64,000 nt of DNA from Gammaproteobacteria bacterium (GTDB lineage Bacteria; Pseudomonadota; Gammaproteobacteria; SZUA-152), in assembly GCA_011321815.1 (NCBI GenBank), contig DROS01000040.1, positions 62,001 to 126,000 on the forward strand. Reading direction: 5' to 3'. Below, piece by piece: positions 1 to 64,000 of this stretch. Made by a program: the position numbers and the translations under genes. Under the pieces are notes generated by a model. That model made no database searches, was not told the origin of the DNA, and saw nothing but the letters and a program-made list of their open reading frames with translations. Position 1 is the first letter of the stretch. Every line of letters starts with the position of its first letter.

Positions 1-1
1 T

Positions 2-1342
2 CTCACCTCCAACACCGCACTGCCTGCCACACAACAAATGGAAACCTGGTCGTTATTTTCAGTGACGCCCATAGGCCTGGCGCTGGTGATCACCGGCATT
101 GTCTATTTTGTGGTAGCCGGACGTTTTGTGCTGCCGGTCACCCAAAAACAGGAGGTCGGCTCAGCAACCAGCACCATGGCCTATTTTCAAAATATCTACG
201 GTCTGGATTATGCGCTGTTTGAAGTTTCTGTACCGTCAGACAGCCCACTGGTGGGGCACATGCTCGATGATGTGGAGCACGCCTGTAAAATCCGTGTTAT
301 CGCCTCGCAACGCGGTGCCGATAATCTGCGTATCGGCCCCGGAGGGCTGGCGCGCGACGTCGGTATCGAAGCCAACAGCGTATTGGGCATTCTTGCCTCA
401 CCAGAGAACCTCAATGCTTTCGTGGAAAAATTCGGCCTGGAGCTGCACAGTGATTTACTGACATTTTCCGAATCCCTCGCCGCCACCAAGGCAGGTATCG
501 CTGAAATGGTCATCCCACCCGGGTCGGGCCTCATTGGCAAAAGTGCGCGTGATGTATGGATGCGCAAAACCTATGGCATCGCCATGGTGGCCCTGCACCG
601 CAACGGCGAAACCCTGCGAGAAGGCGAGGGCATCCGCGATCTGCCGCTACAAGCGGGAGACACACTTGTCGTACACACCACCTGGGATGCATTTGCACGC
701 CTGCGGCACAACAAGGATTTTGTGTTGGTAACTACGGAATTTCCGCACGAAGAAATACGCCCGAACAAAGTGGGTGCCGCATTATTTTTCTTTGCTGTGG
801 CATTAGCGCTGGTATTATTCACAGATTTACGCCTGTCAGTGGCGCTACTCACCGGAGCCATCGGCATGATCCTGTCCGGCGTATTAAAAATCGAGGAGGC
901 ATACACCGCAATCTCGTGGAAAACAGTGTTCCTTCTCGCCAGTTTGATCCCTCTGGGACTGGCGGTGGAAACCTCGGGAACGGCCAAGTGGATCGCCGAG
1001 CAAACCCTGTCCGTGGTGGGCGACATGCCCACCTGGGTCATTCAAGGCTCAGTAGCCCTGTTGGCTACCTTCTTTACGTTAGTCATGTCCAATGTGGGGG
1101 CCACCGTATTGCTCGTGCCACTGGCGGTAAACATTGCCGTTGGCGCAGATGCGGACCCGGCAGTCTTTGCACTCACCGTCGCTATTGCCACCTCCAATTC
1201 GTTTCTGATCCCCACTCATCAGGTAAATGCGCTGATCATGGGCCCAGCCGGCTATCGGGTGTCCGATTTTCTGAAAGCTGGTGGTATCATGACGATTCTG
1301 TTTTTGGTAGTGATGATGCTGATGATGAATATTGTTTTTTAG
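2..1342 (+). CDS. SLC13-family permease with RCK_C domains (5' partial)
   Basis: The frame is open at the left edge, so the true start lies outside; about 446 codons are visible of a family usually near 600 residues. The visible part has one hydrophobic segment, then two soluble TrkA-C/RCK_C-like domains, then a second membrane half with several helices. The motif SNSFLIPTHQVNALIMGP near the C-terminus matches the sodium/anion-binding loop of DASS/SLC13 permeases. Such inner-membrane proteins import dicarboxylates, sulfate or similar anions with Na+; the substrate cannot be told from this sequence. The next gene is a Na+/H+ antiporter on the same strand, 168 bp away, so a sodium-linked pairing is possible but only inferred. 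Confidence 0.88.
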   Translation, partial: LTSNTALPATQQMETWSLFSVTPIGLALVITGIVYFVVAGRFVLPVTQKQEVGSATSTMAYFQNIYGLDYALFEVSVPSDSPLVGHMLDDVEHACKIRVIASQRGADNLRIGPGGLARDVGIEANSVLGILASPENLNAFVEKFGLELHSDLLTFSESLAATKAGIAEMVIPPGSGLIGKSARDVWMRKTYGIAMVALHRNGETLREGEGIRDLPLQAGDTLVVHTTWDAFARLRHNKDFVLVTTEFPHEEIRPNKVGAALFFFAVALALVLFTDLRLSVALLTGAIGMILSGVLKIEEAYTAISWKTVFLLASLIPLGLAVETSGTAKWIAEQTLSVVGDMPTWVIQGSVALLATFFTLVMSNVGATVLLVPLAVNIAVGADADPAVFALTVAIATSNSFLIPTHQVNALIMGPAGYRVSDFLKAGGIMTILFLVVMMLMMNIVF

Positions 1343-1510
1343 GTTTATACCTGAATTCCGCCAGCGCCTGTCGTGCCGGGCATTGCAACCCAAGGCATTC
1401 TGTAAATATTCAATACCGCATTCCATTTAGAATCATTTTGTTTTTTTATTACTGATCATTGCAGTCTACAGGGTGATAATTCACCTTCAGGCAAATAAAG
1501 GAATCTGTTT

Positions 1511-2905
1511 GTGAACAAATTTTTATTGGTGATAGTAGCCATCCTGTTGCCAGGATTCGCGGCAGCATCTACAACAGTTGGCGAAACACTGGACCTGACC
1601 AGACATCCTGTTGGTTATGCCGCCATCGCGGTTTTTGTGCTGGCCTACCTGTTTGTGATGGCAGAAGAGTTCACCCAGCTACGTAAATCCAAGCCGGTAG
1701 TGCTTGCCGCTGGCATCATTTGGGCAATGATCGCTGCGGTATACGTCAGCAATGGCATGACCCACGAGGCTGAAGCAGCGGTGCGCCACAACCTGTTGGA
1801 ATACGCTGAATTGATGCTATTCCTGCTCGTGGCAATGACCTATGTCAACACCATGGAAGAGCGTCGGGTATTCGATGCGCTGCGCTCCTGGCTTATTCGC
1901 AAAGGCTTCAGCTTCCGTCAACTCTTCTGGCTCACCGGCATCCTCGCTTTTTTTATCTCGCCGGTGGCAGACAACCTCACCACGGCCCTGCTGATGTGCG
2001 CTGTCGTGCTCGCGGTCGGCGGTGACAATACCCGCTTCATCAGCATTGCCTGCATCAACATCGTCGTCGCCGCTAATGCTGGTGGTGCTTTCAGTCCTTT
2101 CGGCGATATTACAACCCTGATGGTATGGCAAAAAGGCATGGTGGAGTTCTGGGGCTTCTTTGCCCTGTTCCTGCCCTCAGTGCTCAACTTTGTGGTGCCC
2201 GCAGCCATCATGCACTTCGCCATCCCTGCAGAACAACCCACCACCAGCGATGAAATGGTGCCCATGAAACGTGGGGCACGGCGCATCATCGGCCTGTTCC
2301 TGGTCACTATCGCCACCGCCGTCAGCTTCCACAACTTTCTGTACCTGCCGCCGGTAATCGGCATGCTTACCGGCCTGGGTTATCTACAGCTGTTTGGCTA
2401 CTTTCTGAAAAAAACCGCACGTGTCGACGAAAACAACGACAATCGCCGTATGGGAGAAGTCGTGCCTTTCGATGTTTTCAACAAAGTGGCGCGCGCCGAA
2501 TGGGACACCCTGTTATTTTTTTACGGCGTAGTGTTATGTGTGGGAGGACTAGGCTTCATCGGCTACCTGTCACTCACCTCGGAGATAATGTACACCCAGT
2601 GGGGCGCGACCAACGCCAATATTGCTGTAGGTGTACTGTCGGCCATTGTCGACAATATTCCGGTGATGTTTGCTGTGCTTACCATGAATCCGGATATGTC
2701 CACCGGGCAGTGGCTACTGGTAACATTAACTGCGGGCGTAGGTGGCAGCCTGCTGTCTATCGGATCTGCCGCCGGGGTAGCCTTGATGGGACAGGCGCGT
2801 GGCCAGTACACTTTTTTCTCCCACCTCAAATGGGCTCCGGTCATTGCGCTGGGCTATATGGCCAGCATTGGCATGCACATGTGGGTCAATGCCGACTTGT
2901 TTTAG
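1511..2905 (+). CDS. nhaD: NhaD-type Na+/H+ antiporter
   Basis: The 464-residue protein has an N-terminal hydrophobic signal-like segment ending near AAAS and about a dozen further membrane helices. It contains the conserved stretches SPVADNLTTALLMCAVV and AIVDNIPVMFAVLTMN typical of NhaD antiporters of the ion-transporter superfamily. It would exchange cytoplasmic Na+ (or Li+) for protons across the inner membrane and contribute to salt and pH balance, which fits a marine or saline habitat. The start is a GTG preceded by AAAGGA about nine bases upstream. It ends 48 bp before the convergent chpC gene. Length and motifs agree with the family, so the call is firm; the ion preference is not visible. 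Confidence 0.9.
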   Translation: MNKFLLVIVAILLPGFAAASTTVGETLDLTRHPVGYAAIAVFVLAYLFVMAEEFTQLRKSKPVVLAAGIIWAMIAAVYVSNGMTHEAEAAVRHNLLEYAELMLFLLVAMTYVNTMEERRVFDALRSWLIRKGFSFRQLFWLTGILAFFISPVADNLTTALLMCAVVLAVGGDNTRFISIACINIVVAANAGGAFSPFGDITTLMVWQKGMVEFWGFFALFLPSVLNFVVPAAIMHFAIPAEQPTTSDEMVPMKRGARRIIGLFLVTIATAVSFHNFLYLPPVIGMLTGLGYLQLFGYFLKKTARVDENNDNRRMGEVVPFDVFNKVARAEWDTLLFFYGVVLCVGGLGFIGYLSLTSEIMYTQWGATNANIAVGVLSAIVDNIPVMFAVLTMNPDMSTGQWLLVTLTAGVGGSLLSIGSAAGVALMGQARGQYTFFSHLKWAPVIALGYMASIGMHMWVNADLF

Positions 2906-2953
2906 GAAGTGTTAACCCCCTTGGCATTGCAATGTTGCACCGACAATAAAATA

Positions 2954-3433
2954 TTATTTTATTTTTCTGATTTCTGCGGCCAATAATGTTTCAATTTTAT
3001 TTTGGTCAGGAATCACCACTGTCATATCGGCAAGCTGCGCCTGCTCACTGACAAGAGGAGGCTTTTTCCCCGGCGTTTTAACGGTGCTGATAGTGGATTT
3101 TTCCAGCCTCATGAGCTTGGGGATGCCCTGTGACACCACACCATAAAAGGGTAATTTTTCATCCCCACCAATACCGTTGAGCACCGCAATATGTACGTTG
3201 TCCATCGGTGTGCTGCTGGCAATATCATTGGCCGCCTCAAAGGAAATTACCGGAATACGCACACCACGCCAATCCATCATCCCCAAAAACCACCTGGGTG
3301 TTTTTTTCACAGGATTCAATTCGCTTGGGCGCACCACTTCAGCGATACAGGTATTGGGCAACACCATGTTCATGCCCACAAGCGGAATCAGCTGGGTGCG
3401 AATAACACTGCTTTTTTCATCGGTCTGTGTCAT
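2954..3433 (-). CDS. chpC: CheW-like adaptor ChpC
   Basis: This 159-residue protein consists of one CheW-like domain: LPNTCIAEVV, MMDWRGVRIPVISFE and the C-terminal KIETLL helix are recognisable. CheW proteins bridge methyl-accepting receptors and the CheA kinase. Position decides the name: it is the last gene of the pil-chp cluster, downstream of chpB (39-bp gap), where Pseudomonas has ChpC, an accessory second CheW besides PilI. By analogy it could feed extra receptors into ChpA, but no partner is visible. The ATG start at 3433 is conserved in register with the domain. Transcription probably comes from upstream in the operon, as there is no room for much of a promoter. Confidence 0.85.
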   Translation of the reverse strand: MTQTDEKSSVIRTQLIPLVGMNMVLPNTCIAEVVRPSELNPVKKTPRWFLGMMDWRGVRIPVISFEAANDIASSTPMDNVHIAVLNGIGGDEKLPFYGVVSQGIPKLMRLEKSTISTVKTPGKKPPLVSEQAQLADMTVVIPDQNKIETLLAAEIRKIK

Positions 3434-3472
3434 GGTCGTATTCTCTGGCCGCTAATTGAAAATTTGAGTCGG

Positions 3473-4534
3473 TTAATCACGATAATACTGGTAAAGCCTT
3501 TCCGCGAGGGCTTGTGGGTTGGCGCTAAAAGTTACTGTATTGGTTTTACGTGCCTGGTCCGGCATGCTGCTGATCACACAGCTATCGACATCCTGTGCCC
3601 AGACAATACCACCATGTCGCGCCATGGCCTCACAACCGCGGGCCCCATCATCCCCCATACCACTAAACACAATAGTCCCCGCCATGTTGCCATAATGACG
3701 GGCCACTGCATCCATAACGTTGTCAATGCTGGGGGAATAGATGGCGCTTTCCATCGCAGGAGTAAGCGAAAGATAACCATCTTCGGTAATTTTTATATCT
3801 TTGTCAGCCGGGGTCAGAATCACTTCATGATGCCGAATCAGGTGTCCGGCCCGGCCCGCCAAAACGGTAAACGGCGTAACGCGATTAAGCTGTTCTGCCA
3901 GCAGGGATATATGATTAGCGCCAATATGTTGAGCAAGAATAAATGCAACGGGCAAATCTTCTTCCACCGTCGCCAGAAATTGGCGCACGGCCTGCGGCCC
4001 ACCTAGCGAGGCGCCAAGCACCCAGGTATTGACCGCCGCACCCATGGGCTTTTCAGTGGTATTTGCCACATCAGGTGTTGTTGATACCCCGGCAATGGGC
4101 TCGATGACAGGTATCTCAATGTCCGCCTGCGGGGCGCTTAATATAGCTTCTGTTACATCCGGTTTACCGGCAGATTCGGCAACAGGCTCATGGCATGTGG
4201 CAATGTCTGATAATTTGCGCGCAAGTTTTTTTGCCCACAGTGCATTGGCGCCGCCACCGGCAGGGCTGCTGTCGTTAAAAAATATTGGTAGTGCATCGTA
4301 ATCAAGCAGAGTGTCGATGATATCCGTTTCAGAGCCGTTTTCTTCGCTCAAATCGACCAGCAACACGTCCGGTGACGCATTTTCCAGCTGGGCCAAAAAA
4401 CCGTCACCTGGCAACTCATGCGCGACCACATTCAGGCCTGCATCTTCCAACAAAGATGAAAGCCGTTGTTGCATTTTTTCCGAAGTGGCGAGAATCGCAA
4501 CCCGGGTGGCTGAATGATTCATGACATCAGACAT
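3473..4534 (-). CDS. chpB: CheB-type protein-glutamate methylesterase ChpB
   Basis: The 353-residue protein has a C-terminal CheB methylesterase domain (about 168-350) with the catalytic serine in GASLGGPQAV (S176), histidine in AQHIGANHI (H203) and aspartate in GMGDDGA (D296). It would remove methyl groups added to PilJ by PilK, giving adaptation in the Pil-Chp pathway. The N-terminal region (1-115) looks like a decayed receiver: D61 sits where the phospho-acceptor should be, but the usual acidic pair after the first strand is replaced by LATSEK. A linker rich in Pro, Ala and Val (about 116-165) joins the two. The gene lies 15 bp after chpA and no strong ribosome-binding site is seen; Met5 is an alternative start. 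Confidence 0.9.
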   Translation of the reverse strand: MSDVMNHSATRVAILATSEKMQQRLSSLLEDAGLNVVAHELPGDGFLAQLENASPDVLLVDLSEENGSETDIIDTLLDYDALPIFFNDSSPAGGGANALWAKKLARKLSDIATCHEPVAESAGKPDVTEAILSAPQADIEIPVIEPIAGVSTTPDVANTTEKPMGAAVNTWVLGASLGGPQAVRQFLATVEEDLPVAFILAQHIGANHISLLAEQLNRVTPFTVLAGRAGHLIRHHEVILTPADKDIKITEDGYLSLTPAMESAIYSPSIDNVMDAVARHYGNMAGTIVFSGMGDDGARGCEAMARHGGIVWAQDVDSCVISSMPDQARKTNTVTFSANPQALAERLYQYYRD

Positions 4535-4549
4535 TGAAACAAGACATTT

Positions 4550-7500
4550 TTAATGCAGCTTAATGTCGGTGAGTACACGAATATTTTCGATGAGTTCCTG
4601 TTCCTGATACGGCTTACCCATGTATTGGTTGACACCGATGTCAAGGGCACGCTGGCGATGTTTGTCACCGGTGCGGGAAGTGATCATGATTATGGGTATG
4701 GTTTTTAGACGCTCATCATTACGCATGGTGGTGGCCAGCTCGTAACCATCCATGCGTGGCATTTCAACATCCAGCAACATAATATCGGGCGTTTGCTCAA
4801 GCATTACCGTAAGCGCATCCACCCCGTCTTTGGCGGTAATGATGTTGTAGTTATAGCGTTTCAGCAAACGTTCAGTAACTTTACGCACAGTAATGGAATC
4901 GTCGACAATCATCACTGTCAGCATCTGTTTTTCTGCCGCTGCCACTTCTTCTATGCTTGGCATTAACGGTGCGGGTTGGCCATGTTGTTGCGCCAGAGCA
5001 GAACGTACCAGGTTACCGATATCGAGAATCAACGCAACTTGCCCATCGGGCAAAATAGTCGCGCCGGACAACACACTGACGGTGCTCAATTGTGGCCCCA
5101 CGGATTTAATAACAATTTCCTGCCGACCCAGCAAAGTGTCTACATGTAAGGCAATACGATGCTCCGCAACGCGGATCAGCATTAATGGTACCCGCTGGCG
5201 CTTTGCCGGTAGTTGTGGTGTTGTACCCTGCAATACCATACCAAGGTTCAGATACTGGTATCGTTGCCCGGCATATTCAAAATGGCTCTTTTCATTGGCA
5301 ATCAGCGGTACCAGTTCATCACTGCCAACACGCACCACATGTTCGATATTCGGCAACTGAATGGCATAGGTTGCATCAGCCACCTGTACCATCAACGCTT
5401 GGTTGACCAATACAGTAAGTGGCAGACGCAAGGTAAATGTCGTGCGCTTGCCTGCCTCAGAATCAATATACAAAGTGCCGCCCAGTTGTTTGACCTCCGT
5501 ATTGACTACGTCCAGGCCAACACCCCGGCCGGAAACCTGGGTAACTTCTTCTGCAGTACTGAAACCGGGCTCAAGAATGAACTTCATGATTTCAGAATCA
5601 CTCAGATTGGCGTCGGCCAGCATGCGGCCTTTTTCAATGGCTTTTTTACGCAGTGCGTCAAGATTGATGCCAGCACCATCATCCGAAATGACCAGCACCA
5701 CTTCAGAACCCTCGTGTGTAAAAGCAATGTGTACATTGCCTTTGGCGGGCTTGCCTGCTTTGGCGCGGTCTTCCGGCATTTCCAGGCCATGGCCGATGGC
5801 ATTGCGCAGAATATGCTCCAACGCAGGTACAATACGATTAAGCTGGGTGCGGTCAATTTCACCTTCACCACCTGTCACCAGCAAATCTGCCTCTTTACCA
5901 ACTTCTGCACAGGTCTGGCGCATAATACGGCGTAAACGTGGCAATACACTGGAAAAGGAAATCATGCGGGTACGCATCAAACCTTCTTGCAGTTCACTGG
6001 TCACCCGCTGTTGTTGCAACAGCAACACATCAGTCTCACTGGACAGATTGTCCAGCAGACTCTGAATACTGGTTAAATCCCCAAGACTTTCCACCATGCC
6101 GCGGGAAAGTTGTTGCATGGTAGAGAAGCGATCCATTTCCAGCGGATCAAAATCTTCGGTATCCGTGGAGGTGGTTTCATGCCGGTACATAATCTGGGTT
6201 TCAGTTTCAATTTCGAACTTGCGCAACTGTTCACGTAAGCGCTGCACAGTCTGATCCAATTCCGCAAGATTAAAGCGCGAGGCCCCCAATTGTTGGGTAA
6301 TGCGAGAATTATAAATATTGATTTCGCCTGAAAAATTAACCAGGTTGTTCAACAGGTCTGCCCGCACACGCACTTGCTCATCGGTTGTGGTGGTTTTATT
6401 TGCGGTGTTGCTTATGCCCACCTGATCAAGCGATATGTTTTCCGTCAGCTCTTCCGTTTCTTCTGCAGAAGCGATAACGGGTGTTGCGGAAGTTTCATGT
6501 AAATCTGTTTCTGTTACTTCAGCTTTTTTTTCAACATCCGTTTCAACAACCGGAGGCGTTTCATCGACAGCAGAAACATCAAAGGTCTTACCGCTAATGG
6601 CTGCGTCAAGTTGTGCGAGCAGGTGGGTGGGCGTGGAAATAGGTTGTAGCTTACGCGCGGTTTCCAGGCCCGTTACCAGCCAGTCGTGACAAGACTGAAT
6701 CACATCAATATGTGCGGGCAATGGTTCAATACGTCCATCAACAATACGTTCCAGCAGGGACTCCATGGCATGAGCCAGATCACCCACCGCAAGCACATTG
6801 GCCATGCGTGCGCCACCTTTTAGGGTGTGCAACAAACGTTGCAATTCAGCAACATGATCAAGCTGATCATGTTGACCAACCCATTTCTGCAAAATATTCT
6901 CGGTGCTTTCCTGTAACTCGTCAGCCTCTTCGAGAAACACTTCGAGCAGATCCGGGTCATAATCCACATCGGTTGCGGCAGAAACTGCTTCCGGTTCAGT
7001 GCTGACAACATTTAAATCAGCGGCTTCGTTGCCCAGCTCTTCAAAAGCGCTCTCGGGTAATCCTTCCGGAGTCGTATCGTCGCCCGGAATAATTAATTCA
7101 TCGACACCTTCTTTTTCAGACAGTAAATCATCGGCACTGGCCTCACTGACAATGGCGTCATCAACAACAGGCATGTCGCCGCTGCTTCCCGGGATTGGTT
7201 CACTTTCTCCGGTATCGACTGCGGTTGTGGCAAGGCGGGTAATTTGTGCGCGCAATTCACTGGCATCCTCCGGCACATCACCATTGCGTACCTGCTGAAT
7301 AGCAAGCGCCAACCAATCGAGACCCTGTTGTACCAATTCCGGTAATTCTGCTGCTGTGGGTCTATGGGCCTCAGTAATGTTTTCCAGGGCGGACTCCAAA
7401 TCGTGGGCCAGATCACCAATCGCAAAAATATTGGCCAGGCGCGCGCCCCCTTTCAATGTATGCAATGCACGCTGTAATTCCATAAGTGCGGCATGATCAT

Positions 7501-10500
7501 CCTTGGAAATCGCCCACTGCTGCATCAGGGCATCGGTACTGGCCAGAATTTCATCCGCCTCTTCGGTGAAAATGGCAATGAGTTCATCATCTTCTTCGTC
7601 AGTTGCATCAAGAGCTGCTGCCGCTGCCACAAAATTGTCCAGGTTTGATACTTCGGGCACCGGCGTAGCCATGGTGGCTTCATGCAAGGCAGCGATCCGG
7701 CTTAGCAAGTCCGATTGATCCGCAGCAACGAAGGCTTCATCAGTGAAAGTGGCTGCAATGATTTCGATAACATCAGCAATCTGGCGCAACAGATCCTGTC
7801 CGTCACTATCCAGGGGAAGTGCCCGCTCATGCATTGCCCTGATCAAGCGATCCATGGGCTCGCTGAGTTCAGAAATGGATATAACATCCGCCATACGTGC
7901 ACTGCCATGCAAGGTGTGCAAAGCACGATGCAAATCGTCGTCCACTACGGCTTCATTACCACCTGCATTGGATAGAAATTCCCGGATGGCGCGAATATGC
8001 GTCGCAGTCTCTTTGCGAAAAACTTCAACAAGGGCTGATTCTCGCTCAGGTACAGGTGGAGCAGCTTCTGGCTCATCACCAAAAACTTCGTCCAGCTCTG
8101 CTGACGGCGTAAGCTCAAGCGCAATATCTTCCAGCTCGTTGATGGAGCTCTCCAGCGAGAGCGCATTATCATCCAGTGACTGGCTATCGTCCGGCATCGA
8201 AAGATCCAGGGATGCCAGCAGATCCTCATCCGGCTCGACGCCCTGATCAGGCAGTGATGGCTCTTCATGATGTTCCGGTGACAATACTTCCGTTTCACTC
8301 GACGGTGGCGCCTCCGCATCGCTTGCTTTATCGTCCACAATACTCGTTACTGCCGGCATGGCCACAGAGGCAATATCACTGGCACTGAATTCACTGCCAT
8401 CAGTCATGGCATCAGCTTGTGCAGCCAAAGCTTTGACGGGTGGGCGCACGTTAGTCTCTTTTTTCAAATGTGCCAACAAGCCACGCACAACCGTTTCTGC
8501 GTTTTCCAACAAGGTAAACATGCCCGGATTGGGGACAATTTTATTGTCCAGCACCCGATTGAGTAGATTTTCGATGGACCAGGCGAAATCCCCCATAACC
8601 ATAGCGCCCGCCAAACGACCACTGCCCTTGATGGTATGATAAGAACGCCGTAAGGTTTCCAGTGATTTTGTATCGTCGTTATTGGCGCGCCAGGCATGCA
8701 GACAATCCGTCATGGTGCCAAGCACTTCGTCGGCTTCTTCCACAAAAATTTCGAGAATTTCTTCGTCAATATTTTCTTCCCGGTATTCTTCAGCTCCCGC
8801 CAGTGGCGCTGTAGCTGACGGGTCTTCCAGTGCAAACTCTTCACCACCGGTAACAATTTCCTGTGTTGCCTCGCTGGAGACATCAGAAAATGATGTACTC
8901 ATCGCCAGTTCTTGTGTTTGGTTGGGGTCATCAATCACTGTGGTTTCTGGTGAAACCGGGGAATTAGTGACTGAGCCGGCGGATTTTTTTCTGGACGACA
9001 GGACATCGGTTTCCACATTAATGAGTGCGGAAACCGATTCAACAGGGTGTCCCAATTGCTCCACACTGATTTCTGCAACTGCCAGTACGCCCTCTGGCTG
9101 GCCACGACCTTCCTCAATGGCTTCCAGGTAGTATTCAATGCTGGTGATGGCATCGGCAAGGCCATCGAGTTTGGCGGAGCCCGGGTGAACCTGCGCAGAA
9201 ATCACATCTTCGCGAATAAAGGCATTGGCAGCCCCCAATAATTTTGCAGCACGTTCAAGATTCATTACCGCCAACGCGCCCTGAATTTGTGCCAGCTTTG
9301 CGGGGGCTTCGGCAATCACCTCAAACTGATTGGGTTCAACTGCGAAAGTATTAAAAGCTTCCTTGACATCGGCAAGCACGGACTTGGCTTCTTTAATGAC
9401 CAAATTGGTTATTTGCACTTGCTCGGTGCGTGGCAACAATACTTCAGGGGAATCCGCGCCATCATTGACGGTAAGATCCGGCGCATCGGCTTCGAAGTGT
9501 GCCTGCTTGCTTTCTTTTAGATGATCCAGCGAAGATTCAACATAAAGAAGTGCACTGGCGACTTCCATTAAATCAGTGTCAGCAGGATCTTCACCTTTTT
9601 CAACAAGCTGTTGAAGATGTGTAACCTGATCTTGTATTACCCTGCGCAAATCACCCAGACTGAGCATGGCCAGCGTATCAGCCGTACGCGCCAGATTTTG
9701 TATCAGCGGTGACAGCTCACTGATCTCACGCTCAGCATTGCGCACAAAAATATCCAGCTGATCTTTTACATGCAACAAATCATCTTTCAGAACAGCGGAA
9801 ACACTGTCCATAATATCAGCTGTTGAACCTTTGAGTTCATCCTCGGCCTGTTCCAGCGAACCACCATAGGGCAACAACTGTTCGAGATTAAATGCCTGCT
9901 TCAGGGTGGTCACTCGCGGCCCCGTCGATGTGGCGGTCCCCGTATAATAAAGGCAGTTTTTAATCAGATCATAAGGCTCGGCTGTTTCAATCGCAGCTTC
10001 ACCATCTTTGATCAGCCGCCTGATTTCCCGATCAACCTGGCCCAGCAACATTTTTACCGCTGAACTGTTTTGCAGACCCTTGTCAATCAATGATTCAATA
10101 ATGCCGCCCACAACCCACCAAAGACGTTGGCCGGCAACAGAATTACAGGCATTTTGTAATTCACGCAGTACAGCAGCCATTTTTTTCAGGCTGCCGGCGG
10201 CATCTTTATCGCGCAGCAAACCCAGCAATGAAATTTGATAAATGGGTCGTAATTTTTTCGCGTAAGCTTGTATTTCGGGATAGTTCCTGCCAGGCGCAGG
10301 ACGTTTTTCCGGCGGTAACACCCCTAAATCAGGTGAAAAGAAGGCATTTTCGCTGAGCAGGGGTTCACCCCGCGCTGCACGCATGTCATTGAGCAGGGGT
10401 GTCAACACAACGGGCAAATCAGGGTGGCCATTTTCCAGGCGCTCAAGATAGGCAGGCAATTGCAGTGTGGCGCGAATCAATACCTCAAAAGCATCCTGCT

Positions 10501-10753
10501 GTTGGGCAATTTTCCCGTTAAGCAAAGCATTGGCCACTTTTTCCATTTCTTCGGCGAGCAATGCTGCACCGTAGATTTCCACCATTTGCAGCGTGCCATA
10601 AATCTGATGCAAATAGGTTGCACAGAAACGAATTTGCGTAGTATCGCTGGTATCTTCGATAAACGCTTCCAGCGCCTGATGTGTTTGGTTCAGGCTTTCC
10701 TGGATTTCATCTTTGACCCACGTCAGTGTGGTGTAATCGAGTTGTTCACCCAT
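4550..10753 (-). CDS. chpA: ChpA hybrid chemotaxis histidine kinase with several HPt domains
   Basis: This 2067-residue protein is the central kinase of the Pil-Chp system. From the N-terminus: a FimL/HPt-like region (LHQIYGTL, H49) followed by about 500 residues of helical repeats; four HPt domains with phospho-acceptor histidines at H706 (HTIKGSGR), H946 (HTLHGSAR), H1098 (HTLKGGAR) and H1309 (HTLKGGARMA), separated by acidic linkers; a CheA dimerisation segment; a HATPase_c domain with the N box HILRNAIGHGLE (1647-1658), G1 box DDGAGI and G2 box GRGVGLD; a CheW-like domain (about 1780-1920); and a C-terminal receiver with acceptor D1995 and K2047. It phosphorylates PilG and PilH in related bacteria. 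P. aeruginosa ChpA is longer (about 2470 residues) with more phosphotransfer domains, so this is a compact version. Confidence 0.95.
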   Translation of the reverse strand: MGEQLDYTTLTWVKDEIQESLNQTHQALEAFIEDTSDTTQIRFCATYLHQIYGTLQMVEIYGAALLAEEMEKVANALLNGKIAQQQDAFEVLIRATLQLPAYLERLENGHPDLPVVLTPLLNDMRAARGEPLLSENAFFSPDLGVLPPEKRPAPGRNYPEIQAYAKKLRPIYQISLLGLLRDKDAAGSLKKMAAVLRELQNACNSVAGQRLWWVVGGIIESLIDKGLQNSSAVKMLLGQVDREIRRLIKDGEAAIETAEPYDLIKNCLYYTGTATSTGPRVTTLKQAFNLEQLLPYGGSLEQAEDELKGSTADIMDSVSAVLKDDLLHVKDQLDIFVRNAEREISELSPLIQNLARTADTLAMLSLGDLRRVIQDQVTHLQQLVEKGEDPADTDLMEVASALLYVESSLDHLKESKQAHFEADAPDLTVNDGADSPEVLLPRTEQVQITNLVIKEAKSVLADVKEAFNTFAVEPNQFEVIAEAPAKLAQIQGALAVMNLERAAKLLGAANAFIREDVISAQVHPGSAKLDGLADAITSIEYYLEAIEEGRGQPEGVLAVAEISVEQLGHPVESVSALINVETDVLSSRKKSAGSVTNSPVSPETTVIDDPNQTQELAMSTSFSDVSSEATQEIVTGGEEFALEDPSATAPLAGAEEYREENIDEEILEIFVEEADEVLGTMTDCLHAWRANNDDTKSLETLRRSYHTIKGSGRLAGAMVMGDFAWSIENLLNRVLDNKIVPNPGMFTLLENAETVVRGLLAHLKKETNVRPPVKALAAQADAMTDGSEFSASDIASVAMPAVTSIVDDKASDAEAPPSSETEVLSPEHHEEPSLPDQGVEPDEDLLASLDLSMPDDSQSLDDNALSLESSINELEDIALELTPSAELDEVFGDEPEAAPPVPERESALVEVFRKETATHIRAIREFLSNAGGNEAVVDDDLHRALHTLHGSARMADVISISELSEPMDRLIRAMHERALPLDSDGQDLLRQIADVIEIIAATFTDEAFVAADQSDLLSRIAALHEATMATPVPEVSNLDNFVAAAAALDATDEEDDELIAIFTEEADEILASTDALMQQWAISKDDHAALMELQRALHTLKGGARLANIFAIGDLAHDLESALENITEAHRPTAAELPELVQQGLDWLALAIQQVRNGDVPEDASELRAQITRLATTAVDTGESEPIPGSSGDMPVVDDAIVSEASADDLLSEKEGVDELIIPGDDTTPEGLPESAFEELGNEAADLNVVSTEPEAVSAATDVDYDPDLLEVFLEEADELQESTENILQKWVGQHDQLDHVAELQRLLHTLKGGARMANVLAVGDLAHAMESLLERIVDGRIEPLPAHIDVIQSCHDWLVTGLETARKLQPISTPTHLLAQLDAAISGKTFDVSAVDETPPVVETDVEKKAEVTETDLHETSATPVIASAEETEELTENISLDQVGISNTANKTTTTDEQVRVRADLLNNLVNFSGEINIYNSRITQQLGASRFNLAELDQTVQRLREQLRKFEIETETQIMYRHETTSTDTEDFDPLEMDRFSTMQQLSRGMVESLGDLTSIQSLLDNLSSETDVLLLQQQRVTSELQEGLMRTRMISFSSVLPRLRRIMRQTCAEVGKEADLLVTGGEGEIDRTQLNRIVPALEHILRNAIGHGLEMPEDRAKAGKPAKGNVHIAFTHEGSEVVLVISDDGAGINLDALRKKAIEKGRMLADANLSDSEIMKFILEPGFSTAEEVTQVSGRGVGLDVVNTEVKQLGGTLYIDSEAGKRTTFTLRLPLTVLVNQALMVQVADATYAIQLPNIEHVVRVGSDELVPLIANEKSHFEYAGQRYQYLNLGMVLQGTTPQLPAKRQRVPLMLIRVAEHRIALHVDTLLGRQEIVIKSVGPQLSTVSVLSGATILPDGQVALILDIGNLVRSALAQQHGQPAPLMPSIEEVAAAEKQMLTVMIVDDSITVRKVTERLLKRYNYNIITAKDGVDALTVMLEQTPDIMLLDVEMPRMDGYELATTMRNDERLKTIPIIMITSRTGDKHRQRALDIGVNQYMGKPYQEQELIENIRVLTDIKLH

Positions 10754-10768
10754 AATGATTTTGCACGC

Positions 10769-11692
10769 CTATGCATCGGGACCGTCGAGGCCATCAAGAA
10801 TGTTTTGTTGGCGTTTAAAGGCCAAGGTGTTTGCGTAAGTGAATCGCTTGATGTCGGGGTATTCCCAATTCAATAATTCGCCTACGCCGAGTATTAACAG
10901 GCCACCGGGTTGCAAATGGTCGGCCAGGGTATTAGCAATATCAATGCGTTGCTCTTTGTCAAAGTAAATCAACAGGTTTTGACAAACAATGATGTCCATT
11001 TTGCCAATAGGTGCTGCACCAATGTCAAGAATATTCAAATGATTGAAACAGACACGTTTGCGCAACTCTTCATTGACTTGAAATTTATCGTCTTCGGTAA
11101 TGGAAAAATAATTATTGAGCCATCCCGGGTCTATGGCCTTGATTTGCTGGCGGGTATAAATACCTTTGCGCCCATGCGCCAGGGCACTGCGACTGATATC
11201 ACTGGCGGTAACACCCAGATAATATTGGCAATCGAGTTGTCGCATATAGTCATCAATAGCCATGGCGATACTGTAAGGTTCCTCGCCAGTGGAGCAACCC
11301 ACACTCCAGACATTGATGGTGGCTGGTGATGTTGCATATTGGTCACTCTGATCGGGCAGGTATTTTTCCCGGATCAGCGCGAGTACACTTTCCTGCCGCA
11401 AAAAACGGGTTTCATGCACAGTAAGGTGATGCACCAAACGGTCCCATTCAATAACACCTTCGCGCCCATTTTGCACATAATCAAAATAGGCCTGAAAATT
11501 GTTAATACCCAATTCACGCATGCGCATACCAAGATTGGTTACCAAAAATGAAATACGATTATCGGGCAAGCGCATACCTGTGCGTTCTTTCAGCAAGGCA
11601 GCCCATTGCTGAAACTGTTCAGCTTCCATTTGTGGCAGGCGTTTGACCGCCAGCTCTTCATAGCCAGGCAGATATTCCATATTCGGCTTCAT
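10769..11692 (-). CDS. pilK: CheR-type receptor methyltransferase PilK
   Basis: The 307-residue protein has the all-helical CheR N-domain (about 25-95) and a SAM-binding domain with HETRFLR, WSVGCSTGEEPYSIA and the tail LLILGVGELL. It would transfer methyl groups from S-adenosylmethionine to glutamates in the cytoplasmic part of the PilJ receptor, opposing ChpB. It lies between pilJ (49 bp upstream) and chpA (15 bp downstream), as in Pseudomonas. The ATG at 11692 has only a weak ribosome-binding site, and Met5 is a possible alternative. All core methyltransferase motifs are present. Confidence 0.93.
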   Translation of the reverse strand: MKPNMEYLPGYEELAVKRLPQMEAEQFQQWAALLKERTGMRLPDNRISFLVTNLGMRMRELGINNFQAYFDYVQNGREGVIEWDRLVHHLTVHETRFLRQESVLALIREKYLPDQSDQYATSPATINVWSVGCSTGEEPYSIAMAIDDYMRQLDCQYYLGVTASDISRSALAHGRKGIYTRQQIKAIDPGWLNNYFSITEDDKFQVNEELRKRVCFNHLNILDIGAAPIGKMDIIVCQNLLIYFDKEQRIDIANTLADHLQPGGLLILGVGELLNWEYPDIKRFTYANTLAFKRQQNILDGLDGPDA

Positions 11693-11741
11693 GTAAAACG
11701 TAACCGTTTAATCTGGGCAAGTTGCAAGATGCTGATACCGA

Positions 11742-13763
11742 TCAATCTGGCAGCTTGAAGCCGGCTACCGATTTGCGCAGCTCGTTCGACAAATCTGCCA
11801 GATTACCGATGGATGCCGATGTTTCGTTGGTACCCGCCGATGTTTGCGTAGTAACTTCCTGGATCACGTTCATACTTTCTGAAATACTGGAAGCGGCTGT
11901 AGCCTGTTGCTGGGCAGAATCAGAAATAGATGTGGTGAGTTCGGCCAGATGGGTCGATACCTCTTCAATTTCTGCCAGGGAGTCACCGGCATTAAGTGCA
12001 AGCTTGGCTCCTTCCACCACCTGAGAGGTGGATTGTTCCATGGATGCAACCGCCTCGTTGGTATCGGACTGAATGGTTTTCACCAAAGCTTCAATTTGTC
12101 GCGTCGCATCGGTGGACTTTTCAGCAAGTCGCTGCACTTCATCAGCAACCACCGCAAAACCACGGCCCGACTCACCGGCCATCGCAGCCTGTATGGCAGC
12201 ATTCAAGGCAAGAATGTTGGTTTGATCGGCAATGTCGTTGATCAGCTCAACCATGTCGCCGATTTCCTGTGAACTTTCACCCAGCCGCTTGATGCGTTTT
12301 GAGGTTTCCTGGATCTGTTCACGAATGGTATCCATACCACGAATAGTGTTCTGCACGTCGGTAGCGCCTTTTTTCGCAATATCCACAGAACGTGTTGCCA
12401 CCTCAGAAGATTCCGTCGCATTACCGGATACTGTGTCAATGGAAATTGCCATTTCATTAATGGCCGCAGACGCGGCGGTTATCTGTTCTGCCTGATGATC
12501 ACTGGCTTCGGCAAGGTGCATGGCCGTGGCCTGCGTTTCCTGTGCGGCGGATGACACTTGCACAGTCGTTTCGTTAATGGTTGACACCAGTCGACGCAAC
12601 TGGTCAATGGTGTAGTTGATGGCATCTGCGATGGCGCCGGTGATATCTTCCGTCACGGTGGCGGAGGTTGTGAGATCACCATTGGCGAGATCACCGATCT
12701 CATCCAGGAGCCGCATAATGGCATCCTGATTTTGTTTGTTTTGCTGCGCCGTTATTGACAAACGTTTACGGGTGTCTGTTTGTATTTTCACACCCAACCA
12801 GATAAAGACGAGTAATGCGGCAGCACTCAACAGGTTACCGGTAGTGTTGGTTACAAAGCGCTCATTGCCTAACCGGGTGTAGGTGTTGCGTAATTCCGTG
12901 GTGGCGTTAAGCAAGGCTTCACTTTTTGCTGCCATGTCGCTTGACGCTTTTTGTGCCTCAAACAGAGCCGGGGTTTGTTCAAGAATACGCCCAACCAGCT
13001 CATGGACAGTTTCAAATTGTTCAGCCACCTCTTTCAGTTTTTCACGCGCATCCGGGTCAGACACCCGGCGTATGTTCATTTTGCGATTGCCTTTCAGCAT
13101 GCCATCCAGCACCCGGCCAAACAATGCCGCATCACGACCGAAACGTTCGGCTGCCGCAGAAGAACCGGTACCACCTGCCAGCACCTTGTTCGCGTTAACT
13201 GAGATACGTGGCACCAGCATGAGCTGGCGACTGGCGATGTAAACCTGACTGGAATTGGCGCCGGTTTCAATCATCAGACTGACCACTTCATCAGAAAGGG
13301 CCAACAAGTTGGGCATGGTTTCATTCACCGCACCAACAAATTCACTCAGCATGCGGATAGTGCCCTCGGCACGCAAAACCGTGTCAGCATTTTTACCAAA
13401 AACTTTCCAGAGTGTTTCGACTGCCGCCAGATTGTCCTGCGCTGTTACCGGGGAAGGGGGTAAGCCGGTTTCAGGATTACCCTCACGCAACAGGTTGAGG
13501 TTGTTTTCAAACTCATTGCGGGTTTGTTTTAAAAGCCGGAACGCTGACACCCTGGCACTGGATGCCTCCACAGCATTTTTCACGATACTTTGTGACAGAA
13601 CACGCTGTTCGCCAGCCAGACTGATGTACTCTTTGTCGTAGTCAGTTTGTGTGCCAACGTAAAAGAATGTTACAACGGCCAATGCCAACAGGACCAGAAG
13701 CGTCCCGCCCAATAGCAGTAACCCTGTGCCTGCGGAAAATTTTGAATCAGATGCTATTTTCAT
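11742..13763 (-). CDS. pilJ: Methyl-accepting chemotaxis receptor PilJ
   Basis: The 673-residue receptor has a transmembrane helix near residues 16-38, a periplasmic sensor region of about 280 residues with two PilJ-type four-helix modules, a second membrane helix around 312-335, a HAMP domain, and a long cytoplasmic signalling coiled coil. The hairpin tip carries [19 protein letters not shown], the PilJ variant of the receptor tip that contacts CheA and CheW. It is thought to sense surface contact or pilin subunits in related bacteria. A good ribosome-binding site (AGGAGC) stands 8 bases before the ATG. It belongs to the pilGHIJK operon. Confidence 0.95.
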
Positions 13764-13859
13764 CGTACTCGGCTCCTAGCCCATAAATTTTGGCGTTCAG
13801 TATGAGACTGTGTGTTGTTATAGGTAGTGTAATTTATTGTTACGTGTGTTGTTAAACCA

Positions 13860-14399
13860 CTAAACCGCGACTTTATAAAATTGTGGATCTTCAATCAGCG
13901 TGGACATGTCAAACAAATGCCAGATTTTTTCATTTTGTTTGAATGCGCCACGAATATGTACTTTCATCTCCGGATTCATTTTCCGAATGCGCGTTACCTG
14001 GTCTTCCGGGTCAAAATGCCGCAGGCCAATGACCTCGTCAACCAGTAATCCTACAATCAATTCACCCTGATGAATAACCAGAATTCGTGACTGTTGCTGC
14101 AAATGAGCGGAAGGTTGTCCCAGGTAATTTTGCAAATCCACAATCGGCAACAATGTACCCCGAATGTTGGCGAGCCCCTTTATCCACGGCAAAGTGCCAG
14201 GCACCAGGGTCAAATTTGGAGAGTGCAATATTTCATTGACCTGATTGAGCGGTGCAACCATCTCAATATCGCCAAGGCGAAAACCGATACCACTCCACAA
14301 GGAGCGGGTTTCGGTTTGTTGCGGCAAACCCTTTGCATTATTTTTGCTTTGCGCCTCCAGCACTTGCAGGAGATCAAAGGGGTGCATTTTACTGTCCAC
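13860..14399 (-). CDS. pilI: CheW-like coupling protein PilI
   Basis: This 179-residue protein is a single CheW domain (SGIGFRLGDIEMVAPL, LPWIKGLANIRGTLLPIVDL). It couples the PilJ receptor to ChpA. I chose the GTG at 14399 because it places the conserved Pro-Phe of the N-terminus eight residues in, as I recall for Pseudomonas PilI; an ATG four codons later (14387) is the other possibility. It sits 27 bp after pilH and 96 bp before pilJ, inside the operon. No unusual residue is seen. Confidence 0.9.
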   Translation of the reverse strand: MDSKMHPFDLLQVLEAQSKNNAKGLPQQTETRSLWSGIGFRLGDIEMVAPLNQVNEILHSPNLTLVPGTLPWIKGLANIRGTLLPIVDLQNYLGQPSAHLQQQSRILVIHQGELIVGLLVDEVIGLRHFDPEDQVTRIRKMNPEMKVHIRGAFKQNEKIWHLFDMSTLIEDPQFYKVAV

Positions 14400-14426
14400 G
14401 TTTCAGGTATCCGTAATAATGGGCAA

Positions 14427-14792
14427 TCAGACGCCAAGCAGGCTGTTGATTTTACTGATCAGCTCTTTTTCATTGGCAGGTTTGGTCACATAGTCTTTTG
14501 CGCCCTGGCGCAAACCCCACATTTTATCCGTTTCCTGATCTTTGGTGCTAACGATAATAATCGGTATATCACTGGTCTCTGAATCTGAGGAAATCTGGCG
14601 CGCAGCTTGAAAGCCATTCATACCAGGCATCACTACATCCATAAGAATCAGGTCGGGCTTGCCTGCCCTGGCTTTGTCGACACCTTCTTCACCGCTACTG
14701 GCTGTGGCAATGGAAAAACCGTGTTTTTCCAGCATGGATGTCAACACATGAATTTCAGTGGGTGAATCATCTACAATCAGGATGTTTGCCAT
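14427..14792 (-). CDS. pilH: Single-domain response regulator PilH
   Basis: The 121-residue protein is only a CheY-like receiver: acidic pair D8-D9 (LIVDDSP), phospho-acceptor D51 (LILMDVVMPG), the switch threonine/serine in IIVSTKD, and K in VTKPANE. In Pseudomonas PilH receives phosphate from ChpA and is linked to pilus retraction or acts as a phosphate sink that counters PilG. It follows pilG by 74 bp, the usual order. A ribosome-binding site GGAGAGG precedes the ATG at a good distance. Confidence 0.94.
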   Translation of the reverse strand: MANILIVDDSPTEIHVLTSMLEKHGFSIATASSGEEGVDKARAGKPDLILMDVVMPGMNGFQAARQISSDSETSDIPIIIVSTKDQETDKMWGLRQGAKDYVTKPANEKELISKINSLLGV

Positions 14793-14866
14793 GGAATGCC
14801 TCTCCAGGTTTTAGCGTTTAATCAAATATGCAAAGCGAAGCGGAAAACAATAAACCTTGCATGCTA

Positions 14867-15271
14867 TTAATGTTCAGTGGCCAGGTGTTCCCTTATGGCG
14901 CTCAATAATTCATCTTTGGTAAAGGGTTTGGTCAGATAACGGTCTGAACCGACAATGCGCCCGCGAGCCCGATCAAACAAGCCATCTTTACTGGTCAGCA
15001 AAATCACGGGGGTATTTTTGTAGTTATGGTTTTTTTTGATCAGTGCGCAGGTTTGGTAACCATCCAGGCGTGGCATCATGATGTCGACAAAAATGACATC
15101 CGGGTTCTGGTCGGTGATTTTTGCCAGAGCCTCAAAACCATCAGTAGCAGTAACTACAGCGCAGCCCGCTTTTTTCAGCAGGGTTTCTGCGGTACGACGG
15201 ATGGTTTTGCTGTCATCAATAACCATCACTTTGACGCCTTCCAGGCTGGTTTCTTCTGTATTACTCGACAC
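14867..15271 (-). CDS. pilG: Single-domain response regulator PilG
   Basis: This CheY-like receiver has DDSKTIRRTAETLLKK at the N-terminus, phospho-acceptor D63 in VDIMMPRLDGYQ and the conserved lysine in LTKPFTKDE. It is very close to Pseudomonas PilG, which promotes pilus extension and cAMP production when phosphorylated by ChpA. I chose the GTG at 15271, just after AGGTGGAG, because this gives an N-terminus close to the known length (about 135 residues). The frame stays open to another GTG at 15319, which would add 16 residues with no match in the family. It is the first gene of the Pil-Chp operon and is divergent from gshB. Confidence 0.92.
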   Translation of the reverse strand: MSSNTEETSLEGVKVMVIDDSKTIRRTAETLLKKAGCAVVTATDGFEALAKITDQNPDVIFVDIMMPRLDGYQTCALIKKNHNYKNTPVILLTSKDGLFDRARGRIVGSDRYLTKPFTKDELLSAIREHLATEH

Positions 15272-15742
15272 CACTCCACCTCTATGATTGGGTTGCAGTC
15301 TCTCGTGGGTCCAGGGCACTACGTTTCAGTCGCGCTTTCCAAGCCCAGAAAATTATTGTAAGGGAAAAGCCGTTTGCAGGCTGGCTTCCATTATCGCACC
15401 CCTTAAGGGTCGACGGGAAATTAATGGCTCCCGGCCAGACACTTCATGCGCTTGTTGCGTTGACGAGGCGCTCTGCCGGAAACTCGCCTGTTAAATCAAA
15501 GGCATTGTCCCGTTTATTTATCACATTATTCAAGTACAATCCATAAGTGCCTGCCATTCAAGGCTATATCGGCAAGGCGGGCAACTCATGCAGACTATCG
15601 GCCAAGGCTGTGGATACTTAAAGCCCAATCGTTTTTTTCTGGAAAACGGCATTTACCTGCGAAGGCAACGACTCATTCTTTATTTTCAGGGCCAAAATGG
15701 TGATTTTTTGATCAATCTATTTAACCGTAAGCAAATCATCCA
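15272..15742. promoter_or_regulatory. Divergent pilG-gshB intergenic region
   Basis: This 471-bp stretch holds no credible gene. It must carry the promoter of the pilGHIJK-chpABC operon (leftwards) and that of gshB (rightwards). A perfect 10-bp palindrome, CCCTTAAGGG, lies at 15400-15409, with a GATAAT on the minus strand just pilG-proximal to it; this could be a pilG -10 element, but I see no convincing -35. TACAAT at 15535-15540 is a weak gshB-side candidate. I make no firmer promoter call. Confidence 0.4.
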
Positions 15743-16690
15743 ATGACTACGCTCGCTTTATTGATGGACCCTATTGAGGCTATCAAACCACAAAAAGACA
15801 GTAGTCTTGCGATGGCGCTGGCAGCGCAGGCGCGTGGCTGGACGTTGCAATACCTGGAAATGAAAGATCTGTATCTGCGTGACGGACAGGCCCGCGCCTG
15901 TTTGCGCGAGCTGGCGGTGCGCGACAACAACAACGATTGGTTCAGCCTGGGTGAGCCGCAAGACCGCCCATTGGCCGAGCTGGATGTGATATTGATGCGC
16001 AAGGACCCGCCCATTGATACCGAATATCTTTACGCCACGCAAATGCTGGCCATGGCCGAGGCACGGGGTACGCTGGTGGTAAACCGCACTCAGGCCTTGC
16101 GTGAAGCCAATGAAAAACTGGCCAGCGCCTGGTTTCCGCAATGTGCGCCGCCAACACTGGTTACCCGTGAACAGGCCCGGTTGCGGGCATTCCTGGCCGA
16201 ACACAGCGACATCATTATCAAACCACTGGATGCCATGGGCGGCGCCTCTATTTTCCGCGTACGTGCCGAAGACCCTAACGTGGGGGTGATTTTTGAAACC
16301 CTCACTGAGCACGATGGTCGATATGCCATGGCCCAACGGTATATTCCCGAAATCAGCGCAGGTGACAAACGTATTTTGTTGGTGGATGGAGAACCCGTTC
16401 CTTATGCCTTGGCGCGGGTGCCAGCCAAGGGCGAAACGCGCGGTAATCTGGCTGCGGGAGGCACCGGCATTGGCGTTGAGCTTAGCGAGCGGGACCGTTG
16501 GATTTGCACACAAGTGGCGCCACGCCTTAAAGCCATGGGGCTGATGTTTGTGGGTCTGGATGTAATCGGCGATTTCCTTACCGAAGTAAACGTCACCAGC
16601 CCTACCTGTATTCGTGAGCTGGACGCACTTTACGGACTGGATATCGGCGGACAGCTAATGGACGCCATCGAACGCAAATTAAGCGCATGA
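15743..16690 (+). CDS. gshB: Glutathione synthetase
   Basis: The 315-residue ATP-grasp enzyme joins gamma-glutamylcysteine and glycine to give glutathione, using ATP, in the cytoplasm. Recognisable parts are RKDPPIDTEY, the ATP-grasp lysine and glycine loop IIKPLDAMGGASIFRV, RGNLAAGGTG and the Mg2+-binding tail DFLTEVNVTSPT. Length equals that of the E. coli enzyme (about 316). It neighbours pilG divergently, as in Pseudomonas. Its stop overlaps the start of apbE by 4 bp, so the two are probably translated together. Confidence 0.96.
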   Translation: MTTLALLMDPIEAIKPQKDSSLAMALAAQARGWTLQYLEMKDLYLRDGQARACLRELAVRDNNNDWFSLGEPQDRPLAELDVILMRKDPPIDTEYLYATQMLAMAEARGTLVVNRTQALREANEKLASAWFPQCAPPTLVTREQARLRAFLAEHSDIIIKPLDAMGGASIFRVRAEDPNVGVIFETLTEHDGRYAMAQRYIPEISAGDKRILLVDGEPVPYALARVPAKGETRGNLAAGGTGIGVELSERDRWICTQVAPRLKAMGLMFVGLDVIGDFLTEVNVTSPTCIRELDALYGLDIGGQLMDAIERKLSA

Positions 16691-17751
16691 TCAAAACACT
16701 TGGCCACATTTCACTGGTATTCGTCCTGGTTTTTTTGACCGCCTGTGACCGTAAGCCCGTTGCATACCATGAGCAGCTGCTGGTATTTGGCACGGTGGTA
16801 GACGTTAAGCTCTGGGGGGTGAAAGAGGCGCAGGGCCGACAGGCTGTGGCACGTTTGGCTGATGATTTTGCTTACATGCACAATGCTTGGCATGCTTGGC
16901 ATCCTGGGCCACTGGGCCGGGTCAATCAGTTACTGGCCAGTGGCACATCATTTACCGCACCTCCCTCCATTCTGCCATTGATTCAACGGGGTACCGTACT
17001 GTCTTTGCGCAGCGGCGGCCTGTTTAACCCGGCCATCGGCAAGCTCACCGCATTGTGGGGATTTGCCAGTGACGACCCACCCAAAGGTCCGCCGCCCAGC
17101 GCCGAGGCTATTCGCGCCATTCTTGACCAACGACCCGATATGGAGGATATCCGTCTGGATGGCATCAAGATGCAATCCGATAATCCTGCGTTGAAACTGG
17201 ATTTTGGCGCTTTCGCCAAGGGTTACGCCGTTGATCGCGCCATTGATGTGTTGCGTGAGCTGGGCATTGATAACGCGGTGGTGAATGCCGGTGGTGACTT
17301 GCGCGCCATTGGACGTCACGGTGACCGCCCCTGGCGGGTGGGTATCCGCCACCCACGGGAAGCGGGCATCCTGGCTTCGGTGGAAGTGGAAGGTGATGAA
17401 AGCGTGTTCACTTCCGGCGATTACGAGCGTTATTTTGACTGGCAGGGCACACGTTATGATCACATCATCGACCCACGCAGCGGCTACCCGGCCCAAGGCC
17501 TGAGTTCGGTTACGGTATTTGCCCGGCGGGCGGATCTTGCAGATGCGGCAGCTACGGCACTGTTTGTGGCCGGCCCTGATGAAAAAGACTGGTTGCCGGT
17601 GGCGCGAGCCATGGGTATCACCGGTGCGATGCTGGTGGATGACGAGGGTCAGGTGCAATTGACACCGGGCATTCGCAAACGTATTTATTTTGAGCCTTCC
17701 GGCACTAACGGGCAAACAAATGTTGAGATTCACATCAGTGCGGCGTTATGA
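16687..17751 (+). CDS. apbE: FAD:protein FMN transferase (ApbE), lipoprotein
   Basis: The 354-residue protein starts with a lipoprotein signal peptide whose lipobox is LTAC (Cys19), so the enzyme should be anchored on the periplasmic side of a membrane. ApbE moves FMN from FAD to a threonine in a target protein by a phosphoester bond. Family motifs are present: DFGAFAKGYAVDRA, NAGGDLRAIG, the Mg2+-related FTSGDYERYF and HIIDPRSGYPA. The gene overlaps gshB upstream and the NusG-II gene downstream by 4 bp each. No RnfG/NqrC target with a flavinylation motif is seen in this window, so the substrate lies elsewhere or is unrecognised. Confidence 0.94.
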   Translation: MIKTLGHISLVFVLVFLTACDRKPVAYHEQLLVFGTVVDVKLWGVKEAQGRQAVARLADDFAYMHNAWHAWHPGPLGRVNQLLASGTSFTAPPSILPLIQRGTVLSLRSGGLFNPAIGKLTALWGFASDDPPKGPPPSAEAIRAILDQRPDMEDIRLDGIKMQSDNPALKLDFGAFAKGYAVDRAIDVLRELGIDNAVVNAGGDLRAIGRHGDRPWRVGIRHPREAGILASVEVEGDESVFTSGDYERYFDWQGTRYDHIIDPRSGYPAQGLSSVTVFARRADLADAAATALFVAGPDEKDWLPVARAMGITGAMLVDDEGQVQLTPGIRKRIYFEPSGTNGQTNVEIHISAAL

Positions 17752-18122
17752 ATGGAGTAAAGCTCAGTCGAGGCGATACCGTGGTGTGGCTGCTGGCGGC
17801 AACCCTGCTGATAGGTTTGTACACGGTATTCTGGCAGGCCGACGGCCATGGTGCCGAAGCGGTGGTACTGGTGAATGGTAAGCGCTGGGCGCGGCTCGAT
17901 CTGTTCCATAATCAGGATCTCAAGGTGCCGGGTCCACTGGGACACAGCCGTATTCAGGTCCGCGACGGCCAGGTACGCTTTGTGGATTCTCCCTGCCCCC
18001 ACAAACTTTGTGTACACACCGGCTGGCTCAGTCAGGGCGGTGAAGTGGCCATTTGCCTGCCAAACAAGGTGAGCCTGCAAATCCTGGGTAATGATCCGCG
18101 TTTTGACGCAATAAATTTTTAA
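17748..18122 (+). CDS. NusG domain II-containing membrane-anchored protein
   Basis: This 124-residue protein has one N-terminal membrane helix (about 12-29) and a small beta-rich extracytoplasmic domain of the NusG_II (DUF1312) type. The family signature of three cysteines is seen: C83 and C88 in SPCPHKLCVHTGW and C103 in AICLPNKVSLQI. Function in the family is not settled. It is often found beside ApbE and a Gx-type membrane protein, as here (4-bp overlap with apbE, 55 bp before the Gx gene). From memory, similar neighbours occur in the flavin-based extracellular electron transfer loci of Gram-positive bacteria. The cysteines might be redox active or bind a cofactor; that is inference. Confidence 0.85.
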   Translation: MNGVKLSRGDTVVWLLAATLLIGLYTVFWQADGHGAEAVVLVNGKRWARLDLFHNQDLKVPGPLGHSRIQVRDGQVRFVDSPCPHKLCVHTGWLSQGGEVAICLPNKVSLQILGNDPRFDAINF

Positions 18123-18177
18123 TCTGGGTTTCGGGAGTGTTCACAATCATTCTGACGTCCCCTGAGCACTTGAAGCC

Positions 18178-18732
18178 ATGAGCCATACTATCCAAACCAC
18201 TCGCGACGACTACCTCATTGCCGGTTTTGCCGCTTTGGCCATCACCATCCACATCGCCGAAAGTGCCCTGCCCAGCCCTCTGCCCGGTATTAAGCCAGGA
18301 CTAGCCAACGTGGTAACACTGGTGGTGCTGTGCCGCTATGGCTGGCAAATGGCGGCCTGGGTATCGTTACTGCGGGTGCTGGTGGGCAGTATTTTAATCG
18401 GCACTTTTTTGTCGCCGACATTTTTCCTGTCGGCGGCCGGCGCTTTTGCCAGCATCAGCGTGCTGGGCCTGTTGTTTGCCCTATCCCGCACCCTGCCGGG
18501 CTGGGCGGTGGGGCCAATGGGCTATGGGGTAGCGGCTGCACTGGCACATATGAGTGGACAATTCTGGGTGGCCTATGTGGTTTTTGTGCCACATTCCGGT
18601 TTGCTGACCCTGTATCCACTGTTGATGACACTGGCAGCTGTGCTGGGAATTGTCAGCGGACTGTTGACCCGCATCGTGCTGGCGCGGTTGAATAATACGC
18701 CGTCTGGCAAGCGCCTGTCGGACTCCCGGTGA
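18178..18732 (+). CDS. Gx transporter family / Hpre_diP_synt_I-like membrane protein
   Basis: The 184-residue protein is nearly all membrane helices (about five or six). It carries the start IHIAESALPSPLPGIKPGLAN, which is typical of the family annotated as Gx transporter or heptaprenyl diphosphate synthase component I. The name is misleading, since these proteins resemble ECF-type small-molecule S components more than an enzyme. The short spacing to the NusG-II gene and the apbE gene upstream suggests one functional unit. It might handle a flavin, quinone precursor or other small molecule at the membrane; no substrate can be read from the sequence. The ribosome-binding site is weak. Confidence 0.82.
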   Translation: MSHTIQTTRDDYLIAGFAALAITIHIAESALPSPLPGIKPGLANVVTLVVLCRYGWQMAAWVSLLRVLVGSILIGTFLSPTFFLSAAGAFASISVLGLLFALSRTLPGWAVGPMGYGVAAALAHMSGQFWVAYVVFVPHSGLLTLYPLLMTLAAVLGIVSGLLTRIVLARLNNTPSGKRLSDSR

Positions 18733-18734
18733 CA

Positions 18735-18779
18735 ATTCGGTATAATCAACTTAACGTAACAATATTCGATCCCATCATC
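18735..18779 (+). promoter_or_regulatory. Predicted tonB promoter (-10 TATAAT)
   Basis: A perfect TATAAT stands at 18741-18746, just after the Gx gene stop. The region one helical turn and a half upstream has no good -35, so this would be an extended or activator-dependent promoter. A start of transcription near 18753 would leave a short leader to the ATG at 18780, which supports that start codon over the GTG at 18729. Confidence 0.4.
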
Positions 18780-19694
18780 ATGGCTACTGCCCAGGCAACT
18801 CAAATGCGCCCGCCCGCCCGCCCGCCCATGCGCCCCAAAATCAGCACTGGGGATCGCCTCAGTTTGACCATTTTTTTTGCCATCGTACTACACAGCCTGG
18901 TCATCCTCGGTATCAGCTTCAGCAATGAAGACCGCATCCAGCCACCACAAAAATTACCTGGGCTGGAGGTCACTTTGGTGCAAAGCCGCAGCGACAAGGA
19001 AATCAAAGATGCCGATTTTCTTGCCCAGGCCAACCAGGAGGGCGGTGGAGACACAGAAGAAAAGGTACGGCCATCCACACAGGAGGTGCCGGTGGTACCC
19101 ACGGGCGAGACCGGCGAAGTACGGGAGTTTGTGCCCGAAACCAAAATTGCCACCCAACCCGAACCACAACAACGGGAATTACTCACCACGGCCGATTCCG
19201 AGCGCAAGATTGCCGCGGGCCTCAACATGCCACAGCAAAAACAAAACCTCACCGCTTCACAATTGCTCTCACGCAGCAAAAAAATTGCCCGGTTGTCTGC
19301 TGAAATCGACCAGAACCAGCGGGTGTTTGCCAATCGCCCCAAACGCAAATATATTTCCGCGCGCACCAAGGAATATAAATACGCCAGTTACGAAGAGGCC
19401 TGGCGTGCCAAGGTGGAGCGCATCGGTCGGATCAACTTTCCCGATGAGGCGCGACGCAACAAACTCTCCGGCAGTCTGATTATGTCCGTCACTCTCAACC
19501 AGGATGGCAGCATTCAATCCATCAAGATTCGTCAGTCGTCGGGACATAAGATTCTCGACGATGGTGCGGTGCGCATTGTCCGTCTGGCTGCACCCTTTGC
19601 GCGTTTCTCTGAAGACATTCGCAAAGAGGTGGATGAACTGGTCATTACCCGCACCTGGGTATTTGAGGCTGGCCAGCGGTTTTCTGCAAAATAA
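18780..19694 (+). CDS. tonB: Energy transducer TonB
   Basis: This protein of about 304 residues has a short cytoplasmic Pro/Arg-rich N-terminus, a single membrane anchor (LSLTIFFAIVLHSLVILGISF) carrying the histidine typical of TonB, a long charged periplasmic linker, and a C-terminal TonB domain with YASYEEAWRAKVERIGRINF and GSLIMSVTLNQDGSIQSIKI. It would pass proton-motive energy from ExbB/ExbD to outer-membrane receptors. No exbB or exbD is adjacent; in Pseudomonas the same locus has TonB3, linked to twitching. A GTG at 18729 overlapping the previous stop is a possible longer start, but the TATAAT at 18741 argues for the ATG at 18780. Five GCCC repeats lie in codons 10-16. Confidence 0.92.
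   Translation: MATAQATQMRPPARPPMRPKISTGDRLSLTIFFAIVLHSLVILGISFSNEDRIQPPQKLPGLEVTLVQSRSDKEIKDADFLAQANQEGGGDTEEKVRPSTQEVPVVPTGETGEVREFVPETKIATQPEPQQRELLTTADSERKIAAGLNMPQQKQNLTASQLLSRSKKIARLSAEIDQNQRVFANRPKRKYISARTKEYKYASYEEAWRAKVERIGRINFPDEARRNKLSGSLIMSVTLNQDGSIQSIKIRQSSGHKILDDGAVRIVRLAAPFARFSEDIRKEVDELVITRTWVFEAGQRFSAK
18808..18827 (+). repeat. (GCCC)5 tetranucleotide tract inside tonB
   Basis: Five direct copies of GCCC lie within the first 16 codons of tonB. A change of one unit would shift the frame downstream of the ATG at 18780. An in-frame ATG at 18828 immediately follows the tract and could rescue translation. Confidence 0.85.
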
Positions 19695-19700
19695 CACTCA

Positions 19701-19746
19701 GAAATCCCAAGAGAACGCCTTCTATGCCCGTGGTGTTTGGGATTTC
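19701..19746 (+). repeat. 10-bp inverted repeat after tonB
   Basis: GAAATCCCAA (19701-19710) and TTGGGATTTC (19737-19746) are perfect reverse complements separated by 26 bases, starting 7 bp after the tonB stop. There is no T run behind the second arm, so a classical intrinsic terminator is unlikely. It may be an RNA-stabilising stem or a factor site. The rest of the gap to yqgE shows nothing further that I can support except a weak promoter (TTGTGA 19902-19907, CATACT 19925-19930). Confidence 0.6.
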
Positions 19747-19936
19747 GGTTGGTAAGTGTGCATCATATTTTCTTCATGGCGAGGCGAAATGACGCGTAAT
19801 CGTTATTCTATGGCAAAAAGTTTCAACGTGGCCATGGCGGAAACAGGGCGTGCAATCAGACCTAAATCGCAATCGCTACGGATACAACCCGTAACAAAAG
19901 CTTGTGACTCCTGTTACTTGGCATCATACTAGACAC

Positions 19937-20500
19937 ATGGCCGAGTCCGGTTATCTGAAAAACCAGTTTCTCATAGCAATGCCGACATTGCTGGACCCCA
20001 ATTTTTTCCGTAGCGTCGCCTATATTTGTGAGCACAATCAGCATGGCGCCATGGCCATCGTCATCAACCAGCCGGTGAATCTGACGGTGGGTGAATTAAT
20101 CAAACAAATGAAACACAAACCGCCCCAAACGGCACTGTCCGAAAAACCGGTGTTTCGTGGAGGCCCGGTGGATGTGGATCGTGGTTTTGTTTTGCATCAG
20201 TCGGGTAATCAGTGGGAAGCGACCCTGCCGGTAACCGACAATATTTTTCTTACTACCTCGAACGACATCATCACTGCCATGGCCGAGGGGCGTGGCCCGG
20301 AACAAAGCCTGGTAGCGCTGGGTTTTGCCGGCTGGGGTGCCGGGCAGCTGGAAGAAGAAATCCGTGAAAATGCCTGGCTGAACTGTCCGGCAGACAGCAG
20401 ATTATTATTCGAAACCGAGGTGGAAAACCGCTGGGAAGCCGCTGCCGCATTGATCGGTATTGATATTCACCAGCTTACCGGCGCAGTAGGACACGCGTGA
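19937..20500 (+). CDS. yqgE: YqgE/AlgH family protein (UPF0301)
   Basis: The protein of 187 residues matches the YqgE/AlgH fold family: YLKNQFLIAMPTL, GAMAIVINQP, FRGGPVD and GFAGWGAGQLEEEI are conserved. Its biochemical role is unknown; the AlgH name comes from a link to alginate regulation in Pseudomonas. The ATG at 19937 gives the usual N-terminus; an upstream start at 19904 would add 11 residues not found in the family. Its stop overlaps ruvX by 4 bp, the widespread yqgE-ruvX arrangement. Confidence 0.93.
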   Translation: MAESGYLKNQFLIAMPTLLDPNFFRSVAYICEHNQHGAMAIVINQPVNLTVGELIKQMKHKPPQTALSEKPVFRGGPVDVDRGFVLHQSGNQWEATLPVTDNIFLTTSNDIITAMAEGRGPEQSLVALGFAGWGAGQLEEEIRENAWLNCPADSRLLFETEVENRWEAAAALIGIDIHQLTGAVGHA

Positions 20501-20964
20501 ACCGCGTGACGATCAAAAACACAAACAGCGAAAAAAAGGGTGCCAGGGCCCGTACGCTGCTGGGATTTGATTACGGGCTGAAACGTATCGGCGTAGCCGT
20601 GGGGCAGGAGCTTACCGGCACAGCCTCAGCGCTGGTCACGGTGCGCGCCAATGATGGCAAACCGGATTGGGATGCCATCAGTAAACTCATCGAACAATGG
20701 CAACCGGATGAAGTGGTGGTGGGCTTGCCGCTGAATATGGACGGCAGCTTCCACGAACTGAGTTACCGGGCACAGCGATTTGGGAATCAGTTGCGCGGAC
20801 GGTACAATCTGCCCGCCCATTTTATGGATGAACGCCTGTCTTCGCTGGATGCAGAGCGGGAACTCAAAGGTAAATCACATAAGGTACAGGCCGCCGATAT
20901 CGACAAAGTGGCAGCAAAAATCATTCTGGAATCCTGGTTAATCGCGCAGCAGGCGCGAAAATAA
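20497..20964 (+). CDS. ruvX: RuvX/YqgF RNase H-fold nuclease
   Basis: The 155-residue protein has the RNase H-like DYGLKRIGVAVG motif near the N-terminus with the first catalytic aspartate, VVGLPLNMDGS in the middle and DERLSSLDAERELKG with the next acidic residues. YqgF/RuvX proteins are candidate Holliday-junction resolvases and also process the 5' end of pre-16S rRNA in E. coli. It starts with GTG inside the yqgE stop (4-bp overlap) and is followed by pyrR after 12 bp. The N-terminal extension of about 20 charged residues is longer than in E. coli. Confidence 0.94.
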   Translation: MNRVTIKNTNSEKKGARARTLLGFDYGLKRIGVAVGQELTGTASALVTVRANDGKPDWDAISKLIEQWQPDEVVVGLPLNMDGSFHELSYRAQRFGNQLRGRYNLPAHFMDERLSSLDAERELKGKSHKVQAADIDKVAAKIILESWLIAQQARK

Positions 20965-20976
20965 AAAAGGGTGGCA

Positions 20977-21468
20977 ATGCAACAACTCATTACACAAATG
21001 GCCGAAGAGCTGCGCCACAAATTTGGCAGCAATGTCACGATTGAAGATGCGCTGATGATCGGCATTCACACTGGGGGGGTCTGGGTGGCGGAACGCCTGC
21101 ATCAAGCGCTGGGTATCAGGCAGCCGCTGGCACAGTTGGATATCTCATTTTACCGGGATGATTTTTCGCGTATCGGCATGAATCCACAGGTCAAACCCTC
21201 GCAATTACCCACCTCAGTGGACGAAGCGCATATTATTCTAGTGGACGATGTCCTGCACACCGGCCGTACCATTCGTGCCGCACTCAATGAAATCTTTGAT
21301 TATGGCCGGCCGGCAACAGTCACCCTGGCCGTACTGGGTGAGCGCAGCGGGCGCGAATTGCCCATTCAGGCCGATGTGGTGGGCACACATATCCAGCTGG
21401 GTGAGCATGAGCACGTAAAACTCACCGGGCCTGAGCCGTTGCGGCTGGAAGTGGTGGAAACGCCGTGA
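20977..21468 (+). CDS. pyrR: PyrR bifunctional regulator / uracil phosphoribosyltransferase
   Basis: The protein of about 163 residues carries the PRPP-binding motif [17 protein letters not shown] and the PyrR start of the fold ([18 protein letters not shown]). In Bacillus PyrR binds pyr mRNA to control attenuation and has uracil phosphoribosyltransferase activity. In proteobacteria it is found before pyrB, as here (4-bp overlap), but its regulatory role is less clear and I see no anti-terminator structure before it. The ATG at 20977 has an AAAAAGGG ribosome-binding site; a GTG two codons earlier (20971) is the alternative. Confidence 0.93.
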
Positions 21469-22454
21469 GGCGGCGCAACCTGCAATTGGACGCACAGGGT
21501 CACCTGCGTCATCTGCTGACCATTGAAGGTCTTAAGCGCCAGCAGATTGTGGATATTCTCGACACCGCTGAATCGTTCATCACCGTCGGTGACCAGCAGG
21601 TACGCAAGGTACCCTTGTTACGTGGCAAAACGGTGGTAAACCTGTTTTTTGAGGCCAGTACGCGCACGTTGACCACCTTTGAGCTGGCCGCAAAACGCCT
21701 GTCTGCCGACGTATTGAAAATCAACATCAATACCTCAGCCACCGTGAAAGGCGAAAGCCTGCTGGACATGCTGCAAAATCTGGAGGCCATGCAGTGCGAT
21801 ATGTTTGTGGTACGCCATGGCGACAGCGGCGCCGCGCATTTGATTGCGCAACATGTCGCTCCACATATCAGCGTCATCAATGCCGGTGACGGGCGACACG
21901 CTCATCCCACCCAGGCACTGTTGGACATGTTTACCATTCGCCGCCACAAAAGTGAATTTGCGCCGCTCACGGTGGCTATCGTTGGAGACATCATGCACTC
22001 GCGGGTGGCCCGCTCACAGATTCATGCACTCACCACGCTGGGTATTTCCGATCTGCGCGTGGTTGCGCCAAAAACGTTGATTCCCACCCAGGTGGAAGGA
22101 TTGGGCGTACATGTCTACCACAATATGAAAGAAGGCCTGCACGATGCGGATGTGGTGATCATGCTGCGCCTGCAAAAAGAGCGCATGCAAGGCGCTTTGC
22201 TGCCCAGCGAACAGGAATATTTTCAGGACTATGGCTTAACGAACGAGAAACTGGCGGTGGCGAAACCCAATGTACTGGTAATGCACCCCGGGCCCATTAA
22301 CCGTGGCGTGGAAATTGATTCTGAAGTGGCCGACGGCCCGCGCTCGGTGATTCTTGAGCAGGTAAGTAATGGTATCGCCGTGCGCATGGCAGTGATGTCC
22401 ATGGTACTGGGGCGTCCACCTATAAACACAGAAAGCGAAGGAGCAGCCCAGTGA
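21465..22454 (+). CDS. pyrB: Aspartate carbamoyltransferase catalytic chain
   Basis: The 329-residue enzyme makes N-carbamoyl-L-aspartate from carbamoyl phosphate and aspartate, the committed pyrimidine step. The family landmarks [26 protein letters not shown] and [13 protein letters not shown] are intact. The carbamoyl-phosphate loop reads STRTL (residues 65-69) where nearly all homologues have STRTR or SSRTK, so the fifth position is leucine. The gene overlaps pyrR and the pyrC-like gene by 4 bp on each side. No pyrI regulatory chain is present; this is the Pseudomonas-type class A arrangement in which the catalytic chain assembles with an inactive dihydroorotase. Confidence 0.95.
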
Positions 22455-23728
22455 AAATTTCCATTCTGGGTGGTCGCCTCATCGATCCGGCAAACGGGCT
22501 GGACCAAATTACAGATGTACACATTGCTGCTGGAAAAATTATCGGCTTGGGTAATACACCCGCCGGCTTTGAGGCAGGGCAATGTATCAACGCAAATGGA
22601 CAGATTGTTTGCCCCGGGCTGGTGGATCTGCGCGCCTGTTTGCGCGAACCAAGCCAGGAGTACAAAGCCACCATTGCCAGTGAAACATGCGCCGCCGCGA
22701 AATCGGGGATTACGACATTGGTATGTCCTCCGGATACCGACCCTGTGGCGGATACCCCGGCAGTGGTGGACCTGATTCATCACCGTTCAATGCAGGCCGG
22801 TTTTGCCCGGGTGTTGTCGCTGGGCGCGCTGACACAAAACCTGGAAGGCAAACAGCTGGCGGAAATGGGCGCACTCAAAGCCGCTGGCTGTGTTGGCGTG
22901 AGCAATGCGCACACAGCGGTGAAAAACACCCAGGTGATGCGTCGCGCCATGGAGTATGCATCCAGCCAGGATCTGCCGGTATTTTTGCATGCCGAAGACC
23001 CGTCACTGGCCAATGGCGGCTGTGCGCATGAAGGTGCGGTAAGTGTGCGCCTGGGACTGCCGGGAATTCCAGAGATTGCGGAAAGCATTGCCGTCGCGCG
23101 CGAGTTACAACTTATCGAACAAACCGGTGTGCGCGCACATTTCTGCCAGCTGTCCAGCGAACGCGCCGTAAAAATGATTGCCCGCGCACAACATGATGGC
23201 CTGTCTGTAACGGCGGATGTAGCCGCGCACCAATTGTTTTTGACAGAAATGGACATCGGTTATTTTGACAGTCAGTGCCATGTACGTCCGCCCCTGCGCA
23301 CCCAGCGGGATCGCGACGGTCTGCGAACAGCACTAAAACGTGGCACTGTCAGCTCTATTTGTTCTGATCACCAGCCCCACGATACCGCCGCCAAGCTTGC
23401 GCCCTTTCCATCCAGCGCCCCTGGTATCAGCGCATTGGAAACCTTGTTGCCATTGGTCCTGCGTCTGGTGGACGAAGATGTGCTCAGCCTGCCCGAAGCC
23501 ATCGCCTGCCTTACCTGTCATCCGGCACAAATTGTCGGTATGGGCAGTCACCTCGCCGTCGGTGATTGTGCCGATGTGTGCATTTTTGACCCTGAGCAAT
23601 ACTGGGAGCTCACCACCGAAAACATGGTCAGCCAGGGACATAATTCACCCTTTCTCGGCTGGGAATTCAAAGGCCGGGTAACGCATACACTATTGGCCGG
23701 GCACATCGTGTTTAGCACCAAAACCTGA
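22451..23728 (+). CDS. pyrC: Dihydroorotase-like protein, catalytically inactive (PyrC')
   Basis: The 425-residue protein has the amidohydrolase fold of type I dihydroorotase, but the zinc-binding HxH after PGLVDL is replaced: the sequence reads [10 protein letters not shown], with Arg61 and Cys63 in place of both histidines. It therefore should not hydrolyse dihydroorotate. In Pseudomonas such a pseudo-dihydroorotase is a structural partner that keeps the PyrB trimers active in a dodecamer. The 4-bp overlap with pyrB supports that role. An active dihydroorotase must be encoded elsewhere. GTG start. Confidence 0.92.
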
Positions 23729-23768
23729 TTTTTTCCCTGCAACTCGAACCTGGACATCCTTAACCAAC

Positions 23769-24644
23769 ATGACACACCGCGATACCATTTTTATCGAAGA
23801 TGCCAACATTCTTGAGCGCCAGGCACAGGCAGGCAATCAGGTTATCTTGCGCCTGCACGCACCAGAAATAGCGGCACATGCCCTGCCTGGTCAGTTTGTT
23901 CATATTCAATGTGACCCGGCCCTGCCCATGCGTCGACCATTGTCCCTGATGCGCGTCAATGCCAAATCGGGGTGGGTAGATATTTTGTTCAAAGTGTTGG
24001 GCACCGGCACCCGCTTGCTGTCCCAACACAAAACAGGTGACCGGCTGTCGGTAATGGGGCCCATCGGCAAACCGTTTGAGTCACACATGAAATATTCACG
24101 ACCGCTGCTCATCGGTGGCGGTGTGGGCATGCCACCCATGGTGTTTTTGGCCGATGCTCTGCGGGAAGTGAAAGGCATCTACCAGCCCTTCGTGATTATG
24201 GGCTCGGAAGTACCTTTTCCTTTTAAAAGCCAGCCATCAAAAATAATGGTCCCCGGTGTACCCAATGAAGTCATTGCCGCCATGCCGTTAATGGACGACT
24301 GGGGTATTGCCTCACGTCTTGCCAGTCAGCAGGGTTATCCCGGTTGTTTTGAGGGGTACGTCACCGATCTTGCGCGTAGCTGGCTGGACGCCCTGTCAGA
24401 AGAACAACGCAAGGAGGTGGCTGTATTTGCCTGTGGCCCGCATCCCATGTTGGAAGCCGTTGCGCAGCTGGCACGGGAATACCGTTTGCCCTGCCAGGTT
24501 TCCTTGGAAGAATTTATGGCCTGCGCCGTGGGGGGGTGCGCCGGTTGCACCGTGGAAGTGCAAACGGCAAGCGGCCCGGCCATGAAACGGGTTTGTGTGG
24601 ACGGGCCTGTGTTTGATGCAAAGACAGTGTTTCCTCCCGTTTAA
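23769..24644 (+). CDS. pyrK: Dihydroorotate dehydrogenase electron-transfer subunit (PyrK-like)
   Basis: The 291-residue protein has an FAD-binding ferredoxin-reductase domain (MRRPLSLMRV, LLIGGGVGMPPMVFLAD), an NAD-binding part with FACGPHPML and a C-terminal [2Fe-2S] site with cysteines C252, C257, C260 (ACAVGGCAGC) and C276 (RVCVDGP). This is the PyrK layout: it passes electrons from dihydroorotate oxidation by PyrD1B to NAD+. Most gammaproteobacteria use a quinone-linked PyrD2 instead, and no pyrD follows here. It may serve another oxidoreductase. It lies 40 bp after the pyrC-like gene. Confidence 0.86.
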   Translation: MTHRDTIFIEDANILERQAQAGNQVILRLHAPEIAAHALPGQFVHIQCDPALPMRRPLSLMRVNAKSGWVDILFKVLGTGTRLLSQHKTGDRLSVMGPIGKPFESHMKYSRPLLIGGGVGMPPMVFLADALREVKGIYQPFVIMGSEVPFPFKSQPSKIMVPGVPNEVIAAMPLMDDWGIASRLASQQGYPGCFEGYVTDLARSWLDALSEEQRKEVAVFACGPHPMLEAVAQLAREYRLPCQVSLEEFMACAVGGCAGCTVEVQTASGPAMKRVCVDGPVFDAKTVFPPV

Positions 24645-24665
24645 TCCAGTCGGGTAAACACCAAT

Positions 24666-25193
24666 CTATAGCGGTGACTGGGTTCCACCAGTGCTGTGAC
24701 ATACATTACAACTGGCAGAAGTATGGCTGACAATGCCCGGCATATTGCGAGTTGATCCATTTGGCATAACAATGGTTATGTAGGCGCCCTGGCTGAGATT
24801 CATATTGTTCGGCGTGAGGATATCTATCGCTGTCACTGTATAAAAATTCCCATAGGCATCCACTTCAAGTTTTGCACGCAAGTCTGTGCGGCCCATATCT
24901 GCATAATACTCTACAGAGCCGCCAGCGGCCCCGATAGATGTACCAGCGGTAATAAATGCTCCGGTACCCGGCCCATTAGTGTGGCAGTTCATGCAGTCTG
25001 TGCCCCGTCGGCTGTCGTTATGGCTGTTGGTGGAGCCATTCTGGCTCAGCCCGACAACGCCGCCGTCTCCACTACCACCACCTGGATTGCCATTTCCTCC
25101 ACCTCCACCTCCACAGCCCGTGAGCACGAGAGCCAATACAAAGATACTCAGCATTAAAAGGAATACAGGACGGGCGAAAAATTGAAACAACAT
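24666..25193 (-). CDS. Two-haem c-type cytochrome-like lipoprotein
   Basis: I do not recognise a named family. The protein of about 175 residues has a signal peptide with lipobox LTGC followed by six glycines and a low-complexity Gly/Asn/Ser linker, so it should be a periplasmic or outer-membrane lipoprotein. Two CXXCH haem c attachment motifs are present: CMNCH soon after the linker and CNVCH near the C-terminus. The part between is predicted beta-rich. It should be an electron carrier or sensor matured by the cytochrome c system. It is convergent with pyrK (21-bp gap). The ATG at 25193 has AAGAAG upstream; a GTG two codons earlier is possible. Confidence 0.75.
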   Translation of the reverse strand: MLFQFFARPVFLLMLSIFVLALVLTGCGGGGGGNGNPGGGSGDGGVVGLSQNGSTNSHNDSRRGTDCMNCHTNGPGTGAFITAGTSIGAAGGSVEYYADMGRTDLRAKLEVDAYGNFYTVTAIDILTPNNMNLSQGAYITIVMPNGSTRNMPGIVSHTSASCNVCHSTGGTQSPL

Positions 25194-25350
25194 AAGCACA
25201 AGCTTCTTATTAAGATTTTAGGGGTGCTGAACTTCAGTTTACGGCTGAGTCAGAAATAGTTCCGTGGTTTGTCTTCCAGTTTAAGCGGCTTGAATTTTGA
25301 AAACTTAAACATTTGGCGGATACCGCGTTCCTTAGCCATACTGGCATTGC

Positions 25351-26505
25351 TCAGCGATCATCAACTTCCATCAAGGTTACACCACTCATGGCATCGCTCA
25401 TCTTTTTGACGCCCGCCTTCTGGCCCAGTTTGATCATCAACCGCAGCTCGTTAGCAGAGTCCGCATGATGCAGGGCGGCTTCGTAGGATATTTGCTCGGT
25501 TTTGTAGAGTTCATAGAGGGCCTGATCAAAGGTGTTCATCCCCTGCTGGTTGGATTTACTCATCACATCCTTAAGCTCGGTGACATTGCCTTCACGGATC
25601 ATCTGAGCCACCAATGGTGTATTAATGAGCACCTCGACGGCAACCCTCCTGTCCTGTTTGTCCCGGGTAGGAATAAGTTGTTGGCCAATAATGGCACGCA
25701 GGTTAAGCGATAAATCCAGCAGGGTTTGTTCACGCCGGTCTTTGGGAAAGAAATTAAGGATACGGTCCAGCGCCTGATTGGCGTTATTGGCATGCAAAGT
25801 GGTAAGACACAAATGCCCCGTCTCGGCAAAGGCAATGGCATGCTCCATGGTTTCACGGGTACGTATCTCGCCGATCAAAATCACATCAGGAGCCTGACGC
25901 AAGGTATTGCGTAGCGCGGCCTCGAAACTGATGGTGTCAACGCCTACTTCCCGTTGGGTGATGATACATCCATCATGCTCGTGTACATATTCAATAGGAT
26001 CTTCCACCGTAATGATATGGTCACGGCTGTTGCGGTTACGCTCACCAATCATGGCTGCCAGGGTACTGGACTTACCCGTGCCGGTGGCGCCGACAATAAT
26101 GATCAAGCCACGCTTGGCCATGGATAAATGAGCCAACGCGTTTGGCACTTGCAAGTCATCAAAGGTGGGTATTTCGGTTTTGATGCGACGCAACACAATG
26201 CCTACGTGGTTTTTCTGCTGAAACACATTGACACGAAAACGCCCGGCACCGGGTGGGTCAATGGCAAAATTGCATTCCAGGGTATTCTCAAATTCACGCT
26301 GTTGCTGTTCATTCATCAGCGCCAACGCCAGCTTGCGCACCTGATCTGCATTCAGTGGCGCATCAGAAATAGGGGATATTTCGCCGTTGATCTTGAAACT
26401 GGCCGGAAGCTCTGCTGTGAGAAAAAGATCAGAGGCCTCTTTGCGAATCATCATTTTCAACAACGACTGAAAATCCTGAATAACATTAAATGGTTTTGAT
26501 GCCAT
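25351..26505 (-). CDS. pilU: Type IV pilus retraction ATPase PilU
   Basis: The 384-residue ATPase has the PilT-type N-domain, Walker A GATGTGKSS (139-147), the Asp box and Walker B around DVILIGEIRTRETME, and the His box GHLCLTTLHANNANQALDRI. PilU helps PilT to retract pili and works only with PilT in the bacteria studied. Length and the long C-terminus (ending MEVDDR) distinguish it from PilT. In Pseudomonas pilU directly follows pilT; here 344 bp holding an inverted-repeat element separate them. Confidence 0.95.
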   Translation of the reverse strand: MASKPFNVIQDFQSLLKMMIRKEASDLFLTAELPASFKINGEISPISDAPLNADQVRKLALALMNEQQQREFENTLECNFAIDPPGAGRFRVNVFQQKNHVGIVLRRIKTEIPTFDDLQVPNALAHLSMAKRGLIIIVGATGTGKSSTLAAMIGERNRNSRDHIITVEDPIEYVHEHDGCIITQREVGVDTISFEAALRNTLRQAPDVILIGEIRTRETMEHAIAFAETGHLCLTTLHANNANQALDRILNFFPKDRREQTLLDLSLNLRAIIGQQLIPTRDKQDRRVAVEVLINTPLVAQMIREGNVTELKDVMSKSNQQGMNTFDQALYELYKTEQISYEAALHHADSANELRLMIKLGQKAGVKKMSDAMSGVTLMEVDDR

Positions 26506-26849
26506 AAGTAAAAAACTGTCCCTAAAATAAGTTTGCGCGAGGAGTCTGTCGGACTTAGGGAATCGTCGCGAGAGAAAACCATTTTGAGTCCATTTTTTTT
26601 GATCGTTTGAGGCGAATATTGGACATATTCAACGAAAAGGATCGAGAAAATGGGCCGAAATGGTTTTTTCGCAGTAGATTCACCCTAAGTCCGACAGACC
26701 CCTAGTTATACGTCTGTGCACAAAAAAATGATCCGCACATTTAATAACCATTCCCGGCCTGCGTTCGGTTTATATTCTCACCTAAATCCTGCCAGCGGTC
26801 GTGCTTGCGCTGAATGCGTGCGATCACTGGCAGTGATTTCGGTTTCAGA
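26506..26849. other. pilT-pilU spacer carrying an inverted-repeat element
   Basis: The gap contains no gene. Its core is the 156-bp inverted-repeat element annotated separately. The remaining flanks show no promoter that I can support; TATATAAAG near the pilT end is within AT-rich sequence but oriented with no clear -35. Confidence 0.5.
26544..26699. mobile_element. MITE-like element with 17-bp terminal inverted repeats
   Basis: The ends are perfect inverted repeats: GTCTGTCGGACTTAGGG at 26544-26560 and its reverse complement at 26683-26699. Inside, the two halves continue to pair imperfectly (AAAACCATTT about 26 bases in on each side, then CCATTTT and GATCG), and the centre has GAATAT/ATATTC (about 26614-26630). 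The whole is a near-complete 156-bp hairpin with no coding capacity. This is what a miniature inverted-repeat transposable element or an imperfect palindromic repeat family looks like. No clear target-site duplication is seen. It sits between pilT and pilU, which are co-transcribed in relatives. Confidence 0.75.
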
Positions 26850-27887
26850 TTATATAAAGGTATCCTTATTCATGGCCTTGGACGCAGCCTCCTGTTTGGT
26901 GATGACACCTTTTTGCAGCAGTGACTGCAAGTCCTGATCAAGCGTTTTCATGCCACTGCCCTGGCCAGTCTGGATAGCAGAATACATCTGGGCCACCTTG
27001 GCCTCACGGATCAGGTTACGAATTGCCGGGTTGGCAATCATGATTTCGTGTGCCGCTATACGGCCGCCACCGACTTTTTTCATTAGCGTCTGCGAGATAA
27101 CTGCACGTAATGACTCCGACAGCATGGAACGCACCATTTCTTTTTCTGCGGCGGGGAATACGTCGATGATACGGTCAATGGTTTTGGCGGCAGAGCTGGT
27201 ATGCAGTGTGCCAAACACCAAGTGGCCCGTTTCTGCGGCCGTCAGCGCCAAACGAATGGTTTCCGGGTCACGCATTTCGCCCACCAGAATCACGTCGGGA
27301 TCTTCACGCAATGCCGAACGCAAAGCTTCGTTGAAACCCAAAGTGTGACGATGCACTTCACGCTGGTTAATCAACGATTTTTTGGATTTGTGCACAAACT
27401 CGATAGGATCTTCAATGGTGAGAATATGACCATGATCGGTATCATTTTTGTAATCAACCATGGCCGCCAGGGTTGTGGATTTACCCGAACCGGTTGGACC
27501 AGTGACCAATACCAGGCCACGCGGGGTTTTGGCAATATCGGCAAAAATAGCCGGGCAACCCAATTGTTCAAAAGTGAGAATGGTGCTGGGAATGGTACGA
27601 AACACCGCACCGGCGCCACGCTGATGATTAAAAGCATTAACACGGAAACGCGCCAAGTCAGGAATTTCAAACGAAAAATCGACCTCAAGAAATTCTTCAT
27701 AATCTTTACGCTGGCGGTCATTCATAATGTCGTAGATCAATGCATGTACAGTTTTGTGGTCCATGGCCGGCACGTTAATGCGCCGGATTTCACCATCGAC
27801 ACGAATCATCGGTGGCTCTCCAGCAGAGAGATGTAAATCAGAGGCATTGTTTTTGACGCTGAAGGCCAGCAGTTCAGAGATATCCAT
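26850..27887 (-). CDS. pilT: Type IV pilus retraction ATPase PilT
   Basis: The 345-residue hexameric ATPase has Walker A GPTGSGKST (130-138), Asp box HILTIEDPIEFVH, Walker B VILVGEMRDPETI, His box GHLVFGTLHTSSAAKTIDRI and the retraction signature AIRNLIREAK near the C-terminus. It depolymerises pili at the inner membrane and so drives twitching and DNA uptake. Sequence length equals that of Pseudomonas PilT (344). It is the output motor for the Pil-Chp system encoded at 3-15 kb. Confidence 0.97.
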   Translation of the reverse strand: MDISELLAFSVKNNASDLHLSAGEPPMIRVDGEIRRINVPAMDHKTVHALIYDIMNDRQRKDYEEFLEVDFSFEIPDLARFRVNAFNHQRGAGAVFRTIPSTILTFEQLGCPAIFADIAKTPRGLVLVTGPTGSGKSTTLAAMVDYKNDTDHGHILTIEDPIEFVHKSKKSLINQREVHRHTLGFNEALRSALREDPDVILVGEMRDPETIRLALTAAETGHLVFGTLHTSSAAKTIDRIIDVFPAAEKEMVRSMLSESLRAVISQTLMKKVGGGRIAAHEIMIANPAIRNLIREAKVAQMYSAIQTGQGSGMKTLDQDLQSLLQKGVITKQEAASKAMNKDTFI

Positions 27888-28337
27888 CGGGGCTCCCGCA
27901 GTACATTAGCTATATTATTTTTGAACGAGGTTTATCGAATGCTTGTTTTCGGTGGTTAACAACACCGCACTGTCGCAAGTCATAACGACCATTAGTGTAG
28001 AATTCTTGATATTCCGACACATTGATGTGTGTCGCATAAAATACCGCAAATCCAAGTAAATTGACCATGCCTGAGAATGCGCTCTGCGGCAAGACAGACA
28101 TTGAGTAACGCTCGCGTAAATTGGCGGCACGCATACGCCTTGCCGAAAAAACGTACAAGCGGGGACCGTTGCATGTTTATTTCAGCGGGTGCACAGTGTA
28201 GATCGGATAAAAATTGCCCAGCGACTCAATGGTCAACGCCTTGCAGGGCGAAAAAAACGACTCCCGCAGTGATGAAAATGAAACGTCAACAGACCCTAAC
28301 TTGTTTTTATTAACCATCTGGTGAACCATTACCCATT
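27888..28337. promoter_or_regulatory. Divergent pilT-proC intergenic region without yggS
   Basis: This 450-bp region has no convincing gene. In many relatives yggS lies here between pilT and proC; neither frame set gives a YggS-like peptide. It should hold the pilT promoter (leftwards) and the proC promoter (rightwards). A 7-bp inverted repeat with a 6-base loop, CGACACA at 28015-28021 and TGTGTCG at 28028-28034, is the only clear structure. Confidence 0.5.
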
Positions 28338-29183
28338 ATGAAACAAATCAAACTGACATTTATCGGCGGTGGCAATATGGCAGCCAGCCTCATTGGCGGT
28401 TTGCTGGCGGACAAACTGCCGGCAAAGCAGATTACCGTAGCCGACCCCACAGCCAGCACCCGTGATTCTCTGTCCAGCCATTTTGGCGTGAATACCGCAG
28501 AGGATAATGTGGCGGCCATCACCGGGGCAGACGTGGTGGTGCTGGCGGTCAAGCCCCAAATGCTACAATCCGTCGCCCAGACACTGGCGCCCGCTGTGCA
28601 GAAATATCAACCATTGGTGATAACCGTCGCCGCCGGTATCCGCAGCGCCGACCTTAACCGTTGGCTGGGTAGCGAGACCGGTGATGATGTCGCAGTGGTA
28701 CGCGCCATGCCCAATACTCCAGCGTTATTACAGACCGGAGCCACGGGTTTGTTCGCCAATGAGCAGGTGGACGAAACACAACGGGATCTCGCTGAATCCA
28801 TTTTACGTGCCGTGGGACTGGCTCTGTGGGTGGAAAAAGAAGATCAAATGGATGTGGTAACAGCCTTGTCCGGCAGCGGCCCGGCTTATTTTTTCCGAAT
28901 CATGGAAGCCATGGAAATTGCGGGTACCCAACTGGGGCTTTCCACAGAAACCGCACACCTGCTCACCTTGCAGACCGCGCTGGGTGCCGCCAAAATGGCG
29001 CTGGAAAGCAGTGAAGCAGTGGCTACTCTGCGTGAGCAAGTCACCTCGCCTGGTGGCACCACGGAACAGGGCCTGCGGGTAATGGCAGAGCAGGATATCG
29101 ACGGCTTAATGGCCCAGGTGCTCAAGGCGGCATCCGACCGCTCCCGGGAATTGGCCAAATTGTCAGGCGAAACAAAACAGTGA
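28338..29183 (+). CDS. proC: Pyrroline-5-carboxylate reductase
   Basis: The 281-residue enzyme reduces 1-pyrroline-5-carboxylate to proline with NAD(P)H. The Rossmann start FIGGGNMAASLIGGLL, VVLAVKPQ, RAMPNTPAL and the C-terminal LREQVTSPGGTTEQGL are diagnostic. It is followed 7 bp later by yggT, the common proC-yggT pair. The ATG start is clear, though its ribosome-binding site is weak. Confidence 0.97.
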   Translation: MKQIKLTFIGGGNMAASLIGGLLADKLPAKQITVADPTASTRDSLSSHFGVNTAEDNVAAITGADVVVLAVKPQMLQSVAQTLAPAVQKYQPLVITVAAGIRSADLNRWLGSETGDDVAVVRAMPNTPALLQTGATGLFANEQVDETQRDLAESILRAVGLALWVEKEDQMDVVTALSGSGPAYFFRIMEAMEIAGTQLGLSTETAHLLTLQTALGAAKMALESSEAVATLREQVTSPGGTTEQGLRVMAEQDIDGLMAQVLKAASDRSRELAKLSGETKQ

Positions 29184-29190
29184 GGGAAAT

Positions 29191-29775
29191 ATGATGGGAG
29201 GCTCCTACGCCGGTAATGCCGGGGTATTTTTGGTGCAGACCTTGTTTGGGTTGTACATGGGTGCGATATTGCTGCGTTTTTTGCTGGCTGTGGTGCGCGC
29301 TGATTTTTATAACCCCATTTCCCAGTTTTTGGTGAAAATAACCAACCCACTATTGGTGCCACTGCGGCGGGTGATTCCCAGCCTGGGGCGCATTGATATG
29401 GCCTCGCTGGTGTTGTTACTGATCCTGCAAATTCTGGAGTTGCTCGCAACAGGGCTGATCAGCGGAGTAAGCTTTCAGCCCATCGGCCTGGTGATACTGG
29501 CGGTGGCAGAATTGCTGTCGTTGTTATTTCAGATTTATTTTTTCACTATTTTGATCCAGGTCGTGCTCAGCTGGGTGAGCCCGGACGGCCACAACCCGGC
29601 CGTATCCTTATTGTATAGCCTCAATGAACCCGTATTGGGCCGGGCACGACGCATTCTGCCCCCCATTCACGGATTTGATTTATCGCCGATTGTGGCCTTG
29701 ATTGTTATCCAGTTATTGACGATTTTGCTGGTGGCCCCGATCAGTGATCTTGGCCGGGGTCTGGCCTTCGGCTGA
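29191..29775 (+). CDS. yggT: YggT family membrane protein
   Basis: The 194-residue protein holds two YggT repeats, each with two membrane helices; DFYNPISQFLVKITNPLLVPLRRVIPS-like phrasing in the first half and HNPAVSLLYSLNEPVLGRARRI in the second show the duplication. It is linked to osmotic shock tolerance in E. coli and to envelope or division functions in other groups. GAGGGAAAT before the ATG is a good ribosome-binding site, and translation is likely coupled to proC. Confidence 0.92.
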   Translation: MMGGSYAGNAGVFLVQTLFGLYMGAILLRFLLAVVRADFYNPISQFLVKITNPLLVPLRRVIPSLGRIDMASLVLLLILQILELLATGLISGVSFQPIGLVILAVAELLSLLFQIYFFTILIQVVLSWVSPDGHNPAVSLLYSLNEPVLGRARRILPPIHGFDLSPIVALIVIQLLTILLVAPISDLGRGLAFG

Positions 29776-30019
29776 AACAATACCAAATCCTGGATATCTT
29801 TAGTTGCGGGCACATCAGCATTTCGAAAAAAACCGCAAAAATAACCGTCTGCGCAGTATTTTCCGCCGTTGATCGGAACACGGGAATTTCTCGTTTTTCA
29901 TCAATCACCTGGACTAAACTTCCCTGATCGTTGGCCGCTAATTGATAGCGAGATGTTGGCCGTGTGCGGTATTTTCGGCCCTGCGCGGACTTAAATTAAG
30001 TCAATTTGGGTAAAACGGG

Positions 30020-31987
30020 ATGGCAAAAGACCAGTTTACAGAACAATTAGAAGCCTATAGTCGCTGGAAAGAGGATATTATCAGCCACATAAAAGCCTAC
30101 CGGGAGTGGCTGTCAGAACACGACATGAGCAACCCGGAAGATGATTTACGCATGTACGAGATTCTTGATGCCCTGGACTCGGACCATATTACCATTGGCT
30201 TTGCCGCAGAATTTTCACGCGGCAAAACTGAATTGATCAACTCCATCTTTTTTGCCAATTATCAACGCCGCCTGCTGCCTTCTTCTGCCGGACGCACCAC
30301 CATGTGCCCCACAGAGTTGTTTTACGATACCAAGGCAGAAAAACCTTATATTCGCATGTTACCCATCGAAACCCGCCTCGAAGACACCAGTATCAGCGAA
30401 TATAAACAAGATGCCAATAACTGGATCAATACGGACCTGGATGTGGATTCACCGGAGCATATGGTGGAAGCCTTCAAGGAAATTGTAAAAACCAAGTCAG
30501 TGCCCGTGGAAAGTGCCATTCAGCTGGGACTGTATAGCACGGAAGAATTTGAACAGTGCGAAATACCCCCTGTGAGTATTGAAATCCCCATGTGGCGCCA
30601 TGTGATGATCAGCTTCCCCCATCCGCTGCTGAAGCAGGGACTGGTCATTCTGGACACCCCTGGATTGAACGCCATGGGCTCCGAACCAGAACTGACCATG
30701 GACATGTTACCCAATGCACAAGCGGTAATTTTTGTGCTCGCTGCTGATACCGGCGCCACCAAAACCGACATGGAAATCTGGCGCCAGCATGCCCAGGCAT
30801 TTCGTGAAAACAAGGAAAATGGCGGTCTCATCGTCGTGTTGAACAAAATTGATACGCTGTGGGATGAGCTACAGGACGAAACCACCATCAATACGAACAT
30901 TCAGGAACAGGTGGATAAAACCGCAGCAATGCTCAATATTGAGGCCAGCACAATCTACCCTGTGTCCGCACAAAAAGGGTTGTTGGCGCGTGTGAAAGGC
31001 AATGAAGAATTATTGAAAAAAAGTGGCTTGCTGGCCCTGGAGGCCACTCTTTCGGACGACGTGCTACCCGCCAAACAACATCTCGTACGCGAAAATATAG
31101 TTTCACGTATTGGCTCCATGGTGGAAACCACCCGGGGTGTATTGGTGGAACGCCATGAAGCAGTACAACAACAGCTGGATGAACTGCGCTCCCTGTCGGG
31201 GAAAAGCGCGGATGTGCTCATGGAAACCATGCAAAAACTGCGTACGGAACAAAGCATTTACCAGAAAGATGTGGAAAACTTCCAAACCAGTCGCCATGTG
31301 CTGAAACGGCAGCTGGTGTCACTGATCGAAGCGCTGGGACTGGATTCCCTGGATCAACTGATCACAAAAACACGCACCGACATGGTAGACAGCTGGACCA
31401 CCCATGGCCTGAAAAATAATATGAAAAGATTTTTTGAAGGTACACGGGATAATATGACCCAGGTGAATTATCAGGTCGAAAAATCCAACGGCATTGTGCA
31501 ATCAATTTATGACCGTTTCCGCGACGAGCACGGCTTCACCGACCTCAACCCTACATTGTTTACCACTGCACGTTACAGCCGCGAACTGGATCAGCTCTAT
31601 AAAAAAGCTGCTGATTTCAGAGATAGCTCTATGACGGTTATGACTGAGCAAAGCTTTGTGGTGAAAAAATTCATTGTCTCGCTGGTGAGCCATGCACGAA
31701 ACATTTTCTTCCGCGCCAATCAGGATGCTGAAGACTGGGCAGGCAGCGTAATGCGCCCCCTGGCGGCACGTATTAAAGAACGTAAAATCCAGCTGGAAAA
31801 ACGTTTGGCCAATTTGCAGAAAATTAAAAACTCCCGTGAAAAACTCACCGATAATATTGCTGATCTGGAAAAACAAAGCGAAGAATTAATGGCTCAGCTG
31901 GACACTATTAACGGCGTACTTGAATCTGTAAATACACCATTACCCCCACTGCAAACCACTAATCAGAGGGCCATTGCCGCATCGTAG
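30020..31987 (+). CDS. Dynamin-like GTPase
   Basis: The 655-residue protein has a dynamin-type GTPase domain: P-loop AEFSRGKTELIN (63-74, K69 T70), switch threonines in GRTTMCPTE, G3 DTPG (212-215) and G4 NKID (275-278). Long helical regions follow, with a strong C-terminal coiled coil (about 585-640). No membrane span is seen. Bacterial dynamin-like proteins bind or remodel membranes, but the function of this gammaproteobacterial family is not established. It stands alone rather than as the tandem pair seen in some phyla. It occupies the place where Pseudomonas has metX and metW between yggT and the DUF4426 gene. Confidence 0.88.
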   Translation: MAKDQFTEQLEAYSRWKEDIISHIKAYREWLSEHDMSNPEDDLRMYEILDALDSDHITIGFAAEFSRGKTELINSIFFANYQRRLLPSSAGRTTMCPTELFYDTKAEKPYIRMLPIETRLEDTSISEYKQDANNWINTDLDVDSPEHMVEAFKEIVKTKSVPVESAIQLGLYSTEEFEQCEIPPVSIEIPMWRHVMISFPHPLLKQGLVILDTPGLNAMGSEPELTMDMLPNAQAVIFVLAADTGATKTDMEIWRQHAQAFRENKENGGLIVVLNKIDTLWDELQDETTINTNIQEQVDKTAAMLNIEASTIYPVSAQKGLLARVKGNEELLKKSGLLALEATLSDDVLPAKQHLVRENIVSRIGSMVETTRGVLVERHEAVQQQLDELRSLSGKSADVLMETMQKLRTEQSIYQKDVENFQTSRHVLKRQLVSLIEALGLDSLDQLITKTRTDMVDSWTTHGLKNNMKRFFEGTRDNMTQVNYQVEKSNGIVQSIYDRFRDEHGFTDLNPTLFTTARYSRELDQLYKKAADFRDSSMTVMTEQSFVVKKFIVSLVSHARNIFFRANQDAEDWAGSVMRPLAARIKERKIQLEKRLANLQKIKNSREKLTDNIADLEKQSEELMAQLDTINGVLESVNTPLPPLQTTNQRAIAAS

Positions 31988-32235
31988 CTCTTCCAATACA
32001 TAAAATCCCGGTTATTTCAGGTATATTTACCACCTCATTCCCAGTCGCATCACAGCGCCTGATATTTTTCTGTACACTTGTTTAAGTATGCACACGGGCT
32101 TACATCAGCCTATATAAAAATCAAGGATAACGAAGAAAACTTTATTCCTGAGAAAAAAACATGGTTGACATTGCTTAAATTATTCACGATGGTTAAATCA
32201 GGCTTTATAGCCATCAATGCAGTGGAGAGGTAGCC

Positions 32236-32700
32236 GTGTGTAAAGATAAAGCGTGTAAAAACAGTTTTTTCAGCATCCTGAAAATAACCGGCATTCTTCT
32301 TTTAATGTGTGGTCCTGCTCAGGCTGGTGAACCGCAGGTTTTTGGTGATTACACGGTACACTACAATGCCTTCAATACTGACACATTGCAGCCTAAAATG
32401 GCCGTTGCATACAATATCGTACGTAGCAAAAACCGTGGAATGATAACTATTTCGGTGCTAAAAAAAACCAATTCGGGCAACAAACCAGTACGCGCAAACA
32501 TTGCCATCAGCGCAAGCAACCTTACCGGACAGCTCCGCACCTTCAAGGTGCGTGAGATAAATGAAAACAGTGCAATTTATTATTTAAGCGAATTTCATGT
32601 GGCTCATGAAGAAATGCTGAACTTTACCTTGCAGATTCTTCCTGAAGACAGCTCTCAACCCATGACGGTCAGCTTCCGGCAAAAATTCTTTACACAGTAG
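32236..32700 (+). CDS. DUF4426 exported protein
   Basis: This 154-residue protein has a signal peptide ending near AQAGEPQ and a small beta-sandwich-like domain with FGDYTVHYNAFNTD and SAIYYLSEFHVAHEE, matching DUF4426. The function is unknown. In Pseudomonas the homologue follows metX and metW; here those are absent and it follows the dynamin-like gene after 248 bp. The start is GTG after GGAGAGGTAGCC, a good ribosome-binding site. A TTGACA at 32165-32170 may be a -35 element, but no matching -10 is clear. Confidence 0.82.
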   Translation: MCKDKACKNSFFSILKITGILLLMCGPAQAGEPQVFGDYTVHYNAFNTDTLQPKMAVAYNIVRSKNRGMITISVLKKTNSGNKPVRANIAISASNLTGQLRTFKVREINENSAIYYLSEFHVAHEEMLNFTLQILPEDSSQPMTVSFRQKFFTQ

Positions 32701-33014
32701 CACCCATCTACCCATAGCGCTTGAGATGCAGGTACCAATGTATGCCCACTCAAGGTTTTAGGTGAAAAACCCGCTATCTGTTCATTAGGGCCCGTTATAT
32801 TTGGCATGTTGCCAATGGTAAATAACTTTTCAACCTAGAAAAAGCCGTTAGGTGCGGAAAAGCCATGCAAAATATTGATGCGCACAGTCAATTCAAAAGT
32901 CATACAGCCACCCCGTCAGTAACAAACAGGTTTTTGAATTTACCAGGAACATCAATATGTTGCGGCAAACTTTCCAGACTTGATGCCCATTGCCTGGCTA
33001 TGGGCAAATAAAAA
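32701..33014. promoter_or_regulatory. Leader region of the GGDEF/EAL gene with start-adjacent hairpin
   Basis: The 314-bp gap has no gene. Small stems are TTGGCA/TGCCAA at 32801-32815 and TGCCCAT (32984-32990) with ATGGGCA (33000-33006), the latter ending eight bases before the start codon at 33015. That stem occupies the place of a ribosome-binding site, so it might control translation. I looked for a c-di-GMP riboswitch and did not find its conserved core. Confidence 0.45.
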
Positions 33015-35393
33015 ATGCGCATAAGGCTATCAACCCGGCTGATTTTACTGATTGTAACGTTGCAAATGTTGATGCTGTTCCTGCTGGTTTGGAATAGCAG
33101 CAGACTGACAACAGACAGCCATATAGAAATGTATGAAGATATGCTGCAATCAGAAAGCCATTTGTTGTCAAAAGCACTGGTGCCTGGGCTTGTTTATAAT
33201 GATACCGTAGTTTTACAAGATGTATTCAGCCAGTTCGCGGAATTTGACAAACTGATTTACGCGGAAGTGAAAGAACGACAGGGCCGCATCATTGCACGAC
33301 TGGGGGCGCCACCAGCTGACATGGTTGCAGACATAAATTATAAGTCCGCATTAGTGGATGGCGTATTTGATATCGAAATGCCGTTATATTTTGAAGATCA
33401 GGTACTGGGCAGCCTGCGTCTTGGTTATTCGCTTTCTGCGGCTAAAACATTAATCCAGAAAACACGATTCCAGAATTTATTAACAGCCTTGTTAGGTATG
33501 GCAATCACTTTGTCAGCAACGTTGTTGATCGCTTTGTATTTCACGCGAAATTTACGTCAACTGGAAGAAGGCGCAAAGGCATTGTCACAGGATCAACTGG
33601 ATTACAGAATTGTATCCAACAGCAAGGGGGAAATAGGGGAACTGGCATCTACGTTTAATCATCTTGCCCAACACCTCAGCGAAACCAAGATAGCATTAAC
33701 AAAAGAACATGATGCCCTGGAACGTGAAACCCGTTTCATGCAGGCATTACTGGACGGTATTGATGCCGTGGTAATGGAAGCCCGTCCACCCGGCTATCAA
33801 TTTACCTTTGTCAGCCGGGAAGCACAAAACCTCATGGGCTACCCTGTATCAGACTGGCTAAAACCGGATTTTTGGGCAAACCATGTTTCTCCTGCGGATA
33901 AAAGTTGGCTGGAAGAAACGATTTCCGTACACACCAAAAAAGGTGAATCATTTACCGTTGATTTTCGCATGACACATCGCCAGGGACATGACCTGTGGGT
34001 GCGGGCCATCAATAGTGTCGAGCTGGATGAAGAAAAAAGTCCCATTATGCGTGGCCTGATTCTGGATATCACCGAACAAAAAACGGCAGAAGATCGCATT
34101 GTCTATTTGGCCGAGCATGATTCGTTAACTGGACTGATTAACCGCCGTCGTTTTCAAAAAGAACTGGAGAGGGCCACTTCCTACTCACAACGCTACCAAC
34201 AACAGGGCGCTGTATTATTTATTGATCTCGATCAGTTCAAATATGTAAACGATACTTATGGCCATCAATACGGTGATGAATATTTACTGGATGTATCACG
34301 CAGATTGTCTCAGGTCTTGAGACGCACTGATATTCTCGGGCGTCTTGGTGGTGATGAATTCGGGGTGGTTATTCCTAAGTGCGGTTTTGAAGAGGCACAT
34401 ACCGTGGGCATAACATTGTTAAGTGCGTTAACACAGGAAAACCTGGAGCATGGGGGAAAAATAGTTCCAGTTAGTGCAAGCATTGGTATTGCTTTGTTTC
34501 CTTCACAAAGTGCTGTACCCAGTGATTTGCTGGCAAAGGCTGATGCCGCTATGTATACCGCAAAACGCAAAGGCCGCGGTCAAGTACACATCTTTAGTGA
34601 CGATGACATGGAACTATGGAACATGCAGGCAAAAATCCACTGGGAGGAACGCATTCGCTGGGCACTGAAGGACAAACGTTTTGAACTTTATTATCAACCG
34701 GTAGTGCAAGTGCGCTCAGGACTGATTACTCATTATGAAGCCCTGCTACGGATGCGTGATGAAGATGATAAAATGATTACACCAAGCGCCTTCATTGAAA
34801 CGGCCGAGCGTTTTGGGTTAATTCGCCAAATTGATCAATGGGTGGTAAATGAGGCAATAAAAATACAAGCCAAGAGCATCAAACAGCATAAGCCCGTCAG
34901 TTTGGCAATCAACTTATCGGGCAGGCACTTTGGTAATGTCAGCATGCTGAAGTTCATTCAGGAAGCGATCCAGACTTATGGTGCTGACCCACAAAGCCTC
35001 ATGTTTGAGGTAACGGAAACTGAAGCCGTGGAAAATCTTTCCAAAGCACGTGAATTCATTGATGCATTGCGTGAGATCGGTTGTAAATTTGCATTGGATG
35101 ACTTCGGCATTGGTTTTTCATCGTTCCATTATTTACGGAATCTTCCCGTAGACTATATAAAAATTGACGGTAGTTTTGTACGAAATCTTCACGTGGATAG
35201 CGATGATCGTTTATTTGTTAAAGCTATTGTGGATTTGGCAAGAGGTCTGAAAATTCCATGTGTTGCTGAGTTTGTAGAAAATAGCCATATCGTTGAAGTT
35301 TTACTGGAGCTGGGCGTAGAGTTGGGGCAGGGTTATCATATTTCAAAACCCAAACCGGAATTCATCGACGGACAGATTGTTGATATTTTATAG
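33015..35393 (+). CDS. Membrane GGDEF/EAL protein with HAMP and PAS domains
   Basis: The 792-residue protein has a membrane helix at about 8-26, a periplasmic sensor of about 125 residues, a second helix at about 155-177, a HAMP domain, a PAS domain (about 240-360), a diguanylate cyclase domain with GGDEF at 445-449 and inhibitory site RRTD at 436-439, and a phosphodiesterase domain with EAL at 575-577, NLSGRHF, EVTETEAVEN, DDFGIGFSS and QGYHISKP. Both catalytic signatures look intact, so it could make or break c-di-GMP; which activity dominates cannot be told. It may tie envelope signals to surface behaviour together with the pil genes. No neighbour shares an operon with it. Confidence 0.93.
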   Translation: MRIRLSTRLILLIVTLQMLMLFLLVWNSSRLTTDSHIEMYEDMLQSESHLLSKALVPGLVYNDTVVLQDVFSQFAEFDKLIYAEVKERQGRIIARLGAPPADMVADINYKSALVDGVFDIEMPLYFEDQVLGSLRLGYSLSAAKTLIQKTRFQNLLTALLGMAITLSATLLIALYFTRNLRQLEEGAKALSQDQLDYRIVSNSKGEIGELASTFNHLAQHLSETKIALTKEHDALERETRFMQALLDGIDAVVMEARPPGYQFTFVSREAQNLMGYPVSDWLKPDFWANHVSPADKSWLEETISVHTKKGESFTVDFRMTHRQGHDLWVRAINSVELDEEKSPIMRGLILDITEQKTAEDRIVYLAEHDSLTGLINRRRFQKELERATSYSQRYQQQGAVLFIDLDQFKYVNDTYGHQYGDEYLLDVSRRLSQVLRRTDILGRLGGDEFGVVIPKCGFEEAHTVGITLLSALTQENLEHGGKIVPVSASIGIALFPSQSAVPSDLLAKADAAMYTAKRKGRGQVHIFSDDDMELWNMQAKIHWEERIRWALKDKRFELYYQPVVQVRSGLITHYEALLRMRDEDDKMITPSAFIETAERFGLIRQIDQWVVNEAIKIQAKSIKQHKPVSLAINLSGRHFGNVSMLKFIQEAIQTYGADPQSLMFEVTETEAVENLSKAREFIDALREIGCKFALDDFGIGFSSFHYLRNLPVDYIKIDGSFVRNLHVDSDDRLFVKAIVDLARGLKIPCVAEFVENSHIVEVLLELGVELGQGYHISKPKPEFIDGQIVDIL

Positions 35394-35427
35394 GCAGCAA
35401 ATACTGTCTGTCCGTTGCCGTATAAAA

Positions 35428-36216
35428 TCAGCAGGCATAATCAATAGTAAGTGGCGCATGATCTGAAAATCGTTCATCCCTGTAAATGCTTGCTGCTTTA
35501 ACCATATCCCGTAATGCCGGCGTCACAACCTGGTAGTCAATCCGCCAACCAACATTGTTTGCCCATGCCTGTCCCCGGTTAGACCACCATGTATATTGCC
35601 CCGCTTCCTGATTAACAACACGAAAGGCGTCAACAAAACCCAGAGAGCCAAAAAGTTTATCAAGCCATGCGCGTTCTTCTGGCAGGCAACCGGAATTTTT
35701 CTGGTTGCTTTTCCAGTTTTTGATGTCAATTTCTTTATGTACGATATTCCAGTCACCACACAATATAAATTCACGACGTTGACGGCGCATGACCTTAAGC
35801 CTGTCGGTGAAACGCTCCATAAAACTGAATTTGATCTGCTGGCGTTCCTCTTTGGATGAGCCAGATGGTAAATATAACGAAACAACACTGAATTTGCTGC
35901 CATTTTCCCGGGTAAAATCTGCCTGAATAAAACGCCCTTCGGCATCCATATCCTCAAAACCCTCTCCCAGGCCACGAATAATGCGATCCGGTTTTTGTCG
36001 CGCATAAATCGCAACGCCGCTATAGCCTTTTTTTTCCGCATCAAAATAATAACAATGGTATCCGGCAGGGTAAAAATCATCGGCTTCCAGCTGCCGCTCC
36101 TGTGCCTTGGTTTCCTGAATGCAAACCACATCAGCATTTTGTTTTTTTAACCAGACAAAAAAGCCCTTTTTTTCAGCGGCACGAATACCATTGACGTTGA
36201 CAGTGATAATTCTCAT
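35428..36216 (-). CDS. xthA: Exodeoxyribonuclease III family enzyme (Crc-locus paralogue)
   Basis: The 262-residue protein is an EEP-fold nuclease with all ExoIII residues visible: N7/N9 (NVNG), E35 (QETKAQ), Y115 (SLYLPSG), D155 and N157 (CGDWNIVHKEID), D227 (WRIDYQV) and the D252-H253 pair (SDHAPLTID). It should cleave DNA at abasic sites and degrade 3' ends. The position, divergent from pyrE, is that of Pseudomonas crc, whose product has lost these residues and works as an RNA-binding repression factor. This copy therefore looks like the enzymatic ancestor type. GGAG lies before the ATG. Confidence 0.93.
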   Translation of the reverse strand: MRIITVNVNGIRAAEKKGFFVWLKKQNADVVCIQETKAQERQLEADDFYPAGYHCYYFDAEKKGYSGVAIYARQKPDRIIRGLGEGFEDMDAEGRFIQADFTRENGSKFSVVSLYLPSGSSKEERQQIKFSFMERFTDRLKVMRRQRREFILCGDWNIVHKEIDIKNWKSNQKNSGCLPEERAWLDKLFGSLGFVDAFRVVNQEAGQYTWWSNRGQAWANNVGWRIDYQVVTPALRDMVKAASIYRDERFSDHAPLTIDYAC

Positions 36217-36242
36217 AAGAACTCCGACAGTGTGTTTTCGGT

Positions 36243-36248
36243 ATTATA
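36243..36248 (-). promoter_or_regulatory. Predicted xthA promoter -10 (TATAAT)
   Basis: On the minus strand TATAAT lies about 27 bases before the xthA start. The -35 region is poor. It is back to back with the pyrE promoter, as expected for divergent genes. Confidence 0.45.
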
Positions 36249-36257
36249 ACCACAGGC

Positions 36258-36288
36258 TTGCCGGGCAGGGTGGGATATAGGGTATAAT
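36258..36288 (+). promoter_or_regulatory. Predicted pyrE promoter
   Basis: TTGCCG (36258-36263) and TATAAT (36283-36288) are separated by 19 bases. The -10 is perfect and the spacing slightly long. A transcript start near 36295 would exclude the upstream TTG at 36297 as a useful start and supports the ATG at 36321. Confidence 0.55.
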
Positions 36289-36320
36289 TTCGCCCTTTGA
36301 ATTTCAGCCGGGACCGTCAC

Positions 36321-36962
36321 ATGCAAGCCTATCAACAGGAGTTCCTCGATTTTGCCATTGATATTGGCGTACTGCGCTTTGGCGAATTCACGCTTAAATC
36401 AGGGCGTGTCAGCCCCTATTTTTTTAACAGCGGTCTGTTCGACACGGGCGCAAGCCTAGCACAACTTGGGCGTTACTATGCACAGGCTGTTGTTAATTCT
36501 GGCGTTGAATTTGACATGATTTATGGCCCGGCTTACAAGGGTATTCCTCTGGCCACCAGCCTGGCCATTGCCCTGGCTGACAAACATAACCGGGATGTGC
36601 CCTATTGCTTTAATCGCAAAGAAGCAAAAGATCATGGCGAAGGCGGTACGATTGTGGGTGCTCCTCTGAAAGGCCGGGTGCTGATCATTGACGATGTGAT
36701 TTCTGCTGGCACCTCTGTGCGTGAATCCGTGGACATCATCCAGGCCGCTGGCGCCACGCCCGCAGGTGTCGTGATTGCGCTGGATCGTCAGGAACGTGGG
36801 CAGGGGGAAACCTCCGCCATACAAGAAGTGGAAAAAGACTATGGATTACGGGTAAACAGCATTGTGCGATTACAGGAGCTGGCAGAGTTTCTGGATGAAA
36901 AAGGTGATCAGGCAGAAGCATTAAAAGCGATTGAGTTGTACCAATCACAATACGGTATTTAA
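36321..36962 (+). CDS. pyrE: Orotate phosphoribosyltransferase
   Basis: The enzyme of 213 residues converts orotate and PRPP to [50 protein letters not shown] and the PRPP loop [17 protein letters not shown] are all typical. The ATG at 36321 gives the standard N-terminus. The gene is divergent from the exonuclease III gene, as pyrE and crc are in Pseudomonas, and has its own promoter. Confidence 0.96.
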
Positions 36963-37015
36963 CGTCAATGTTAAGTTAAGGCGTCAGTTTTAATAGGGTC
37001 CAGTCATTAATTTTT

Positions 37016-37035
37016 AAGGAGAAAAAATGGTATGA
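37016..37035 (+). promoter_or_regulatory. Ribosome-binding site with a two-codon mini-ORF before the DUF481 gene
   Basis: AAGGAG at 37016-37021 is ideally placed (5 bases) for an ATG at 37027, which encodes only Met-Val before TGA (37033-37035). That stop overlaps the ATG of the main gene at 37032 in an ATGA arrangement. Initiation at the main ATG may depend on this short reading frame. Confidence 0.5.
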
Positions 37036-37763
37036 ATAGTCGGTATACATTATCCGGGTCAGTCGCGCTGCTTTTCATGGCAGCAACAGCAGCGGGAAAT
37101 GCAGCAGATCCACAGGTTATTGATAACAGCTGGAAGGGCAATGTGGAGCTGGGCATAGTAACGACTACCGGTAATACTGAAACGGAAACCATCAATGCCA
37201 AGGCCAAGGTGGAAACAGAACGGAAGCAATGGCGGCATACCATTTTTATTGAGTCACTCAACAGCTCCAACAATAACACCACCACCGCAGAACGATACGT
37301 TATCAATGGCCAAAGTGATTATAAATTCAGCGAGCATAATTATTTCTTTGCCATGGTCAATTATGAAAATGACCGTTTTAGTGGTTATAACTACCGCGTC
37401 AGCGAAGCACTGGGTTATGGTCGGCGGGTAGTCGGCAATGCAGCCTTGACCCTGGATCTGGAAATTGGCCCTGGTGCGCGGCAAAGCGAACTTGACACAG
37501 GCAAAAGTGACGATGAATACACTCTGCGTGCTGCCGCCAAACTGGTATGGAAGGTCAGTGACACCAGCACATTCACTCAGGATGTGAACACGGATGTGGG
37601 CGAAAATGCCACCATCACCAAATCGGTAACCGCATTAACCGCACAGGTTAATGGCAGTCTGGCAACAAAGATCACTTACACGATGAAAAATACATCGGAT
37701 GTACCTGACGGCATTGAAAAAACCGATACTGAAACGGCTGTGACTCTGGTGTATTCTTTTTAA
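37032..37763 (+). CDS. DUF481 outer-membrane beta-barrel protein (YdiY-like)
   Basis: The 243-residue protein has a signal peptide cleaved near GNAADP and a string of alternating amphipathic strands ending in a terminal phenylalanine (TLVYSF), as in outer-membrane barrels. WKGNVELGIVTTTGNTETE is the DUF481 signature. The function of the family is unknown; E. coli YdiY is acid-induced. A strong intrinsic terminator follows 40 bp after the stop. It appears to be a single-gene unit. Confidence 0.88.
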   Translation: MNSRYTLSGSVALLFMAATAAGNAADPQVIDNSWKGNVELGIVTTTGNTETETINAKAKVETERKQWRHTIFIESLNSSNNNTTTAERYVINGQSDYKFSEHNYFFAMVNYENDRFSGYNYRVSEALGYGRRVVGNAALTLDLEIGPGARQSELDTGKSDDEYTLRAAAKLVWKVSDTSTFTQDVNTDVGENATITKSVTALTAQVNGSLATKITYTMKNTSDVPDGIEKTDTETAVTLVYSF

Positions 37764-37802
37764 CAATTAAAAAAACAATGCTGTAGCTTGGTAAAAGGTT
37801 TC

Positions 37803-37836
37803 AAAACGGCTGGCATTTCATGTCAGCCGTTTTTTT
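37803..37836 (+). terminator. Intrinsic terminator after the DUF481 gene
   Basis: AACGGCTG pairs with CAGCCGTT, extended inwards by three more pairs, and is followed by seven T residues. The opposite strand also has GCCGTTTTG after the stem, so it may partly serve the convergent TauE/SafE gene. Confidence 0.88.
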
Positions 37837-37862
37837 GCACAGAAAAAGCGTAGGCTTGCTGC

Positions 37863-38618
37863 TCAGCCAATAATCAGCTTCAAACCCACAGCGAGAGTGA
37901 CCACCTCAAAAACCCGTTTAATCCAACGGTTACCTTTGGTGATGGCCAGGTGTGCGCCGATGTACCCTCCCATCAATGAACCCAGCAATAATGCTGGTAA
38001 CCAGTCCCAGCGAATTTCACCAATCAGCCCCAGCGTAATCGCACCGCTACCATTCCAGAACAACCCCACCAATACCAATGTATGAGCAACAGCCTGTTTG
38101 TAATCCAGCCCGAACCAACGCACCAGCCACAAAGTAACAAACAGCCCCGTGCCGGAAGTCAGCGAACCATTCAGAATGCCAATGCAAAACAACACGGCAC
38201 CGCCCCATAAATAATGCCCAAGCGATTGTATTGTCTGGGTAACGGACTGTCCTAACTCGGGTTTGAAAACAGAGTACAATCCCAGCCCCACGGTAAGCAG
38301 GCCCAGTGCAATTTCTGCACTGCGATCAGGCACAAATAAAATAACGCTGGCACCGATTACCACCCCGGGAATACCAAAACTGACAATAAACAGTGTCAAC
38401 CGGCGTTGCAGGCTGCCTTCACGCAAATTGCGCATGGTCGCGCCAATCCCCAACGCCACGCTGGCGACTTTATGGGTGGCCAGTGCCACACCAAAGGGCA
38501 GCCCTAAAAAAATCAGTACTGGAAATTGCAGCAGGCCCGCACCACCACCGGCAAACGCGGAAAAAATATTGGCCACCAGCGAAATCAGCAACAGCAGCGA
38601 TTGGGTGATCCAGTCCAC
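37863..38618 (-). CDS. TauE/SafE family membrane exporter
   Basis: The 251-residue protein has seven to eight membrane helices with FAGGGAGLLQFPVLIFLGLP near the start and GILNGSLTSGTGLFVTLWLV in the second half, the duplicated TauE/SafE pattern. These inner-membrane proteins export sulfite, sulfoacetate or similar organosulfur anions; the substrate here is unknown. It starts with GTG 18 bp after slmA and is probably co-transcribed with it. Confidence 0.9.
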   Translation of the reverse strand: MDWITQSLLLLISLVANIFSAFAGGGAGLLQFPVLIFLGLPFGVALATHKVASVALGIGATMRNLREGSLQRRLTLFIVSFGIPGVVIGASVILFVPDRSAEIALGLLTVGLGLYSVFKPELGQSVTQTIQSLGHYLWGGAVLFCIGILNGSLTSGTGLFVTLWLVRWFGLDYKQAVAHTLVLVGLFWNGSGAITLGLIGEIRWDWLPALLLGSLMGGYIGAHLAITKGNRWIKRVFEVVTLAVGLKLIIG

Positions 38619-38636
38619 GTTGCTTTTATGGAAAAA

Positions 38637-39236
38637 TCAGGTATTGGTGGGAAACAGATTGGTCGATAACAAAACCCATTGTTGTTCCCAGCGTTCCAAT
38701 GGTGATTGTTGAAAGCCGCTGCGCACAAACTGATTCATACGCCCCTCAACGGTCGCCAGTAACAGATTGGCGATGGCTGCGGAAGGATGTCCCACCGGCA
38801 GTTCATTTTTGCTTTCCGCTTCACGCAAAACCTGTTTAAGCTGGGTTTCCAGTCGATCATAAAACTGGGTTATGCGTATCCGTAAGCGACCGTGTTCACC
38901 CGTGAGTGCATCACCCACCAGGATACGCGACAGACCGGGGTTTTTTGCGGAAAACCCCAGCAGCATAGTCAATGACTGCTGGCAGCGATCATGGGCACTG
39001 GCATGATCTTCGAGAATACGATTGATCAGACTGAAAATAGTGTCTTCAATAAATTCAATCAATGCCTCGAACATACGCGCCTTGCTGGGAAAGTGTCGAT
39101 ACAGTGCTGCTTCCGACACACCCACTTCTTTTGCCAGCGCGGCTGTGGTGATACGTTGACCAGGATGGGTTTCAAGCTGGTACGCCAAAGCTTCGAGAAT
39201 TTGCTGGGCGCGGGTGGGTTTGTTATTTGTTGTCAT
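38637..39236 (-). CDS. slmA: Nucleoid occlusion factor SlmA
   Basis: The 199-residue TetR-family protein has the helix-turn-helix ITTAALAKEVGVSEAALYRHF (about 28-48) and an SlmA-type C-domain (FIEDTIFSLINRIL, LLLATVEGRMNQFVRSGF). SlmA bound to its DNA sites disassembles FtsZ over the nucleoid. Its gene lies near argB and pyrE in many gammaproteobacteria. A near-perfect SlmA site is present at the dnaA start in this window. Confidence 0.94.
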   Translation of the reverse strand: MTTNNKPTRAQQILEALAYQLETHPGQRITTAALAKEVGVSEAALYRHFPSKARMFEALIEFIEDTIFSLINRILEDHASAHDRCQQSLTMLLGFSAKNPGLSRILVGDALTGEHGRLRIRITQFYDRLETQLKQVLREAESKNELPVGHPSAAIANLLLATVEGRMNQFVRSGFQQSPLERWEQQWVLLSTNLFPTNT

Positions 39237-39439
39237 AGTATTTTAAAACCAGTTACCGTTTTTGGTTTGTTGGTACGAAAAATAATGCCAAGAAAATGGG
39301 TCATCCGTGAACCACCAAGAACAAAACCCAAAATTGCTGAAAATAGTGATTTTCGCTGACGATCCTTTCCCATAAATGTTCAAAACAAGTTGTGCAGTAC
39401 CTAGGGAGTGTTGATACCAAACAGAACAATGAGGTGATT

Positions 39440-40488
<1,049 letters not shown>

Positions 40489-40493
40489 TTATT

Positions 40494-40883
40494 TTATATT
40501 CCTTTGCCCAACGCCTTGCTATATTTGCTGAACCGGGCCAATTTCCCAGCTTGGAGTGTGGAAACCAGTTCCAGTTTTTTTAATGCTGCGACTGCTGCGA
40601 GCAAAAACTTGTCGCTACGGGCGGCATGAACAGTGCTGCCCGAACCTGCCAGGGCAGAGGTGGTGTCGTACAGTTTTACCATGGCGTCACTGACACCGAC
40701 AATGTTGTTTTCTCCCAACGCGGAAGAAAGTGCATGAATGTTTTGTGGGCAGTTGTTATTCCGAAGGGCTCGGAGAATCCACTCTCCACTGTATGTGGTC
40801 TGGCCGATGGTATAGGGCTCGTAGGGCCACATGACTCCGCCTGATCCGCTGCATTGCATTTCATCAAGAGTTTCGCCACACAT
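40494..40883 (-). CDS. Hypothetical protein, family not recognised
   Basis: The frame encodes 129 residues with no family I recognise. The N-terminal part contains three Cys (MCGET, QCSG, NCPQN), and the C-terminal half is Ala/Leu-rich and helical (FLLAAVAALKKLEL). There is no good ribosome-binding site before 40883. A second minus-strand frame (40676-40975) overlaps the first half and would encode 99 residues, so a frameshifted or decayed longer gene is possible. It lies 80 bp upstream of argB in the same direction. Whether it is expressed cannot be told. Confidence 0.4.
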   Translation of the reverse strand: MCGETLDEMQCSGSGGVMWPYEPYTIGQTTYSGEWILRALRNNNCPQNIHALSSALGENNIVGVSDAMVKLYDTTSALAGSGSTVHAARSDKFLLAAVAALKKLELVSTLQAGKLARFSKYSKALGKGI

Positions 40884-41063
40884 TTGTTGAACTGAGGTTT
40901 GTTCCAGGCTCGGTTGCTGATGAGTATTTCTGTCATTTCGCTGTCCCTATGTCGCTTTATGCCGATAGATACCAATTTACGTCAGGCCGTTGGCGATGCT
41001 ACTGCACGGTATTACCTGCTTGTAGATACTTGCCGTTATCCTTCCTGTCTGTAAATCTAATCT

Positions 41064-41924
41064 TTACCTCTTAACCAACCCTATCTCCAAACTTACATAC
41101 TGCAACACCACCCCCAACTCCGCCAACATTTTACGATTACCCAACCGTCGTGATTCCTTAAGATAAGACAACATACCTGCACTCATCACTTGTTGTGCTT
41201 CTTCCAGGCTTATTTCCGGTGGCATCGGTAAATTGTACGCTTGTGCAATGTCTTTGAAATAACGCGACATTGTGCCGGGCTGTCCATCAGAAACGTTATA
41301 CACTTCACCGGGCTTTCCTCGTTCAGCCGCAGCAATACAAACCTGCGCAAGGTCATCCTGATGAATACGATTAGTGTAGGGGGAGTCTGCTTCATGCAGA
41401 ATCGGCAGGCCTTTTTTGATGCGCTCAATCGGCAACCGGCCGGGACCATAGATACCACCAACACGCAATATAATAATTGGCACACCAGTGCTCGCCGACC
41501 ATTCCTGTGCGGCCTGTTCGGCATCCAATCGTCGCCGGCCACGCGCAGTTTGTGGATTAACAGGACGAGTTTCGTTAATCCATTGTCCCTGGCAATCACC
41601 ATAGACTGCGGTGGTACTGAGTAACACCAGTTTTTCCGGCAGAGCATCTGTTGAAATAGCCGACAGAAAACGGCGAATCAGCGGGTCATTTTCCCCTTCC
41701 CCAGGCGGCGGAACCAGATAAAATATCGTGGCCGTTGTCGTGGGCAGAGCACTTAAACCACCCGTTGCGAGGTCAACCTGTACGGGTTCGATATCAGCCT
41801 GTTGCAAGCGCTTGATGCTTTCCACGCTACGCACCAATCCGGCAACGGGCACCTTTTTCTCACAACATAAACCCGCAATACGTTCACCGATATCACCACA
41901 GCCCGCAATAAACACAGATTTCAT
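41064..41924 (-). CDS. NAD-dependent epimerase/dehydratase-like SDR protein
   Basis: The 286-residue protein has a Rossmann start FIAGCGDIGERIAG, a mid-section LLSTTAVYGDCQGQW and RVGGIYGPGRLP of extended/atypical SDR proteins (YeeZ-like). The GxGxxG-type dinucleotide loop is intact, but a clean YxxxK catalytic pair is not obvious, which is common for the atypical subgroup. The substrate is unknown. It is divergent from the ferredoxin-reductase gene, 64 bp away. Confidence 0.82.
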   Translation of the reverse strand: MKSVFIAGCGDIGERIAGLCCEKKVPVAGLVRSVESIKRLQQADIEPVQVDLATGGLSALPTTTATIFYLVPPPGEGENDPLIRRFLSAISTDALPEKLVLLSTTAVYGDCQGQWINETRPVNPQTARGRRRLDAEQAAQEWSASTGVPIIILRVGGIYGPGRLPIERIKKGLPILHEADSPYTNRIHQDDLAQVCIAAAERGKPGEVYNVSDGQPGTMSRYFKDIAQAYNLPMPPEISLEEAQQVMSAGMLSYLKESRRLGNRKMLAELGVVLQYVSLEIGLVKR

Positions 41925-41988
41925 CAGTGGTTTACGCCTCGTCTTTCCCGCATAATCGCTGACCTTTATAGCCTACTTTGGAATCTTC

Positions 41989-43020
41989 ATGACTTTTACC
42001 GTTCACATTTTGCCCAGCGGCCGCAGTTTTAACGTGGAATATGGCGAGTCTGTTTTGGATGCGGCACTACGCCATGGTTATGCCTTTCCCTACGGTTGCC
42101 GCAACGGCGGTTGCGGTGCATGCAAAGGCAAGCTGCTCGACGGCAGCGTGGATTATGGCACGAATCGCCCGCCCGCTCTGAGTGCTGAGGATGTCAGCCG
42201 AGGCTTGGCGCTGTTTTGTCAGGCCCATGCAACTTCTGATCTCAGTGTGGAAGTCAAGGAAATTGGTGAAGCGGAAAGCCTGGAAATCAAAACGCTACCA
42301 ACCAAGGTGACTAAAAAAGAATTTCTGTCTCATGATGTAGTGCGCCTGTACCTGAAGTTACCCGAAGCGGAACGTATACAATTCCGTGCCGGGCAGTACA
42401 TCGACATTCTGCTGCCCGATGGTCGCAAACGCAGTTTTTCACTCGCCAATGCGCCTCATGACGATGCGCTTATTGAACTGCATATTCGCCATGTGGACGG
42501 CGGTGATTTTACCGGTTATGTAATGGATGAATTGCACGAAAAAGACATTTTGCGCATCGAAGGTCCACATGGCAGTTTTTTCCTGCGGGAAGAAGCACAG
42601 CGGCCGCTGATTTTCATGGCCGGTGGCACCGGCTTTGCACCCATCAAGGGCATTATAGAACATGCACTGGCGGAGGGTTTAAGCCAGCCTATGCATTTGT
42701 ACTGGGGCGTGCGGGAAGAAAAAGATCTTTATCTCAGCGAGTTGCCACAAAAATGGGCCAAATATCTGCCGCATTTTCATTTTGTACCGGTTTTCTCAGA
42801 ACCGACAGCAAGCTCCGGCCAACCTGGAAGTGCGCGCACAGGTTATGTGCACGATGCAATCATCGAAGATTTCCCTGAAGGCATGGAGAAATTTGATGTG
42901 TATGCCAGTGGTCCACCAGTAATGGTACACGCAGGGTTTGATGCATTCAAAAAACACGGCCTGATCGAAAACCGTTATTTTTCTGACGCCTTTGAATTTC
43001 AGACACCTAAAACCAAATAA
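41989..43020 (+). CDS. 2Fe-2S ferredoxin/NAD(P)H-flavin reductase (AscD-like)
   Basis: The 343-residue protein joins an N-terminal plant-type [2Fe-2S] ferredoxin domain (C37, C42, C45 in YGCRNGGCGACKG and C77) to an FAD domain (RSFSLANAP) and an NAD domain (FMAGGTGFAPIKGII). The nearest named homologues are annotated CDP-6-deoxy-delta-3,4-glucoseen reductase. That sugar pathway is not visible here, so a general electron-transfer role for an unknown oxygenase or dehydratase is more likely. A weak hairpin follows the stop. Confidence 0.88.
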   Translation: MTFTVHILPSGRSFNVEYGESVLDAALRHGYAFPYGCRNGGCGACKGKLLDGSVDYGTNRPPALSAEDVSRGLALFCQAHATSDLSVEVKEIGEAESLEIKTLPTKVTKKEFLSHDVVRLYLKLPEAERIQFRAGQYIDILLPDGRKRSFSLANAPHDDALIELHIRHVDGGDFTGYVMDELHEKDILRIEGPHGSFFLREEAQRPLIFMAGGTGFAPIKGIIEHALAEGLSQPMHLYWGVREEKDLYLSELPQKWAKYLPHFHFVPVFSEPTASSGQPGSARTGYVHDAIIEDFPEGMEKFDVYASGPPVMVHAGFDAFKKHGLIENRYFSDAFEFQTPKTK

Positions 43021-43021
43021 G

Positions 43022-43043
43022 GGCCGTGCACATTTCAACGGCC
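43022..43043. terminator. Weak hairpin between convergent reductase and hemY genes
   Basis: GGCCGT (43022-43027) and ACGGCC (43038-43043) form a 6-bp stem with a 10-base loop and no T tract. It could terminate either convergent transcript weakly. Confidence 0.35.
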
Positions 43044-43077
43044 AAACAACTGACTCCATCCCACAACGGCTGCGGAT

Positions 43078-44400
43078 TTATTTTACGCCTTCTGCCACTG
43101 CTGGTTTTACAGTGCTGGCAATAACAACCGCATCCCGTATTTCTGTTTCCGATTCCCGGGTTGTCTGATTCGTCAAGGCAATGGCCGGGCTTGTTGCAGG
43201 CTCCATAATAATCGGCGTCGTTTGCTCACAGCCCGGCACCAATCGTAAACCTTCACGAAAACATTCTGCCGCAGCCGCTGTTTCATTCATGCGCTCCAAT
43301 AAATTGCCCAATTCATTGTAGGCTTCAGCACTGGGCTGCGCGTTGATACTGGCTTCCAGATAGCCGCGGGCCTTGCCCCATAATTTACTGCGTAAACTTA
43401 AACGTCCCGCCGTTAACAGAGTAACTGCATCCCGCTCATGTTCTACCAGCAATGATTCCACCAAGTCCAATTGGCGGGTGGGTTCCGCACTCTCTATTTT
43501 TCCATAACACATCAACAGCACTTCGCTGAACTGCCGACGTAGCGCGTGTCGTAACAACGGCTCGGCCAAATCACTTTCACCCATAGCCAACAGACGCTGC
43601 ACATACACCACCAGAATATTTTCTTTTTCCCGAATGGAACCAGGAATACGCGACCACACATTTGATAAATCCGTAAATGAACGCGCCTTTTGCAACAACG
43701 CCAAATAGGCTTGTTGCGCCAAGTCATCAATGACATCTGCTTTCATCGCTTTTCGTTTGCGTAACAGGGGAATAAGTTCCAGCAGGTGTTCCCAATCTTC
43801 CAGACGTTGATATAAACCTGCCAATACCTTTAATACCTGCACATGTTTGGGCGCAAGTTGGTGCAGATGCCTCAAGGTCGCAAGGCATTGCTCCAGTTGG
43901 TTTTGCTTAAGTTGCAACTCAGCCTGGGTCAATCCTACTGCAATATCTGCCGAGGGGTGATTTTCATGGGCTAACTTTAAATAGTGGTCACGGCGCTGAT
44001 CCGCACCCTGGGCCTGTGCTGCCCGCGCTGCGGCAAGGTAATTCAGTAAAGAGGCATCGCTTGATTCGACATATTTCAATACCTTTTTTTCTGCTCTTTG
44101 CCAATGACCTTCGGCAAGATCAATCAACCCCTGCGTCAATAATTTTATTGCCTTTTGCTCCCGCCGCTGTTTTTTCCAATGACGTAAATCACGCGGGACC
44201 GCAAATACTTTCACCCCCGTTCGAATCAAAAAATATAACAAAGCAAAGCCCGCTATCAGCACCACTGTCATTAATGCCAATGTGGTTTCCACAGTCCAGG
44301 TACCCACTGAAAACAGCACATAGCCAGGATCTTCCATTGCCAGTAAGGCAACAATAACCGCCACAAACAATGTGGCTAGACAAAGGAATAACAATTTCAC
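43078..44400 (-). CDS. hemY: HemY-like TPR membrane protein
   Basis: The 440-residue protein has two N-terminal membrane helices (about 2-24 and 38-62) and a long cytoplasmic or periplasmic run of tetratricopeptide repeats. This is the proteobacterial HemY of the hemCDXY operon, not the protoporphyrinogen oxidase of Bacillus with the same name. Its role in haem synthesis is indirect and poorly defined. It starts with GTG overlapping the hemX stop by 4 bp. Confidence 0.9.
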   Translation of the reverse strand: MKLLFLCLATLFVAVIVALLAMEDPGYVLFSVGTWTVETTLALMTVVLIAGFALLYFLIRTGVKVFAVPRDLRHWKKQRREQKAIKLLTQGLIDLAEGHWQRAEKKVLKYVESSDASLLNYLAAARAAQAQGADQRRDHYLKLAHENHPSADIAVGLTQAELQLKQNQLEQCLATLRHLHQLAPKHVQVLKVLAGLYQRLEDWEHLLELIPLLRKRKAMKADVIDDLAQQAYLALLQKARSFTDLSNVWSRIPGSIREKENILVVYVQRLLAMGESDLAEPLLRHALRRQFSEVLLMCYGKIESAEPTRQLDLVESLLVEHERDAVTLLTAGRLSLRSKLWGKARGYLEASINAQPSAEAYNELGNLLERMNETAAAAECFREGLRLVPGCEQTTPIIMEPATSPAIALTNQTTRESETEIRDAVVIASTVKPAVAEGVK

Positions 44401-45638
44401 TGTGTTGTTACTCTCAGAGAGGTGTTTATTGTCGAGCGCTCATTCATCATTGAACGCAGTTCACGCAATGACCCACTGACATCCGGTATCGTTGGCTGCA
44501 ATTCGACGGTGCGCAGATTTTTTATCGTTTCCTGCATATTAACAACCGCCGCAGATTCCGCTTCAAAATAACTGCTTAACCATTGTGAAACTTCTTCAAG
44601 CGACTGTGAAAATACTGCCGTGTTCCGTTCCAGCACAGCCAATCTTGCCTGTTCCAACTTCAATTGCAGATTTTGATATAAAAACCAGGCTTGCTGTGGC
44701 GGTAATAACGGTTCGACAGGTTGTTGATGGCGGCGCACCTGTACCAGACTTTTGATGTCGTTCCACATCACAGCCGGTATCTCCCGCCACTCCACCGATG
44801 ATGTGCTTTCCTGCTTTTCCGAAGCCATCGCCAGCCGCTTTTTATCCAACAGTGGCAATTGCTTGACAGATTCTGCCAGACTGCCTATTTGCAATGCCAG
44901 GCCGGGAATATCAACATCGGGCATGGCACGCAAGGCAGTCAGTTCACTGGCGATTTCCTTACGTACCGTGAGCAAAGCGGGGTCAGCAATGGCTTCAAGC
45001 CGGCTGTCAGCTGTCTCAAAAACAGCGATAGCGGTTTGTTGATCCTGCGCCAGAGTAAGCCGATGGTTGGCCACTGTTAACAAATATTCCACTTCCGCCA
45101 TACGCCACGTGATCGTACTGCGGCCCAGTTTTTCAGTAATGCTCCGCAAAGCCACATTGACGGCTTGATGTTCTGATTGTTCACTTTTCCGCGACGCCAC
45201 CTCTGCGGACAACTGATCTTTTGTCGCTTGTAACTGTTGCTCTAATTGATTGACACGTGTTTCAAAGCCCTTCTGAATATTGCCCAGTTCACGCTGGGCA
45301 CTGGTTAACTCGTTCTGGGTATTGACCAATTGTGCATTAACAGGGGCCTGCGCACGTAACAACCAAAAATCGTAAGCCGCCAGCCCGACAGCCGATACCG
45401 CAACCAAAAATAAAATACTGAGGGCAACATAAGAGGAAGTTTTTTTGGTGGCTGTGTTTTTTCCCGGCGGCATTTTTGATTCATTTTTTTCTTTCGCTGC
45501 TGCTGAATCTGTTTTTCCTGGTTTTTTTGTTGTCACGTCTACCACAGGGTTTTCCACCGGATCAGACACTGCGTCCGGTATATTTTCTGTTTCACTTTCA
45601 GGTTTGTCTTCTGGCATATTTTTTTCGGCTTTTTTCAT
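44397..45638 (-). CDS. hemX: HemX-like membrane protein
   Basis: The 413-residue protein has an acidic, low-complexity N-terminus (about 1-65), one membrane helix (YVALSILFLVAVSAVGLAA) and a long coiled-coil periplasmic part with WRMAEVEYLLTVANHRL, the HemX signature. Although annotated uroporphyrinogen-III C-methyltransferase in databases, it has no methyltransferase motifs. Function is unclear. It overlaps hemD upstream and hemY downstream by 4 bp. Confidence 0.9.
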   Translation of the reverse strand: MKKAEKNMPEDKPESETENIPDAVSDPVENPVVDVTTKKPGKTDSAAAKEKNESKMPPGKNTATKKTSSYVALSILFLVAVSAVGLAAYDFWLLRAQAPVNAQLVNTQNELTSAQRELGNIQKGFETRVNQLEQQLQATKDQLSAEVASRKSEQSEHQAVNVALRSITEKLGRSTITWRMAEVEYLLTVANHRLTLAQDQQTAIAVFETADSRLEAIADPALLTVRKEIASELTALRAMPDVDIPGLALQIGSLAESVKQLPLLDKKRLAMASEKQESTSSVEWREIPAVMWNDIKSLVQVRRHQQPVEPLLPPQQAWFLYQNLQLKLEQARLAVLERNTAVFSQSLEEVSQWLSSYFEAESAAVVNMQETIKNLRTVELQPTIPDVSGSLRELRSMMNERSTINTSLRVTTQ

Positions 45639-46441
45639 AATATTTTTTCAGCCCGGATTCGGGACTTTGCCCATGTTTTCAGTGCAACCAAAACTGCATC
45701 ATCATTGGCGGCCATTGCCACTACAGGTGCTTGTGAAAACCCCAGCCTGGCGGACAGGCTCACCATTCGCTCACTGATCACCACCAACGGTGACGCAAAC
45801 AAAGTCGGTTGATGTTCTTTATCTATCATCGACACCAGATTTTGCAGACCCTGATTGCTGGTGACAACAATCGGCATCGTGCCAGGTTTGGCCTGTACCT
45901 GGTCCCAGGCTGCATACAGTGGCCGGGTATCCGATTTCGGAATTGCACGCTGATAGCATTCAAAATAATCAACCTGTGCGCCCCGTTCACGCAAACAGTT
46001 GCGCAACAATTCCCGGCCACTGTTGCCACGAAAAATCAGAATGCGTTTTCCATCCAGTTTTTGCAACTCCGGCAAACTCAGCAATGCTTCGCTGTTAAAC
46101 GGCTCCGGCGCAACCTGCGGGGCTGGCAGGCCTTTTTTTATCAAGGCTTGTGCCGTCGCTTTACCCACCGCAGCAAGCGGCAACGCCATTGGCCAGGCTT
46201 GTGGCTTTTTCAGCATCGCCATTGTGGCATTGACTGCGTTGGCGCTGACAAAAATGGCAAGATCATAGTCTGCCAGCTGGGTCAGTTGTGCCTGGCATTG
46301 TTGTGGGTTTTCCGGTGGCTGAATATCGATCACCGGAAAGCGCAGTGCCCTGGCTCCTGCCGCCTCAATCAGCTGGCACAGTTTTTCTGCCTGATGCGCC
46401 GGTCGTGTTACCACCACCGTGACACCGGACAGTTCGGACAT
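45635..46441 (-). CDS. hemD: Uroporphyrinogen-III synthase
   Basis: The 268-residue protein has the two-domain HemD fold with VVVTRPAHQAEKLCQLI at the start, IFVSANAVNATM in the middle and IVVTSNQGLQNLV in the second half. It cyclises hydroxymethylbilane with inversion of ring D. The sequence family is poorly conserved, but the position directly after hemC (ATG follows the hemC stop immediately) settles the call. Confidence 0.93.
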   Translation of the reverse strand: MSELSGVTVVVTRPAHQAEKLCQLIEAAGARALRFPVIDIQPPENPQQCQAQLTQLADYDLAIFVSANAVNATMAMLKKPQAWPMALPLAAVGKATAQALIKKGLPAPQVAPEPFNSEALLSLPELQKLDGKRILIFRGNSGRELLRNCLRERGAQVDYFECYQRAIPKSDTRPLYAAWDQVQAKPGTMPIVVTSNQGLQNLVSMIDKEHQPTLFASPLVVISERMVSLSARLGFSQAPVVAMAANDDAVLVALKTWAKSRIRAEKIL

Positions 46442-47380
46442 TCAGTCTGCGTCCTTGCTTGCGTAAACGTCCTGCAAAATTTCCCGGGCACCCCGGGCCA
46501 ACAAGTCATCGCCCAACGTCGCACCAAGATATTCTGCCTCTTCGGCACGACCGGCTATTTCACCTCGCACCATTTCGCTGCCATCAGGCCGGCCCACCAG
46601 ACCACGCAATAACAATGTAGCACCATCCAGCTCGGCATAACCACCAATCGGTACCTGGCAACCACCTTCGAGGCGGTTATTCATTGCACGTTCCGCACGC
46701 ACGCGAGCCGCTGTTGCAGTGTGATTCAACGGCGCAATCAATTCATTGATGAACGGATCATCACTGCGGCACTCAATACCCACAGCGCCCTGGCCAATCG
46801 CAGGCAGACTGAAACCCGGGTCAAGGTGCTCCACAATACGCTTGTCAAAACCCAATCGCTTGAGGCCGGCGCAGGCCAGGATGATCGCATCATATTCACC
46901 ATCATCCAGCTTTCGCAGACGGGTGTTTACGTTACCACGCAAATCAAGAATTTGCAGATCCGGTCTCCAGGCACGTATCTGGCAGGTTCTCCGCAAACTG
47001 GAAGTACCGACCTTTGCCCCCCGCGGTAATTCCTCAATGGTTTTACAGGTATTGGAAACAAAGGCATCACGCGGGTCTTCGCGTTCACAAATAACGGCCA
47101 GATGCAGCCCTTCGGGAAATTCCACCGGTACATCTTTCATGGAATGCACAGCAATATCGGCGTCACCTCGCAACATGCCTTGCTCCAGTTCTTTGACAAA
47201 CAAACCTTTCCCACCCACTTTCGCCAATGGTGTATCCAGGATTTTGTCGCCCTGGGTGACCATTTTTACCAGTTCGATCTGCAAATCAGGCTGCTGGGCC
47301 AACAGGCTGTTGCGCACAAATTCAGCCTGCCACAGGGCCAGGGGACTTTTACGGGTAGCGATACGTATGGTTTGGGTCAT
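46442..47380 (-). CDS. hemC: Porphobilinogen deaminase
   Basis: The enzyme of 312 residues joins four porphobilinogen molecules to hydroxymethylbilane. [31 protein letters not shown] and the dipyrromethane-cofactor cysteine in [16 protein letters not shown] are all present. I chose the ATG at 47380, which gives the standard N-terminus and has AGGGCG upstream; the frame extends to 47479 without family support. First gene of hemCDXY and divergent from fbp. Confidence 0.96.
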
Positions 47381-47524
47381 TTTAACGCCCTGTTTGTTGA
47401 AAAAATTTTCGTGTAGTGCTCTCAGTTTGTGAATACCGAAAGCGCTACATATGCTACGGCCTGCACTGAATACAGGCAACCACTATAAAAAACCACCATA
47501 TGAGGAAGGCTTACCCATTTGCCG

Positions 47525-47537
47525 CACATTTAATGTG
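47525..47537. promoter_or_regulatory. 13-bp palindrome in the hemC-fbp intergenic region
   Basis: CACATTTAATGTG is a perfect palindrome around a central T, located 145 bp before hemC and 91 bp before fbp. It could be a regulator site for either gene. No known consensus is matched with confidence. Confidence 0.35.
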
Positions 47538-47627
47538 GTACCCGGATATGGTAGACTCGCGTGCTTTTCCAGGGTCTGTTGAGACCTGTTGGATAACCGA
47601 ATTCTTAACAATTGCAGGAAATCAAAA

Positions 47628-48635
47628 ATGCATACTGGCGAAACGTTTACCCAATTTATTATCAAGGAGCAGCGCAATTCTCCTTCTGCCTCGGGCGATT
47701 TTACCGCCTTGCTCAACGATGTGGTCACGGCCTGCAAGGCTATTTCCAGTTGCGTCAACCAGGGAGCCCTGGTTGGCGTACTCGGTTCTGCTGGTAGTGA
47801 GAATATCCAGGGCGAAACCCAGAAAAAACTGGACATCCTCTCCAATGATATCTTTTTACAAGCCAATGAATGGGGCGGTCACCTGGGCGCCATGGCATCC
47901 GAGGAAATGGATGACATTTACCCCATTCCTGCGGAATACCCCAAAGGTAAGTACTTACTGACTTTTGATCCTCTGGATGGTTCGTCCAATATCGACGTCA
48001 ACCTTTCAGTGGGCAGTATCTTCTCTATCCTGCGTTGCCCCGAGGGTGTGGAAAACCCCAGCGCAGAGGATTTCCTCCAGCCCGGTACAAAGCAGGTCTG
48101 CGGCGGCTTCACCCTTTATGGCCCCTCCACCATGCTGGTGTTGACCACCGGCAACGGTGTTAATGGTTTTACCCTGGACCACAATGTCGGTGAATTCATC
48201 CTCACCCATCCAGACATGAAAATTCCCGAAGACACCGCTGAGTTTGCCATTAATATGTCCAATCAGCGTCACTGGGAAGAACCCATGAAGCGCTACGTTG
48301 ATGAATGTATTGCCGGCACCAGCGGTGAACGTGACAAGGATTTCAACATGCGCTGGGTGGCCTCCATGGTGGCCGAGGTGTATCGCATTCTCACCCGTGG
48401 CGGTATTTTCATGTACCCCAAAGATACCCGTGACCCCAGCAAGCCAGGTAAACTGCGTTTGATGTACGAAGCCAACCCGATGGGTTTCGTCGTTGAACAG
48501 GCTGGTGGCCTGTGCTCCACAGGGCGCGAGCGCATCATGGAAATTCAGCCTACAGGCCTGCACCAGCGGGTACCGGTTATTCTGGGTTCCAAAAATGAAG
48601 TGGATCGGGTGATCCGTTACCACGACGAAGCCTGA
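47628..48635 (+). CDS. fbp: Fructose-1,6-bisphosphatase class I
   Basis: The enzyme of 335 residues removes the 1-phosphate of fructose 1,6-bisphosphate in gluconeogenesis. The metal site [35 protein letters not shown] and the C-terminal [16 protein letters not shown] are typical of class I FBPase. The ATG at 47628 has AGGAAA eight bases upstream; an earlier in-frame start at 47589 adds 13 unsupported residues. A strong bidirectional terminator follows. Confidence 0.96.
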
Positions 48636-48672
48636 TAAACGCTTCCAACCCATACCCCGTAGAACCCAAAAA

Positions 48673-48705
48673 GGCGACAATCCTGAGTGGATTGTCGCCT
48701 TTTTT
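48673..48705. terminator. Bidirectional intrinsic terminator between fbp and gyrB
   Basis: GGCGACAATCC (48673-48683) pairs perfectly with GGATTGTCGCC (48689-48699) around a 5-base loop. Six T residues follow on the plus strand and five on the minus strand, so it can end both fbp and gyrB transcripts. Confidence 0.93.
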
Positions 48706-48830
48706 ATACTCTCCAGCTCCCCGTCAGTAAATACTCACACCCAGCTCACTTATTGCAAGACTTCGGGATATTTTCCTGAAAAACGGCCAAGCCTGATTCT
48801 CTCGCCTGTTGGTAAGTAAACACTCATGTT

Positions 48831-51257
<2,427 letters not shown>

Positions 51258-51368
51258 TCATGTTTGAACCTGTGCAGTGTATCAGTTTTTGGCAAAAACC
51301 GCTTTACAATAAACAGTTTGGTGCCAGCGCTTTTATAGGCGTACAGCGCCTGGTACATAGGCGATGTA

Positions 51369-52439
51369 CTAATCTATAACGTGAACCCGACCTTGTTCCA
51401 CGTGAAACATTCCATGCTCGCTATTGTCCAGAGGGAAAAGTGAACGGTCCGTTCCAGTCAGAAATATCTGTGCGCCAGTCTCGGTCAAAGACTGCATCAG
51501 GATGTTCCTTTTTTCCGTATCCAGCTCCGATGGCAGATCGTCCACCAACACTACTACCGATGTATCCCGCATACGCATTTGTTCACACTGCGCCAAAACC
51601 AGTAATGCCACCAATACCTTTTGCTGCCCTCTTGATAAATACTCCCGGGCATCAACACCCTGAATACGTATTCGTAAATCCGCTCTGTGTGGGCCAAACT
51701 GTGTGAAGCCACGCTCCTTATCCGAGACATATTGAGCTGCAAGATAATCAGCATAAGCCTCCCCTTCTCGCCAGCCCCGCTGGTAAGTGATGCGCACTGC
51801 TGTAAGATCCGGAAACTTCTGACTGTAGATTGGCACGTATTTCATCAGGTCCGTCAAATATCGCTGCCGGGCCTGATCCAGTTGGACGGCAGTTTGCACC
51901 AACTCCTGATCCCAGTTGATAATGGACGCTCGCGCCCCCCCTGATCGCAATGCGGCATTTCGCTGCGCTAACACTCGACGGTAAGTGTTCCAAATGTGAT
52001 GAAAACCGTGTTCCACGTGGAACACGCCCCAATCCAGAAACTTTCGCCGGTATTCTGGCCCTTCTTCAATGAGTCGATGTAATCCAGGCTCCAAAACGGT
52101 TACGGGCAACGCCTGAGTAAGTTCGCTGCTGCGAGCAATGAGTCGCCCGGCCAGTTTTATAGTGCTTTTACTCCGTTCACGGTGCATACCCACCGTAAAC
52201 TGACGGCCTCGTTGTTGCACATGACCCAGTACGGTAAACGAAGAACAACCCTCACAAATCAGACGATTGGTTTTATGGGTGCGAAAAGATTTTCCACGGC
52301 CTAAGCAATGAATAGCTTCCAGCAGGCTGCTTTTACCACTACCGTTGGGGCCAATAATGTAGTTAAGCCCGGGCAGGGGTTTAATGTGAATATCCTTGAG
52401 ATTACGGAAATGCCGAACCTCAAGGGAGCGAATAGCCAT
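51369..52439 (-). CDS. recF: DNA replication and repair protein RecF
   Basis: The 356-residue ABC-type ATPase has Walker A GPNGSGKSSLLEAI (about 30-43), the signature LSRGQQKVLVALLVLAQ and Walker B VVLVDDLPSELD. It helps to load RecA at gaps with RecO and RecR. It follows dnaN by 42 bp and precedes gyrB by 120 bp, the ancestral order. Confidence 0.97.
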   Translation of the reverse strand: MAIRSLEVRHFRNLKDIHIKPLPGLNYIIGPNGSGKSSLLEAIHCLGRGKSFRTHKTNRLICEGCSSFTVLGHVQQRGRQFTVGMHRERSKSTIKLAGRLIARSSELTQALPVTVLEPGLHRLIEEGPEYRRKFLDWGVFHVEHGFHHIWNTYRRVLAQRNAALRSGGARASIINWDQELVQTAVQLDQARQRYLTDLMKYVPIYSQKFPDLTAVRITYQRGWREGEAYADYLAAQYVSDKERGFTQFGPHRADLRIRIQGVDAREYLSRGQQKVLVALLVLAQCEQMRMRDTSVVVLVDDLPSELDTEKRNILMQSLTETGAQIFLTGTDRSLFPLDNSEHGMFHVEQGRVHVID

Positions 52440-52481
52440 GGACGAATGAAAAAAATCCTGGCTAAAATGTCGCTTTTAACA

Positions 52482-53588
52482 TTAAAGCCGCATGGGCATT
52501 ATTACGTAGGTACACGTAGAATCCCCTTTTGGCTGAACAACACAGCTACTGTTCGAATCCCCCAAATCCAGGGACACTGTGTCGTCTGAAACTGCCCCCA
52601 ATGCATCCAGCAGGTAACTCACATTAAAACCAATTTCCAATTCTTCCCCGGAGTAATCGACTTCAATATCCTCTTCTGCTTCTTCCATTTCCGGATTATT
52701 CGCCTGGGCCTGCAATAAAGCATCAGACAACCGAATGCGAATACCACGGTATTTTTCATTGGATAAAATTGAAGTGCGCACCAATGCCTGGCGTAATGTT
52801 TCTTTGTCAGCAACGACGTGCTTGTCAGAATTTTTAGGAATGACCCGCTCATAATCAGGAAAGCGTCCATCAATCAATTTTGACGTAAACACAAAATCAT
52901 TGAGTTGAATTTTAATGTGATTGGCACTGACCTGGATTTGCGCAGGTTCATCCGTATCGTCCAGTAATTTAACCAGCTCGGTAACACCCTTTCGAGGCAT
53001 AATTATTTGCAGGGTGTCCACTGGTTTCACATCACAGTCGTGTGTACACATGGCAAGCCTGTGTCCGTCGGTGGCGACGGCACGCACTACACCAGATGAG
53101 ATTTCCAGCAACAAGCCGTTAAGGTAATAACGTACATCCTGCTGGGCCATAGCAAAACTGGTTTTCTCAATCAGGTGTTTCAATATGTTTTGCGGCAGGC
53201 TGAATTCAAACTGGCTGGTGATTTCATCGACACTGGGAAAATCATTAATGGGCAAGGTCGTCAAATTAAAACGACTGCGTCCGGATTGTACCGTAACCCG
53301 CTCTTTTTCCGTATCCAGTGTAATATTAATCACAGCGCCTTCAGGCAAGGCGCGGCAAATGTCCACAATTTTACGCGCAGGAATTGTGGTATCACCAGGC
53401 TGGGCATTATCCAGCGGCACCCTGGCAATCATTTCGACTTCAAGATCCGTTGCCGTCATGGAAAGCCGGTCATTTGAAACAACCACTAAAATATTGGATA
53501 ACACCGGCAATGTTTGTCTGCGTTCAACAACCCCTACGATGGTTTGCAGTGGTTTGAGCAAGGCTTCTCGCTGAATGGAAAATTTCAT
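52482..53588 (-). CDS. dnaN: DNA polymerase III sliding clamp (beta)
   Basis: The 368-residue clamp starts MKFSIQREALLKPLQTIVGV and ends YVIMPMRL, both typical. Three clamp domains are present, with ATDLEVEMIARV and RYYLNGLLLEI in between. It encircles DNA and tethers the polymerase. The length equals the usual 366-368 residues. It follows dnaA after a 312-bp spacer that holds DnaA boxes. Confidence 0.98.
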   Translation of the reverse strand: MKFSIQREALLKPLQTIVGVVERRQTLPVLSNILVVVSNDRLSMTATDLEVEMIARVPLDNAQPGDTTIPARKIVDICRALPEGAVINITLDTEKERVTVQSGRSRFNLTTLPINDFPSVDEITSQFEFSLPQNILKHLIEKTSFAMAQQDVRYYLNGLLLEISSGVVRAVATDGHRLAMCTHDCDVKPVDTLQIIMPRKGVTELVKLLDDTDEPAQIQVSANHIKIQLNDFVFTSKLIDGRFPDYERVIPKNSDKHVVADKETLRQALVRTSILSNEKYRGIRIRLSDALLQAQANNPEMEEAEEDIEVDYSGEELEIGFNVSYLLDALGAVSDDTVSLDLGDSNSSCVVQPKGDSTCTYVIMPMRL

Positions 53589-53900
53589 TTTTGGTTTATC
53601 CCATCTATTTAAATAAAAGATTATTTAAAATAATATTATTATTACTGTTATTAGGCTTGTTCACATCTGTGGATAAGCCATTTTTTAGTTTATTTTTCAA
53701 TAAGTTATGATTCATGAAACCTATCTGATAAGGTTGGTACAGGGCTGTAATATCCTGTGGATAAAATGTTGATAAATGAAGGTCTTCATATTTTCACAAT
53801 GTTATCCACAGGTTTTTCTGTTTTTCTTAACACCTTGTTCAAGGTTTCATTTAGTTGTTTTTTTGTGCAATTTATAAGTAACAGATATGCCTGCACTGGT
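53589..53900. other. Candidate replication origin (dnaA-dnaN spacer)
   Basis: Three perfect 9-mer DnaA boxes are present: TGTGGATAA at 53668-53676 and 53756-53764, and TTATCCACA at 53802-53810. A one-mismatch box, TGTTGATAA, lies at 53767-53775. Next to them, roughly 53600-53660 is nearly pure A and T and could serve as the unwinding element. The arrangement fits an oriC, or at least a DnaA-regulated region that also carries the dnaN promoter. Confidence 0.65.
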
Positions 53901-55316
53901 TTAACTGGACAGCGTACGCATAATGTTCGAATAGTCTTCCATGATTCGTGGCTCATTGATTTTCAGTTCCGCAATTTTTCGACATGCGTGCAACACTGTG
54001 GTGTGGTCTCGTCCACCAAAAGCATCACCGATTTCCGGCAGGCTATGATTCGTCAGTTCTTTTGCCAGTGCCATGGCAATTTGTCGTGGTCGCGCAATGG
54101 AGCGGGTGCGTTTTTTAGACAATAACTCGGCCACACGAATTTTAAAATATTCCGCCACTGTTTTTTGAATATTTTCAATGGTAACCAATTTATCCTGGAG
54201 GGCAATCAAATCTTTTAGCGCCAGTTTGGCAAAATCCACGGTAATGGGCTGACCTGTGAATTTTGCATTGGCTGTGACCCGGCGTAATGCGCCTTCCAGT
54301 TCACGAATATTGGACCGAATACGTTTGGCAATAAAAAAGGCCACTTCCTGCGGTAAATCAGCTTCTAGTTGGGTGGCTTTGCGCATTAAGATGGCAACCC
54401 GGGTTTCAAGCTCCGGAGGCTCAATGGCCACTGTAAGCCCCCAGCCAAAACGGGATTTCAGGCGCTCTTCCAACCCGGAGACCTCTTTGGGATAACGGTC
54501 GCAGGTAAGAATAATCTGTTGCTGGCCTTCCAGCAGGGTATTGAAGGTATGAAAAAACTCTTCCTGTGAACGCTCTTTTCCGGCAAAAAACTGGATATCG
54601 TCGATAAGCAGGGCGTTTACAGAACGGTAGTAACGTTTGAAATTATCAATAGCGTTATGTTGCAAGGCTTTCACCATGTCCTGAACAAAGCGTTCAGAGT
54701 GCAGATAAACCACTTTGGCTGATGAGTTCCGGGCCACAATAAGATTACCCACCGCGTGCATCAAATGTGTTTTTCCCAGACCGACTCCGCCGTAAATAAA
54801 CAACGGGTTGTAAGCGCCACCAGGGTTTTCACCGATTTGAAAAGAGGCCGCACGGGCAAGCTGATTGGATTTACCTTCCACAAAATTTTCAAATGTAGCA
54901 GAAGGATTAAGCCCGTTATTGTGTGTAACGTTGGTATTGCGATTGCGGGCATTACGATTGGTAAACGCATTATTATTGCCAGGGCGGCGAGCGGCGGGTG
55001 CGCCAGCGCTTCCGGCAGCGCGCTCATGGCGGGGCGTATTGAGAATATTTGGCATATTGCCGCCAATCTCCAAAATTACAGACTGGCCGGTGTTTGTGCC
55101 CTCAGTACCTTTGATTTCCCCGAGCAAGGTTTCGATACGTTCCAGCAGACGAGTGTTTACCCAATCCAGTACAAAGCGGTTAGGCGCCAGCAGGCGCAAC
55201 TGTGCGCTGTCTTCCATGACCTGCAAAGGTCGAATCCAGGTATTGAATTGCTGGGTGGAAAGCTCGGTTTCCAGATGATTGAGGCAATGCTGCCAAGCAT
55301 CCGCGTGCGTACTCAC
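53901..55316 (-). CDS. dnaA: Chromosomal replication initiator DnaA
   Basis: The protein of 471 residues has domain I ([12 protein letters not shown]), a variable linker rich in Asn and Arg (about 95-140), the AAA+ domain with Walker [17 protein letters not shown] and Walker [13 protein letters not shown], and the domain IV DNA-binding signature [17 protein letters not shown] chose the GTG at 55316, which has GGGAG five bases upstream; a TTG at 55328 is the longer alternative. The start codon lies inside a near-consensus SlmA site. Confidence 0.97.
55305..55316. promoter_or_regulatory. Candidate SlmA-binding site over the dnaA start
   Basis: GTGCGTACTCAC on the plus strand (GTGAGTACGCAC on the coding strand) matches 11 of 12 positions of the E. 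coli SlmA consensus GTGAGTACTCAC as I recall it. It includes the dnaA GTG start. slmA itself is in this window at 38.6 kb. Confidence 0.4.
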
Positions 55317-55666
55317 TGGGTCTCCCAAATCATTTTCGATGACAGGCTACCTGAGATCAGGTGCCCAAGTTTAGGTTATTAATGCGCTGTTATCACAGCC
55401 ATATGCTGAAAGCTTGCCGAGTTTACGCCTACGCTGGCAAGTTATCCACACCAGTGGACAAAATTGTGCATAATCGCAAAAGGAGCTTGATCGCTTGACA
55501 GGACGGGGGGGTTCACAGTAATCTTCGCCGTTTTTTACGGGTTTCAGGTGGAGCTTCGCGGCCTGTCAGGTGCGTTGGCGAGAACTGAAGTCGGGCAGCA
55601 AATCGGTTGCCCATAAAATAAACGAATTCTTAGCAGTTTTTATCACCCAAAAAAGCGGACAGTAAA
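55317..55666. promoter_or_regulatory. Divergent dnaA-rpmH regulatory region
   Basis: The 350-bp spacer contains one perfect DnaA box, TTATCCACA at 55442-55450, a weaker TTATCACAG near 55390, the inverted repeat ACCTGA/TCAGGT at 55349-55362 in the dnaA leader, and CTTGCC/GGCAAG at 55413-55441. In Pseudomonas the functional origin lies in this position, so it may share origin function with the dnaA-dnaN spacer, although it has fewer boxes here. Confidence 0.55.
55495..55524 (+). promoter_or_regulatory. Predicted rpmH promoter
   Basis: A perfect -35 TTGACA (55495-55500) is followed after 18 bases by TAATCT (55519-55524), a poor -10. The spacer contains a run of seven G. It would give a leader of about 135 bases before rpmH. 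Confidence 0.45.
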
Positions 55667-55801
55667 ATGAAAAGAACCTTCCAGCCCAGCAATTTGCGTC
55701 GCAGTCGCACACACGGTTTTCGCGCTCGTATGGCCACCAAAGCCGGCCGTAAAATTATCAGTGCGCGCCGTGCCAAAGGCCGCAAGCGTCTATCAGCTTA
55801 A
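55667..55801 (+). CDS. rpmH: 50S ribosomal protein L34
   Basis: This 44-residue basic protein begins [18 protein letters not shown] and ends GRKRLSA, the standard L34 sequence. It is part of the large ribosomal subunit. It starts the rightward rpmH-rnpA-yidD-yidC-mnmE set next to dnaA, an arrangement conserved across bacteria. Confidence 0.98.
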
Positions 55802-55889
55802 ATATAATTTCGGGGCTGGTGTTAAAGTGTTGAGCCCTATTCATTTAATCGCTGTTACCGCTACGTTTGCTGCATAATAGCGGCTGCCC

Positions 55890-56294
55890 ATGCCGCGCAA
55901 TACACCTGTAAAACATCGAGCCACGCACCGCTTTTCACGCCGGGCTCGTTTATTAAGCAGCGATGATTTCCAAAAAGTTTTTAAACAGACAAGTTGCCGT
56001 TCCGTGGATCAGCGGCTGACAGTGCTGGCAAGGCAGAATGCGCTTGGCCGTGCCCGCTTGGGCCTGGCCATTAGCAAACGCACGATAAAAACAGCGGTCG
56101 GACGTAATCGGGTCAAGAGGTTGGTTCGGGAAAGTTTCCGCCAATATCAGCAAGCCCTTGCAGGTCTGGATATTGTGGTATTGAGTCGAAATGCGGCGCT
56201 GCGGGCAAGCAACCCTGAGTTGGCTGCGGCATTACAAATACACTGGCAACGGATTGCAAAGCAATTGGCAAAACAACAATGCAAAAAAGCCTGA
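55890..56294 (+). CDS. rnpA: Ribonuclease P protein component
   Basis: The 134-residue basic protein carries the RNase P signature [13 protein letters not shown] and [15 protein letters not shown]. With the rnpB RNA (not in this window) it removes the 5' leader of tRNA precursors. It follows rpmH by 88 bp, and its 3' end overlaps yidD by 16 bp. The N-terminus is slightly longer than in E. coli. Confidence 0.96.
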
Positions 56295-56524
56295 TTTTTT
56301 TGATACGCATTTACAGTTATGCGATCAGTCCGCTAATGGGCCCGCATTGCCGTTTTTACCCCAGTTGTTCCTGCTATGCACAGGCGGCGTTGGAGCAGCA
56401 TGGTGTCTTGCGTGGGGGCTGGTTGGCAATTCGTCGTTTGGCGCGCTGCCATCCCTGGCACCCTGGTGGTGTAGATCCTGTACCTGAACGAACATGTGCT
56501 GATCCGGTTTGTAAACATTCCTGA
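56279..56524 (+). CDS. yidD: Membrane protein insertion efficiency factor YidD
   Basis: The 81-residue protein has the YidD motif [20 protein letters not shown] and [18 protein letters not shown], with an amphipathic N-terminal helix. It assists YidC in insertion of inner-membrane proteins. The start lies inside rnpA (16-bp overlap), which is the common layout. Confidence 0.95.
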
Positions 56525-56566
56525 TGCATCGACAGAAAATTTAACCGAAATCTGAATTTAAAACTA

Positions 56567-58264
56567 ATGGATAATCAAAGACTTGTTTTATTTATTGCCC
56601 TCTCGTTGGTAATTTTGCTGTTGTTCAGTGCGTGGCAACGGGAACAGCAGCCACCACCACCGGTTGCAACTGAATCAATCGGTGAGTCTGCCCCTGTACC
56701 CTCTGGTGATTCAACAACGGCAACCACACCCGCTGAAGATGTGCCAACCATCGCCAGTGAAAATCAGGCGGCAGCCACCCCGGTGGTTGCTCCACAGTCC
56801 ACACAAAACACACAAGATACTGTTGTGGCGGAGGGCCAGTACATCACAGTAAACACTGACCGCCTGCAAGTAACAATCTACACTGCGGGTGGTGAAATAG
56901 CGCGTGTCGCATTACCCACCTATCCAGTGGCACTGGACAAACCTGATGAGCCTTTCCAGTTGTTGGATGACCGCCTGCCCAAATATTTTGTAGCGCAATC
57001 CGGTCTGTTGGCTTCACAGGGCAAGGCGCCGGATCACCATGCCCTGTTTACTGCGGATAAAACAAACTATGTATTGGCCGATGGTGAGGATGAATTAAAA
57101 GTCCGTTTGCACTGGTCCAGTGAGGATGGCATCAAAGTTATAAAAACGTTCATTTTTCAGCGTGACAGTTATGCGGTGAAACTGGATGTGGAAGTGCAAA
57201 ATGGCGGTCAGCAAGCATGGAAGGGCCGTGCCTATCAGCAATTGCAGCGCACAGAGATGGCGCGTGAATCTTTCTTCCTGTACACCTACACGGGAGGTGT
57301 GGTTTCCAGCAGTTGGGATCCTTATGAAAAAGTTGAGTTTTCAGATATGGCCACTTGGAAGGCCGAGCAGAGTTACAACAAAGGCGGCTGGATTGCCATG
57401 TTGCAACACTATTTCCTCAGTGCCTGGATACCGCCAGCGGACTCAGCCAATCATTTTTACACTAAGGCATTGACGGATGGCCGTTATCTGCTGGGTCAGT
57501 CCGGAGAAGAACGTAGTATTGCGCCGGGCAATAATACGCACTTCACCAGCCTTTTTTATGCGGGTCCCAAAGAGCAACACCGGCTGGAAAAAATCGAACC
57601 CAATCTGCGTTTGACCGTGGATTATGGTGTCCTGGATATTCTCGCCAAGCCCGTATTTTGGGTAATGGAAAAAATTTACAGTGTGGTGGGCAACTGGGGT
57701 CTGGCGATCATTTTTGTCACGTTGATTATCAAACTGATTTTTTTCCCGTTGTCTGCTGCCAGTTACAAAAGCATGGCCAACATGCGCCGCCTTTCACCCA
57801 AGCTCAAGGCACTGAAAGAACGCTATGGTGATGATCGTCAGAAGATGAGCAAGGCGATGATGGATATCTATAAAAAGGAAAAAATCAATCCATTGGGTGG
57901 TTGTTTGCCAATACTGGTGCAGATTCCGGTTTTCATCGCGTTGTATTGGGTATTGCTGGAAAGTGTGGAAATGCGTCAGGCGCCTTTCGCTTTATGGATT
58001 ACCGATTTGTCGACGAAAGATCCCTATTATGTATTGCCGCTTCTCATGGGTATCAGCATGTTTATTCAGCAGAAGCTGAATCCGCCGCCGATGGACCCGG
58101 TGCAGCAGAAAATCATGCAGGCGCTGCCGATTATTTTCACCGCGTTTTTTGCCTTTTTTCCGGCAGGATTGGTGTTGTACTGGGTGGTCAACAACTGCCT
58201 GTCCATCGCGCAACAGTGGTATATCACTCGCAAAGTTGAGGCGCAGGCCGCCAGCAAGGCGTAA
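56567..58264 (+). CDS. yidC: Membrane protein insertase YidC
   Basis: The 565-residue protein has an N-terminal membrane anchor, a large periplasmic beta-domain (about 60-355) after a low-complexity Pro/Ala/Thr linker, and a C-terminal insertase core with five membrane helices (NWGLAIIFVTLIIKLIFFPL, NPLGGCLPILVQIPVFIALY, and the end FAFFPAGLVLYWVVNN). It inserts proteins with or without SecYEG. The length is near E. coli YidC (548). Confidence 0.97.
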   Translation: MDNQRLVLFIALSLVILLLFSAWQREQQPPPPVATESIGESAPVPSGDSTTATTPAEDVPTIASENQAAATPVVAPQSTQNTQDTVVAEGQYITVNTDRLQVTIYTAGGEIARVALPTYPVALDKPDEPFQLLDDRLPKYFVAQSGLLASQGKAPDHHALFTADKTNYVLADGEDELKVRLHWSSEDGIKVIKTFIFQRDSYAVKLDVEVQNGGQQAWKGRAYQQLQRTEMARESFFLYTYTGGVVSSSWDPYEKVEFSDMATWKAEQSYNKGGWIAMLQHYFLSAWIPPADSANHFYTKALTDGRYLLGQSGEERSIAPGNNTHFTSLFYAGPKEQHRLEKIEPNLRLTVDYGVLDILAKPVFWVMEKIYSVVGNWGLAIIFVTLIIKLIFFPLSAASYKSMANMRRLSPKLKALKERYGDDRQKMSKAMMDIYKKEKINPLGGCLPILVQIPVFIALYWVLLESVEMRQAPFALWITDLSTKDPYYVLPLLMGISMFIQQKLNPPPMDPVQQKIMQALPIIFTAFFAFFPAGLVLYWVVNNCLSIAQQWYITRKVEAQAASKA

Positions 58265-58291
58265 TGTGCCGGTGTCCGCTGGAGGTTAGCT

Positions 58292-59659
58292 GTGGCCACC
58301 GTCAATACGGCAGGTAGCGACACCATTGCTGCTTTGGCCACGCCACCGGGTCGTGGTGGCGTGGGCATTGTCCGTTTGTCAGGTTCCGCAGTCGCCGATA
58401 TTGCCAGGCAGTTACTTGGCCATGTGCCAGAAGCGCGCCGGGCCGAGTATCTTCCATTTTGTGCCGAAGACGGTGAACCGCTGGATACGGGTCTTGCCCT
58501 GTACTTTCCGGCGCCCCACTCTTTTACCGGCGAAGATGTACTGGAGCTGCATGGCCATGGTGGGCCGGTGGTGATGGATTTGCTGCTGCAACGCTGTTTG
58601 TCATCAGGTGCCCGTCCGGCGCGGCCTGGTGAGTTTTCCGAACGTGCCTTTCTCAATAATAAAATGGATCTGGCCCAGGCCGAGGCTGTGGCCGATCTTA
58701 TTGACAGCGCCTCAGCCCAGGCTGCACGGTTGGCGGTGCGTTCCCTGCGGGGCGTATTTTCGCAACGTATCCATGCACTGGTGGAGGCATTGACCGAGTT
58801 ACGCGTCCATGTGGAATCCGCCATTGATTTCCCCGAAGAGGAAATTGATTTTCTCGGTGATGGTCAGGTGCAGTCACGACTGACTACCGTTATGAACACC
58901 CTGGCAGAAACCCGGGCCGCTGCCCGCCAGGGCAACCTGCTGCGTGAAGGTATGACCGTGGTCATCGCCGGCCGACCCAATGCGGGCAAATCCACCCTGC
59001 TCAATGCCCTTGCCGGACGGGATACCGCCATTGTGACCGATATTCCCGGTACGACCCGGGATATTCTGCGAGAACATATCCAGCTGGATGGTTTGCCCCT
59101 GCACATTATTGATACCGCTGGACTGCGGGACAGCGACGATGCGGTGGAGCAGGAAGGCATACGTCGTGCCTGGACGGAAATCAAAGGTGCCGACCGCATC
59201 CTTTTATTGCATGATGCCACTCAGATCTTTGATGAGCAGGAACAGAGCTTGTTAGAACAACTGAACCAAGCCGGCCCGCCCATGACCCTGGTACAAAACA
59301 AGATTGATCTGCTGGCGGTGGATGCAGTGCCGGTAAATGTAAAAAATATCACCGAAATTGCGGTATCTGCTTATACCGGTACAGGTCTGCAAACATTGCG
59401 CGAACATCTTAAAGCCTGTGTGGGTTATGAGGCCGGCGGCGAAGGACAGTTTATGGCGCGGCGACGGCATTTGCAGGCATTGGATATTGCACAGCAACAC
59501 CTCGAAAATGGTCAGCAGCAGCTGCAAGACCATGCGGCGGGTGAATTGCTGGCGGAAGATCTGCGCCAGGCCCAGAAGGCGCTGGGCGAAATTACCGGAG
59601 AAGTCAGCGCCGATGAATTATTAGGCAGGATTTTTTCCAGTTTTTGTATTGGTAAATAG
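58292..59659 (+). CDS. mnmE: tRNA modification GTPase MnmE
   Basis: The 455-residue protein has an N-terminal folate-binding domain ([38 protein letters not shown]), a helical domain with an inserted G domain ([32 protein letters not shown]) and the C-terminal FCIGK motif, whose cysteine is conserved. With MnmG it adds the cmnm5 group to wobble uridine of several tRNAs. The start is GTG after GGAGG. Its end lies just before the lptD start. Confidence 0.97.
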
Positions 59660-59675
59660 TGTTTTGGCAAACAAC

Positions 59676-61901
59676 ATGCGGGAAATATATGCTAAATGGA
59701 CCGCGGCAAAACACGTTTATTGGCTGTGTTTTGTTGTTGTCACAGGAGCGGCACAGGCCGCGGAAACCCCGTGGTCGTATTGTGCACCGTCACCAGCAGC
59801 CAATTTGACTCCCAATGCGGGAGAAAACCGCCAAAGCGATAATATGCGCTTTACCGCCGATATAATCAGCAAGGAAGGTATGGAGTATCGCTTACAGGGT
59901 AAGGTTATCGGCGAACGTGGTGTGCAACGTCTCGAAGCTCAGCGCCTGTTTTACAACGAACAAACGGATCAGGCGCGTGCCGAAGGTGATGTCCGTTATA
60001 CCTTCGGTAATCGTTTGCTGACCAGCGATACAGCCAATGTGCAATTGGATAAAGACACCGGGCAATTCAGTCCGGCACGCTTCTGGCTGACTGACAAACA
60101 TATTCGAGGCAGAGCCGATTCTGTGGCTTTGTTGGGTAAATCGGTGACCGAGTTGCAGGGCGCACAATTTACCACCTGCGACGAAGGCGACAGCGCGTGG
60201 TTACTGAAGGCCAGCAGTCTGCGGCTTGACACCGTTGCCAACGAAGGTATTGCCCGTCATGCGCGCATTGAATTCATGCATGTGCCGATTTTTTATTTCC
60301 CGTATATGAGTTTTCCCTTACAGGGCCGCAAGACCGGTTTTCTGGTGCCCTCCTTCGGCGAAAGCACTGTGGCAGGCAGCGAATTGAGCGTACCTTGGTA
60401 TTGGAATATTGCGCCGCATCGTGACGCAACACTCACACCCCGTTTCATGACCCGCCGGGGTGTATTGCTGCAAGGTGAATTTCGGTATCTCAACGAACAC
60501 AGCCGAGGCCAACTGGATGTGGCACAATTGCCCAATGACCGGGTATTTGGAGATGACCGCTCTGCGTTGACCCTGCGCCACACGGGTGAGCCCGCCGCCG
60601 GTTGGCGCAGCCGCGTGGACTATCGGTACGCCTCGGATCGTGATTATCTCAATGATTTTGGCAACCGGCTGTCCACCAGCAGTCTTACCCACCTTGAGCG
60701 TCGTGGTGAATTGAGTTACCAGGCAGAAAACTGGCGTGCCAATTTGTTGGTGCAGGGCTATCAAACCCTGGACAAAAGTCTGCCCGTTACCTCGCGGCCC
60801 TACCAACGCCTACCGCAATTACAGTTCACCACCAATCCGCAGCCGGTACTGGCCGGTCTGGAATGGGCTTTGAATACAGAAGTTGTGCGGTTTGACCGTG
60901 CCGAAGGCGTGGTGGGTACACGCTGGGATATGCAGCCCAGCGTGGCTTGGCCATATCGGGAATCAGCAGGCTTTTTGTTACCCAAACTCAGTTTGCGCCA
61001 TACGCAATACATGCTGGAAAATAATGATCCCCTTACGGATGCCAAGCCGACACGCAGCCTGCCTTTGCTTAGCATCGACAGTGGCTTGATTTTTGAGCGG
61101 GACTTATCTGCTGGTGGACGCGCCGTGCGGCAGACTCTGGAACCCCGGTTATTTTATTTGTATGTACCCAAAAAAGAACAAACCGATTTGATTGTGGACG
61201 AAACGGGCAGCTCCAGGGTGTTTGACAGCAGCCTGCCGCTGTTTGGTTTTGACCGGTTGTTCCGGGAAAACCGGTTTAACGGTGCAGACCGTGTGGGTGA
61301 TGCCAATCAACTGAGTACAGCGTTAAGCACGCGGTTTCTGGATGCACAGGGGCGGGAACTGTTAAGTGCCAGCCTGGGTCGTATCTTTTACTTTCAAGAC
61401 CGCGAAGTCACCTTGCCGGGAGCAGCGGTAGAAACGGACAAGGCATCATACTGGTTGGCGGAGTTCAAAAGCCAGTGGACAGCCAATACCCGCGTGCGCA
61501 GCAGTCTGCAGTGGGACAGCAAGGCCAATGAACTGGCGCGCGCCACCATGAGCTGGCGTTATCAAAAAGGCCGCCAGCGGGTGCTGCGGCTGGGTTATCG
61601 CTTTGACCGTGAAAAATTGCGACAAGTGGATGTGGCCGGTATCTGGCCCATTACCCAACGGTGGCATATTGTAGGCCGCTGGCTGCGATCCACCAGAGAC
61701 CACACCACACTGGAGACCCTCAAAGGTATTGAATACGAAAGCTGCTGCTGGTCAATGCGTATTGTGCAACGCAGTTACCGGATCAATGCCGCTGACGAGA
61801 ACTTGAGTGACTCCATCTGGTTTCAACTGGAATTAAAAGGTCTGACGAGTTTTGGTCGCAAGGTCGAAAGTTTGCTGGCGCGTGATATCCTGACGCCCTG
61901 A
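59676..61901 (+). CDS. lptD: LPS-assembly protein LptD
   Basis: The protein of about 741 residues has a signal sequence ending near QAAETP, an N-terminal OstA/LptA-like beta-jellyroll (about 50-180) and a large C-terminal barrel. The cysteines that form the disulphide pairs are visible: SYCAPS and TTCDEG in the N-part and the C-terminal ESCCW. It places lipopolysaccharide in the outer leaflet with LptE. I chose the ATG at 59676, though its ribosome-binding site is weak; the frame continues to 59649 inside mnmE. surA and pdxA follow, as is usual. Confidence 0.95.
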   Translation: MREIYAKWTAAKHVYWLCFVVVTGAAQAAETPWSYCAPSPAANLTPNAGENRQSDNMRFTADIISKEGMEYRLQGKVIGERGVQRLEAQRLFYNEQTDQARAEGDVRYTFGNRLLTSDTANVQLDKDTGQFSPARFWLTDKHIRGRADSVALLGKSVTELQGAQFTTCDEGDSAWLLKASSLRLDTVANEGIARHARIEFMHVPIFYFPYMSFPLQGRKTGFLVPSFGESTVAGSELSVPWYWNIAPHRDATLTPRFMTRRGVLLQGEFRYLNEHSRGQLDVAQLPNDRVFGDDRSALTLRHTGEPAAGWRSRVDYRYASDRDYLNDFGNRLSTSSLTHLERRGELSYQAENWRANLLVQGYQTLDKSLPVTSRPYQRLPQLQFTTNPQPVLAGLEWALNTEVVRFDRAEGVVGTRWDMQPSVAWPYRESAGFLLPKLSLRHTQYMLENNDPLTDAKPTRSLPLLSIDSGLIFERDLSAGGRAVRQTLEPRLFYLYVPKKEQTDLIVDETGSSRVFDSSLPLFGFDRLFRENRFNGADRVGDANQLSTALSTRFLDAQGRELLSASLGRIFYFQDREVTLPGAAVETDKASYWLAEFKSQWTANTRVRSSLQWDSKANELARATMSWRYQKGRQRVLRLGYRFDREKLRQVDVAGIWPITQRWHIVGRWLRSTRDHTTLETLKGIEYESCCWSMRIVQRSYRINAADENLSDSIWFQLELKGLTSFGRKVESLLARDILTP

Positions 61902-61944
61902 AAGAGCGTCATCAGAACCAACGAGTGAAAAAGAGAAAACAGGT

Positions 61945-63249
61945 ATGAATGGTGTAATAAAAAATTTTTTCTGGATAACCCTGGCAGGCAGTTTATTGGT
62001 GGCATCAGCAACCCAGGCAAAGCTGGCGGTGGAAAACCCGCTGGATCGCATTGTCGCGGTGGTCAATGACGAGGTGATTACCGCACTGGAACTGAAAGCC
62101 GAAATGGGGCTGATTAAAAAACAATTGCGCCAGCAAAATACACAGCTACCCAGTGATGCCGTACTGGAAAAACAATTGCTGGAACGCATGATCCTGCGCC
62201 GCATTCAATTGCAAATGGCCAAACGTGGCAGTATCCGGGTGGATGATGACATGCTCAATCGCACACTGGAAAATATCGCCGCACAAAATCGCATGAGCCT
62301 CTCACAATTTCGTACTGCCTTGCAGAGTGAAGGCATCAACTTCGAAAGCTTTCGTGAAAACATGCGTGATGAAATCACCGTGAACCGTTTGCAACAGCGC
62401 CAGGTACGCAGCCGTATCGTGGTTACCCAACAGGAAATAGACAACTTTATCAATAATCAGAAATTACGTGGAGGTAAAGATAAGGAATATCATTTGGGCC
62501 ACATTCTGATATCCGTACCTGAAGCGGCCAGTGCACAGGAAATAAAAGCCGCACGCGCCAAGGCAGAGAAAATTGTGCAGGATTTGCGGGCCAATGCCGA
62601 TTTTACACAAACCGCTATTTCATTGTCTGATGGTCAGCAAGCATTGGAAGGTGGAGATCTTGGCTGGCGGCGTGCTGATGCCCTGCCCAGCCTGTTTGCA
62701 GACTGGGTAGTGCAACAGGCGGTGGATACTGTCAGCGATGTGCTACGCAGTCCCAGCGGGTTTCATATTATTAAAATGCTTGGCATCCGTGATAACCAGC
62801 CCCAGCACATGGTCACCCAGACGCATGCCCGGCATATTTTGATCAGACCTTTTGACGAAGCGGACAGTCATGAAGCACGCACAAGGCTGGAAAAGATTCG
62901 TGAGCGTATTATTGCCGGTGAAGATTTTGCAGCACTGGCCAAAGCATATTCGGATGATCCGGGTTCGGGTGCCGAAGGCGGAGAATTGGGCTGGGTGAAT
63001 CCTGGTGAAATGGTGCCGAATTTTGAACAAGGTATGAATGCCCTGGCCATTGATGAACTGAGTGAACCGGTACGCAGCCGTTTTGGCTGGCATTTAATTC
63101 AAGTGCTGGAACGCCGCAAACAGGATGTCACAGAACAAATACAAAACAAAAATGCCCGTGACGCCATTCGCGCACGTAAGCTGGACCCTGCTATGCAAGC
63201 CTGGGTTCGGCGCATTCGGGATGAAGCCTTTGTTGAAAACCGTCTTTGA
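61945..63249 (+). CDS. surA: Periplasmic chaperone/peptidyl-prolyl isomerase SurA
   Basis: The 434-residue protein has a signal peptide ending near ATQAKLA, a SurA N-domain (DRIVAVVNDEVITALEL) and two parvulin PPIC domains (first with YHLGHILISVP, second with HARHILIRPF and GEMVPNFEQGMNALAIDEL), then a short C-terminal helix. It helps outer-membrane barrels such as LptD to fold. It lies 43 bp after lptD. Confidence 0.96.
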   Translation: MNGVIKNFFWITLAGSLLVASATQAKLAVENPLDRIVAVVNDEVITALELKAEMGLIKKQLRQQNTQLPSDAVLEKQLLERMILRRIQLQMAKRGSIRVDDDMLNRTLENIAAQNRMSLSQFRTALQSEGINFESFRENMRDEITVNRLQQRQVRSRIVVTQQEIDNFINNQKLRGGKDKEYHLGHILISVPEAASAQEIKAARAKAEKIVQDLRANADFTQTAISLSDGQQALEGGDLGWRRADALPSLFADWVVQQAVDTVSDVLRSPSGFHIIKMLGIRDNQPQHMVTQTHARHILIRPFDEADSHEARTRLEKIRERIIAGEDFAALAKAYSDDPGSGAEGGELGWVNPGEMVPNFEQGMNALAIDELSEPVRSRFGWHLIQVLERRKQDVTEQIQNKNARDAIRARKLDPAMQAWVRRIRDEAFVENRL

Positions 63250-63267
63250 TTGTTTGTGACATTTTCC

Positions 63268-64000
63268 ATGACTGAGTCAATTCATCGTTTGGCCATTACT
63301 GCGGGAGAGCCGGCAGGTATAGGTCCGGACCTTTGTGTGCAAATAGCACAGCAAAATCATTCTTGTGAAATGGTCGTTATTGCAGATGCAAAACTGCTGG
63401 CCGCCCGTGCACAACAACTCAATCTGCCGCTGGAAATTATCCCGTTTCAGGGAAATATCCCTCACAGGAAAATCCCTCATCGTGCGGGTATATTACCGGT
63501 GTTGGATATTCCGTTGGCCGACAGTGTACAGCCTGGCCGGTTGAATAAAAAAAACTCGACAATGGTTTTAAAAACCATTGATGCCGCAATCAATGGGTGC
63601 AAAAAAAATCTGTTTGATGCCCTGATTACCGGCCCGATACACAAAGGCATTATCAACGAAGCTGGTATTGCCTTTACCGGGCACACGGAATACCTTGCGC
63701 AGCAAACGGGTGGTCATCCGGTAATGATGTTGGCCACCGAAGGTTTGCGGGTTGCGCTGGTTACAACCCATCTTCCCTTGAAAGCCGTATCAGCAGCAAT
63801 TACACGAGAAAGCCTTACACAGGTTATTGATGTTTTGGTGCAGGACTTATACTTAAAGTTAGGTATCAATAAACCAAATATTCTGGTTTGTGGCCTGAAC
63901 CCCCATGCCGGTGAAGACGGTCATCTGGGTTCGGAAGAAATCGAGGTTATTACACCCGTGTTACAAGGTTTTCGTGACCGTGGCGTGAATGTGCAAGGCC
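63268..64000 (+). CDS. pdxA: 4-hydroxythreonine-4-phosphate dehydrogenase (3' partial)
   Basis: The frame is cut by the right window edge after about 244 codons (family length about 330). ITAGEPAGIGPDL, ALITGPIHKGIINEAG, FTGHTEYLA, VTTHLPLKAV and LNPHAGEDGHLGSEE are the PdxA landmarks, including the metal-binding histidines. It oxidises 4-phosphohydroxythreonine in vitamin B6 synthesis. It begins 18 bp after surA, probably in the same transcript. Confidence 0.95.
   Translation, partial: MTESIHRLAITAGEPAGIGPDLCVQIAQQNHSCEMVVIADAKLLAARAQQLNLPLEIIPFQGNIPHRKIPHRAGILPVLDIPLADSVQPGRLNKKNSTMVLKTIDAAINGCKKNLFDALITGPIHKGIINEAGIAFTGHTEYLAQQTGGHPVMMLATEGLRVALVTTHLPLKAVSAAITRESLTQVIDVLVQDLYLKLGINKPNILVCGLNPHAGEDGHLGSEEIEVITPVLQGFRDRGVNVQG

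Follow-up and report, generated by a model that had tools for sequence, protein, structure and literature searches.

A 160-bp IS1182-type miniature element between pilT and pilU, with a conserved interior fold that may serve its own spread

MITEs normally need only their ends. REP and REPIN sequences are short palindromes that are spread in trans by RAYT transposases, with the single-stranded hairpin as the recognized form; the family described here differs from them in that its ends correspond to those of a DDE element that duplicates its target. Correia elements (CREE/NEMIS) of Neisseria have other ends and a TA target. They resemble the present family in being short, gene-free, palindromic, numerous, and mostly intergenic. 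REPs measure 20 to 40 bp according to an excerpt of PMC3733652. For Correia elements, the excerpted text of PMC10969869 describes effects on host transcripts, whereas the present family is randomly oriented to genes. An IS1182-family MITE of Methanosarcina acetivorans (partner, ISMac2) is described in part of PMC3852290 as 160 bp long, with a 26-bp inverted repeat, a 4-bp direct repeat, and 14 copies, together with a second IS1182 MITE of 169 bp without a direct repeat. The IS1182 partner, the length of 160 bp, and the 4-bp repeat are common to the former and to the element studied here; the M. acetivorans MITE is archaeal, and the comparison is by this partial description only. IS1272 belongs to the same transposase family, and structure is taken to matter for its transposition (excerpt of PMC5678879). 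The same excerpt has IS1272 replacing a stem-loop without duplication, whereas the present family duplicates 4 bp at CTAG. The replacement of stem-loops by IS1272, as given there, makes a structure-reading transposase plausible here. The Thiomargarita MITEs were set aside as, to judge from the excerpt of PMC4853749, different elements.

The element in the window and its insertion site

The window, i.e., the whole stretch of DNA that was analyzed (64,000 nucleotides), contains the features collected in Table 1. The sequence-only reading had placed a MITE-like, gene-free hairpin at 26544 to 26699. Perfect 17-bp inverted ends were found exactly at 26544 to 26560 and 26683 to 26699, and the 17-bp end had two matches with up to three mismatches allowed (0.05 expected). 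The inverted repeat reaches 21 nt at 95%. Comparison within the family revealed element borders of the form GAG...CTC, with the window copy ending in CCC instead. The inverted ends had thus been placed correctly, and the full element is slightly longer than proposed, 160 bp. Its plus strand, which starts with GAGTCTGTCGGACTTAGGG, ends with CCCTAAGTCCGACAGACCC, and is antisense to pilT and pilU, is almost fully self-complementary. Folded as RNA, this strand gave -86 kcal/mol (z, -11.5; equaled by none of 200 shuffles), and the minus strand gave -73 kcal/mol (z, -11.1; far below 200 shuffles). No open reading frame of at least 80 amino acids in the list of frames overlapped the element. The near-complete hairpin without a gene was thereby confirmed.

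Table 1 Features of the element and its neighbors in the window
Feature	Position	Strand	Basis or remark
pilU, downstream neighbor, 384 aa	25351..26505	-	PilU search
Target duplication, copy 1, CGAG, taken as mutated CTAG	26538..26541	.	Congener empty site
Whole miniature element, 160 bp	26542..26701	+	+ is the strand with the family-conserved fold
Left terminal inverted repeat, GAGTCTGTCGGACTTAGG	26542..26559	+	IS1182-family elements have identical or closely related ends
Interior hairpin with three conserved unpaired motifs	26560..26683	+	Alignments A1 and A2, model R1
Right terminal inverted repeat, reading GGGTCTGTCGGACTTAGG on the - strand	26684..26701	-	
Target duplication, copy 2, CTAG	26702..26705	.	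Congener empty site
pilT, upstream neighbor, 345 aa	26850..27887	-	

Comparison with congeners revealed the empty site. Read on the strand of pilU, the sequence is uninterrupted ATAACTAGCGCAGACTT with a single CTAG in three congeners (G002, G003, and G009), and a fourth (G007) has an uninterrupted site with CCAG instead of CTAG. On this strand, the corresponding sequence in the window is ATAACTAG-element-CTCGCGCAAACTT, with flanks CTAG and CTCG, so that one base differs between the duplication copies. Because four congeners have one uninterrupted site, the element in the window is, as judged from this comparison, an insertion with a 4-bp target duplication. One CTAG became CTAG plus CTCG, and the base change is taken as a later mutation. 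The 4-nucleotide flanks of 101 distinct elements were CTAG on both sides in 51 cases and CCGG on both sides in 1; the remainder comprised 1 nonpalindromic direct repeat, 2 mutually reverse-complementary pairs, and 46 that were neither. Since CTAG is palindromic, the evidence for the duplication lies mainly in the empty sites.

Several further observations were made at such sites. In a fifth congener (G005, L309), a diverged element occupies the same CTAG-like position in the pilT-pilU gap; the two may go back to one old insertion, or the site may have been hit twice independently. At L045:1196-1519 and L123:4700-5024, one CTAG separates two tandem elements, and the duplicated target seems to have been reused as a target. 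In the region upstream of pilU, a stretch of about 45 bp on the upstream side of the insertion (GGAATGGTTATTAAATGTGCGGATCATTTTTTT...CGTATAA) is strongly conserved between the window (26702-26770) and L305 to L309, perhaps as a pilU promoter or regulatory site.

Copies, distribution, and candidate mobilizer

A search of the genome to which the window belongs (3.58 Mb, 109 contigs) revealed 40 distinct places matching the element at an E value of ≤1e-3, some of them partial, with overlapping matches on both strands merged. Fourteen of these places abut a contig end and are possible halves of one copy, which gives 33 to 40 real copies. Many copies were 97 to 99% identical to that in the window, four places were 81 to 82% identical, and two were 73 to 77% identical. 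Matches were obtained in 20 of 24 genomes of the same family, the own genome included. The element is therefore neither single copy nor without relatives, the combination that was to have spoken against a mobile or repeat family. The proposal of a MITE-like mobile element is upheld by the multiple copies, by the 4-bp duplication together with the empty site of four congeners, and by the ends shared with IS1182-family elements. One own-genome copy (L074:904-1063) has its centre inverted relative to the arms, as arm-to-arm recombination would give.

The distribution extends beyond this family of genomes. A scan of named genomes for GAGYCTGTCGGAYTTAGG gave at least 115 stretches, of which 80 were listed. 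The same size and inner layout were found in the isolates Pseudomaricurvus alcaniphilus, Saccharospirillum impatiens, Massilia glaciei, and Geotalea toluenoxydans, and likewise in contigs of metagenome-assembled genomes (MAGs) labeled Nitrospirales, Zetaproteobacteria, Bacteroidetes, Verrucomicrobiia, and Eremiobacterota, labels that binning may have made wrong. With the partner end allowed up to 4 kb away, the length was 159 to 162 bp in 30 of 44 distinct elements from the 80 listed loci and in 49 of 70 from the at least 115 stretches; the lengths given by the element finder, which was restricted to 140 to 180 bp, were not used as evidence. The interior-only model R1 matched 49 of 398 genomes at an E value of ≤1e-5 in an even draw from the phylum (own genome counted) and 30 of 338 among the better assemblies. 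The phage search gave no match to the element, the plasmid search gave one (72%, on a Pseudomonas plasmid), and five stretches of viral contigs carried the end. At the gathering score, Rfam yielded only tRNAs in nine element-bearing loci, and its matches in the window region all lay below that score. Literature searches with the end and interior strings returned no relevant paper, and none was found on MITEs combined with IS1182 and CTAG; PMC11860680, which came up with the interior strings, was regarded as a fortuitous hit in a paper on another subject. By these literature and Rfam searches, the element family is widespread and apparently undescribed.

Variants and neighboring repeats were also seen. 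Three elements of an FCPU426 MAG (G061; L241:1501, L253:1501, and L261:2345) have the same ends and a retained length of 160 to 162 bp, with a quite different inner hairpin, TCCCCCTTTGAAAAAGGGGGATTGAGGGGGATTT, in which the conserved interior is not recognizable. Another short repeat, CGGCAACTGCTCCATGCGTTGCTCTACCTCCTGCATCCATGCAGTCG, lies within three such elements, in either their left or their right part, and close to a fourth (L129:227, minus; L151:4925, plus; L164:278, minus; L353:1771, minus). A similar stretch occurs in the pilT-pilU gap of G005 (L309). It looks like a further small mobile repeat.

Analysis of complete and partial insertion sequences with such ends pointed to the IS1182 family. 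In a Synergistaceae MAG (G057, L186), an IS1182-family transposase scoring over the NF033551 cutoff (E value, 3.2e-84) has an open frame that starts 36 bp inside a CTAG-GAGCCTGTCGGACTTAGG end. An insertion, IS3-like by eye, splits this gene, and a second end, CTAG-GAGCCTGTCGGACT, lies beyond the gene's C-terminal part. In M. glaciei (G065), a 1,687-bp insertion sequence with a transposase over the same cutoff has CAGCCTGTCGG ends at CTAG. In G126, a 1,715-bp insertion sequence, likewise with a transposase over the cutoff, has GAGGCTGTCCGAGAA ends; two of eight miniature elements examined in this genome have an end identical over 18 bp to its right end, and the others differ slightly. A deleted remnant in G061 retains both ends and a C-terminal IS1182 piece, and incomplete IS1182 genes, singly below the cutoff, lie beside one such end in G205 and G077. 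In terms of end sequence, the element's ends are shared with IS1182 transposons in other genomes (G057, G065, and G126; remnant in G061), and the mobilizer is very probably an IS1182-family transposase.

An autonomous insertion sequence with the same or closely related ends exists in other genomes, and the own assembly gave no partner: in this 109-contig draft, the search with the DUF772 (IS1182-type) profile had no match. The local mobilizer may have been lost, unassembled, or missed, and partners may sit in assembly gaps. Six DUF772 loci of the family genomes were without the ends, and the NF033551 search left 8 of 41 genomes chosen for such ends or interiors unmatched (4 of 19 and 4 of 22). 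An IS630 parent, suggested by TA in the flanks, was rejected, as two IS630-type loci among three DDE_3 matches were without the ends; the third own-genome DDE_3 match was partial and lay outside this comparison. R1 had no match inside the examined IS1182 elements. Of its two matches in the IS1182 searches, one was L125, a non-IS1182 locus, and the other was an element adjoining an IS1182 fragment in L372.

Interior fold and strand preference

Alignment A1 comprised 48 rows, i.e., 47 of 55 nonredundant elements and the window copy; seven odd or truncated elements and one of 172 bp were left out. Alignment A2 comprised 41 rows, without the window copy and six more of the A1 rows. R1 was scored on eight other own-genome copies and other family members, the window copy not among them. 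A1 yielded 54 consensus pairs, 42 of which showed two-sided compensatory changes. Two-sided cells numbered 421, compared with 142.7 in shuffled alignments and 53 to 149 with the partner slid; these counts use a structure taken from A1 itself and are not tree based. The alignment also has three recurrent, mostly unpaired motifs, given here for the conserved strand: CGTAGCGAG/CGCAGTAG, CGAGNCC/GGNCC, and TGAGGCG/AACGA. In 31 R1 matches, conservation was 83% in unpaired and 67% in paired columns. These comparisons suggest selection on the interior as a structured single-stranded nucleic acid.

The same interior was found with different ends. Among 30 loci recruited by R1, one of them from the own genome, 20 had a pair of window-type ends (up to six mismatches each). 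Eight of the other ten had ends of the type GAGGCTGTCCGAGAAT (L336, L337, L340, L341, L345, L353, L354, and L355, the last cut by the contig on its left side). Of the last two, L356 is contig-cut with a window-type end on the right, and L358 is degenerate. One conserved interior thus occurs with two kinds of ends.

Folding and base-pair analyses revealed a difference between the strands. The A1 consensus energy was -60.0 kcal/mol on the conserved strand versus -24.2 kcal/mol on the other, and the conserved strand folded better in all 48 A1 sequences (means, -83.9 versus -68.5). In A1 columns with at least 50% Watson-Crick pairs, a strand-blind filter, G-U outnumbered A-C by 144 to 56 (29 columns versus 8; P = 0.0008); at 75% or more, the counts were 111 and 54. 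For pairs predicted on the reverse strand, the filtered counts were 81 G-U and 60 A-C (18 columns versus 10; not significant), and without the filter the preference was turned round (81 versus 136). The 31 R1 matches, which were found and aligned by a model that favors its own strand and which are not all independent of it (some are 90 to 99% identical to an A2 row), gave 71 G-U versus 12 A-C, and all 31 folded better on the conserved strand. In the 16 that were less than 80% identical to any model row, the counts were 41 versus 5 (17 columns versus 2), and 16 of 16 folded better on that strand. These data suggest that the fold belongs to one strand of the element.

The orientation of the element was compared with that of its neighbors, using elements with enough flank and a simple longest-ORF rule. 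Among 86 elements, those between codirectional neighbors were sense in 21 cases and antisense in 22, and 19 lay between convergent and 23 between divergent neighbors. Because orientation to host genes is random, a transcription- or replication-linked mutation bias is an unlikely source of the strand preference, and the hairpin probably serves the element's own spread. The GC skew of the flanks was positive in 35 of 75 and unbiased, giving no sign of a replication-strand preference.

Alternative explanations and meaning of the fold

The sequence-only reading had suggested that the insertion may alter the PilT:PilU balance, through termination, RNA processing, or a new promoter. The pilT-pilU gap is 344 bp in the window, 204 to 207 bp in three element-free congeners, and 307 bp in the fourth; in seven loci with PilU 76 to 81% identical (six of genus g3 and one labeled as the same genus), it is 26 to 36 bp. 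The wide gap in the three element-free congeners indicates that tight coupling of pilT and pilU was lost before the insertion. At the window element, the site scan found nothing resembling a terminator; it gave a single promoter-like site (0.8 expected), which lies on the strand opposite pilT-pilU. With these results and the random orientation, the suggestion was not sustained, and from the sequence features compared here the effect of the insertion on pilT-pilU looks incidental.

In the preferred reading, a nonautonomous miniature element would be mobilized in trans by an IS1182-family (DDE) transposase, which would insert it at CTAG and duplicate those 4 bp; the landing between pilT and pilU would most simply date from after the lineage split from its close congeners. 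The approximately 125 bases between the ends would be an old hairpin and not leftover sequence, unlike in an ordinary MITE, preserved on one strand through compensatory changes, and the whole element usually measures 159 to 162 bp. The self-folding strand would be needed for the spread of the element, either as a structure read by the transposition machinery or as an RNA that helps mobilization, and the fold would not serve the neighboring host genes. We hold the MITE part alone with high confidence; for the role of the fold in mobility, the chances appear about even. The combined statement, an IS1182-mobilized MITE whose conserved fold serves its own spread, is on balance probable. We propose tentatively a new kind of nonautonomous mobile element, in which an old folded single-stranded nucleic acid of near-fixed length, carrying unpaired conserved motifs, travels with different IS1182-family ends, its fold, in RNA or in single-stranded DNA, being read during mobilization or acting in trans on the transposase.

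Arm-to-arm template switching could yield the two-sided changes without selection, and an ordinary IS1182 MITE would need nothing more: only the ends would matter, and a founder hairpin would have spread between species. This fits with the sufficiency of ends in MITEs generally, with the inverted centre of the L074 copy, and with the recent spread evident from very similar copies. However, template switching would erase mismatched motifs, yet these persist, and in the 31 R1 matches conservation is higher in unpaired than in paired columns. Such an element also predicts no strand preference, but G-U exceeds A-C, and the interior persists with two kinds of ends. We therefore regard this explanation as doubtful. 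Alternatively, the hairpins could be a landing pad, in that structure-reading IS1182-family elements insert into or replace them and they persist as a preferred target. IS1272, which is counted in the IS1182 family, replaces stem-loop targets (excerpt of PMC5678879), tandem elements over one CTAG occur in L045 and L123, and in L372, 4 bp separate the element from an IS-type end beside the IS1182 fragment. But the tandem cases add an element at CTAG without replacing a hairpin, the insertion in the window went into a short CTAG site and duplicated 4 bp, and a target role alone would not preserve the interior, so that this alternative appears quite unlikely.

A role in host gene expression is very unlikely. 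The element would act within the pilT-pilU transcript as Correia elements do, by terminating it, by being cut by RNase III, or by altering pilU translation. The minus-strand transcript is predicted to fold at -73 kcal/mol; the insertion directly follows TATAAC, a possible -10 box common to four congeners, so that the element could become a pilU leader; and RNase III cuts Correia transcripts (excerpt of PMC10969869). Against this stand the random orientation to neighbors, the presence of the nonconserved strand in the pilTU transcript, the absence of a terminator-like site in the scan, and the wide gap in element-free congeners. These objections apply to a selected role and not to a local side effect.

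The known part of the finding, an IS1182-type MITE, is secure; the new part is an interior that appears to behave as a selected structured single strand. As a widespread family, with the interior model matching 49 of 398 genomes of the phylum, it is relevant to genome annotation. In the usual view, a MITE consists of ends and an irrelevant middle, whereas here the middle is the conserved part, and on one strand. Should mobility require the fold, DDE transposition in the IS1182 family would have a structured nucleic-acid component.
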